From the IMG/VR virus record IMGVR_UViG_3300048823_000351, positions 1-38,804 of that record: 38,804 bases of DNA. One strand, written 5' to 3'. Positions 1 through 38,804 of the stretch are shown piece by piece (positions within the stretch are counted from its first letter, which is position 1; each line of letters starts with the position of its first letter). The notes beneath the pieces are model-generated. The model was not told the DNA's origin, made no database searches, and saw only the letters and a program-made list of their open reading frames with translations. This DNA is from a virus. Both the position numbers and the translations under genes were made by a program.

Positions 1-513
1 ATGAGGAAAGAAAAGAAGCTGCCGGCGATATCGGATTTGCCGAGACTCAGCGCGCCGCAGTTGCAGGCCACGCATCAGGAGATGTTCGGCGCGAAGCACC
101 CAATTGCGAATTGCCAGTACCTGCGGCGGAAGATCGCCTGGCACCTGCAGGCGTCGAAGGAGGGCGGACTGCCGGAGTCCGTCAGGCAATATGCCTTCGC
201 GATCGCCCGCGGGGCGGAACTGCGGGTTCGCATTGCCGAGAACCTGTCGAGACGGCAGACCGCGATCCCGCTGGAGCAGTCCGTGATGACAGCGGTGGTG
301 CAAACGCGGGATGCCCGGCTGCCCATGCCGGGGAGCCTGGTCGTGAAGAAGTACAAGGACCGCACTCTGGTGGTGAAGGTCCTCGACAACGGTTTCGAAT
401 ACGAGGGCCGCCGGTTTACATCACTCAGCACCATCGCCGCCGAGATCACGGGCACACGCTGGAATGGCTTCGCGTTTTTCGGGTTGGACAGGGAGGTGCG
501 GCGTGCGTCCTGA
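1..513 (+). CDS. DUF2924 family protein, partner of the serine recombinase
   Basis: The 170-residue product matches the DUF2924 pattern as I know it: an N-terminal helical region with a conserved R-rich helix (YLRRKIAWHLQ, about residues 40-50) and a C-terminal small beta domain ending in a TSLSTIAAEITG / WNGFAFFG motif. DUF2924 genes are regularly found just upstream of large serine recombinases; their function is unproven, and a DNA-binding accessory role in integration is often assumed. The gene overlaps the next one by 11 bp, so the two are translationally coupled. The ATG lies at the first base of the window, so the true start may be further upstream and no ribosome-binding site can be checked. 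Confidence 0.8.
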   Translation: MRKEKKLPAISDLPRLSAPQLQATHQEMFGAKHPIANCQYLRRKIAWHLQASKEGGLPESVRQYAFAIARGAELRVRIAENLSRRQTAIPLEQSVMTAVVQTRDARLPMPGSLVVKKYKDRTLVVKVLDNGFEYEGRRFTSLSTIAAEITGTRWNGFAFFGLDREVRRAS

Positions 514-2116
514 AAAACGCCAGAAGGAGAACGGAAACGGGAACGGCTCCGCAGGGCTTACCTCCACCCGCTGTGCCATCTACACGCGGAAGTCGACGGA
601 GGAGGGCCTCGAACAGTCTTTCAACACGCTCGACGCTCAGCGCGATGCCGGGGAGTCCTTCATCAACAGCCAGCACAGTGAGGGCTGGGTGGCACTTCCG
701 CAGAAGTACGACGACGGGGGCTACACCGGCGCCAACATGGACCGCCCGGCACTCAAGCGGCTGCTGTCCGACGTCCAATCCGGCGTTGTCAACTGCGTCG
801 TGGTCTACAAGGTCGATCGCTTGACGCGCTCCTTACTGGACTTCGCCAGGATCATCGAGATCCTCGACAAGAGCAACGCGACATTTGCGTCGGTAACCCA
901 GCAGTTCAACACGACCACTTCCCTCGGCAGGCTGACGCTGAATATCCTGCTCTCGTTTGCGCAGTTCGAGCGGGAGATGATCTCGGAGCGCACGCACGAC
1001 AAGATGGCCGCCGCGCGCCGCAGGGGGAAGTGGGTGGGAGGCAATCCCGTCCTTGGCTATGATGTTGTCCCGCAAGGCGGCGCCCTCATTGTGAATCAAG
1101 AGGAGGCGCAACGCGTGCGGGAAGTTTTCGCGCTCTACCTCGAGTTCGGCTCGCTGATCCCGGTCGTGGAAGAACTCGACCGCCGCGACTGGCGGATGAA
1201 GGCCTGGACAACACGCGACGGCCGGCAGGTGGGCGGCAAGCCGATCGCCAAGAATACTCTCTACAACCTGCTCACCAACATGATCTACACCGGGAAAGTG
1301 ACGTATGGCGGCCAGGTTTACGAAGGCGAGCACGAGCGCATCGTCGACGACGAGGTTTGGAACAAGGTCCAGACCACGCTCGGCCGGAATGGCCGGCGCG
1401 GCGGCCGGAATATCGGCAACAAACACGGCGCGCTTCTCAAGGGCCTCGTGCGATGCGCCACCTGCGATGTCGGCATGATTCACACCTACGTCCAAAAGAA
1501 GAATCGGGCATACCGCTACTACGTGTGCGTGAAGGCGCATCAGCGAGGATGGGCCCAGTGCGAGACGCGCTGCGTGTCGGCCCCGGCGTTGGAAAGCGCT
1601 GTGTTGGAGCAGATCCGCGGCATCACCGGTAACCCTACGGTTCTGGGCAAGGTTTTAGACCAGATCGAAGGTCACCGGCAGCAGGACGCGGCGGCGGCCA
1701 CTAAGGAGAAGACCGCCATTGAGGGCGAGTTGAAGAAGATCGCCCAGGAGATGGGCGGTGTCGTATCGGTGGCCGGCAAAGCCGAGTTCACTACCAACCG
1801 GTTGGCCGACCTGCAGGATCGCGTAACGCACCTCGACGACCGCTTGATGGAACTTCGACGGCAGTTGGCGGCGATCGATGCAGAGCACACCGATCCCAGG
1901 GATGTCGCAACCGCGCTTCATGAGTTCGACCCACTTTGGGGGCAATTGTCGACCTGGGAGCAGGAGCGGTTCATCCGAACCCTGGTCGAGCAAGTTCGCT
2001 ACGACGGCAAGACGGGTACGGTGACTCTCGGATTCCGGTCGCACGGGATCAAGGACTTGTGCACTTGGGCGCCGACCGTCAGGGAGAAATACGAGCATGC
2101 AGAACAGCGCGGTTGA
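503..2116 (+). CDS. Large serine recombinase (site-specific integrase)
   Basis: This enzyme would cut and rejoin attP/attB sites through a serine-DNA linkage. With the GTG at 503 (GGGAGG at 491-496, 6-nt spacer) it has 537 residues, normal for the family. The catalytic motif YTRKS puts the nucleophile at Ser31. The resolvase core continues through KVDRLTRSLLDF and FAQFEREMISERT. A recombinase domain follows (GNPVLGYDVV to about the NKVQTTL segment), then a zinc beta-ribbon starting CATC and closing with two further cysteines. The C-terminal third is a coiled coil (EGELKKIAQEM and RLADLQDRVTHLDDRLMEL), as in integrases that use it for directionality. An upstream ATG at 464 is in frame but lacks a good ribosome-binding site. 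The gene sits between DUF2924 and a small downstream gene, overlapping both. Confidence 0.93.
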   Translation: MRPEKRQKENGNGNGSAGLTSTRCAIYTRKSTEEGLEQSFNTLDAQRDAGESFINSQHSEGWVALPQKYDDGGYTGANMDRPALKRLLSDVQSGVVNCVVVYKVDRLTRSLLDFARIIEILDKSNATFASVTQQFNTTTSLGRLTLNILLSFAQFEREMISERTHDKMAAARRRGKWVGGNPVLGYDVVPQGGALIVNQEEAQRVREVFALYLEFGSLIPVVEELDRRDWRMKAWTTRDGRQVGGKPIAKNTLYNLLTNMIYTGKVTYGGQVYEGEHERIVDDEVWNKVQTTLGRNGRRGGRNIGNKHGALLKGLVRCATCDVGMIHTYVQKKNRAYRYYVCVKAHQRGWAQCETRCVSAPALESAVLEQIRGITGNPTVLGKVLDQIEGHRQQDAAAATKEKTAIEGELKKIAQEMGGVVSVAGKAEFTTNRLADLQDRVTHLDDRLMELRRQLAAIDAEHTDPRDVATALHEFDPLWGQLSTWEQERFIRTLVEQVRYDGKTGTVTLGFRSHGIKDLCTWAPTVREKYEHAEQRG

Positions 2117-2504
2117 GATTCAGTTTCGGCTGCACCCCACGGGGCGTGCGGCGGACAGCCGGGCACCGTCCGACGCCCCGCGATCGACGGTGGGGCGTCT
2201 GCCGCGCATCACACAGGTGATGGCGCTAGCCATCCAGTTGCAGGATATGATCCAGCGCGGCGACGCCCGCGACTACGCGGATCTCGCCCGCCTCGGGTGC
2301 CTCACGCGGGAACGGATGAGCCAGATGATGGAACTCGTATGGCTCGCGCCGGAAATCCAGCAGGAGATCGTGGAGTTTCCGCCCAGAGCGGCCACGCGGT
2401 TTCCCATCAGCGAGCTGGCGGCACGGCGAATCGCGGCGAGTCTGGATTGGGTAGAACAGCGGGAGCTATGGCGTAAGTTGAAGCAGGACTGTCACTTGGA
2501 CTGA
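2097..2504 (+). CDS. Small putative DNA-binding protein of the integration module
   Basis: A 135-residue basic protein starts with ATG inside the 3' end of the recombinase gene (20-bp overlap), so it is almost certainly translated with it. Residues about 45-80 (ITQVMALAIQLQDMI, then DYADLARLGCLTRERMSQMM) look like a ParB/KorB-type helix-turn-helix, and residues 85-110 (LAPEIQQEIVEFPP) resemble the segment that follows the helix-turn-helix in such proteins. Small proteins of this look are commonly the third member of DUF2924-recombinase modules. A role as integration cofactor or directionality factor is only inferred from position. No enzyme motif is visible. Confidence 0.75.
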   Translation: MQNSAVEIQFRLHPTGRAADSRAPSDAPRSTVGRLPRITQVMALAIQLQDMIQRGDARDYADLARLGCLTRERMSQMMELVWLAPEIQQEIVEFPPRAATRFPISELAARRIAASLDWVEQRELWRKLKQDCHLD

Positions 2505-2741
2505 TCTGCCGAGCCGTTTGATTTCCACAGGTTTTTCACCTCAAGATGGCTGTCAATCTAATTTTTCCGAACAAAATCAATGGTTTGCGTTGTGAAAGTA
2601 TTCGTATTTTCTTCGCCGTGATATTCTGAGGGAACTCGCTGCGATTGTAAGCGCAGGATAGGCTCTTAGCCCCTCCCGAGCCGTGTGGCGTCTGGGTGCA
2701 AAGTACGTGGCACGGAGCCCCGTGATTTTGGGAGGCTAACA
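2505..2741 (+). promoter_or_regulatory. AT-rich intergenic region before the cargo genes
   Basis: This 237-bp gap is clearly richer in A+T than its surroundings, especially 2520-2640. It probably holds the promoter of the two-gene cassette, but no convincing -35/-10 pair stands out. Near its end there is a short hairpin, CACGG-AGCC-CCGTG (2711-2724), followed by ATTTTG. This is terminator-like but sits just 17 bp before the GTG at 2742, so it could also influence translation. GGGAGG at 2730-2735 is the ribosome-binding site for the next gene. I see no open reading frame worth calling here. Confidence 0.45.
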
Positions 2742-3935
2742 GTGCCCGCGTTTTTCGACCTACCTTCGTTTTTCCGCCGCGTTTCAAATCCCCTCCTGCA
2801 GCGGTTTTTCACCGACCGGCCCGCGTTCACGGGCTTCGATTGGGCGGCCGCCAGCGCCAGGAAGATTGAGCCGATCCTGCAACGCTTCAATGCAATGACA
2901 CCCAAAGAGCGCGGCGATGCCTTCCAGGTCTTCCGCCGCGCGGAGTCGTTGGCGAGTTCCATGGGGACGCAGGTTCTCATCGAAGCGAGCCGGGACAAGG
3001 GTGGTGATGTGGCTGCCAAACTGGCGGCCATGAACAATGCCTACGACCGTGCATTCTGGATGTGCCTGGAGCATCCAGGCGTCATTGACGGGGCGAGGAC
3101 GCTGGCCCGTATCGAATCGCTCCCGAAGAGGATGTGGGAGTCGCGTCAAGGGCTTCCGGTGCAGCAACTCGAGGCGACGAACGACATCAAGTCGGAACTC
3201 AGCCGCCAGATCATCGAACTGTTTCAACCAGAGCAGTTCCGTGGGGAACATTGCGTCGTCGAACATGTGCAGCGGGAGGGTGGCGTCGAGTGCTTCTTCG
3301 CGTATCCAGCCGATTACACGGATGAGCGGGAAGGCTACGATCTGGAGGGACATTTCGAACGGACCCACTGGAATCCCGCCTTCAAAATCGTCTTCGCTTA
3401 CCACTCGGCCGACGGATCGCTCGACATCTACGCTCAGGGCGGCACCAAGATCCGATGCCGGTTGGCCCACATCTTCGCTCGTGCAGTCCTCGGGGCCGAC
3501 CAGGATCTGAAGCTCCCCGAACTCGACTGCTTCGATTTGGAGGTGTTGAAGGATCCCAACCTGACTTTCCCGACGAATGCAGCCGACCGCATCGTGCTCG
3601 TCCGGATTCAGTCGATCAAGCTCAAGTTTCACGGAAGTAAGCCGGCAGTAATAGAGATTTCAATTGACGGGCACCGGCGGGAAGGATCCATCCACGCGGC
3701 AATCGCCGACAAGTTCCGTGAAATTCACGCCAGTTTGGCGACGGCGACGGTGTCGAGCGTGGTCTTACAGGCCTTCTTTCAGACTCCTGAAGGGAAAGAT
3801 CGGAGCTCCAGCTTCAGGATCTCCGCCCCGTCTTTCTGCGACCTCGAAGATTCACCCGAGGAACAGATCCTGCGGGGCTACTTGCCTGTCTGGGGAATTC
3901 AGAAAAATGCGAACAGTGTGGCAACAACTGCTTGA
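2742..3935 (+). CDS. Unknown protein, first gene of a two-gene cargo cassette
   Basis: I do not recognise this family. Start choice: GTG at 2742 with GGGAGG at 2730-2735; an upstream in-frame ATG (2685) has no ribosome-binding site and would translate AT-rich intergenic sequence. The product is 397 residues, soluble, with no signal peptide or membrane segment. The N-terminal 150 residues are helical (LQRFNAMTPKERGDAFQVFRR, AAKLAAMNNAYDRAFW). The middle and C-terminal parts look like mixed alpha/beta domains (for example CFFAYPADYTDEREGY and ADRIVLVRIQSIKLKF). No nucleotide-binding or nuclease motif is obvious. The gene overlaps the following one by 29 bp, implying coupled translation and a shared function. 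Its place next to the integrase, outside the phage early operon, fits an accessory (possibly defence or host-benefit) gene, which is inference. Confidence 0.7.
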   Translation: MPAFFDLPSFFRRVSNPLLQRFFTDRPAFTGFDWAAASARKIEPILQRFNAMTPKERGDAFQVFRRAESLASSMGTQVLIEASRDKGGDVAAKLAAMNNAYDRAFWMCLEHPGVIDGARTLARIESLPKRMWESRQGLPVQQLEATNDIKSELSRQIIELFQPEQFRGEHCVVEHVQREGGVECFFAYPADYTDEREGYDLEGHFERTHWNPAFKIVFAYHSADGSLDIYAQGGTKIRCRLAHIFARAVLGADQDLKLPELDCFDLEVLKDPNLTFPTNAADRIVLVRIQSIKLKFHGSKPAVIEISIDGHRREGSIHAAIADKFREIHASLATATVSSVVLQAFFQTPEGKDRSSSFRISAPSFCDLEDSPEEQILRGYLPVWGIQKNANSVATTA

Positions 3936-5340
3936 TCGGCTGGCGGCCGGCGAGGTGACCATCTGCGCTGACGAGGTTCCTCGTTGGGACAAAAACCAGT
4001 GGGGGGAGGTCCTCGGGCTCGGACTGCTACGCGAAACGGAGTTGGCGGGGGCCGTCGTCTGCGATCAGTGCGGCGAGGCGCATTGGGCCGAGGTCTATTG
4101 GGTGACGCCTGGGGTAAAGGCTTGTTTCGGGTGTGACACCGAGGGCGTCATTGATATCGAACTCGACCGGCTGCGGCAGTGGCGAATTGACGCCGATCGC
4201 GTGGCGGGCCTTGTGGCGGGCTCCCTCGATCTCTCCTCGCCGATTGAGGTGCTTCTGCGCGAGCGCCTCTGGCGCATTGGCCGGCGCCGCATGGGTGGAC
4301 GGTACAGGGACATCTATTTTGGCGTTGGCGCCGGGTTGCCCGTCGCGGAGATGTCGGCGGCGATTCGTTCATCCATCGGCCCAGGCTCCGCCCTGCTGCT
4401 TACGGTTGGCACCGATGGGAATCCGGATGGCATCCCCGCTGGCCAACACCGGCTCGACCTTGCTTCGGTGTCCCGCGTCGAAGGTGGGCGTGTGGTGATT
4501 GATTTGGATTACGTGGAAGAGCGGTTAGCTGGGGAAGCGGCATCCACCCGAAAATCCTCGCCGAGTATTCCTGTCCCTGCAGGAACGGCATGGCGAGACG
4601 TTTCGATCATCGTCTTCGACGGCTTGCTGCAGGTGACGGTCTGCGGCAAGGTCTATGAGAAGGAATTCGGGGAAATCGGTGTGGACGAACAATCCCAGCC
4701 GGTCCAACTACTGAAGCTGTTCGCCGCGGCGCGCGGAACACTATCGTCCGAACGCATCAGCGAAGCGCCAAAAGGCGACACACCGCCAAAGACGCGAGTG
4801 CGCCGTTTGAGGGCGCTGCTCCAGAGCCTGATTGAAATCGACGGCGATCCGGTCCCGAACCAAAAGAAGGCCGACACATATACCTGCGCGTTCGAAATAC
4901 GGCTGGTGAGTGACGATGGTTATCCCACGCCCGCTGGCACAACCTGGATCGACTTCAGTTTCCACGAGCGGGCGGATGGACGATTGCTGGTGTCTACAGG
5001 CGAGAAGCAGCGCCGACGTGGCCTCGCCATCGAACGGGATGATACGGTTCGCGCAGAGGTGGCGGAAACGACAAGGGAAGCCGTCAGAACCTACTTGATC
5101 GATGACATTGTGCCGCGCCCATCGTCGGGCAAAATGCCAGCCGGGGGCAGCGCATTGTTGGACCTGCTCCGGTCCGGCGGTCGGATCCGGCGCGCCGGCG
5201 ATGACATGGCGATCCTTATTCTTGCGCAGCGCCTCCGGGAATGGACCGGCCTCAGCCAGGATCCGCTGAGCTTCAGTGACTCGACCGGAACCTGGCTGGC
5301 GAGTTTCTCCTGCTCCAGCGCGCTCGCGGCACCAAAGTGA
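3907..5340 (+). CDS. Unknown protein with zinc ribbon and winged-helix-like segment
   Basis: This is the second gene of the cassette, 477 residues from the ATG at 3907 (a GGGGA lies upstream at about 3892); the frame stays open further upstream to 3664, but that part is only a shadow of the first gene. Residues 52-76 form a four-cysteine zinc ribbon (C52-x2-C55 ... C73-x2-C76). Around residues 265-335, a segment beginning LLKLFAAARGTLSSERI and continuing TRVRRLRALLQSLIEI resembles a winged-helix domain of the OmpR C-terminal type. The rest, including a C-terminal part after residue 340, is unassigned. The combination suggests a DNA- or RNA-binding protein, possibly the regulatory or recognition half of a pair with the upstream product. 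I cannot name a known system with this architecture. Confidence 0.7.
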   Translation: MRTVWQQLLDRLAAGEVTICADEVPRWDKNQWGEVLGLGLLRETELAGAVVCDQCGEAHWAEVYWVTPGVKACFGCDTEGVIDIELDRLRQWRIDADRVAGLVAGSLDLSSPIEVLLRERLWRIGRRRMGGRYRDIYFGVGAGLPVAEMSAAIRSSIGPGSALLLTVGTDGNPDGIPAGQHRLDLASVSRVEGGRVVIDLDYVEERLAGEAASTRKSSPSIPVPAGTAWRDVSIIVFDGLLQVTVCGKVYEKEFGEIGVDEQSQPVQLLKLFAAARGTLSSERISEAPKGDTPPKTRVRRLRALLQSLIEIDGDPVPNQKKADTYTCAFEIRLVSDDGYPTPAGTTWIDFSFHERADGRLLVSTGEKQRRRGLAIERDDTVRAEVAETTREAVRTYLIDDIVPRPSSGKMPAGGSALLDLLRSGGRIRRAGDDMAILILAQRLREWTGLSQDPLSFSDSTGTWLASFSCSSALAAPK

Positions 5341-5456
5341 CAAGTCACCGTCGCTGAGCGCCGGTGCGCGAACAATTTTCGATCTATCTTTCCCATACTT
5401 TCAATACCTTAGAGATTTGAGCGGGTTCTTCCGGGGTTGCTTGGTGACATGTCACC
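5337..5456. promoter_or_regulatory. Early-operon control region with paired GTGAC palindromes
   Basis: Two inverted repeats of the same type flank this region: GTGAC-AA-GTCAC at 5337-5348, overlapping the stop codon of the upstream gene, and the perfect 14-bp palindrome GGTGACATGTCACC at 5443-5456, just before the first early gene. Their centres are 107 bp apart, close to ten helical turns. The DNA between is AT-rich (for example around 5375-5420) and is the only reasonable place for the promoter of the 5479-18819 operon; AACAAT with CATACT 17 bp later is a weak -35/-10 candidate. The pattern fits a dimeric repressor binding two operators, perhaps with looping. No repressor gene is identified in the window. 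Confidence 0.5.
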
Positions 5457-5478
5457 CTAACCAATCCCGGAGGAACAA

Positions 5479-5799
5479 ATGAGCAACACCTCAGCCGCTC
5501 CGGGCGCCAAATCGCCGATCACCCCACCGTCGCCGGGCACGCCGACGGAAACCCTGGTACGCAACGCCTTGGACGACATCGTAGTCGTGGTCGGCGGTGC
5601 GGCCGCACTCCACCAACTTAATGACGATGTGGTTTGGAGTGTGATGAAGCGTCTGGACCGGATTCGGGTCCGGCTTCTCCGCGACCTGAAAGGGCTGGCG
5701 CCTCGCAATGAGGAAGAGCTCAACGGGCCAAAGCCGCCACGGGTCCACCCCGCCGTAGATGAGTTCCTGGCACGCAACCGCGCGGGGATGGGGGAGTGA
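5479..5799 (+). CDS. Small unknown early protein
   Basis: A 106-residue product begins with ATG at 5479, preceded by GGAGG at 5468-5474, a strong site. The first 25 residues are Ser/Pro/Thr-rich and likely disordered; the rest is helical (LVRNALDDIVVVVGGAAALHQ, then a basic helix VMKRLDRIRVRLLRDLKG). I see no domain I can name. It is the first gene after the paired palindromes, so it is the best candidate for the first-transcribed early gene. Its stop overlaps the possible GTG start of the next gene. Confidence 0.65.
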   Translation: MSNTSAAPGAKSPITPPSPGTPTETLVRNALDDIVVVVGGAAALHQLNDDVVWSVMKRLDRIRVRLLRDLKGLAPRNEEELNGPKPPRVHPAVDEFLARNRAGMGE

Positions 5800-5807
5800 G
5801 GCCGGCC

Positions 5808-6149
5808 ATGCCCCAAGCCACTCGGTATTCCCAACTCTCGGCCCCCCGTCAGGTTCTGGTGCGGCTGCTTCAGTCGGTCAATTTCGGCTACGTCGAGGGC
5901 CTCGAAGTCCGCGGCGGCGAGCCGATGTTCAACCCCGCGCCGACGGTATTCGTCGAGGTGAAGCTGGACACCGGCAACGAACCGCGCCCGGAAATGGACC
6001 TGACGGACTTCGAACTGGGGAATGAAGTCATCAGGCTGGTGGAGCAACTCGATGAACTGGGCGACGGCAACATCGAGCGGATCGACGTTCGCTATGGCAT
6101 TCCGCGGCGGGCACTAATTGAGCGCCCTATCCAGGGGGTACGGCGATGA
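5808..6149 (+). CDS. Unknown early protein
   Basis: This 113-residue acidic protein starts at ATG 5808 (TGAGG 6 bases upstream); a GTG at 5796, which overlaps the previous stop as GTGA, is an alternative that adds four residues. The sequence has a helix (PRQVLVRLLQSVNFGYVEGL) followed by beta-type segments (TVFVEVKLD) and an acidic helix (ELGNEVIRLVEQLDELG), then IDVRYGIPRRALIE. No known family comes to mind. The gene ends in an ATGA overlap with the sigma-like gene, so it belongs to the same translationally coupled run. Confidence 0.65.
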   Translation: MPQATRYSQLSAPRQVLVRLLQSVNFGYVEGLEVRGGEPMFNPAPTVFVEVKLDTGNEPRPEMDLTDFELGNEVIRLVEQLDELGDGNIERIDVRYGIPRRALIERPIQGVRR

Positions 6150-6712
6150 TGCCGGCGGTGGCCATACCCCTGGCTGATGTCACTCCGTACCTGCTCCAGC
6201 AGACGGCGCTGCGGGCCAGCCTTCTGCAAACGAGCTTCGGATTCGCCGCGGATGATTGGGATGATCTCCGGCAGGATCTGGCCCTGGACTGCCTCAGGCG
6301 CTTACCCAGGTTTGACGGGTCGCGCGGGAACTGGAAAGGGTTCGTGCATGGCGTCGTTCGCAACCACGCCTGCGTTTTGGCTTCGCGACGAATTCAACGC
6401 CCTCAGTTCCAGCCACTGGAATTGGATACCGGCTCCGAATTGCCGGACGGCAGTTTGACCGGCATAGCAGATGAGGAGCCGTCGGAGGACTTCCGCCCGC
6501 TCCTGGAACTTGGCCTCGACACCGAGCGTGTCCTCGCAGAATTACCGGAAGACCTGCAAAGGATCGCCCGGTATCTGGCTGAGATGCCCATTTCGGGCGT
6601 GCGCCGAAAAACCGGGCTTACGTTGGCACAGCTAAACCAGCGGATCAGGCGGATTCGCGCGGCGTTCATGGCGGCAGGCTTTGCGCCGGGGGACTGCGGG
6701 GTTGCCCGATGA
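6146..6712 (+). CDS. Sigma-70-like (ECF type) transcription factor
   Basis: The 188-residue protein has the two-part layout of a small sigma factor. An N-terminal sigma-2-like region contains DDWDDLRQDLALDCLRRL followed by GNWKGFVHGVVRNHACVL and a basic stretch (SRRIQR), as in the core-binding and -10 recognition helices. After an acidic linker, residues about 130-180 (ELPEDLQRIARYLAE, then GLTLAQLNQRIRRIRAAF) resemble sigma-4 with its helix-turn-helix for the -35 element. Divergence from host factors is high, so promoter recognition would likely be phage-specific, perhaps for the late operon; that is inference. The gene overlaps both neighbours by ATGA junctions. Confidence 0.6.
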   Translation: MMPAVAIPLADVTPYLLQQTALRASLLQTSFGFAADDWDDLRQDLALDCLRRLPRFDGSRGNWKGFVHGVVRNHACVLASRRIQRPQFQPLELDTGSELPDGSLTGIADEEPSEDFRPLLELGLDTERVLAELPEDLQRIARYLAEMPISGVRRKTGLTLAQLNQRIRRIRAAFMAAGFAPGDCGVAR

Positions 6713-7578
6713 TACGTCTTCCTATCTCCAGCATCCGGCTCGACGGCGGCACCCAACCGCGCGCGACCATCAATTCCCAGACCGTGTCCGACTACATGAA
6801 CGACATGGCCAGCGGCGCGGAATTCCCGCCGGTGGATGTCTTCTACGATGGCCGCACCCACTGGCTTGCCGATGGCTTCCACCGTATCAACGCTGCGGAA
6901 AAGGCCGGCCGCGACGACATCGCTTGCGAAGTGCATCAGGGAACTCAGCAGGACGCCCAGTGGTACAGCTTCGGCGTGAACAAAGGTAACGGGCTCCGCC
7001 GCACGAATCACGATAAGCAACGCGCGGTGAAGTCGGCCCTTCAGCATCCAGGCGGCGCGGGCCTGAGCGACGGTCAGATAGCGGTGCATGTCGGTGTCAG
7101 CGATCAGATGGTCCGCAATTACCGGCGCCAGATAGACGCCACTCCAAAAGTTTTGAAGTCAACCAAGCGCAAGGGGCGCGACGGACGGACCATCAATGTG
7201 GCCAAGATCGGCAAGACGCCGGAGACGGCGCAGGATGCAGCACCACCGCAGCCGCCACAAAACGCGGGTACGCCGCCCGCGAGAGACACCGATCTGGACA
7301 ACAGCCCGCCCGTCAGACGCGCGTCCGTCCGGACCACGCGTTCGCAAAAGATCGACCGCATAGCGAGATTGACTCTCTCGCTAATTGAAGCCACAAAACA
7401 TCTCGCCCATCTTGTCGGCTGGCTGGGCGAGATCGCTGGCGAATTCGACCAGGCGGAACTGCTGCTGTCGAACATCAACGACGCCGTCGCTACGGTGAGC
7501 GCGGAAATCGAACGGAAGGCGGTTGCAGCCGATCCGCTGAACGCATCCCGGTTGGGAATTAAGGAGAACAAATCATGA
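6709..7578 (+). CDS. ParB/Srx-fold protein with helix-turn-helix
   Basis: The 289-residue protein starts with a ParB-like domain: ISSIRLDGGTQPR, then a conserved DGFHR motif at residues 55-59 corresponding to the G-x-H-R signature of the family. Residues about 118-145 (LSDGQIAVHVGVSDQMVRNYRR) form a clear helix-turn-helix. A Pro-rich linker leads to a C-terminal helical region (LTLSLIEATKHLAHLVGWLGEI) that may dimerise. Phage proteins of this type are thought to bind DNA and act in partition, replication control or transcription. It overlaps the sigma-like gene by ATGA and is followed by a second related protein. The DNA at 7141-7159 contains a near-palindrome discussed separately. Confidence 0.8.
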   Translation: MIRLPISSIRLDGGTQPRATINSQTVSDYMNDMASGAEFPPVDVFYDGRTHWLADGFHRINAAEKAGRDDIACEVHQGTQQDAQWYSFGVNKGNGLRRTNHDKQRAVKSALQHPGGAGLSDGQIAVHVGVSDQMVRNYRRQIDATPKVLKSTKRKGRDGRTINVAKIGKTPETAQDAAPPQPPQNAGTPPARDTDLDNSPPVRRASVRTTRSQKIDRIARLTLSLIEATKHLAHLVGWLGEIAGEFDQAELLLSNINDAVATVSAEIERKAVAADPLNASRLGIKENKS

Positions 7579-8615
7579 CGTCACTAAAGGTCTTGTCCGG
7601 CGCACTGGACGAAATGACCGAAGGTCAGATTGTGCTGCGCGGGGTGATTGACCCCGCCTCGCTGGGAGGCTTGCTAAAGCCGGAATATCAACGCGAAACG
7701 CTCCGGGAAGCCACGATTGAGGGGTTGATGAAGGCGTTCCGGGACGGCACCGGGCGCGTGCCCGACGTGGAACTTGCGGTCCGCGGCGACCGTTACGGAT
7801 GCACCGACTCCGATGGAACCTACGCGATCGCCGGTGACGTGTACATTATCGACGGACTCCAACGGATCAGCGCTGCCAGGCAGTTCGTGGATGACGGCGG
7901 TAAGCCGCTGGTCGGGGCCATGCTTCACTTCGGCACCACGGAGGAATGGGAAAGGGAGCGGTTCGCCATCCTGAACATGCGCAGGACGCGGCTCTCCCCG
8001 AACGTCCTGCTGCGCAATCGCGCCGCGCAATGCCCCTCCCTCAGCCGCCTTTACGAGCTCTGCCGCGACGAGTCATTCGTGCTGTGCCAGCGGGTCTCGT
8101 GGTCGCAGTACATGCGCCGCGAGGAACTGATGACGGCGTTGTCGTTCCTGAAGACGGTAATGCGCCTTCATTCCCAATTCGGGGCGGGCCGCTACGGGGT
8201 GGTTTCCGGAATGTGGCAGGCGCTGCCGCCCATGATGTCCACCGTGGGGCACTCCACCATGATCGAGAACGTCAAGGCGTTCTTTCAGCTCCTCGACAGC
8301 GCGTGGGGTATCCGCGGGATCCTTTACAAGGACCGCGCCACTCACTTGAAGTCGGCCTTTCTCTTCGCCCTGGCCGACGTGATCTCCGAGTATCCAGCGT
8401 TCTGGTCCGGCAAGAGCCTCCGCATCGACCGCGACATGCAGAAGAAAATCGGCCAGTTCGGACTGAACGACCCCAACGTCCGGGCGATGGCTTGCAGCGG
8501 ATCGAGTATCGGGCTCTTGAGCCGGCTCGTCGTGGACCACATCAACGCCGGAAAGCGGATTCGGCGGCTGGTCGCGCCCGATCCCTTTCAGGGTGGCACT
8601 CGCTGCGCAGTTTAG
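7575..8615 (+). CDS. DGQHR/ParB-like protein
   Basis: A 346-residue protein with AAGGAG at 7561-7566 before its ATG. Residues 89-100 read VYIIDGLQRISA, a variant of the DGQHR signature (D93, Q96, R97) shared by ParB-like and DndB/DUF262-like proteins. The segment FAILNMRRTRLSPNVLLRN (about residues 132-150) is like the N-x-x-R-x-x-L stretch that follows in that group. The C-terminal half is helical with no recognised motif. It probably recognises or acts on DNA ends or nucleotides, but the exact activity is unknown. The ATGA overlap with the preceding ParB-like gene suggests that they work together. Confidence 0.65.
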   Translation: MTSLKVLSGALDEMTEGQIVLRGVIDPASLGGLLKPEYQRETLREATIEGLMKAFRDGTGRVPDVELAVRGDRYGCTDSDGTYAIAGDVYIIDGLQRISAARQFVDDGGKPLVGAMLHFGTTEEWERERFAILNMRRTRLSPNVLLRNRAAQCPSLSRLYELCRDESFVLCQRVSWSQYMRREELMTALSFLKTVMRLHSQFGAGRYGVVSGMWQALPPMMSTVGHSTMIENVKAFFQLLDSAWGIRGILYKDRATHLKSAFLFALADVISEYPAFWSGKSLRIDRDMQKKIGQFGLNDPNVRAMACSGSSIGLLSRLVVDHINAGKRIRRLVAPDPFQGGTRCAV

Positions 8616-8642
8616 AACCGCAACGCCGGAGCGCAAATCACT

Positions 8643-9659
8643 ATGACGCAGCCACTCATCTCTACCTACTCCATGTGGTCCCTGTTCCGGAACTGCCGTA
8701 AGGCGGTGGACTGGCGCTACATCCAACACCTGGTTGGTCTGGAGCGTGATGGGAACCTCCATTTCGGTTCCCTCGTGCACCAGTGCCTTGAACTGTGGCA
8801 GCAGTGCCGCGATCTCGGGCGCGTGCTGGATCTCATTGGCACCCTCTGCCCTAACCGGCTGTATGACGATGGCCAGCGCCGGGACTGGCACAACGCCACG
8901 GCTCTGATGAAAGCCTACGCGGCACGCTACGCGGCGGAAGAGTTCGAAGTGGTGGCGCTGGAGAAGACGTTTCAGGGGCCGATTGTCAATCCCGCCACCG
9001 GCGCGGCATCCCGCAGCTTCGTCCTCGCCGGCAAGGTCGACGGCATCGTGCGCATCGGGGACGATTACTTCCTCTTGGAACACAAAACCGCCGCGCAACT
9101 CGACGCCGACTATTTGGAGCGGCTGTGGACGGACTTCCAGATCACCATCTACGCCTACTACGTGGAGCAGGCGATGGGCATCACCATCACCGGCATCCTC
9201 TACAACATCCTCGTCAAAGCGAAGCTCCAGCAGAGTAAGGGCGAGACGGAGGAAGAGTTCGAGGCGCGCCGCGCGGAGCTGCTGGCAAAGTCCAAGACGG
9301 GCAAGACCACGGCAAAGCGGAAGCTGCCGGAGACGGACGAGGAGTTCCAGGAGCGGCTCGCGGAAAAGTACACCGATCCGGCCATGCTCCACCGGGAAAT
9401 GCTCTACCTGTCCCGTGACCGCTTCGACATTCTGCGCAGCGAACTCTGGGAACTGACCCAGGCATACCTCGACGCCCGCCGCCGCGGCGTCTTCTATCAA
9501 AACACCGGATTCTGCTTCAACTATCACAGGCCGTGCGCTTACTTCGCGCTCTGCCGCTCGAATGGCAATCCCAACGTCATCGAGAACTTCTACCAACGGG
9601 TGGCGCCCAACGAGGAGTTGCGGGTGCTGCCCAACGATCCCACCGAGACCACTTTCTAA
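8643..9659 (+). CDS. Cas4-like PD-(D/E)XK exonuclease with Fe-S cluster
   Basis: The 338-residue product has the full RecB/Cas4 nuclease core: H46 in FGSLVH, D133 in GKVDGIV and E146-x-K148 in LLEHKTA, then a motif-QhXXY-like segment (DFQITIYAYYVEQ). Four cysteines are placed like the Fe-S clasp of Cas4 and AddB: C18 near the N-terminus, and C291, C298 and C304 at the C-terminus. This predicts a 4Fe-4S-bearing single-strand exonuclease. An inserted charged helix (about residues 196-235) is unusual. It lies directly upstream of the Sak4-like ATPase and DUF669 protein, a common phage recombination set, so it is likely the resecting nuclease. No Cas1 or Cas2 is nearby, so a CRISPR role is not indicated. 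Confidence 0.88.
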   Translation: MTQPLISTYSMWSLFRNCRKAVDWRYIQHLVGLERDGNLHFGSLVHQCLELWQQCRDLGRVLDLIGTLCPNRLYDDGQRRDWHNATALMKAYAARYAAEEFEVVALEKTFQGPIVNPATGAASRSFVLAGKVDGIVRIGDDYFLLEHKTAAQLDADYLERLWTDFQITIYAYYVEQAMGITITGILYNILVKAKLQQSKGETEEEFEARRAELLAKSKTGKTTAKRKLPETDEEFQERLAEKYTDPAMLHREMLYLSRDRFDILRSELWELTQAYLDARRRGVFYQNTGFCFNYHRPCAYFALCRSNGNPNVIENFYQRVAPNEELRVLPNDPTETTF

Positions 9660-9675
9660 AGGAGACTACGCAACC

Positions 9676-10443
9676 ATGCCGTTACTGCCGACAACGAAAA
9701 CTCAACCGAAGCCCGACCTGGCAGATCTCACCGTGCTGGTGTACGGGCAAACGAAAATCGGGAAGTCCACCCTCTGCTCGCAAGCCGACAGTGCGCTCTT
9801 CCTGGCCACCGAACCCGGACTCAACGCCCTGGATGTTTATCAGGTGCCCATTCAGTCCTGGGAGGATCTCCGCAAAGCGTGCGCCGAAATCGTCGAAGGC
9901 AACCACCCGTTCAAGACGGTGATCCTGGACACGATCGACAACGCCTACAAGTTCTGCACCGAATACATCCTGGCGAAGTTCAAGGTCGAGCACGAATCCG
10001 ATCTTGGCTACGGCAAGGGCTATGCGCTGGTCAACAACGAATTCCAGCGCGTCCTCACCAAGCTCGCCTTCCTGCCGTACGGGCTGTTCCTCATCTCGCA
10101 CGCCAAAGAGATGGAGGTGGACTCGCGCACCGGTAAGTACATGCGCGTGGTGCCGACGCTGCCGGACAAGGCCCGCAAGATCGTGCTTGGCATGGCCGAC
10201 ATGGTGCTGTTCTGCGACCTCGAAGCCGTCTCCGGCGAAAAAGGCGAGCAGAGTATGCGGCGCGTGATTCGCACCAAGCCGAGCCTGTATTACGAGGCTG
10301 GCGACCGCACGGGCCGGCTGCCCGAAACGCTGGAACTCGACTTCGGCAAGTTCAAGGAGTGCTACAACGCGGCGACGGTGGCAGTGCCCATGGCCAAAGC
10401 GGTGGAAACCAGCCGTCCGGCGCAGGCAGCGGCAAAGCAGTAA
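9676..10443 (+). CDS. Sak4-like RecA-fold ATPase (single-strand annealing recombinase)
   Basis: From ATG 9676 (AAAGGAG at 9658-9664) the product has 255 residues. Walker A is GQTKIGKST with Lys30, and a Walker B-type strand is VILDTID about 50 residues later. SHAKEMEV and the final DKARKIVLGMADMVLF segment fit the phage AAA_24/Sak4 group. Sak4 proteins pair with phage single-strand-binding proteins to catalyse annealing and strand exchange. The downstream gene is a DUF669 protein, the usual partner. The reading frame is open further upstream to 9562, but that part only shadows the nuclease gene. Confidence 0.85.
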   Translation: MPLLPTTKTQPKPDLADLTVLVYGQTKIGKSTLCSQADSALFLATEPGLNALDVYQVPIQSWEDLRKACAEIVEGNHPFKTVILDTIDNAYKFCTEYILAKFKVEHESDLGYGKGYALVNNEFQRVLTKLAFLPYGLFLISHAKEMEVDSRTGKYMRVVPTLPDKARKIVLGMADMVLFCDLEAVSGEKGEQSMRRVIRTKPSLYYEAGDRTGRLPETLELDFGKFKECYNAATVAVPMAKAVETSRPAQAAAKQ

Positions 10444-10467
10444 GTCATAACACCAGGAGAAAAGCAC

Positions 10468-10926
10468 ATGGCTAACAAATCGATCGATTTGACTCAGTTT
10501 GACGACGACTTCCAGAGTGAAACTCCGGCGGAGCGCTCGGATATGGAAAGCGTGCCGGACGGGAAATATCAGGTTGTGGTTGAAAAGGTGGAAATCGCGG
10601 AAGCGCACACCACCGGCAACCCTATGCTGAAGTGGACGCTCCGTGTCCTCGCGCCGCGCTATGTCAATCGCCTCATGTGGCGCAACAGCGTCTTCACCCC
10701 GAACACGCTGAAGTTCGTGAAGACCGACCTACACCTCTGCGGTCTGGACCTGGAGAAACTGTCGGACCTGCCCAGGAATCTCAGCAAACTGCTCGACGTG
10801 AAGCTCGAGGTCACCAAAAAGACCAAGGGCGACAACGAGAATATCTACTTCAACAGCCGCATCGTGAACGACCGGACACCGGGCAAGTTCCGGCAGGAGG
10901 CGGGGGACGCGCTTGTCCCGTTCTAG
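10468..10926 (+). CDS. DUF669 protein, probable phage single-strand DNA-binding protein
   Basis: The 152-residue protein begins IDLTQFDDDFQ and then PDGKYQVVVEKVEI, typical of DUF669, with a beta-rich body (NPMLKWTLRVL, LDVKLEVTKKTKGD) expected for an OB-like fold. DUF669 genes sit next to Sak4/Erf-like recombinases in many phages and are believed to coat single-stranded DNA. A CAGGAG site precedes the ATG. The gene overlaps the ERCC4-type nuclease by 14 bp. Confidence 0.82.
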   Translation: MANKSIDLTQFDDDFQSETPAERSDMESVPDGKYQVVVEKVEIAEAHTTGNPMLKWTLRVLAPRYVNRLMWRNSVFTPNTLKFVKTDLHLCGLDLEKLSDLPRNLSKLLDVKLEVTKKTKGDNENIYFNSRIVNDRTPGKFRQEAGDALVPF

Positions 10927-11362
10927 CCAGCAGCCCGCCACCATCGTCATCGACACGCGCGAACAGGAACCGTATTCGTTCGATCCCCGGTTGGCAACCG
11001 CAGTGGGGCGGGCATTGCCAGCCGGGGATTACTCCGTGGACGGGCTCGAGGCGTGTGTCGCGGTGGAGCGGAAGACCCTGGACGATTTCGTCTCCACGGT
11101 GATCCACAGCCGGGAGCGGTTTCGTGCGGAGTTGCAGAAGCTTGCCGCCTACCGGGCGGCTTGCGTCGTGGTGGAGACCGGTATCACCGACATTCTGCAG
11201 CGGCGTTACCGGGGTGAGGCGCACCCCAATGCGGTGCTGGGGAACGCTCTGTCGATCATCCTCGACTACCGCATCCCGGTCTTCTTCTGTGCGAATCGCC
11301 AGGCTGCCTGCCACTTTGTGCAGGCTTACTTGCTCGCCGCGCACGCGAGGTGGAGTACATGA
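10913..11362 (+). CDS. ERCC4-type structure-specific nuclease
   Basis: The product (149 residues from TTG 10913, with GGGGGA 5 bases upstream) is a stand-alone ERCC4 nuclease domain. It shows VIDTREQEP (D14, R16, E17), AGDYSV (residues 37-42) and the catalytic VERKTLDDF (E52-R53-K54, D57/D58), followed by the helix with SRERFRAELQKL. Such enzymes cut branched or 3'-flap DNA. Among recombination proteins it would resolve intermediates made by the Sak4/DUF669 pair. There is no helix-hairpin-helix tail, so DNA affinity probably depends on partners. The start codon is uncertain, but all motifs lie downstream of it. It joins the helicase gene through an ATGA overlap. Confidence 0.87.
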   Translation: MSRSSQQPATIVIDTREQEPYSFDPRLATAVGRALPAGDYSVDGLEACVAVERKTLDDFVSTVIHSRERFRAELQKLAAYRAACVVVETGITDILQRRYRGEAHPNAVLGNALSIILDYRIPVFFCANRQAACHFVQAYLLAAHARWST

Positions 11363-13536
11363 CAGCAGAGCGCACCAGCATCCGTGGCGTCGTGGAGACG
11401 GTCTTCTACTCGGGGCCGACATTCTCGGCCGGCCGCCTTCGCACGGCCAACGGCGCCATCGTGAAATTCGCCGGCAAGGTGTTCGTGAGGGAGAGCGACC
11501 CGGTTCTGCTGGAAGGCCACTGGATGAATCATCCCAAGTATGGGCGCCAGTTCGAAGCCGAATTCATGGGCCATGACCTGGAGATGGACCCGGATGGCCT
11601 GGCGAACTTCCTGGCCAACCATCCGGACGTGAAGGGGATCGGTCCGGTGAAGGCGCGTTTGATCGCCGATGAGTTCGGGCGCGGGTTCGATGCTGCGATC
11701 CGGGCTAGCCCTGAGGCGGTGGCGGCCGCCGCAAAGGTGCCTGTAGAGATCGCGCTCGACTTGCAGCGCATCTGGGTCGCTAACAGCGATTTCAACACCG
11801 CGATGGCTTACCTGTCTGCTTTCGGCCTGACGCATCATCAGGTCACCACACTGGTGGGCAAATTCGGCAGCCAGGTTGTGCCGATCCTTGAGAGCGATCC
11901 GTACGTGCTGATGCGGGAAATCACCGGCTATGGCTTCAAACGAGTCGACAAGATCGCCCGCAAAATGGGAACTCCGAAGGACCTGCCATCCCGGATTCGC
12001 GCGGGGCTTCACTACAGCGTGCTGGCCGCGCTCGATGATGGCGACTGCTGGGTGGAATTCGAAGATCTGCTTGACCGCGCCAACACGCTGCTGGTGATGG
12101 ACACGCTCGACAGCCGCGAGGTGATCGAGGGGCATCTCGAAGCCCTGATTGCCGAGGGGCGGCTTGTCTCGCAGCCGTTCGAGCGGTTGGTAGTTGCCGA
12201 TCCGGAAATCCACCGGATGGAGACGGAGCTCGCCGAAGTCCTGAAGACCGCCGGTCGGCGCAGCCCGCACGCTGTCACTGAGGTAGAGCACCTTCTCGAT
12301 GCTGAGGGCGGCGAATTGAATCCCGAGCAGCGCGATGCAGTCAGGAACGCGCTCAACTTCTCCATCTCGCTGATGACCGGCGGCGCCGGTAGCGGCAAGA
12401 CTTACGCTGTATCGACCATTGCCAGCATCGCCGAGCGACTGGAATTGAAGGTCGTGTTGGCCGCGCCCACAGGCAAGGCCGCCAAGCGCCTCGAGGAAGT
12501 CGTCGGCCATGAAGCGAGCACGATTCATCGCCTGTTGGGCTTCAACGGCCACACGTATTCGCGGGACGCGCTGAACCCGATTGATACGGACATTCTCGTC
12601 GTGGACGAAGTGTCGATGATGGACGTCCCACTTGCGTGGCGGCTGTTCCAGGCGGTAGATCGCACGCGCACCGCGGTGGTTCTTGTCGGCGATCACAACC
12701 AGTTGCCGCCGGTGGGCCCGGGTAACCTCCTGCGGGACCTTGTGCGGTCCATGGCGATCCCGACCATGGTGCTGACGCGGATCATCCGCCAAGCTGGCGT
12801 TCTCAAGGAAAACTCCACAGCCATCCTCACTGGCGAGGTGCGGCCCACGTCGGATTCGTTCGTCGGCGCGCGCCGGCCCTGGTACGTCATCGACAAATTC
12901 GCGGACCGCGAGGATGTGCGCCGAATGCTGCTGCTCCTCTTCGAGGAAGTGCTGCAGGAGCGGCTCGGCTACGACCTGATTCGTGAAGTTCAGGTGCTCA
13001 CGCCGACGCACAAAGGCCCGCTCGGCACGGTGGAGTTGAATATCGAGTTGCAGCGCCTTCTGCAGCGAAAGTTGTTCGGGGTGGATGTGCCTACCGTCGA
13101 GGCTGGCCACCGCGCGCGGCCATACCCGGGTGACAAGGTGATCCAGACGAAGAACGACTACGAATTGGGCGTCATGAACGGCGCGATGGGCGTCGTAGTT
13201 GACGCAATGCCGGACGGTGGCCTTTCCGTCGATTTCGATGGCCGGCCCGTAGAGATCAAGGGCGGCAGCGATGCGCTCGGCAATATCCAGTTGGCCTACG
13301 CGACGTCGATTCACAAGGTGCAGGGATCGGAATTTCCCTGCGCGGTCGTGATCGCCCACAAGTCGCATTCCTTCATGCACCACCGCAATCTGCTGTACAC
13401 CGCTGTGACGCGGGCAAAAGAGAGCGTGATCATCGTGGGCGACCGCTGGGGCATCGACAACTGCGCCGCCAAACGGCAGGTGGACCGTCGAAACACATTT
13501 CTCTCCTTCCTGCTCCACCCGGAGACACGGCAGTGA
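11359..13536 (+). CDS. RecD2-like superfamily 1B DNA helicase
   Basis: This 725-residue protein starts at ATG 11359 overlapping the upstream stop. The N-terminus (IRGVVETVFYSGPTFSAGRL) and the helix-hairpin-helix region (DVKGIGPVKARLI, GYGFKRVDKIAR) are the RecD2 regulatory part. The helicase core follows: Walker A GGAGSGKT with Lys347, motif Ia APTGKAAKRL, Walker B ILVVDEVSMMD, VGDHNQLPPVGPGN (motif III), a UvrD-C-like domain with SIHKVQGSEF and the closing YTAVTRAKESVIIVGD. RecD2 helicases move 5' to 3' on single strands. In a phage it may support replication restart or recombination. Length is normal for the family. Confidence 0.93.
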   Translation: MTAERTSIRGVVETVFYSGPTFSAGRLRTANGAIVKFAGKVFVRESDPVLLEGHWMNHPKYGRQFEAEFMGHDLEMDPDGLANFLANHPDVKGIGPVKARLIADEFGRGFDAAIRASPEAVAAAAKVPVEIALDLQRIWVANSDFNTAMAYLSAFGLTHHQVTTLVGKFGSQVVPILESDPYVLMREITGYGFKRVDKIARKMGTPKDLPSRIRAGLHYSVLAALDDGDCWVEFEDLLDRANTLLVMDTLDSREVIEGHLEALIAEGRLVSQPFERLVVADPEIHRMETELAEVLKTAGRRSPHAVTEVEHLLDAEGGELNPEQRDAVRNALNFSISLMTGGAGSGKTYAVSTIASIAERLELKVVLAAPTGKAAKRLEEVVGHEASTIHRLLGFNGHTYSRDALNPIDTDILVVDEVSMMDVPLAWRLFQAVDRTRTAVVLVGDHNQLPPVGPGNLLRDLVRSMAIPTMVLTRIIRQAGVLKENSTAILTGEVRPTSDSFVGARRPWYVIDKFADREDVRRMLLLLFEEVLQERLGYDLIREVQVLTPTHKGPLGTVELNIELQRLLQRKLFGVDVPTVEAGHRARPYPGDKVIQTKNDYELGVMNGAMGVVVDAMPDGGLSVDFDGRPVEIKGGSDALGNIQLAYATSIHKVQGSEFPCAVVIAHKSHSFMHHRNLLYTAVTRAKESVIIVGDRWGIDNCAAKRQVDRRNTFLSFLLHPETRQ

Positions 13537-16500
13537 TAGCGCCTCCGGTAGATGTCCACACTTACTACCGGCAGGTGACCGATGTGGACATCGGCGAAAT
13601 CGCCCGCGAACTCCTCGGTGAGCGAATTACGCAGGAATCGCGGCAAACCCTGTTCTGCGATTGCCCGAACCACCGGAGCCAGTCACACCGTTCGCTTCAC
13701 GTCTGGCGCGACAAGCAAGGCTGGTTTTGCCACGCCTGCGGCACCGGCGGCGATGTGCTGCAGTTGGTCGAGTTCGTCCGGTTCGGCGTGGTCACGCGCG
13801 GGCAGTCTGGCTCCATGCCGGACTCCCACCGGCAGGCGCGCGACTTCCTGGCGGCACGCGTTCGACTGCCGCCGCTGTCGAAGCTTGCTTCCGGCAGCCC
13901 GGAAGAAGCCGAAGAAGCTCACCAACTCACGCTTCGCGTACGTGAGGCGCTGACCGCGTTTGCAGACGTGTATCACCAGCGCCTGGTCGGGAATCCGGAA
14001 GTCCTCGCCTGGTTTCGGGGGAAATACGGGATCAGCGAGGAGACGATCAGCCGGCTCCAGATCGGGTATGCAGAGAACGGCCTGCCCAGCGTAGCGCGCA
14101 CGTTGATGGACGGGCCTGGCGCCTTCACCATGCGCGAACTGGCGGCCACATCCGTCTTCCGGCCCACGGCGCAGGACGGACTGGTCCCCTTTTTCGATGG
14201 CCGGATCGTTTTTCCATATTGGAGTCGCGGGCACGTCGTCTTCATGATCGGCCGGAGAACGCCTTGGACCCCGGATCACGAATGGGAGAAGTCGAAGTAC
14301 AAGAAACTGGCGATCCGCAATGACCGCAACAACAGCCACGTCTCGCCGTTCATCAGGAACGACGTCCTCTACAACGAGGATGTGCTGCTTTCACGGCCCG
14401 AGCGGGTCATCATCACGGAAGGGGTTACGGATTGCATTTCCCTGATGGAGCACGGATTCCCGGTAGTGTCGCCGGTAACGGTGCAGATCCGCGAGGCCGA
14501 TTGGGAACGGTTGCTGCCGAAGCTCGCCGGCGTGAAGACCGTCTACATCTGCCAGGACAACGAGATCTCCGAGGCGGGCATGCAGGGCGCGCTGAAGACG
14601 GCGCGCATCCTGGCACAGCACGGAATCGCCACACGGGTTGCCGTCTTGCCGCTTGGCAAGAAACAGCAGGCCGCGCGCGAGACGCTCGCCAGTCTGCCTG
14701 ACGGTAGCGCCGAGGCTGACGCGTTGATGGCCGACGCGAAGATCGATGTCAACGAATTCTTCGCGTCCGGCAAGACGGCGGCCGATTTCGAAGCCATCCT
14801 CGCGGCGGCGCAGACCCCGCTCGAACTGGCGATTTCGAAACTCAGTACCGAGACCCCCGATGCTGATCTCAGCAGGTTGCTCGCGCCGATCCTGTCGGAA
14901 GCCGGTCGGCTGGATCCCATTGAGCAGGATCGGCACCTCAGGTTGATCCAAACGCGATGCGGCAAGGTCCGCATGCCGGTTGCCACGTTGCGGAAACAGT
15001 TGAAGGTGGTGGAGATCGCCCGGCCGCGAGGCAGGTCCGGAGGGTTCGGCGGCGCGGGCCGCCCGGAGGCCGAGCAGAGCGGCGGCCCGGAGTCAACGAC
15101 GCTGCGAGGCATCCAGGTCAACAACCGGCAATTGCGGGACATCATTGCCGATGCGTGGACCGCCATCCATACCATCAATGACGCCAAGGCACCGGGCGGA
15201 ACTGAGCAGCCGTTCCTCTTCCAAAACGGGGGCGCACTTGTGCGTATCGCCGGAACGGACGTTCACACGAGACTCGAGGCGCTCGGCGACACGGCGATGT
15301 ACGGAATCCTGGCTCGGAGCGCCAACTGGCAGAACGTGACAGAGGAGGCGGTCACCGCCGCTCCGCCCTCAAGAGACACCGCACGCGACATGCTGGTAAA
15401 CCCGGATCCGGGGCTCCCGCCGCTCGACTCCGTGGTTCGCACGCCGACTTTCGGGAAGGACGCCACGCTGATCACTGCCTCCGGTTACCACCGCACGGAT
15501 GCGCTTTGGATGTTCCGTGACGATTCGCTGAAAGTCCCGGAGGTTTCAACGAGTCCGTCACGCGAAGAGGTCGGGTGCGCCAGAGCGCTGCTTGTGGATG
15601 AACTGCTCGTGGATTTCCCTTTCGTGAGGGACTCGGACCGCGCCCACGCCATTGCCGCAATCCTCCTCCCATTTTTGCGGCGCATGATCGCCGGCCTCGC
15701 TCCGATTCACCTGATCGAAGCTCCCACTCAGGGCTCCGGCAAGGGGCTGCTGGCCAGCTTGATCAGCATCGTTTCGACGGGTTTGGCGGCCGAGGGGCGG
15801 ACCGTTCCGGAGAACGAAGACGAAGTCCGGAAGATGATCACCGCGGAGTTGGTCACGGGCCGCCCTATCATTCTTCTCGATAACCTCAGCGAAAAGCGGG
15901 TGCTGGAGTCGTCCGCGCTGGCGTCGGTGGTGACCGTGCCGTATTGGACGGACCGCCTCCTGGGCGAATCCGAGATGTTGCACCTTCGCAACAATGCGCT
16001 ATGGCTCATGACCGGGAATAATCCGCGGCTCTCGGCTGAACTGAGCCGGCGCTGCATCCGGCTGCGCATAGATCCGCGAATCGACATGCCGTGGCTGCGC
16101 GGCGGATTCAGGCATGCGCTGATTACCGAATGGGCACAAGAGAATCGTTCGGCGCTTGTCCATGCCGCGCTCACGCTGATCCAGGCATGGATTGTGGCCG
16201 GACAACCCTTACACAAGACACGCCTGGGATCGTTCGAGAAATGGTCGGAGGTCATGGGCGGCGTGCTGGAGGTTGCGGGTATCCCCGGCTTCCTCGGCAA
16301 CCTCAACGAGCTATACGAGGCATCCGACAGCGACGGCCAGATGTGGCGCGAGTTTACCGCGACATGGTGGGATGCATACCGCGAAGAACCAAAGAAGGTC
16401 AGCGACCTGACTCAGTTTTGCGAAGAGCGCGACCTGATGCTCACCGTGCGCGGTGACGGGTCGGCGCGCTCGCAGCAAACGCGGCTGGGCAAAGCCCTCG

Positions 16501-17057
16501 GCACGAAACGGGATCGGGTATTCAACGGGCTCACGATAAAGCGGATCAGCCAGGGCGAACGGAAACACGGTGTCCTCTATGCGCTTGCGCCGGTGAATGG
16601 CAGCAACCCGCCAAACGGGGCGTCGCCTCGCGGCCCGGATCTCCTCGACTTCTTGGAGGGGAACGTTGGAGACGTGGAGGGGAACGTTGCCGACAAACGT
16701 TCCCCTTCGCTCGACCCAATAGATCCAATCACTTCCAGAGATTTGGGGAACGTGGGGAACGTGGGGAACCTTATTCCTTCCTCGCGCGAAGAGAATTCTC
16801 TCTCTCACACATACACACGTACCCACGAGAGTGTGCGCCACGCGAATGACGAGAGCTCGGAAAACGTTCCCCACGTTCCCCACGTTCCCCTGAAGTCTGC
16901 AACCGAAACAAAAGACAGCGCTTCTGTTAGGGGAACGTTTGACGCCAACGTTCCCCTGACGTTCCCCAGAGGTTCCCCGCCAAGTTCCCCGACCGACGGT
17001 CCGGGCGCGATTGATCTGGCCACGCTGCCGGATGACGACGGTGCCCTACCTCCATGA
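13533..17057 (+). CDS. Phage primase fused to a helicase-like ATPase
   Basis: A 1174-residue replication protein starting at GTG 13533 (GTGA overlap). The N-terminus is a DnaG-type CHC2 zinc finger (C44-x2-H47 and C66-x2-C69, after C42). A primase region follows, with a Toprim domain at about 288-350: ITEGVTD with Glu296 and the QDNE acidic pair near 342. After a linker, the second half has a P-loop EAPTQGSGKG (Lys737), a Walker B-like PIILLDNL and WLMTGNNPRL, as in AAA/helicase-type phage proteins. The last about 150 residues are low complexity with GNV and VPH repeats, produced by a DNA repeat array in this part of the gene. The protein would prime and unwind the phage genome. No phage DNA polymerase is visible, so the host polymerase is presumably used. 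Confidence 0.88.
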   Translation: MIAPPVDVHTYYRQVTDVDIGEIARELLGERITQESRQTLFCDCPNHRSQSHRSLHVWRDKQGWFCHACGTGGDVLQLVEFVRFGVVTRGQSGSMPDSHRQARDFLAARVRLPPLSKLASGSPEEAEEAHQLTLRVREALTAFADVYHQRLVGNPEVLAWFRGKYGISEETISRLQIGYAENGLPSVARTLMDGPGAFTMRELAATSVFRPTAQDGLVPFFDGRIVFPYWSRGHVVFMIGRRTPWTPDHEWEKSKYKKLAIRNDRNNSHVSPFIRNDVLYNEDVLLSRPERVIITEGVTDCISLMEHGFPVVSPVTVQIREADWERLLPKLAGVKTVYICQDNEISEAGMQGALKTARILAQHGIATRVAVLPLGKKQQAARETLASLPDGSAEADALMADAKIDVNEFFASGKTAADFEAILAAAQTPLELAISKLSTETPDADLSRLLAPILSEAGRLDPIEQDRHLRLIQTRCGKVRMPVATLRKQLKVVEIARPRGRSGGFGGAGRPEAEQSGGPESTTLRGIQVNNRQLRDIIADAWTAIHTINDAKAPGGTEQPFLFQNGGALVRIAGTDVHTRLEALGDTAMYGILARSANWQNVTEEAVTAAPPSRDTARDMLVNPDPGLPPLDSVVRTPTFGKDATLITASGYHRTDALWMFRDDSLKVPEVSTSPSREEVGCARALLVDELLVDFPFVRDSDRAHAIAAILLPFLRRMIAGLAPIHLIEAPTQGSGKGLLASLISIVSTGLAAEGRTVPENEDEVRKMITAELVTGRPIILLDNLSEKRVLESSALASVVTVPYWTDRLLGESEMLHLRNNALWLMTGNNPRLSAELSRRCIRLRIDPRIDMPWLRGGFRHALITEWAQENRSALVHAALTLIQAWIVAGQPLHKTRLGSFEKWSEVMGGVLEVAGIPGFLGNLNELYEASDSDGQMWREFTATWWDAYREEPKKVSDLTQFCEERDLMLTVRGDGSARSQQTRLGKALGTKRDRVFNGLTIKRISQGERKHGVLYALAPVNGSNPPNGASPRGPDLLDFLEGNVGDVEGNVADKRSPSLDPIDPITSRDLGNVGNVGNLIPSSREENSLSHTYTRTHESVRHANDESSENVPHVPHVPLKSATETKDSASVRGTFDANVPLTFPRGSPPSSPTDGPGAIDLATLPDDDGALPP
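16658..16990. repeat. Iteron-like array of GGGGAACGT, candidate origin
   Basis: Within 333 bp there are eleven copies of GGGGAACGT (T) in both orientations plus about three degenerate ones. Forward copies: 16658, 16679 (21 bp apart), 16745, 16754 and 16930, with a degenerate copy at 16763. Reverse copies (AACGTTCCCC or ACGTTCCCC): 16696, 16863, 16873, 16882, 16947 and 16959, with degenerate ones at 16971 and 16983. The 25-bp arms 16745-16769 and 16866-16890 are perfect inverted repeats separated by 96 bp that include an A+T- and CT/CA-rich stretch. This is the look of a replication origin placed inside a replication gene, but the 9-bp period also keeps the reading frame, so a protein-level explanation exists. 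Confidence 0.7.
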
Positions 17058-17118
17058 CCCGGTTTGCATCGAAGCGCGACACCGGACCTTCAAGTTCAAA
17101 ACAGGAGATGACGTATGA
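17032..17118 (+). CDS. Possible 28-residue small protein
   Basis: Frame 1 from ATG 17032 (or GTG 17041) encodes 28 residues with a protein-like pattern (YLHDPVCIEARHRTFKFKTG). It overlaps the primase 3' end and its TGA overlaps the ATG of the next gene (ATGA at 17115), the same junction style used throughout this operon. No ribosome-binding site is obvious. It may be real or chance; the downstream gene's AGGAG lies inside it. Confidence 0.3.
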   Translation: MTTVPYLHDPVCIEARHRTFKFKTGDDV

Positions 17119-17846
17119 GCGTCGCAGTGCCGGAGCAGTGTGCCCGATCCGCCTCGGTGGCACCGGGGAGTCTGTTCGTGGCGACATCCCTCCATGTCTG
17201 GTTCACCGGCGAGCCGGATCGGTTCGCCCGCGACTTCCAGATCGACGACACGGTGTACCGGCGGCTCGATTCCGAGTATTACGCCTGGCTGCGGTCGCGA
17301 ATGGTGCTGGCCAAAAAGGCCGCGACCGCCGGACAACTCGACACGGCCGCATTCGAAGACCTGCGCGTGCGGTTCAATGCCGTGCACCAGTGGGCCGTTG
17401 AGCACTTCGGCGAGGATGAACTGCTGGCGGCGGTGCGGACCGTTCGTGCCGGCGACTACAAGCCGCCCGTAGCCGAGGATGAAGGGACGGGCGTTCCTGT
17501 GCCGGGCGTGCGCAAATCCGCCGCCGACGAGATCTCGGCAGAGGCTATGGCCCTGGTCGATTCGATCAGCGAGGATGCCCTTTCGCTCGGCTGGAAACGT
17601 CAAAGGCTCTATGCCGCTGGCAGTAGCCGTGTTTTCGCCCCTGATCGCGGCCTTGTCTGCTTTCTGAAGCCCGGCGACCGGCTTGGCGAAGTCACGCTCC
17701 AGTCCATCGAGATCATTCACCCTCTGCCGTCGGAGGTGCGCCATCGATTCTACAACCCGGATGTGGACCAACCGTGGGTGAAGAAAATTGACGGAGCCGC
17801 TCAGAAAAGCGAAAATCCATCGTGCCCTCCGGGTATTAGTAGATGA
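17115..17846 (+). CDS. Unknown early protein
   Basis: A 243-residue protein begins at ATG 17115 with AGGAG at 17103-17107. The N-terminal half has helical segments (FARDFQIDDTVYRRLDSEYYAWLRSRMVLAKKAATAG; short motif shown only for orientation: YYAWLRSRM) and AVHQWAVEHFG. The C-terminal part reads like a small beta domain (RVFAPDRGLVCFLKPGDRLGEV: key residues R, F and the GDR turn). I do not recognise a family. It follows the primase and precedes several small genes, so it is probably an early accessory protein. Confidence 0.6.
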   Translation: MSVAVPEQCARSASVAPGSLFVATSLHVWFTGEPDRFARDFQIDDTVYRRLDSEYYAWLRSRMVLAKKAATAGQLDTAAFEDLRVRFNAVHQWAVEHFGEDELLAAVRTVRAGDYKPPVAEDEGTGVPVPGVRKSAADEISAEAMALVDSISEDALSLGWKRQRLYAAGSSRVFAPDRGLVCFLKPGDRLGEVTLQSIEIIHPLPSEVRHRFYNPDVDQPWVKKIDGAAQKSENPSCPPGISR

Positions 17847-17956
17847 AGCGTCGGTTCGGACGACCAGCGCCAAGCGCACTCCCCGAAAGATCCCTTCCCG
17901 TGCTGTAACTCCCTGCGGGCATACCCGCAATCCCATCTGGGCTTCACGCGAGAGCC
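17847..17956 (+). other. Short intergenic gap with hairpin
   Basis: This 110-bp gap holds a 21-codon ORF starting in an ATGA overlap at 17843 (MKRRFGRPAPSAL...) that I cannot confirm, and a perfect hairpin TGCGGG-CATA-CCCGCA at 17914-17929 with no T-run after it. It may be a weak regulatory or processing hairpin inside the operon. Nothing else is evident. Confidence 0.3.
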
Positions 17957-18283
17957 ATGCGCAAAAATATCCGAATCGAAAACCCGGTGTCCGGGTGTGG
18001 ATTCACATCGAAGAATCGTGCCAAACGCTTCGTGGCCCAGGGCCGCGCGGAGTGGGTGCAGGCCGGAGTCTCCATCCGGTTTGTCCAATCCGACCATCGG
18101 CACAGCTCAGCACAGAAGTCTGTGGACGCGACGCGCTGGTCGTATGATCGGGCGGCGAACACCGGCATGGCACAGATCGCGGAGTTGGCGAACCTGCCGA
18201 TGATCATGCCCGGTGTTGCCCTGGGAATTGGCCGACGCAAGGGTGCCAGCAGACACACATTCCTGGCGACTGAGGGTTGCTGA
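17957..18283 (+). CDS. Small unknown phage protein
   Basis: The 108-residue product starts MRKNIRIENPVSG and contains a basic stretch (TSKNRAKRFVAQGRAEWV) followed by VSIRFVQSDHRH; it ends with GRRKGASRHTFLATEG. Proteins of this general look are common as unnamed genes in acidobacterial and related prophages in my memory, but no function is known. Only a weak GAGAG precedes the ATG. The stop overlaps the following small ORF region. Confidence 0.65.
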   Translation: MRKNIRIENPVSGCGFTSKNRAKRFVAQGRAEWVQAGVSIRFVQSDHRHSSAQKSVDATRWSYDRAANTGMAQIAELANLPMIMPGVALGIGRRKGASRHTFLATEGC

Positions 18284-18356
18284 TGCGGGCGACTTCAAAA
18301 CTTTTGAAGTCACCCCGCCGCCAAAGTACCCGCCGCCGAAATGGGTGGACCCATGA
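18243..18356 (+). CDS. Possible 37-residue Pro/Lys-rich small protein
   Basis: From GTG 18243, this frame encodes 37 residues ending in DFKTFEVTPPPKYPPPKWVD, a natural-looking peptide tail. It overlaps the preceding gene by 41 bp and its stop overlaps the ATG of the next gene (ATGA at 18353), as in neighbouring junctions. No good ribosome-binding site is seen. A competing 27-residue ORF from ATG 18283 is basic and less convincing. Confidence 0.35.
   Translation: MPADTHSWRLRVADAGDFKTFEVTPPPKYPPPKWVDP
18292..18310. repeat. 19-bp palindrome ACTTCAAAA-C-TTTTGAAGT
   Basis: This inverted repeat has perfect 9-bp arms and a one-base centre. A near copy with two changes lies at 7141-7159 inside the ParB-like gene. 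It could be a binding site for a dimeric phage protein, or a chance similarity between two Lys/Phe-rich coding stretches. Confidence 0.4.
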
Positions 18357-18541
18357 GGGCACGTAAGAACGGCAAGGGCGGCAAGCATGTCGCGATCCAG
18401 CGCGGGCTCAGGCCAACCGGCAGCGGCTGGCCGTTCCGCCGCGAACTTCGGGAACTGGCGTCGATGTGTTTCGGTGGACGCCGGGGGCCAACACCGCCGA
18501 CCAACCGCCCCGTGAAGGAGCCAAAGCCATGCCAAGCGTGA
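18353..18541 (+). CDS. Small basic protein
   Basis: A 62-residue Arg/Lys/Gly-rich protein (RARKNGKGGKHVAIQRG) starts at ATG 18353 in an ATGA overlap with the previous small ORF and overlaps the next gene by 13 bp. It contains the helix PFRRELRELASMCFGGRRG and a Pro-rich tail. It could bind nucleic acid by charge, but there is no recognisable domain. An in-frame ATG at 18341 would add four residues; 18353 is preferred because of the junction pattern. Confidence 0.5.
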   Translation: MRARKNGKGGKHVAIQRGLRPTGSGWPFRRELRELASMCFGGRRGPTPPTNRPVKEPKPCQA

Positions 18542-18819
18542 TCACCCCCGAGGTCCTTGCGGAGCGCGTTTGCAGGACGCTCGACCTACCTGCCAAGGAC
18601 CACGCCGAGAACTTGACCGAGATCCTGCGGGCGGCACTCACCGAGGCGCGCGACCAGGCGATCGGGGCGGCAAAGGCCGTCAGCCTGGAGATCGCGGAGG
18701 ACGAGGCCGAGCGATGCCGCAGCGTAGGGGCGACGGTGGCGCAGCAGACGGCGCTGACCATCGCGGCGCGGATTCGCAAACGGCATGTCGAGGTGGCCCG
18801 CAGCAATTCAGGGACCTGA
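18529..18819 (+). CDS. Small helical unknown protein
   Basis: The 96-residue product starts at ATG 18529 with GAAGGAG at 18514-18520, a strong site that excludes the earlier in-frame ATG at 18466. It is almost entirely helical and acidic-then-basic (LTEILRAALTEARDQAIGAA, AAKAVSLEIAEDEAERCR, then RIRKRHVEVARS), like a coiled-coil or small oligomeric protein. No family is recognised. It is the last gene of the early run before the methyltransferase block. Confidence 0.65.
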   Translation: MPSVITPEVLAERVCRTLDLPAKDHAENLTEILRAALTEARDQAIGAAKAVSLEIAEDEAERCRSVGATVAQQTALTIAARIRKRHVEVARSNSGT

Positions 18820-18877
18820 TCGGGCAGCGGCGGCCGCGGCTTGAAATGTTGCGCAGTTCGCCTAGTTACATGGGTTT

Positions 18878-20371
18878 ATGCAGGTTGTCACTTCAGGTTG
18901 TCACCCCTGCAGTGAGCCGCTTGGCCAGCCGCCAGCTTGGATTTCTTTGACTTACGGCAGCGTATGTTCGGGCATTGAGGCGGTGACCGTGGCTTGGAAG
19001 CCGCTGGGCTTCCGGCCGGCATGGTTTGCCGAGATCGACTCGTTTTGCTCCGCGCTGCTGGCGCACCGCTACCCGGACGTTCCCAACCTTGGCAACTTCA
19101 CGACGATCAAAGGAAGCTGCGCTCCAATCGACGTTCTGGCCGGAGGAACTCCCTGCCAGTCCTTCTCCCTCGCCGGAAGACGTGGCGGCCTGGAGGATGC
19201 GCGTGGCAACCTGGCCATCGAGTTTTGCCGGCTTGCTGGCCGACTGCGGCCTCGGTGGATCGTCTGGGAAAACGTCCCCGGTGTCCTGTCCTCGAACGGC
19301 GGGCGGGACTTTGGCTCCATCGTCGGGGCGCTGGCGAAACTCGGGTATGGTTGCGCCTGGCGAGTGCTGGACGCTCAGTTCCTCGGAGTGCCCCAGCGAC
19401 GCCGTCGCGTCTTCGTTGTCGGACATCTTGGAGACTGGCGACGTGCCGCGGCGGTACTTCTTGAGCGCGAAGGCCTGTGCCGGGATACTCCGGCGCGCCG
19501 CAAAACGCGCCAGGAAGTTGCCGCCCTTACTGCGGATGGCGTTGGAACATGTGGCGCGGATGACAACCAGGCCCAGGCCGGCCACCTGATTCCATTCGGG
19601 GGCAACAACACATCGGGGTCGATCGACGTGGCGACCGCGTGCAATGCCCACGGCGGCAGCATGCGGATGGATTTCGAGACGGAAACGTTTTGCGTCGAGG
19701 TTGCGCATACGCTCCGAGGCGAAGGGATGGATGCCAGCGAGGACGGAAGCGGCCGTGGCGTCCCGATTGTACCGGTCGGGTTCTCGTGCAAGGACGGTGG
19801 ATCCGACGCACTCGAAGACCTTGCGCCGACCATGCGGGCGATGGGCCATCGGTGCTCCCATCCAAATGCCGGCGGGCAGATCGCAGTCGCATTCCGGGGA
19901 TTCGGGCAGGACGGATTCGCGCCAAGTGAGATCGCGCCACCGGTACTCGCCAGCGATGGCGGTTCGGTGGGCCCGCCAGTGGTTTTCGAATCCCGTTTTG
20001 CGCGGAACGGGCGCGGCGCTCCCGATATCGTTGCGCCCCCGCTGAAAGCGCAGTCTGGCGGGTCTGGGCGCGGCGACGGTGCGCCGCTGCTGGTTACGTG
20101 GGTTGCGGTCCGAAGGCTCACGGCGCGCGAGTGCGAGCGTCTCCAGGGACTGCCGGACGATTACACGCTGCTCCCCCACTACCGGCGAAGGCTTCGCGTG
20201 GATGAGATCGCTGAAATGGCCGCTTACCTCGGCATCCCGCTCGAGGAAGCGCGGAGAGTGGGCGTGACGCCGGATGGCCCACGTTACAAGGCCATCGGGA
20301 ATTCGATGGCAGTGCCCGTGATGCGGTGGATCGGAAGGCGAATTCAGGTAGTGGATGGAATCCGTGGCTGA
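18878..20371 (+). CDS. C5-cytosine DNA methyltransferase
   Basis: The enzyme transfers a methyl group from S-adenosylmethionine to C5 of cytosine. From ATG 18878 it has 497 residues; a TTG at 18947 just before LTYGSVCSGIE may be the better start, because no ribosome-binding site precedes 18878. Motif I YGSVCSGIEAV (about 26-35), motif IV GGTPCQSFS with Cys93, motif VI WENVPG (131-133) and motif VIII GVPQRRRR (about 171-177) are complete. Motifs IX-X appear as LTARECERLQGLPDDY and YKAIGNSMAVPV. The variable target-recognition region (about 200-400) has repeating Gly/Asp-rich phrases. It is the first of three methyltransferases and likely shields phage DNA from host restriction. No matching endonuclease is present. 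Confidence 0.92.
   Translation: MQVVTSGCHPCSEPLGQPPAWISLTYGSVCSGIEAVTVAWKPLGFRPAWFAEIDSFCSALLAHRYPDVPNLGNFTTIKGSCAPIDVLAGGTPCQSFSLAGRRGGLEDARGNLAIEFCRLAGRLRPRWIVWENVPGVLSSNGGRDFGSIVGALAKLGYGCAWRVLDAQFLGVPQRRRRVFVVGHLGDWRRAAAVLLEREGLCRDTPARRKTRQEVAALTADGVGTCGADDNQAQAGHLIPFGGNNTSGSIDVATACNAHGGSMRMDFETETFCVEVAHTLRGEGMDASEDGSGRGVPIVPVGFSCKDGGSDALEDLAPTMRAMGHRCSHPNAGGQIAVAFRGFGQDGFAPSEIAPPVLASDGGSVGPPVVFESRFARNGRGAPDIVAPPLKAQSGGSGRGDGAPLLVTWVAVRRLTARECERLQGLPDDYTLLPHYRRRLRVDEIAEMAAYLGIPLEEARRVGVTPDGPRYKAIGNSMAVPVMRWIGRRIQVVDGIRG
18881..18904 (+). repeat. Tandem direct repeat CAGGTTGTCAC
   Basis: Two copies of CAGGTTGTCAC, 13 bp apart (18881-18891 and 18894-18904), lie at the very start of the methyltransferase ORF. 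If the real start is TTG 18947, these would be upstream non-coding sites, for example for autoregulation by the enzyme. They contain a GTCAC half-site like the arms of the paired palindromes at 5337-5456. Confidence 0.35.
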
Positions 20372-21932
20372 GAGCCGTGTCCCGCCTGCCATGGCGCGGC
20401 GAATCGAACTGTGGCCCGTTGAGCGGCTGGTGCCATACGCCAGGAATGCGCGGACGCATTCCGACGATCAGATTGCCCAGATTGCGGCGAGCATCGTGGA
20501 GTTCGGGTTCAACAATCCGGTCCTGGTGGACACCAACGCCGGCATCATCGCTGGCCACGGTCGCCTGTTGGCCGCGCGGAAGTTGCGGCTGGAACGCGTG
20601 CCAGTGGTCGTGCTCGATCACCTCAGCGAGACGCAGAAGCGTGCGTACATACTCGCGGACAACCGGATCAGTGAGAACGCCGGGTGGGACGAAGATACGC
20701 TGGCGGCGGAACTCGGGGAACTGCAAGCCGCCGATTGGCGGCTCGATCTGCTGGGCTTCTCCGAGGAGGAACTGGCCAAGCTCCTGGCCGATGCCGAACC
20801 TGCGGCAGAGTCGGCTGGCGCGGCGGAAGAAGAAATCCCCGAGACGCCGGTTGAGCCGGTAACGCGGGCCGGAGACGTCTGGTTGATCGGAAAGCACCGG
20901 CTGATCTGCGGGGACTGCCGCGATCATGGGACGCGCACGCGACTGTTCGACGGGCACAAGGCGAACGTAGTGATTACGTCGCCGCCGTACGCCACGCAGC
21001 GCGAGTATGACCCATCCAGCGGCTTCAAGCCGGTGCCGCCGGAAGAGTACGTGGAATGGTTCCGCGCGGTGGCCAGCGGCGTCGAGTCAGTCCTGGCGCC
21101 GGACGGTTCCTACTTCCTGAACATCAAGGCGCACGCCGATGAGGGCGAGCGAAATCTCTACGTGATGGATCTGGTGCTGGCGCACCGGCGGCAGTGGGGC
21201 TGGCGCTTTGTCGACGAATTCTGCTGGCGCAAAACCGACAACGGTGTGCCGGGCGGTTGGGGAAATCGATTCAAGAACGCGTTCGAGCCCATCTACCATT
21301 TCTGCCGGCAGCAGCAGATCAAGTTCCGGCCCAAGGCGGTCGGTCACGAGTCGGATGACTGCTTCGATTACAACCCGAACAACCCGAAATCGACTTCCGG
21401 CAGTGGCTTGCTGGGCACGGGGCCGCGTGGAGCAGCAGCCGATGGCGGGAAGAACCAGAGCGCCTGGCAGCGGAGCCGGAGCAGCCTGTCCGATGATTCC
21501 GAAGGCCGCCACGCCGGTGTCGCGCGGCCTTCCAACGTCATTGAGGTCCGCACCGAGTCCGGTCAGGGATCGCACTCCGCTCCGTTCCCACGCCCGCTCG
21601 TCGAGTTCTTCCTGCTGGCATTCAGCGATGCTGGCGACGTGGTGTTCGATCCGTTCATGGGGTCCGGAACCACGATGGCCGCTGCGGCGTTGTTGGAACG
21701 CGTTGGCTATGGCTGTGAAATCAGCCCCGCTTACTGCGACGTGATCCTGCGCCGAATCATGAACCTGACAGGTGAGACGGCGATGCTCGCGGAAACGAGA
21801 GAGACATTCGCTGCGGCCGCAGAGTCGCGCGGCGTGCCCGTCGACCAGGCTTTGAACCCGAAGCAACAGGACTCGCGGGCCATCAAACATCGCGGCCCGA
21901 ATCCGTTCTACGGACCTAAGAAGCCATCCTGA
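20355..21932 (+). CDS. ParB-domain / DNA methyltransferase fusion (SPPY type)
   Basis: A 525-residue two-domain protein overlapping the C5 enzyme by 17 bp. Residues about 18-110 are a ParB-like domain (VERLVPYARNARTH, IIAGHGRLLAARKL, ILADNRI). The beta-class methyltransferase domain follows: motif IV TSPPY at 208-212 and motif I-type DPFMGSGTT near 432-440, with the CEISPAYCDVILRR tail. SPPY is usual for N4-cytosine and some N6-adenine enzymes, so it probably makes N4-methylcytosine or N6-methyladenine. A long insertion (Gly/Ser-rich, about 360-395) may be target-recognition. The ParB part may guide the enzyme to DNA. It is clearly paralogous to the gene at 22821 over its N-terminal half. Confidence 0.88.
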   Translation: MESVAESRVPPAMARRIELWPVERLVPYARNARTHSDDQIAQIAASIVEFGFNNPVLVDTNAGIIAGHGRLLAARKLRLERVPVVVLDHLSETQKRAYILADNRISENAGWDEDTLAAELGELQAADWRLDLLGFSEEELAKLLADAEPAAESAGAAEEEIPETPVEPVTRAGDVWLIGKHRLICGDCRDHGTRTRLFDGHKANVVITSPPYATQREYDPSSGFKPVPPEEYVEWFRAVASGVESVLAPDGSYFLNIKAHADEGERNLYVMDLVLAHRRQWGWRFVDEFCWRKTDNGVPGGWGNRFKNAFEPIYHFCRQQQIKFRPKAVGHESDDCFDYNPNNPKSTSGSGLLGTGPRGAAADGGKNQSAWQRSRSSLSDDSEGRHAGVARPSNVIEVRTESGQGSHSAPFPRPLVEFFLLAFSDAGDVVFDPFMGSGTTMAAAALLERVGYGCEISPAYCDVILRRIMNLTGETAMLAETRETFAAAAESRGVPVDQALNPKQQDSRAIKHRGPNPFYGPKKPS

Positions 21933-22008
21933 CCTCATTTCTTTGAGCGGCCCGGCGATCCGGGCTGCATGACCCAAACGCAACTCCAACCGAAAGGACT
22001 TTTCCCGT

Positions 22009-22524
22009 ATGGCCGAAACCAATCCCAATCTCTCTCCGTGCGTCACCCACCAGCCGAGTTTGCTGGGCGGTGCCGAAAACATCAAGCTGCTCTTCGATGA
22101 AGAGCTCGACAACCGGCGCGAAACCCTGGCGCGGCAGCGCGCCTGGGAAGCAGTCTCGCTGGACTTGGCGCAGACCGCCAGCCGGCGCGCGCAGAACGCG
22201 GCGACCATCGACCACGCCATCAACGCCGGCATCGTGTTGTCCGGCCAGGTCGGCACGACCGAGGGCCAGCAAACGGTATCGCCCGCCGGCACGGCGGCCA
22301 GCGAGACCACCAAGGGTGCCGTCGCCGCCGCCGGAGCTGGCGAAGCGGTTAGCGCCGAGGCCGTCACCGCCAACGTCGCGAACCTGTTCACGTCGCTGAC
22401 GCCGGTGATCGCGAGCGCTTTGGCCGCCGCCATCTCGCAGACCATCGCGGCCCTCGTGCCGGTGGTGGTGACCGCATCCGGAGGGGCGTCGACCCCTTCC
22501 CAGACGCAGGCCAAGGCCGCGTAG
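22009..22524 (+). CDS. Unknown Ala-rich protein with hydrophobic C-terminus
   Basis: This 171-residue protein starts at ATG 22009 after an AAAGGA site. The first half is charged and helical (LLFDEELDNRRETLARQRAW), the middle is Ala/Gly/Thr-rich, and the C-terminal part has one or two hydrophobic stretches (NLFTSLTPVIASALAAAI and TIAALVPVVVTAS) that could enter a membrane. It might be a structural or membrane-active phage protein; I cannot assign it. It is inserted with the next small gene between the two paralogous methyltransferases. Confidence 0.6.
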   Translation: MAETNPNLSPCVTHQPSLLGGAENIKLLFDEELDNRRETLARQRAWEAVSLDLAQTASRRAQNAATIDHAINAGIVLSGQVGTTEGQQTVSPAGTAASETTKGAVAAAGAGEAVSAEAVTANVANLFTSLTPVIASALAAAISQTIAALVPVVVTASGGASTPSQTQAKAA

Positions 22525-22544
22525 ATCTCCCCATACGGGAGATC
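22524..22544 (+). terminator. Hairpin after the Ala-rich protein gene
   Basis: An 8-bp perfect stem GATCTCCC / GGGAGATC with a 5-base loop begins at the stop codon. There is no T-run directly after it, but about 50 bases further the sequence AGGCC...GGCCTTTTC could form a second weak terminator-like structure. It may partly stop transcription or stabilise the upstream mRNA. Confidence 0.35.
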
Positions 22545-22625
22545 CCTACCGGGGGCGGTCGCGGACGCTTCGGCTCCGAGGCCGCCTCCAAGGGCCTTTT
22601 CGTGTGGACCAGAAAGGATAAGACG

Positions 22626-22808
22626 ATGAACTTTTTGCAAATCATTCAAACGATTCTCAGCGTGGCTCCCTCCGGCATTCAGTTGACGCAGGAGGTGGTC
22701 GCGCTCGTGCAGGCCATCGAAGCCGCTTTCACCGCCGGCCAGACTCCGGCGACTCACCAGCAGGCCGTGGCGTCGGCTCTCGGCGCCCACCTTGCCAAGA
22801 CCGCGTAA
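22626..22808 (+). CDS. Small 60-residue hydrophobic/helical protein
   Basis: The ATG at 22626 follows AAAGGA at 22613-22618 by 7 bases. The product (MNFLQIIQTILSVAPSG then QLTQEVVALVQAIEAAF) is helical and amphipathic, with a mildly hydrophobic N-terminus rather than a clear membrane span. The 24 bp upstream in frame (to 22602) is not needed. No known family; its location next to the Ala-rich protein suggests a related role. Confidence 0.6.
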   Translation: MNFLQIIQTILSVAPSGIQLTQEVVALVQAIEAAFTAGQTPATHQQAVASALGAHLAKTA

Positions 22809-22820
22809 CTCCCCACCAAA

Positions 22821-24152
22821 ATGAAGACCGCGCAAGATACGACCACGAGTCAGGAAAGTTCCGTGACGCCCGAGCGTGTCTTGCGCGATCTTCTCGTGGA
22901 GCGCTGGCAGGTCGACCGCCTGATTCCCTACATCCGCAATGCGAGGACGCATTCGGAGGAGCAGGTCGCGCAAGTCGCCGCCAGCATCGTCGAGTTCGGG
23001 TGGACGAATCCAATCCTGGTCGGCGCGGACGGAGTGATCATCGCGGGTCACGCGCGCCTGCTGGCCGCCCGCAAACTCCGGATGACCGAAGTCCCGGTCA
23101 TCGTCCTCGATCACCTCTCCGAAACACAGCGCCGCGCGCTGATCATCGCAGACAATCGTCTGGCAATGAATGCCGGTTGGGACGAGGAGATGCTGCGGGT
23201 CGAGTTGGAGTCGCTCCAGGTGGACGGCTTCAATCTGGACATCGTCGGCTTCAGCGATGAGGAAATTGAAGCATTGCTCCAGGAGCCGGAAGAGGCCCGC
23301 GCCGGGAACACCGACGACGATGCGGTCCCGGAGACGCCCGAGAGTGCGGTCACCGTCCCCGGCGACGTCTGGATTCTGGGTGAGCACCGCCTGCTCTGCG
23401 GCGACAGCACGCAGATGGAATCGGTGGAGAAGCTGCTTGCCGGTGGCCTTGCCGACATGGTCTTCACCGATCCGCCGTACAACGTGAACTACGGCGCGAC
23501 GATGAAGGACAAGCTCCGCAAGAAGAATCGCAAGATCGCCAACGACAATCTGGGCGATGGCTTCGAGCAGTTCCTGCGGGACTCCTGCACGAACCTGTTG
23601 GCGGTGACCAAGGGCGCGATCTACATCTGCATGTCGTCTTCGGAGATCCACACGCTGCAGCGGGTGTTCCGCGAGGCGGGAGGGCACTGGTCCACATTCA
23701 TCGTGTGGGCGAAGAACACCTTCACGATGGGGCGTTCCGATTACCAGCGTCAGTACGAACCGATCCTCTATGGGTGGAAGGAAGGCACGGATCACTTCTG
23801 GTGCGGCGCCCGCGATCAGGGCGACGTTTGGTTCATCAAGAAGCCTTCGGTGAACGATCTGCACCCGACCATGAAGCCTGTGGAACTGGTGGAGCGCGCC
23901 ATCAGGAATAGCAGCAAAGGCCGCGACACCGTGCTCGATCCGTTCGGCGGCTCTGGCACCACCCTGATCGCTTGCGAAAAGTCCGGCCGCCAGGCGCGGG
24001 TCATTGAGTTGGACCCGAAGTACTGCGACGTGATCGTCATCAGGTGGCAGGAGTTCACCGGGAAGCAGGCGCGGCACGCAGAGAACGGGCGCGCGTTTGC
24101 AGACACGCGCAAATCAAGTGAGGAGGATGAATGCCAACCCCTGGAATCATAG
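22821..24152 (+). CDS. ParB-domain / N6-adenine DNA methyltransferase fusion (DPPY type)
   Basis: The 443-residue protein has the same layout as the gene at 20355. Residues about 28-125 are ParB-like (VDRLIPYIRNARTH, IIAGHARLLAARKL, LIIADNRLAMNAGWDEE), and the methyltransferase domain carries DPPY at 217-220 and DPFGGSGTT near 373-381, followed by VIELDPKYCDVIVIRW. DPPY with this order is typical of beta-class N6-adenine enzymes. Compared with its paralogue, motif IV changed from SPPY to DPPY, so the base modified is likely different. It ends in an overlap with a small membrane-protein gene. It probably adds another layer of restriction protection. Confidence 0.9.
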   Translation: MKTAQDTTTSQESSVTPERVLRDLLVERWQVDRLIPYIRNARTHSEEQVAQVAASIVEFGWTNPILVGADGVIIAGHARLLAARKLRMTEVPVIVLDHLSETQRRALIIADNRLAMNAGWDEEMLRVELESLQVDGFNLDIVGFSDEEIEALLQEPEEARAGNTDDDAVPETPESAVTVPGDVWILGEHRLLCGDSTQMESVEKLLAGGLADMVFTDPPYNVNYGATMKDKLRKKNRKIANDNLGDGFEQFLRDSCTNLLAVTKGAIYICMSSSEIHTLQRVFREAGGHWSTFIVWAKNTFTMGRSDYQRQYEPILYGWKEGTDHFWCGARDQGDVWFIKKPSVNDLHPTMKPVELVERAIRNSSKGRDTVLDPFGGSGTTLIACEKSGRQARVIELDPKYCDVIVIRWQEFTGKQARHAENGRAFADTRKSSEEDECQPLES

Positions 24153-24295
24153 TGGCTGCGATGGCGGTCGCTCTGGTGGTAATCGGAGCACAGAAGACCG
24201 TGCATGGCGTGAAGAAGGTGGGTCACCAGATCGGATGCCTTGCGAAGACGGGCCACAAATGCCCGCCGAAACCCCCGCCTGCAACGACGAAGTAG
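24131..24295 (+). CDS. Small single-pass membrane protein
   Basis: A 54-residue ORF with AGGAGG at 24121-24126 and ATG at 24131, overlapping the methyltransferase 3' end. The N-terminus is a membrane-spanning segment (GIIVAAMAVALVVIGA, about residues 5-20), then a Lys/His/Cys-rich cytoplasmic or periplasmic tail ending PPKPPPATTK. It may be a holin-like or accessory membrane protein. No family is known to me. Confidence 0.6.
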   Translation: MPTPGIIVAAMAVALVVIGAQKTVHGVKKVGHQIGCLAKTGHKCPPKPPPATTK

Positions 24296-24603
24296 CAGCT
24301 GCGGCGCCGGGTCTCCAACGTGAGATGGCGAGGTGCCGCGCGGAGATCTGTCAAGCTGAACGGCTGTTACGTGCTGGACACCCGGACGTGCAGGGGCTGT
24401 GCCTGACGCTGGCGGACTGGTCAGAAGAGTTTCGCATCCTGGAGGGCAGACGTGAACGAACACTTTTTGGAGATTCTGGTGCCGGCAATCGGGCTGGTCT
24501 CCGGCCTGATCGGGGCATTTGTCGGATTGCAGAACCGCGCCCTGCTGGCGGAGGTTCGGAAGGATCTGGCGGAATTGGAGAACCGGATCACTACCCGGAT
24601 TAA
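24259..24603 (+). CDS. Small soluble protein overlapping its neighbours
   Basis: From ATG 24259 this frame gives 114 residues. The core, CRAEICQAERLLRAGHPDVQ and then LTLADWSEEFRILEG (about residues 26-64), looks like a conserved small helical family that I associate with acidobacterial phages. The part after residue 65 overlaps the downstream gene out of frame and has shadow-like composition. The original stop may have been lost, leaving an extended tail. The gene also overlaps the preceding membrane-protein gene by 37 bp. Confidence 0.5.
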   Translation: MPAETPACNDEVAAAAPGLQREMARCRAEICQAERLLRAGHPDVQGLCLTLADWSEEFRILEGRRERTLFGDSGAGNRAGLRPDRGICRIAEPRPAGGGSEGSGGIGEPDHYPD

Positions 24604-24712
24604 CGGAACGTACGTCCGCTCGGGAGAATGCCATCTGCGCGAAGAAAACATGCACGTCCGGCTCGACACGCTTATGCAGGCGATCCGGAACAGAAACGCC
24701 GCCAGCGAATGA
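24452..24712 (+). CDS. Small membrane protein with coiled-coil tail, holin-like
   Basis: GTG 24452 is preceded by GGAGG at 24441-24445 with a 6-base spacer. The 86-residue product has one membrane segment (LEILVPAIGLVSGLIGAFVGL, key hydrophobic residues 5-26) followed by a charged helical tail (ALLAEVRKDLAELENRI) resembling small phage holins or membrane anchors. Its stop codon lies in the loop of the strong hairpin that ends the transcript. No endolysin gene is next to it, so a lysis role is possible but unproven. Confidence 0.6.
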   Translation: MNEHFLEILVPAIGLVSGLIGAFVGLQNRALLAEVRKDLAELENRITTRINGTYVRSGECHLREENMHVRLDTLMQAIRNRNAASE

Positions 24713-24728
24713 AGCTGGCGGCGCGTTT
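24694..24728. terminator. Bidirectional hairpin terminator between convergent genes
   Basis: A 10-bp perfect stem, CGCCGCCAGC (24697-24706) and GCTGGCGGCG (24714-24723), with a 7-base loop is flanked by AAA on the left and CGTTT on the right. It sits exactly between the + strand gene ending at 24712 and the - strand DUF3489 gene ending at 24742, so it can stop transcription from both sides. Confidence 0.75.
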
Positions 24729-24741
24729 CGGTGCGGGGCAA

Positions 24742-25302
24742 TTACTGCGCAACTTTATAAGCGCGCACTCCATCGGTGCGCTTGAAGGATTCGACGGTGA
24801 GGCCCATCTTCTTTCCGAGGCTGCCGGAGATGAAGCCGCGGACGCTATGCGCCTGCCAGTCGGTAGCGGACATGATTTCAGCGAGCGTGGCGCCGTCCGG
24901 GCGTTTCAGCATGTCGAGGACGATGGCCTTCTTGCTGCCGTCGCGCGGCGTGGGCGTCGCGTCCTTGGCTGTGGCAGCCTTGGTCGCCTTGGGCGCCTTT
25001 GCCTTCTTCGGCGCAACCGGGGCGGCCTGTGGCGCGGGGGTGGGCGTCAGGGCCTGGATGGCCTTCCAGATGCGTGCGACCGCCGTCTTGCGGTCGGTGA
25101 ACTTCTTGACCGGCTTCAACTCGCCGAAGGGCGGCGCACCGGCGAAGGCGTTCCAGACTTCGACGAACCGCGTGATGGGCCAGTCGGCGGACAGCTTGGC
25201 GAACTCCTTTTCGGTGGCGAAACGATCTTGGCCTTCTGAAATCTGCTCGGCGGCGGCGAAGGCAGTGATGTTGTTGTCGGTGTCGATGGTGAAAGTCGTC
25301 AT
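24742..25302 (-). CDS. DUF3489 family helix-turn-helix protein
   Basis: On the reverse strand, ATG at 25302 is preceded by AGGAG (in CAGGAGACCACC). The 186-residue protein has an N-terminal half with RFATEKEFAKLSADWP and KFTDRKTAVARIWKAI, a Lys/Ala/Pro-rich linker (about residues 95-120) and the C-terminal DUF3489 domain: GSKKAIVLDMLKRPDGATL, then ATDWQAHSVRGFISGSLGKK and VRAYKV. The domain is a winged-helix-like DNA-binding fold of unknown target. It is the last gene of a three-gene reverse operon, well away from the phage operons in direction. Such genes are common in environmental bacteria and phages. Confidence 0.85.
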   Translation of the reverse strand: MTTFTIDTDNNITAFAAAEQISEGQDRFATEKEFAKLSADWPITRFVEVWNAFAGAPPFGELKPVKKFTDRKTAVARIWKAIQALTPTPAPQAAPVAPKKAKAPKATKAATAKDATPTPRDGSKKAIVLDMLKRPDGATLAEIMSATDWQAHSVRGFISGSLGKKMGLTVESFKRTDGVRAYKVAQ

Positions 25303-25316
25303 GGTGGTCTCCTGTT

Positions 25317-25826
25317 TCAGAATTCGATCTCGTCGGCGATGCGGCGCGCCTCGTCGTCAGTGAGGCGTGTCAGGCCTCCTTGCTTGATCCATGCGTCAAC
25401 GGCATCCTGGACAGCGTTCCAGAAGTCCGTTTCCTCGTTGTCGAAGGGACGCTCAAACGCCCCGCCGTAGCCGTTGGCGTCCGTGTAGTCGTGCAGTTCG
25501 CTGAAGGAGGCACAAGTGCTGGGGACGGTCCCGGCGGCGACGTCCGCGAGGATCTCGGCCTTGGCCCGTTCCACAACGCGGCGCAGTTCGTCGGCGCTGA
25601 AGTCCGGCAAACGCGGGTTGCGGGTTTTATCGATGCGCTCTTCTCCATCCGGCTTCGCCTCCGAGCGGAGGCGGGCGGCTGTGCGGATGCGGATCTCGCG
25701 GCCGGTGGCGAGGTTGGTGCCGTACCATCCGCCGCGCGGGTGTTCACGTGTGAGGCGGACCTTGGCCAGCGTGCCGCTGACCTTCACGATGTAGGTCGTG
25801 CCGATTTGCACGTTGTGTTTCTGCAT
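25317..25826 (-). CDS. Unknown protein, middle gene of the reverse-strand operon
   Basis: A 169-residue protein (ATG 25826, GGAGT upstream) starts with a small beta domain (GTTYIVKVSGTLAKVRLTRE, then GGWYGTNLATGREIRIRT), typical of a short chromatin- or RNA-binding-like barrel seen in a recurrent small family next to DUF3489 genes. The C-terminal half is acidic helical (ELRRVVERAKAEIL, DDEARRIADEIEF). Function unknown. It lies 2 bp from the gene before it and 14 bp from DUF3489, so the three are co-transcribed. Confidence 0.7.
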   Translation of the reverse strand: MQKHNVQIGTTYIVKVSGTLAKVRLTREHPRGGWYGTNLATGREIRIRTAARLRSEAKPDGEERIDKTRNPRLPDFSADELRRVVERAKAEILADVAAGTVPSTCASFSELHDYTDANGYGGAFERPFDNEETDFWNAVQDAVDAWIKQGGLTRLTDDEARRIADEIEF

Positions 25827-25828
25827 GT

Positions 25829-26074
25829 TCAGTACTCCAGTCCTTTCCGGTCCACCGCGCTGCGGTCACCCAGGCTGGCGAGGACGTAGGCAAGTTCCTC
25901 TGTGACGCGGCCGAGGTCGCCAGCGTACCCCCAGTTGGCGGGTTCCTGCGCCTGACACCCACGGTGGACGTCCAGGCGGAAGGCGATGCGTTTCAGGAGG
26001 TCCTGGCACTCGGCGTGGCGTTCGGCGTAGCAGGCGGCGGCGGTCTGTTTGGTGGTCTTGGTGGTGCGTGGCAT
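25829..26074 (-). CDS. Small conserved protein, first gene of the reverse-strand operon
   Basis: The 81-residue product begins MPRTTKTTKQTAAACYAERHAECQ, continues with DLLKRIAFRLDVHRG and the ANWGYAGDLGRVTEELAYVLASLG stretch (W and G conserved). I recall this as a widespread but unnamed small family beside DUF3489. An upstream in-frame ATG at 26083 would add three residues. It reads away from the terminase genes, with a shared AT-rich promoter region between them. Confidence 0.7.
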   Translation of the reverse strand: MPRTTKTTKQTAAACYAERHAECQDLLKRIAFRLDVHRGCQAQEPANWGYAGDLGRVTEELAYVLASLGDRSAVDRKGLEY

Positions 26075-26156
26075 CGAACACATACATCACTTCAGTCGCG
26101 GCGAATAGCAACTCTGAAGTTCGCTTTTTCAAAAGAAAGATTCACTGGGCGAACGT
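26075..26156. promoter_or_regulatory. Divergent promoter region with inverted repeat
   Basis: This 82-bp AT-rich stretch separates the reverse-strand operon from the late operon, so it should contain promoters in both directions. ACTTCAG at 26089-26095 and CTGAAGT at 26114-26120 form a perfect inverted repeat with an 18-bp spacer, a possible operator. A TTTTTCAAAAG run follows. I cannot place clear -35/-10 boxes, which would fit use of a phage sigma factor. Confidence 0.5.
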
Positions 26157-26693
26157 ATGGCGATGATGGGCATTTCTCTTCGGGCCTACGCGCGGATGCG
26201 CGGGTGCAGTCTGCCCGCCGTGCAGAAAGCCATCGCCAGCAAGCGCATCACGACGCTGCCCGACGGGAGCATCGATCCGGAGCGCGCCAACCAGGAATGG
26301 GCCAAGAACACCTTCGCCGGCCAGACGGTCAATCGAGCGGCGGCCGCAGCACCGAAGGAACGCGTTTCCCCGATGCCCGAACCGCCAGCCGCAACGGGCG
26401 ATCCGGTTGCTCAATACCTGCGCGCGCGAGCGGTCAAAACGAGTTTCGAAGCGCGAACGGCGCAGTTGGAATACGAGGAGCGTGCCGGCAAGCTGATCCA
26501 GGCGGTGCGCGCATCGGAGTATGCCGCGAGTTTCTCGGCCATCGTGAAAGACCACCTCCAGGCGCGTGCCGACCGTTTGGCGCCCATGCTGGCCGCCGTC
26601 AACGACGAGAAGGCCATCCATCGGCTATTGAAAAACGACGATGAGGCGGTGCTGCGCAAGGTGAGCAAAGCCATCGCGGACGCTGGTTTGTAA
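26157..26693 (+). CDS. Terminase small subunit (Nu1-like)
   Basis: The 178-residue protein starts at ATG 26157 (no strong ribosome-binding site). Residues about 4-30 (GISLRAYARMRGCSLPAVQKAI) are a helix-turn-helix as in the Nu1 group, followed by ASKRITTLPDGSIDPERANQEW, a usual feature of these proteins, and a Pro/Ala-rich linker. The rest is helical (AQLEYEERAGKLIQAVRASEY), for oligomerisation and contact with the large subunit. It recognises the packaging site on phage DNA. It lies immediately before the large subunit, confirming its role. Confidence 0.82.
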   Translation: MAMMGISLRAYARMRGCSLPAVQKAIASKRITTLPDGSIDPERANQEWAKNTFAGQTVNRAAAAAPKERVSPMPEPPAATGDPVAQYLRARAVKTSFEARTAQLEYEERAGKLIQAVRASEYAASFSAIVKDHLQARADRLAPMLAAVNDEKAIHRLLKNDDEAVLRKVSKAIADAGL

Positions 26694-26694
26694 C

Positions 26695-28590
26695 ATGCAG
26701 CCGTTCTCCATCCATGAGGTTGGTGCCGCGGCGATGCTGCCGCCTCGCGACATTACTGTTTCGCAGTGGGCGGATGAGAACCGCGTGCTGACCGGCGGCG
26801 CGGCGGCCGAACGGGGCCAGTGGCGCACCCGATCCTACCAGCGGGAGCCGATGGACGTGCTCAGTCCCAGTCATCCCTGCCGCCAAGTCGTGGTGCTATC
26901 GGGAGCGCAGATCCTCAAGACGGAAGTGCTCCTCAACTTCATCGGCTTCATCGCCGATGTGGATCCGGGACCGGTGCTGGTGGTGGAGCCGCGCACCGAG
27001 GATGCCAAGGCCCTCTCGAAAGACCGCGTGGCGCCCATGTTCCGCGCGACGCCGGCACTCCGTGGGAAGATCGCGCCCGTCAAGTCGCGCGATTCGAGCA
27101 ACACCACACTGCACAAGGTTCTCGCCAATGGCGCAGGGCAGATCACGCTGACCGGGGCGATCTCGCCCTCGGGCCTGGCCATGCGGCCGATCCGCTATGC
27201 GCTGCTGGATGAGGTGGACCGCTACCCGGCGAGCGCGGGCACGGAGGGCGACCCGGTATCGCTGGCTATTCAGCGCACCGCGGAGTTCGCCCACAACAAG
27301 AAGATCGTCATGGCATCCACGCCAACGATCAAGGGTGTCAGCCGCATCGAGTTGGCGTGGCGTGAGAGCGACCAGCGCGATTACTTCGTGCCCTGCCCGC
27401 AGTGCGGGTGCTTCCAGGTGCTCACGTTCGGCGATGGCACGGGGCCGGGCGTGGTGTGGCCGGAGGGGAAGCCAGAAGACGCCGCGTATCGCTGCGCCGA
27501 GTGTCGCGAACTGATTCCTCACCGCTTGAAAGCCGAGATGGTGGAGCGCGGCGAATACCGCGCGGCAAACCCGTCCTCGCCGATTCCCGGCTTTCGCGTC
27601 TCGCAATTGATCTCGCCAAAGAAGTCGTGGGGCGAGATTGCCGTGGAGTTCCTGGCGGCGAAGAAGTCGCCGGAGACGCTCAAAGCATTTCTGAACACCG
27701 TGCTCGCCGAACTGTGGGAGGAGACCCACGAAGTAGCGACGGACGCTCACGCGTTGTGGAATCGCTGCGAGCCTTTCGAAGCTGAAGCACCGGACGGGGT
27801 GGCGCTGATTACGGCAGGCGTCGACGTGCAGGCCGACCGGTTGGAGATGGAAATCGCCGGATGGGGACGAGATGAAGAATCCTGGTCGATTGCCTACCAT
27901 GTGATTCCAGGCGATGTAACCCGCAACGAGGTATGGGAGCACTTGGAAGGCCTGCTGCTCTCCGAGTACCTGCATGCGTCCGGGCTGCCGATGCGGATCG
28001 TTGCGACGTGCATCGACTGCGGGTTTAAGGATGCCACCGTGCTGCATTTCACGCGCGACCGCTACAACCGGCGTGTCTACGCCACCAAGGGACGCGCGGG
28101 CGAGTCGCCGATCTGGCCGCGCAAGCCGAGCCGGAAGAACCAGACGCCATTCTTCATGATCGGTGTGGATGCGGCGAAGACAGCGATTTATGACCGGCTG
28201 AAGCTCCGGGATGTGGGGCCGGGCTATTGCCACTTCCCGATCGGGCGGGACCTTGAGTACTTCGAGCAGTTGACCGCCGAGAGAAAGTTCACGCGGTACC
28301 ACAACGGGTTTCCGAAGCAGGAATGGCGGAAGCCGGCCAACGCCCGCAACGAAGGCTTGGACGCCCGGGTCCTCGCGTACGCGGCGCTGCACGCACTGTA
28401 CGCGAGCGGTTTGAAACTGCCGGTGCATTGTGACCGCTTCGCGCGGATGGTGCAGACACGCCGAGGAGAGACGCCGTCGAACATTGCGGTGGTGACAACG
28501 CCGGCCAACACCGAGCGGCCGGCCCCGCCTCCCGCTGAGCGCGGGGACGACCCATGGATACCGCGCCGCAACTGGTTCGGAAGGAATTGA
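26695..28590 (+). CDS. Terminase large subunit, GpA family
   Basis: A 631-residue packaging motor begins at ATG 26695, one base after the small subunit's stop codon. The ATPase domain shows an unusual Walker A, SGAQILKTE (Lys75), where the usual Gly before Lys is Leu, and a Walker B YALLDEVDR. A zinc-ribbon with CPQCG (about 237-241) and CAEC follows, a feature of the GpA group. The nuclease part starts at AGVDVQADRLEMEI (Asp in VDV), with TCIDCGFKD and the closing GLDARVLAYAALHA. The enzyme cuts concatemeric DNA and drives it into the prohead. The Gly-to-Leu change occurs in some GpA relatives, but function should be checked. Confidence 0.94.
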   Translation: MQPFSIHEVGAAAMLPPRDITVSQWADENRVLTGGAAAERGQWRTRSYQREPMDVLSPSHPCRQVVVLSGAQILKTEVLLNFIGFIADVDPGPVLVVEPRTEDAKALSKDRVAPMFRATPALRGKIAPVKSRDSSNTTLHKVLANGAGQITLTGAISPSGLAMRPIRYALLDEVDRYPASAGTEGDPVSLAIQRTAEFAHNKKIVMASTPTIKGVSRIELAWRESDQRDYFVPCPQCGCFQVLTFGDGTGPGVVWPEGKPEDAAYRCAECRELIPHRLKAEMVERGEYRAANPSSPIPGFRVSQLISPKKSWGEIAVEFLAAKKSPETLKAFLNTVLAELWEETHEVATDAHALWNRCEPFEAEAPDGVALITAGVDVQADRLEMEIAGWGRDEESWSIAYHVIPGDVTRNEVWEHLEGLLLSEYLHASGLPMRIVATCIDCGFKDATVLHFTRDRYNRRVYATKGRAGESPIWPRKPSRKNQTPFFMIGVDAAKTAIYDRLKLRDVGPGYCHFPIGRDLEYFEQLTAERKFTRYHNGFPKQEWRKPANARNEGLDARVLAYAALHALYASGLKLPVHCDRFARMVQTRRGETPSNIAVVTTPANTERPAPPPAERGDDPWIPRRNWFGRN

Positions 28591-28591
28591 T

Positions 28592-28846
28592 ATGGCCCTG
28601 ACCGTTCAGCAATTGCAATCGAACCTGGACGCCGTCAACCAGGCGCTCGGGAATCCCACCTTGAAAGTGCGGTTCCCGGATGGGCGCGAGGTAACGTATC
28701 GCTCCGTGGACGATCTGCGTAAGGCGAAGGCCGAGATTGAAGAGGACATCCGGCGGGCCAGCGGGCAGACCGGGAGCCGGGTCCGGTTCGCGCAGCACCA
28801 GCGCGGCGACGGTCCCACTGGCCCAACGCTGGACGACAGATGGTAA
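28592..28846 (+). CDS. gpW-like head-tail joining protein
   Basis: An 84-residue protein between terminase and portal is the usual position of lambda gpW. Its sequence (VQQLQSNLDAVNQAL, then LKVRFPDGREVTYRSVDDLRKAKAEIEEDI) has the helix-beta-helix layout of gpW/DUF-type joiners, with a disordered tail. It would plug the portal after packaging. Confidence 0.8.
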   Translation: MALTVQQLQSNLDAVNQALGNPTLKVRFPDGREVTYRSVDDLRKAKAEIEEDIRRASGQTGSRVRFAQHQRGDGPTGPTLDDRW

Positions 28847-28850
28847 CGGA

Positions 28851-30539
28851 ATGAATCTTCTCGATAAGGCCATCAGCATCGTGGCGCCGCGCGTCGCGTT
28901 GCAGCGTGTGCGCAGTCGCGTGGCGCTCGAATTGACCACGGGCTACCTGGAGCGGCACGCGCAGCGGTTCCGCTACGAAGGCGCCACCGCTGGCCGCCGC
29001 GCCCACGGCTGGTACGCCGCCTCGACCGACGCCAACGTCGAGCTGATGGGGTCGCTCATCTGGCTTCGCAACCGCAGCCGCGATCTCATCCGCAACAATC
29101 CCTATGCGGCGCGCGCGGTGGAGGAACTCGCCGGGAATGTGGTTGGGACCGGGATCGTGCCCAAGGCCAAGACCGGCAACACGGCCATCGACAAGATCAT
29201 TGACGCTGAGTGGCCGTTCTTCGCCGACAGCTGCGACACGCCGCAGCGCCTCGATTTCCATGGCATGCAGACGTTGACCGTCCGCACCATGGCGGAATCG
29301 GGAGAAGCCATTGTCCGTTTCCGGCCGCGGCCTGCGGACGCCGGCCTGCGTATTCCGCTTCAGCTTCAGATGCTCGAAGCCGATTTCCTCGATCAGGCCC
29401 ACACGATGGGGCTGGTCAACGGCCATGTGATGGAGGGCGTGCAGTTCGACGAAATGGGACGCCGCGTCGCGTACTGGCTGTTCAGCTATCACCCCGGCGG
29501 CGTCCTGATCCTAAACCCGCGCGGGGGCATTGTGAGCCAGCCGGTTCCGGCCGACCAGATCATGCACGTTTACCGCGTGCTCCGGCCTGGCCAGGTTCGC
29601 GGCGTGCCGTGGCTCGCGCCGGTGATGATGGCGCTCCGGGATCTCGACGATTACTGCGACGCGGAGCGCGTGCGTAAGAAGGTGGAAGCCTGTGTCACGG
29701 CGTTCGTGCAACAACCGGAGGGTGTCGATGGCGATCCGCTGGGCATCGCGGGAACCGATCCATCCAGTGGGATCCCGGTCGAGAGCTTCCAGCCCGGCAT
29801 GGTCGAGTATCTGAAGCCTGGCCAGGACATCAAGTTCAACAATCCGCCGCCTGCGGGCGGGTACCGCGAATACAAGATGACCGAGTTGCAAGGGATCATG
29901 GCTGGCATTGGCTTGCCCTACGAACTCGGGACCGGCGACATGTCGCAGGTGAACTACTCTTCCTGGCGCGGCGGCATGTTGGGGTTTCGCAACACCGTGG
30001 AAGCTTTTCGCTGGCTTACCCTGATTCCGTTATTCGCGATGCCTGTGTGGCGGCGGTTCATCGACACGCTGATTATGCAGGGCAAGATTCCGAAATCCGC
30101 GGCCAACGACCCGAATATCGGACTGCGCAGTGTGCAGTGGACCGCACCACGGTTCGAATCGGTGGATCCGGTGAAGGACGCAGAGGGCGTATTGAAAGAT
30201 GTCCGCATGGGCCGCAAGACCTGGTTCGAGGCCGTGCTGGAGAACGGCTACGACCCTCCCACCCAGCTTCAGCAGATTGCACTGTTTAACAAGCTGGTGG
30301 ACAAATTCGAAATCATCCTGGACTCGGACCCGCGCAACACGACGCTCCGCGGCCAGGAGCAGCCGGCGGCAACGGAGGAGCGAACCCCGAGTAGCAAAGC
30401 GGCACCCACCAAGTCCAAGGGCCAGGGATTCGCGGCGCTCTCGGAAGAGGACCTGGGCATGGTCAAGGATCTACTCGTCGCCGGCATGTCGCGCGCCGGC
30501 AGCGGTTTCGAATCGGCCCCACGGCTTTACCGCGGCTAA
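28851..30539 (+). CDS. Phage portal protein, lambda gpB type
   Basis: The 562-residue protein starts at ATG 28851 with AACGGA just before it. It matches the lambda portal family: RDLIRNNPYAARAVEELAGNVVGTGI near the N-terminus, PLQLQMLEADFLD, then GVQFDEMGRRVAYWLF, VPADQIMHVYRVLRPGQVRGVPWLAPVM, and RGGMLGFRNTVEAFRW in the wing/crown region. The last about 60 residues are Ser/Lys-rich and disordered. Twelve copies form the ring through which DNA enters. Its neighbours, terminase upstream and protease/capsid downstream, are as expected except for the ferritin-like gene in between. Confidence 0.95.
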   Translation: MNLLDKAISIVAPRVALQRVRSRVALELTTGYLERHAQRFRYEGATAGRRAHGWYAASTDANVELMGSLIWLRNRSRDLIRNNPYAARAVEELAGNVVGTGIVPKAKTGNTAIDKIIDAEWPFFADSCDTPQRLDFHGMQTLTVRTMAESGEAIVRFRPRPADAGLRIPLQLQMLEADFLDQAHTMGLVNGHVMEGVQFDEMGRRVAYWLFSYHPGGVLILNPRGGIVSQPVPADQIMHVYRVLRPGQVRGVPWLAPVMMALRDLDDYCDAERVRKKVEACVTAFVQQPEGVDGDPLGIAGTDPSSGIPVESFQPGMVEYLKPGQDIKFNNPPPAGGYREYKMTELQGIMAGIGLPYELGTGDMSQVNYSSWRGGMLGFRNTVEAFRWLTLIPLFAMPVWRRFIDTLIMQGKIPKSAANDPNIGLRSVQWTAPRFESVDPVKDAEGVLKDVRMGRKTWFEAVLENGYDPPTQLQQIALFNKLVDKFEIILDSDPRNTTLRGQEQPAATEERTPSSKAAPTKSKGQGFAALSEEDLGMVKDLLVAGMSRAGSGFESAPRLYRG

Positions 30540-30562
30540 CTCAACCACAAGGAAGGACGTTT

Positions 30563-31051
30563 ATGAAAGGGAACCCACAGGTAATCGCTGGGCTTCAAGA
30601 GGCCGCCGACATGGAGGGATCCATGATGCTTCAGTATCTTCTCGATCAGCGGGACGTGAAGCGCCTGGGCCTGGATCTGGCCGATGGCCTGAAGCAGATG
30701 AAGGAGCAGTGCGAGGATCACATGAAGTGCCTGGTGAGCCGCGTGCTGTTCCTCGAAGGCGCGCCCACGATTGAGCTGAAGCCCGCCGCGACCCACGACA
30801 GCGTCACCGAGATTCTGAACGATGCCTTTGCCGCCGAGCAGGCTGCCATCGCGCGGTTCACCGATCTCTGCAAACAGTGCTACGACGCCGGCGATATGTC
30901 GAACTTCCACTTCTACCAGCACCTGGTGAAGTGGCATCGCGAGGGTGACGACAAGTTCAAGGGTCATGTCGCGTGGCTGCAGAAGCAACTCTACCAGTTG
31001 AAGAAGCTGGGTGAAAACGACTACATCGCCGTCAGCGCGGTGAAGGATTAG
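30563..31051 (+). CDS. Bacterioferritin-like protein with altered iron site
   Basis: This 162-residue protein aligns by eye with bacterioferritin over its whole length: MKGNPQVIAGLQEA at the start, E18 and QY (24-25) in helix A, VLFLEGAP after helix B, a Glu at 92 in helix C, GH at 134-135, and the LKKLGENDYI end. Compared with E. coli bacterioferritin, E18, H54 (here H53), E94 (here E92) and H130 (here H135) are kept, while E51 becomes Cys (or shifts register to E51), E127 becomes Phe, and the haem ligand M52 is Glu. The ferroxidase centre therefore looks damaged or changed. It lies between portal and protease-capsid genes with small gaps, so it is a real part of the late operon. It may be a structural reuse of the fold. 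Confidence 0.85.
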   Translation: MKGNPQVIAGLQEAADMEGSMMLQYLLDQRDVKRLGLDLADGLKQMKEQCEDHMKCLVSRVLFLEGAPTIELKPAATHDSVTEILNDAFAAEQAAIARFTDLCKQCYDAGDMSNFHFYQHLVKWHREGDDKFKGHVAWLQKQLYQLKKLGENDYIAVSAVKD

Positions 31052-31059
31052 GAGGCACG

Positions 31060-33300
31060 ATGCCGCTTCTACGAACCGAAATACCCCCTGCGAGTACCGG
31101 CGCGCTGCCTACGCAGCATGACGCCGAGATCTTCTCCGCCGACGCGCAGGTGCTGCCGAGTACCGCCAACGCCAAGGACGGCACCATCGATGTGGTCTGG
31201 TACAGCGGGGCCGCCGTCCCGAGGGTTGACCGCGCGACAGGCGAACCCTACATGCTCCAGCTCGACATGCAGGGCTGCCGCTTCGACCGGCTGAACAACG
31301 GCGCGCCGGTGTTCGACACCCATTTCACCGGGGACGATTTCAAGTCCCTCATGGCGGGCAAGGTCGGCACGCGGGCCCAGTTGGGCGTTGTGCGCCGCGC
31401 CTGGCCCAATGGCGATAAGGGCATGGCCACGCTGCAATTCGACCTGGGCGATCCGGATGGCGCCGAGATGTTCCGCAAAGCCAGTGCCGGCATCCTGCAA
31501 AACCTCAGCTTCGGAACCTTCGTGTACAAACGCGAAAAGGTGGATGCGCAGACCGAGGGAATGCCGGAGGGCAAACCGCCCTACCTGAACGACAAGGAAA
31601 TTGGCATGTTCAAGGCCACCGACTGGGAGCCGTTCGAGATTTCACCTTGCACGGTGCCGGCCGATTTCAATACGTGCTTTCTGAGCGCACAACCGAACGA
31701 TTCAGTACGGGCAATCAGCCCACAAAAGGAGAAACCTGCAATGGAACAGACGACCACGCAGGACACGGGCGCGGATGCCCGTACTGTGAACGAACAGGCC
31801 CTGGCCGCAGCGCGGGAAGAGGCGGTCCAGGCCGAACGGGAGCGCGTCAGCGAAATCCAATCGCTGGGTGCGACCGCAACCAAATACGGAATCGACGAGA
31901 CCGTCATCAGTGAGTTCATCGCCAAAGGCGTGCCCGTCGATCAGGCGCGGAAGGAGCTGTTTGCCCACCTCGCGACCAAGGGCCAGCAGGGAGTCCCGCC
32001 GCGCGCGGGCGCAGACGGCCCGGCATTCCCGATTCGCGGGGAGGGCGGCACTTCGGTAACCCGCGACGGCATGGAACAGCGCCTTGCCTGCATGCAGATG
32101 GCTCTGCTGCTGCGCGCGGATGGCCGGTTCTTCCTGGCGCGGCGCCGGGACCATAACGGCAACGAAACCGGCGAATATCTCGATGGCTACGGTCCCGAGC
32201 AGCAGCGGCGCGCCGTCGAGATGGCCCGCGAGTACCGCAATTTCAAGCTCATCGACATGGCGAAGGAAGCCCTGGAACTGCGCGGCACCAACCCGCGCGG
32301 GATGGACGTGACGCGAATTGCGGAACTGGCGCTCCAGGGATCCTCGCGGGGACGGGAGTTCTTCGCGGGCGGCGCCGAATCGACCGCGGACTTCCCGGCG
32401 ATCCTGGCCAACGTCGCAAACAAGACTTTGCGCCAGGGGTATGAAGCCTATCCACGCACCTTCCAGCCCTTCTGCCGGCAGGTGACGGCGCAGGACTTCA
32501 AGCCCATCAACCGTGTGATGCTCGCCGATGCGCCCGTCCTGCAGGCGCTGAATGAGAAGGGCGAGTATCACCGCGCCAACCTGACCGACAACAACATCAA
32601 CTACGCGCTCGGCACCTACGGCGAGATCGTGGCGTTGACGCGCAAGGTCATCATCAATGACGACCTGCAGGCGTTCACCCGCGTCCCGGCACTGCTCGGC
32701 GTGGCGGCAGCGCAGCTCGAATCGAACACCGTCTGGGGCATCATCACGTCGAATCCGGCTGCGGTGTACGCGGGCGACAAGAACTCCACCGCGCTCTTCC
32801 ACGCCAATCACGCCAATCTGCTGACCGGCGTGGCCAGCGCCATCGATTCCACCGTTGCCAACTCCGCTCCGCTCACCGCGCTGGGCAAGGGGCGCGGCGC
32901 GATGCGGCTGCAGAAGGGACCGCAGGGCACTCCGCTGAATCTCATTCCGCGGTTCATTGCCGTGCCGACGGCGCTGGAGACTTACATGCTCCAGCTCGTG
33001 TACCCGATCAACATCGCTTCGGCGGACGCGACGAAGGTCGTGCCGGAGTGGGTGCGCAGCCTGGTCCCGGTGGTCGAGCCGCGTCTCGATGCCGCCACCA
33101 ATGGGACCACGGGCTGGTATCTGATCGCGGACCCGGCACAGATCGACACCGTGGAGTACTGCTACCTGGAAGGGCAGCAGGGCGTGTACATCGAGACCAA
33201 GCAGGGCTTCGAAGTGGATGGCGTCGAGATCAAGGCGCGCATGGACTTCGGCGCGGCGGCTCTCGACTATCGCGGGCTTCAAAAGAACGCCGGCCAGTAG
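31060..33300 (+). CDS. Prohead protease-major capsid fusion protein
   Basis: The 746-residue product combines two usual neighbours. Residues 1-220 are a U35-type prohead protease with His88 in VFDTHFTGD and Ser150 in NLSFGTFVYKRE. Residues about 228-310 are a charged, helical scaffold/delta-like region (EQALAAAREEAVQAERERVSE, shown as a coiled coil). Residues about 400-746 form the capsid domain, with the typical ending of Mu/HK97-like coats (GYEAYPRTFQPFCRQ, then ALFHANHANL and EWVRSLVPVVEPRL). The protease would cut the scaffold region during maturation. An internal ribosome-binding site at the junction may also produce scaffold-capsid alone. Confidence 0.9.
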   Translation: MPLLRTEIPPASTGALPTQHDAEIFSADAQVLPSTANAKDGTIDVVWYSGAAVPRVDRATGEPYMLQLDMQGCRFDRLNNGAPVFDTHFTGDDFKSLMAGKVGTRAQLGVVRRAWPNGDKGMATLQFDLGDPDGAEMFRKASAGILQNLSFGTFVYKREKVDAQTEGMPEGKPPYLNDKEIGMFKATDWEPFEISPCTVPADFNTCFLSAQPNDSVRAISPQKEKPAMEQTTTQDTGADARTVNEQALAAAREEAVQAERERVSEIQSLGATATKYGIDETVISEFIAKGVPVDQARKELFAHLATKGQQGVPPRAGADGPAFPIRGEGGTSVTRDGMEQRLACMQMALLLRADGRFFLARRRDHNGNETGEYLDGYGPEQQRRAVEMAREYRNFKLIDMAKEALELRGTNPRGMDVTRIAELALQGSSRGREFFAGGAESTADFPAILANVANKTLRQGYEAYPRTFQPFCRQVTAQDFKPINRVMLADAPVLQALNEKGEYHRANLTDNNINYALGTYGEIVALTRKVIINDDLQAFTRVPALLGVAAAQLESNTVWGIITSNPAAVYAGDKNSTALFHANHANLLTGVASAIDSTVANSAPLTALGKGRGAMRLQKGPQGTPLNLIPRFIAVPTALETYMLQLVYPINIASADATKVVPEWVRSLVPVVEPRLDAATNGTTGWYLIADPAQIDTVEYCYLEGQQGVYIETKQGFEVDGVEIKARMDFGAAALDYRGLQKNAGQ
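31725..31743 (+). promoter_or_regulatory. Internal ribosome-binding site and in-frame ATG
   Basis: Inside the protease-capsid gene, AAAGGAG (31725-31731) lies 9 bases before an in-frame ATG (31741), which is Met228, exactly where the protease part ends and the scaffold/capsid part begins. It would yield a 519-residue protease-free product, similar in idea to lambda C/Nu3 nested genes. Confidence 0.65.
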
Positions 33301-33334
33301 GGCGTGGCGGGCATAAGGAACAGGAGAAAAACCG

Positions 33335-34129
33335 ATGCAGAATTACGTTCAAAAAGGTCAAACCCTTACGGTTGTCGCGCCCTACGCGCTGCTCAGCGGC
33401 GGCGGTTGCCAGGTCGGCAACATCTTCGGCGTGACGGTCAACAGCCAGAACATAGGCGACTCCAGCGAGTTGGTGGTGGAGGGCGTGTTCGATCTGGCGA
33501 AAGATGCGAGCACGTTCAACCCCGGAGACAAAGTCTTCTGGAACAACACCGCCTTGCAGGCCACGTCCAGCCCGTTGACGGCGGCCGGGGGTTCGAACAA
33601 GGAGATCGGCTACGCGGTGCTCAGCCAGGCGAGCGGCGTGAATGCGCCGGGCGGCCTGGCCGGCGATGCGACCGTTCGCGTGCGGCTCAATCCGCTCGGC
33701 TTCGGTCCGGTGCAGGCGGCGGACACTGACCCGTCGCTCATTCAGAAAACCGTGGTGACGCTCACTGCGGCGCAGATCATGGCCATGTTCGGAGCGGCGG
33801 TCAGCATCTTGCCTGCGCCCGCGGCCGGACAGGTGCTCGTGGTCGACCAGTTCATCGTGCAGATGAAGCCCGGCGGCACGCAGTTCACCGGCGGCGGTGC
33901 GGTATCGTTCCAGTATCACGGCACCGGCGTGGTGCCGCACTCGTCCACCATCCCTGCGGCTACCATCACCAGCGCGGCCGCGAGCGAGAACGTGGTGCCA
34001 CCGCCCACGGGCGTCATCCAGCCGCCGTCGGCGACCGGCATCGATATCGTCAACGCCACGGGCGCCTTCGCCACCGGCAACGGCACCATGGTCGTGACCG
34101 TGTTCTACTCCATCATCACGCTCAACTAA
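33335..34129 (+). CDS. DUF2190 capsid decoration protein with extra C-terminal domain
   Basis: The first about 115 residues have the DUF2190 pattern (YVQKGQTLTVVAPYAL, GNIFGVTV, VEGVFDLAKDA, NPGDKVFWNN). DUF2190 proteins are capsid cement or decoration proteins. The protein continues to 264 residues with a second Ala/Pro/Val-rich domain (QVLVVDQFIVQM, then TGIDIVNATGAF) that is longer than the plain DUF2190. It may be a beta-sandwich extension exposed on the capsid. ATG 33335 is preceded by AGGAGAA. It directly follows the capsid gene. Confidence 0.8.
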   Translation: MQNYVQKGQTLTVVAPYALLSGGGCQVGNIFGVTVNSQNIGDSSELVVEGVFDLAKDASTFNPGDKVFWNNTALQATSSPLTAAGGSNKEIGYAVLSQASGVNAPGGLAGDATVRVRLNPLGFGPVQAADTDPSLIQKTVVTLTAAQIMAMFGAAVSILPAPAAGQVLVVDQFIVQMKPGGTQFTGGGAVSFQYHGTGVVPHSSTIPAATITSAAASENVVPPPTGVIQPPSATGIDIVNATGAFATGNGTMVVTVFYSIITLN

Positions 34130-34151
34130 GCGCGCCGCCGCATCATTATAT

Positions 34152-34493
34152 ATGTCCGACTGGCCCACCATCGACGCGGCGGCGAACGCGGTCATGCTGC
34201 AGACTTTCGGCGAGCCGGTGGTGTATCAATCCGCACATGCTGGCGTGGCGGTTGGCGATCCGGTGACTATCACCGCCATCCGCCACGCACGCGTGCGCGA
34301 GGAGTCCGGCGCACTGGCGAACATCGAGGAAATCTCCGTCAATCCCTCCGACCTCGCGAACTTCCCTCAGCGCGGCGATTGGGTGACCGCTTGGGGATCG
34401 CAGTTTGTTGTGACCACCGTGCGCCAGCCGGACCCGTACGGCTTGGTCGAGCTTTCGCTGATGGGGCGGGCCGGGCAGAATTCCGATGACTAA
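34152..34493 (+). CDS. Head-tail joining protein, gpFII-like
   Basis: A 113-residue protein after the decoration gene has the features of the lambda gpFII-like joiner group: helix at the N-terminus, then a strand-rich body (VVYQSAHAGVAVGDPVTITAI, QFVVTTVRQPDPYGLVELSL). It would connect the head to the tail. It overlaps the next gene by 8 bp. The upstream gap (34130-34151) is AT-rich (TATATATG) and holds its weak ribosome-binding site. Confidence 0.7.
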   Translation: MSDWPTIDAAANAVMLQTFGEPVVYQSAHAGVAVGDPVTITAIRHARVREESGALANIEEISVNPSDLANFPQRGDWVTAWGSQFVVTTVRQPDPYGLVELSLMGRAGQNSDD

Positions 34494-34983
34494 CCCGAAG
34501 ACGATCCTGGCCGAGTGGGTGACGGCGCTCCAGGCTCTGCCGAACCTGGTGGATGCCCTCGGTGGGGATGGCAGTTACATCCAGTTCTACACCGAGAACG
34601 CCATCGTTTTCGGCCAGCCAACGCAGAACAACATCCGGTTGGCGATCTTGTCGATGCCGCCTGGCTCGATCATGATCGCATGGCAAGGCACCGGGCCCGG
34701 CAGACTCGGCAATGCGCTCGTATTTGTGCATGATTTCTCGCTATACCTGCGCGCGCCCGAGGAGGCCGATGTCGGCTACGAGGATCTCTTCAACTGGATC
34801 GTGAACGACGTGCCGGCGGGCAGCAGCCTCCGGATGCTGCACACTGCCGTCGATCCGAACTGCGAGCCGATGGACTTCTACCTGCCGTCGGCGCGCCGCA
34901 ACACGGTCGTGATCAGCCCGGACGGAGCCACTTTCGAGTACTTCGAGGTGCCGGTGCGGCTGATCGAATCTTACAACCCGTAG
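34486..34983 (+). CDS. Tail terminator-like protein
   Basis: The 165-residue product has a helical N-terminus (ILAEWVTALQALPNL), then RLAILSMPPGSIMIAW and FVHDFSLYLRAPE, and ends with EYFEVPVRLIESYNP. This is the order and size of minor tail/terminator proteins such as lambda gpU-like families. The position between the joiner and the tail tube fits. I infer the function from position and size; no family signature is certain. Confidence 0.65.
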   Translation: MTNPKTILAEWVTALQALPNLVDALGGDGSYIQFYTENAIVFGQPTQNNIRLAILSMPPGSIMIAWQGTGPGRLGNALVFVHDFSLYLRAPEEADVGYEDLFNWIVNDVPAGSSLRMLHTAVDPNCEPMDFYLPSARRNTVVISPDGATFEYFEVPVRLIESYNP

Positions 34984-35004
34984 TTTTCCCGAGAGGAAGA
35001 AGCG

Positions 35005-35175
35005 ATGGCGGAAATGGTGTTTCTTCGGTCGCCTCAAGGCGATGAGATCAAGGAAATTGAGGCGACTGCGGAGAAACTCTCACCGTGGATGTCCTCTGGA
35101 TGGCATCAGGTCCCCGCGCCGGCGGCGGCGCAGAAGCCGGTAGTTGTGGCTGAGGAGGAAAAGCAGCATGGCTAA
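35005..35175 (+). CDS. Small 56-residue tail/head protein
   Basis: ATG 35005 follows GAGAGGAAG; the product begins MAEMVFLRSPQGDEIKEIEA and has LSPWMSSGWHQVPAP in the middle. It resembles the tiny proteins (often with VxxGxxQ-type signatures) that lie before tail tubes in many phages. Its end overlaps the tail tube start by 8 bp. Confidence 0.6.
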   Translation: MAEMVFLRSPQGDEIKEIEATAEKLSPWMSSGWHQVPAPAAAQKPVVVAEEEKQHG

Positions 35176-36196
35176 CATCAGTGAACTGCTGAACGGTTGG
35201 GGATTCGGCAAACAGACCGCCATTGGAACGGCCAACTTGGTGGCGACCATCTGGCGTCACACGAATCTCAATACCAAACCGTGGGCGAAGGTCCCCGTGA
35301 ACGAGGATGACCGGGCGGAAATCGGCAAGGGGCACGAGTTCCCGACCCAGCTTTTCAAGTCGCACTACAACATGCCGGCCTACGAGCTCTCGAAGTATGC
35401 CTCGTCGGAGTTCCTCGCGTGGGCGCTGTCCTTCTCCATGGGCAACGTCGTCGTGAGCGGTAGCGGTCCGTACGTTTACACCATCGTTCCGGCCCTGGGA
35501 GCGACGAACCCGACCGGCCTGGAGCTGCCCTACTTCTCGTTCGTGCAACAGATCCGGCCCGGCGGGTCGGCGGTGTTGGACGAAATGCTGGTGGGCTGCG
35601 CCGTCAAGGGCTGGAAGCTCTCCATCAAGAACTCTCCAGGCCGCGCCAGTGCGATGTGCGCGGTGGAGTGCGTCACCACCGGCCAGTACACTTCGCCAAG
35701 CGGCATCACGCTGCCGGCCATCTCCACGCCGCATGAATTCAATGCTGGCATGATCAGCGCCCTGACGTTCAACGGCATCAACTATCTTACCGGCGGCAGT
35801 GCCAAGCAGTTCGTGTCGATGGAAGCTTCCTGGGAAAACAACTTCCGGCCCGGCTTCTTCCCTGGCTCGGGAGCTCAGGATGGCTACCAGATCCAGGGGC
35901 GTTTCGAGTGGGGTGATCGGGCTTTCGCGGTGCAGTTTGTAGTGCGCGTGCAGGCGGGATCGACTGAGTACGCGAACTTGATCAACCTGACCACCGGGAC
36001 TGCCACGTTCACCATGACCCGCGACGTCAACAACTCGTTCACGATGCTCATCCAGAAGATGGGCTTCAACGTCGCCGAACTCGGAAACACGGATGGTATT
36101 GTGACCCTCCAGATCACCGGCGTGCAGCTTTACGACCCCACCAACGGGATGGTGACGATGACCGTCACCACGCCGCTACAGGGCATCTGCCAATAG
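35168..36196 (+). CDS. Major tail (tail tube) protein
   Basis: From ATG 35168 (GAGGAGG at 35152-35158) the product has 342 residues, slightly long for a tail tube. It is beta-rich with ISELLNGWGFGKQTAIGTAN at the N-terminus, KYASSEFLAWALSF, a middle DEMLVGCAVKGWKLSIKNSP, and FEWGDRAFAVQFVVRVQAGS. This matches tail-tube proteins of the siphovirus type, which polymerise around the tape measure. An earlier in-frame ATG at 35144 would shadow the previous gene. The chaperone and tape measure genes downstream support the call. Confidence 0.82.
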   Translation: MANISELLNGWGFGKQTAIGTANLVATIWRHTNLNTKPWAKVPVNEDDRAEIGKGHEFPTQLFKSHYNMPAYELSKYASSEFLAWALSFSMGNVVVSGSGPYVYTIVPALGATNPTGLELPYFSFVQQIRPGGSAVLDEMLVGCAVKGWKLSIKNSPGRASAMCAVECVTTGQYTSPSGITLPAISTPHEFNAGMISALTFNGINYLTGGSAKQFVSMEASWENNFRPGFFPGSGAQDGYQIQGRFEWGDRAFAVQFVVRVQAGSTEYANLINLTTGTATFTMTRDVNNSFTMLIQKMGFNVAELGNTDGIVTLQITGVQLYDPTNGMVTMTVTTPLQGICQ

Positions 36197-36205
36197 GAGA
36201 TTCAA

Positions 36206-36793
36206 ATGTTTGACGCGACAAAGCCGTTTGTGGTGCCGATCCTTTCGGGCGGCGAAAAGAGCTGCGAGGTGCGATTCCCCTCGGACGAGGAGTGGTGCGT
36301 CTGGGCCCGTGCGCAGCGCACCGTGCGGCACTTTCTCGGGCGTGGAAAGTCGCAGAGCGAGGACGTGGACCTGCCCAAGATCAACGCGGAACTGTTCGCC
36401 AAGATCCGCACCGACAAGGACGGTCCCACCTTCGATGACGCCGAGGCCGGCATGGTGATTGGCCGCATTGAACGGTGCGCCGTGGCCAGCGTGGAACGTG
36501 AAGGCATCAACTACCGGATCGAGATGAAGGTCCCCGGCACGCGCGTCGTTCATGTGCTGCGGATGCCGACCGCCAAGGAAATGCAGGACCACGAGCGGGC
36601 TTCGACCAGCGTGGTCGCAGCGCGGCGATCCATCGAGACGCGGGCGTTTTTGGAGCCGAGCGGCGCCCTCTACGACAAGTTGCACATCTCGCACGACGGC
36701 TATGCTGGCGCCGTGCCGATCGTTCACAAGTCGGCGGCCGTGTCCGAGGTTATCGCGCAACTGGCCATCGAGGCCGACGAAGACCCGGAATAG
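36206..36793 (+). CDS. Tail assembly chaperone-like protein
   Basis: A 195-residue acidic protein begins at ATG 36206 after AGGAGATTC. The N-terminus (FVVPILSGGEKSCEVRFPSDEEW) and the helical C-terminal half (TAKEMQDHERASTSVVAARRSIET; VSEVIAQLAIEADE) look like a tail chaperone of the lambda gpG kind. Its place between tail tube and tape measure is the usual one. Genes of this kind are often followed by a frameshifted extension, and here an open frame in the -1 register continues at its 3' end. Confidence 0.65.
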   Translation: MFDATKPFVVPILSGGEKSCEVRFPSDEEWCVWARAQRTVRHFLGRGKSQSEDVDLPKINAELFAKIRTDKDGPTFDDAEAGMVIGRIERCAVASVEREGINYRIEMKVPGTRVVHVLRMPTAKEMQDHERASTSVVAARRSIETRAFLEPSGALYDKLHISHDGYAGAVPIVHKSAAVSEVIAQLAIEADEDPE

Positions 36794-37230
36794 CCACGCC
36801 CGGCGACTGGCCGGAAGAGCCGGGCGTTCGCTTCCTGATCCGGTCGGTCCTGCACCAGGGCGGGCTGTGTGGGCCTGACGAAGAGTGTCCCGACCGCATC
36901 TTTCGTTGTCGACGGTGCGGATACTCGGCACAGACGGAATTGGATGGCTGCCCCGCCTGTGGCGCGGATTGGAAGGCCATCGATGTCAGCCATGGTCCCG
37001 GCTGTCCGAAGAACCTCCTCGAAGAGGCGATGGACACGCCGAACGGCGCTCTCGTCCGGCGATGCTTCCGCATTCTGAACGCGAAGAGTATCGGGCTGAC
37101 GATCACCCTCGGCGACATCACAGAGGAAGAATTCCGGGTGCTGGAACTGATCGACGCCGAACGGCAAGAGCCGATCAAACCCGGGGACGGCGGGATTAGG
37201 AGTTCTGGATTGTCGACTCTGCGACCGTGA
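36784..37230 (+). CDS. -1 frame extension with zinc ribbon, likely frameshift product
   Basis: In the -1 frame relative to the chaperone, an open, protein-like reading frame continues past its stop: ATPGDWPEEPGVRFLIRS, then a zinc ribbon (C-R-R-C, ten residues, C-P-A-C) and an acidic C-terminal part ending GLSTLRP. It has no ATG or GTG before a TTG at 36940, which would delete the first cysteine pair. Slipping of the Pro codon CCG (36785-36787) back to CCC (36784-36786), just before the stop, would join the two parts (like lambda gpG-gpT). A sequencing frameshift or a non-standard start are alternatives. The coordinates start at the proposed slip. Confidence 0.5.
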   Translation, partial: PGIATPGDWPEEPGVRFLIRSVLHQGGLCGPDEECPDRIFRCRRCGYSAQTELDGCPACGADWKAIDVSHGPGCPKNLLEEAMDTPNGALVRRCFRILNAKSIGLTITLGDITEEEFRVLELIDAERQEPIKPGDGGIRSSGLSTLRP

Positions 37231-37232
37231 CT

Positions 37233-37247
37233 TGCACCACTGGTGCA
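37233..37247. terminator. Palindrome between convergent gene ends
   Basis: TGCACCA-C-TGGTGCA has perfect 7-bp arms with a one-base centre. It lies three bases after the + strand stop and 14 bases before the - strand DUF2188 stop. It could be a terminator without T-run or a binding site. Confidence 0.35.
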
Positions 37248-37260
37248 CCGGCCTTCGTCG

Positions 37261-37467
37261 TTATGGCTTGCGCCACTTATCTGGCTTGCCACCTGTTGTG
37301 TGCCGCACGCGCTCGACCAGTGGCGGCTTGTCTGGATTCAACTCCCTCGCCCTGGCAATGGCTTCTGCCTGCGTAGGCAATACTGCGCTCGCCCTCTCTG
37401 AATCAGGCTTTCTGACCGCGTAGTCGCCCTCGGGGCGCCGCTCGACAAATAATTGATCGTCAGCCAT
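37261..37467 (-). CDS. DUF2188 family protein (reverse-strand moron)
   Basis: On the reverse strand, ATG at 37467 is preceded by AGGAGA. The 68-residue protein starts MADDQLFVERRPEGDYAVRK, followed by SERASAVLPTQAEAIARARELNP and VERVRHTTGG, the usual DUF2188 layout (beta strands with DYAVRK, helix, strand). The family is found as small stand-alone proteins, sometimes in phages; function is unknown. It is inserted against the direction of the tail operon, between the chaperone and a minor tail gene, with flanking DNA of lower GC, as expected for a moron with its own promoter. Confidence 0.8.
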   Translation of the reverse strand: MADDQLFVERRPEGDYAVRKPDSERASAVLPTQAEAIARARELNPDKPPLVERVRHTTGGKPDKWRKP

Positions 37468-37609
37468 CTTGAAATCTCTCCTCTCTCCCAATTATGTCAC
37501 ATGGTGGGTATGTCGAGGCTAACCACACAACATGTTGGGGTGCGATGGTGCTGTTTGTCTTAGAGCCGTTCCGGGTCGGGCATCGGGGATTGGCCCGCAG
37601 GTGGTAGCC

Positions 37610-38068
37610 ATGGCAAGATTCCAAACCATTATAAAGAGCGCCCGCTTCGTCTATTCGCCCTACACCGCGACCGAGATGCAGGGGTTCGGGCAGGTGCTGG
37701 CGGATTCGATCCGAGCGCGCATTCAGAGCGGGCAGAACATCTACGATCAGGCTGCCGCTCCGCTGAAGCCCGGCCAATCAGGCCGCCGTGGTTATCCCGA
37801 TTACAAGGCGGCGCGAGGCCTCCGGCCAATCCGCGATTGGACCTGGAGCGGCCACACTCTGCGGTGTCTGAAGGTCCTGACCGCGAACGAGAACCGCGCG
37901 GCAATCGGGTTTCTCGACGAGAGCCTTCCTGGCCGGCGAATGACGGCGTCGCAGATCGCCGCCTTCAACAACCGACGCGAGGCGCAATGGGGCGTGTCGC
38001 CACGCGACCGCCAGGCGGTTCTCGCCGCGTTCCAGGCGCGTCCCTTCGTGATGCTCAAGGCAGCGTGA
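37610..38068 (+). CDS. Minor tail or virion protein
   Basis: A 152-residue basic protein starts at ATG 37610 (AGGTGG upstream). It has an N-terminal FQTIIKSARFVYSPY, a helix FGQVLADSIRARIQSG, then KPGQSGRRGYPDYKAARG and the C-terminal MTASQIAAFNNRREAQWG. Proteins of this type are frequent between the chaperone and tape measure and may be tail-completion or virion morphogenesis proteins. The first in-frame ATG (37532) overlaps the non-coding region and is less likely. Directly followed by the tape measure. Confidence 0.65.
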   Translation: MARFQTIIKSARFVYSPYTATEMQGFGQVLADSIRARIQSGQNIYDQAAAPLKPGQSGRRGYPDYKAARGLRPIRDWTWSGHTLRCLKVLTANENRAAIGFLDESLPGRRMTASQIAAFNNRREAQWGVSPRDRQAVLAAFQARPFVMLKAA

Positions 38069-38069
38069 A

Positions 38070-38804
38070 ATGGCAGACCAAGCGGAACGCGTAATCCTCG
38101 AAGCCGAGGACCAGGTCACCCCGATAACGGACAAGGCCAACGCCGCCCTCGACGGCTTCGAGAAGAAAGCGGAATCGTCGCACGGCAAGGTCATCCGAAT
38201 TTCGGATCAGACCCGGTCCTCGGTCCAGCGGCTCATCGCCTCCCTCGAAAAGCAGGCTGAAACCTATGGCAAGAGCGGCGTGGACCGGCTGATCACTCAG
38301 CGGGACCAGCTTCTCCAGCGATATAACCGCGAGCCGCAGGCCATTGACGCGATCACCCGATCCTACGAAAAGATGATCGCCATGGAGGAGAAGGCCGCGC
38401 GCGAAGCTCTCGCGGTCAAGGCGGCGAAGGAAGCCGAAGAAGCACTGCGGAAGCAGTCCGAAGCCATCACCTCGTTCGGCGACCGGGTCAGCCAGTTCAT
38501 GGAGAATCCGCTCCAGGGAGCGAAGGGCGCCCTCTCGTCCGTGCTTTCCGCTCTTGGTCCGTTTGGCATTGCTGTCACTGCCGGCGCTGCGGTACTTGGC
38601 ACGATTGCGGCGTCCGCATTCGAGGCGGCGAAGAGCTTGGGGGAATATGGCACTCGCGTGAAGGACGCGGAGCTACGTACCGGTTTGACCGCGAAAGAGG
38701 TCGGACAGTTCGGTTTCGCGGCGCGCGCGGTCGGACAGGACATCTCGATTGTTGAGCGCCTGATGCGTGGTTTGTCCCAGGCAGCCGACGACAATTCCAG
38801 GGAA
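38070..38804 (+). CDS. Tape measure protein, N-terminal part
   Basis: ATG 38070, one base after the previous gene, opens a frame that runs without a stop to the window end (245 codons). The start has a helical, charged N-terminus (ALDGFEKKAESSHGKVIR), a long coiled coil (AAREALAVKAAKEAEEALRKQ) and a hydrophobic stretch of about 30 residues (LSSVLSALGPFGIAVTAGAA, about residues 155-185) followed by KEVGQFGFAARAVG, as seen in tape measure proteins. It determines tail length and helps DNA injection. The full gene is probably far longer. Confidence 0.82.
   Translation, partial: MADQAERVILEAEDQVTPITDKANAALDGFEKKAESSHGKVIRISDQTRSSVQRLIASLEKQAETYGKSGVDRLITQRDQLLQRYNREPQAIDAITRSYEKMIAMEEKAAREALAVKAAKEAEEALRKQSEAITSFGDRVSQFMENPLQGAKGALSSVLSALGPFGIAVTAGAAVLGTIAASAFEAAKSLGEYGTRVKDAELRTGLTAKEVGQFGFAARAVGQDISIVERLMRGLSQAADDNSRE

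Follow-up and report, generated by a model that had tools for sequence, protein, structure and literature searches.

The gene at positions 30,563 to 31,051 of the viral DNA analysed here (the whole stretch of 38,804 nucleotides is hereafter referred to as the window) appears to belong to a dedicated phage family descended from bacterioferritin (Bfr), in which the five-helix ferritin fold would have been retained. We consider, with a probability of about 0.5, that members of this family are accessory proteins that the virion head contains or that assemble together with it. This reading is based on the presence of the gene in the same slot in two head types, the proximity of an ejection gene in a further context, the loss of the ferroxidase site and the behavior of the gene as an accessory gene. 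The source of the window is a soil bacteriophage, probably of Acidobacteriota.

Location of the ferritin-like gene

An earlier note on this DNA had described a full-length Bfr homologue embedded in the head operon. The annotation of the window confirms this description, with a portal gene upstream and a protease-capsid fusion gene downstream. The features concerned are as follows:

464-2116: integrase, invertase (serine) type
26157..26693, + strand: terminase small subunit (phrog_57)
26695..28590, + strand: terminase large subunit, GpA type (Pfam and PHROGs matches)
28592..28846, + strand: gpW-like head-tail adaptor (phrog_2545)
28737..30539, + strand: lambda-family portal protein (PF05136), the real start probably lying downstream, at about 28850
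30545..30562, + strand: RBS-like region (aaggaagga) of the ferritin-like gene, identified from the sequence, within the 23 nt that separate this gene from the portal stop
30563..31051, + strand: ferritin-fold (bacterioferritin-derived) phage protein, 162 aa, ATG start (ORF call, profile matches and predicted fold)
31049..31059, + strand: stop codon of the ferritin-like gene merging into the RBS (ggagg) of the downstream protease-capsid gene, a tight coupling read from the sequence
31060..33300, + strand: prohead protease/major capsid protein fusion (NF045541, PF25209), with its ATG at 31060
33335..34129, + strand: head decoration/cement protein (PF09956, phrog_122)
34152..34493, + strand: head-tail attachment protein (PF05354)

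Given its serine-type integrase, the window phage is probably temperate, and it probably also has DNA modification. Three DNA methyltransferase-like genes, two of them with ParB-like N-termini, are located at positions 18878-24152.

Homology and predicted fold

Profile searches with the ferritin-like protein covered Pfam, PHROGs and NCBIfam. The window protein matched Pfam Ferritin (PF00210) with 42.1 bits (E 1e-10), above the gathering cut-off of 24.5, and the NCBIfam bfr model (TIGR00754) over its full length with 42.4 bits, below the equivalog cut-off of 125.55; no matching family was found in PHROGs. A sequence search of the PDB returned 33 entries at E≤1e-3, bacterioferritins nearly throughout. 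The AlphaFold2 monomer model (pLDDT 88.5) predicted a five-helix Bfr fold, which could be aligned with Bfr structures over 155 residues (Z 21.9, 1.6 Å); VIA-align served solely to reorder the Foldseek matches. The viral fold library (BFVD) contained nothing at E≤1e-3 for this protein, yielding weak Dps-like rows only. Two of these weak rows, A0A6J7WIS1 and A0A6J7WPK9, are named “Prohead protease” (uncultured Caudovirales), and may be fusions of a ferritin-like domain to a head protease; such fusions, if true, would favor packaging.

Distribution, phylogeny and host

A first scan identified 74 distinct viral contigs with a ferritin-like gene, and later scans added members of 31–47% identity, giving a family of 75 distinct phage proteins, each of at least 140 aa. 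The gene order was portal, ferritin-like, protease-capsid in every main-group contig long enough to show it. The co-occurrence with portal and capsid in other phages that the earlier note had proposed to look for was thus found across many contigs, and the gene is not an isolated occurrence in this one genome. No match to the window protein was obtained by tblastn among cultured phages (INPHARED), and an INPHARED search with a divergent member, L189, retrieved annotated bacterioferritins or unannotated records. One of these matches, H47, was rejected as a family member because it is a Bfr of the cellular type, with Glu51, Met52 and Glu127 present and the HxxxxH motif absent. No publication describing a ferritin-like head-operon family was found in the part of the literature covered.

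In the phylogenetic tree, the phage proteins formed a single clade, set apart from 21 cellular Bfrs by a fully supported branch, this separating branch being long and the cellular sample consisting mostly of acidobacterial Bfr. Recent capture from the sampled hosts was rejected, since the host Bfrs cluster separately from the phage proteins. An identical copy of the ferritin-like gene was present on a contig binned to a Bryobacterales metagenome-assembled genome (MAG). In an Acidobacteria MAG, a decayed prophage remnant (L088:9180-10760) is surrounded by ordinary chromosomal genes, and contains the end of the adaptor gene, residues 47–162 of the ferritin-like protein and the start of the capsid gene. 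On the basis of these two MAGs, the host group of the phages carrying the gene is probably Acidobacteriota. A common prophage of the phylum was rejected as an explanation, because the gene was present in only one of 396 genomes of the phylum to which the Bryobacterales MAG belongs, namely that MAG itself; a second match among these genomes (E 1e-15) clusters with cellular Bfr.

Residues of the di-iron and haem sites

In E. coli Bfr, the two irons are bridged by Glu51 and Glu127, their terminal ligands are Glu18/His54 and Glu94/His130, and Met52 binds haem. These positions were compared between the 75 distinct phage proteins and the 21 cellular Bfrs, all of which, E. coli Bfr included, keep every ligand. 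The window protein retains E18, H53 (=H54), E92 (=E94) and H135 (=H130), in agreement with the four of six di-iron ligands counted in the earlier note. The replacements reported there, one Glu by Cys, another by Phe and the haem Met by Glu, correspond to E51→C50, E127→F132 and M52→E51, the pairing of E127 with F132 hinging on the placement of a 5-residue insertion in helix D. From the alignment, the invariant H125, rather than F132, may be the real positional equivalent of Glu127: it directly precedes the variable-length insertion and, when the alignment is anchored on the left, may occupy the place of Glu127.

Glu51 was kept in none of the 75 phage proteins, as against all 21 cellular Bfrs, and the same was true of the haem Met in the phage set (0/75). 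Glu127, also present in 21/21 cellular Bfrs, was nearly never kept in the phage proteins, the L189 type possibly being an exception. The Glu51 position was occupied by Cys in 68 phage proteins and by Ser or Ala in the other seven. The terminal ligands were retained more widely: E18 in 70/75, H54 in 60/75, E94 in 74/75 and H130 in 72/75, the losses being to Leu in four proteins (E18), to Tyr, Asp, Ala or Phe in 15 (H54) and to Cys in one (E94), with H130 lost in three. Two histidines of helix D, H120 and H125 (window numbering), were present in all 75 phage proteins, at positions at which the 21 cellular Bfrs have another residue or a gap. Given the loss of Glu51, of the haem Met and, nearly always, of Glu127, the window protein most likely lacks the function of a canonical ferroxidase or of a haem-type Bfr. 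The residue pattern is compatible with a possible metal site in this family, whether changed, retained or new.

Selection and gene turnover

In close pairs, dN/dS was about 0.055 for the ferritin-like gene, with lower values for the portal (0.033) and capsid (0.029) genes, indicating purifying selection; this, together with the many relatives, argues against the window ORF being due to chance. The gene was nevertheless absent from 27 contigs whose portals are ≥66% identical and which also have a capsid match. Among the relatives lacking the gene are L095 and L098, with portal/capsid identities of 91/88% and 83/85%, respectively. Contigs L109 and L073 have near-identical flanks, but the whole ferritin-like ORF is absent from L109. 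The RBS-start sequences at the two edges of the ORF resemble each other, and the difference reads as a clean loss or gain of the gene. In related cultured phages, the protease-capsid gene directly follows the portal gene, with nothing between them. The ferritin-like gene is evidently dispensable, as judged from the genomes of these close relatives, and a scaffold role is therefore unlikely. The scaffold protein envisaged in the earlier note, or any essential head protein, was rejected accordingly: such a gene should always be present, and relatives with 83–91% identical portals and 85–88% identical capsids do without it.

Capsid ORFs starting with ferritin-like N-terminal codons were observed at L103:3691-3760, L107:2558-2600 and L093:4097-4120. 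In these three contigs, the first 7 to 13 ferritin-like codons are fused to the protease-capsid gene, an arrangement that looks like the scar of a deletion, through which the capsid protein would have acquired a new N-terminus. The versions of the ferritin-like protein in L240, L097 and L133 are only 41–45% identical to those of their relatives, despite portal and capsid identities of 80–93%. A gap of several hundred bases separates a divergent ferritin-like gene from the capsid match at L135:6675-7188 and L190:6471-6938.

Other genomic contexts

Contig L212, together with L211, carries a member about 60% identical to others in an HK97-type module, with a PF04860 portal gene on one side and, on the other, a ClpP-type protease gene and then a PF05065 capsid gene; the start of this member overlaps the portal stop by 4 nt. 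No tblastn match was found between the portal and capsid of L212 and those of the window. The most divergent member, L198, also has a predicted ferritin fold (pLDDT 91.8, Z 23.3) and matches PF00210 with 32.7 bits. Its gene lies on a single contig (L198/L276), in the order phrog_598 DNA-ejection gene, two large genes, ferritin-like gene and a gene for a 761-aa protein, with a phrog_578 head-closure gene upstream; the two large genes (539 and 591 aa) matched no family. By analogy, this order looks like a P22-like podovirus ejection cassette, on the basis of gene order and two family matches on one contig.

Possible functions of the ferritin-like protein

The same slot is occupied family-wide, but the iron-oxidising site has been dismantled, suggesting that the fold was probably co-opted for a role in the virion. 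The ferritin-like protein would be translated together with the late head genes and would most likely be an accessory protein, carried in the virion head or assembled with it, probably close to the portal inside the capsid, from where it might enter the host along with the DNA. Presence in the particle is inferred from the gene neighborhood, and portal association, ejection and any later role are likewise inferred. Several observations count against a place in the virion. Conservation of the slot within one head lineage is partly a matter of common descent, and there are only three independent contexts; late expression and position are not proof of incorporation into virions; and the four terminal ligands, which are mostly kept, would be superfluous in a purely structural protein. 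A more elaborate version, in which a phage-specific ferritin-fold family with a rebuilt His-rich site in helix D is packaged inside the capsid near the portal in phages of two or more unrelated head types, perhaps including a podovirus, is delivered with the DNA and influences the early response of the host by handling metal or binding proteins, is put forward tentatively and is, as a whole, rather doubtful.

The mostly conserved terminal ligands, the Cys at the Glu51 position and the two new invariant His residues would also suit an altered but working metal or redox protein, with mononuclear iron, zinc or peroxide chemistry at Cys50 or the new His, protecting DNA or host metabolism as an auxiliary metabolic gene placed in a late operon; published accounts describe viral Bfr, Dps and Mn-catalase as auxiliary genes or as stress genes (PMC10904782, PMC8008677). 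However, every original ligand is missing from some member, the Cys is replaced by Ser or Ala in seven, and tight linkage to head and ejection genes is atypical of metabolic genes, rendering this explanation unlikely. The interpretation given in the earlier note is partly supported. The changed metal or redox protein suggested there is possible in view of the terminal ligands and the new His, but at the bridging positions Glu51 and, with few exceptions, Glu127 are lost. Purifying selection is strong, and the slot between portal and protease-capsid recurs in two unrelated module types, as would be expected of a head assembly or decoration factor, with the ferritin fold aiding portal/capsid assembly or stabilising the shell from outside. 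We nevertheless regard such a factor as improbable, as L095 and L098 lack the gene, its absence from L109 relative to L073 is clean, and the window already has a gene for a separate cement protein (33335-34129). Presence/absence, deletion scars and swaps of variants of 41% identity between head modules 88–93% identical form the pattern of a locally selected accessory gene, which might act in host interaction (counter-defence, superinfection exclusion or similar) outside the particle, its place in the head operon serving late expression only. That account leaves unexplained why the slot is always beside the portal/protease, or beside the ejection gene in L198, and its probability is likewise low.

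If the favored reading of a virion-associated accessory protein is true, a housekeeping iron-storage fold has been turned into a non-ferroxidase protein of the phage head operon. The family has a recognizable signature (H120 and H125, no Glu51) and many members, but no PHROG family, and it cautions against labelling such phage genes as iron-storage auxiliary metabolic genes. Presence of the protein in the virion would connect the ferritin fold with ejection or with what the head contains, and would make the question of ferritins in particles testable.

Comparison with known ferritin-like and ejection proteins

Proteins of the ferritin superfamily have been reported in phages before. The Dps and Mn-catalase proteins of Gratiaviridae and Lactobacillus phages have been described as stress enzymes, and the Lactobacillus phage genes adjoin DNA-metabolism genes (PMC8008677, PMC6669764). 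The window protein belongs to the same superfamily, but is Bfr-derived, ferroxidase-degenerate and encoded in a head operon. A virus-encoded Bfr has been reported as a functional, host-derived auxiliary metabolic gene (PMC10904782); the window likewise has a Bfr gene on a viral contig, but its catalytic site is degenerate and its family phage-specific. Closer to the virion, the gp217 “ferritin” of a Vi01-like phage is a Phyre2 prediction at 22% identity found by virion mass spectrometry, is encoded, together with a tail-completion gene, in a putative operon, and has been considered in the context of the Ferrojan horse idea, with no TonB/FeoB dependence seen (PMC10892097). Both are predicted ferritin-like phage proteins, gp217 having been detected in virions. 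Host Bfr peptides were present in purified AXL1 virions (PMC9206674), implying that Bfr cages can co-purify with phage particles. The minor head/ejection proteins of the P22 gp7/20/16 type, which are needed for infectivity (PMC8954989, PMC8402733), resemble the family in the gene neighborhood of L198 and in likely late expression, but no sequence or fold relation to them was seen, and the ferritin-like gene is dispensable.

With Bfr itself (TIGR00754), the window protein shares full-length homology, the five-helix fold, the MKG...V start, the LFLEGxP loop, Tyr25 and the C-terminal E helix. It differs from Bfr in being only about 25–30% identical and below the bfr cut-off, in its location in a phage head operon, in its insertion in helix D and the two invariant histidines there, H120 and H125, and in belonging to a separate clade.
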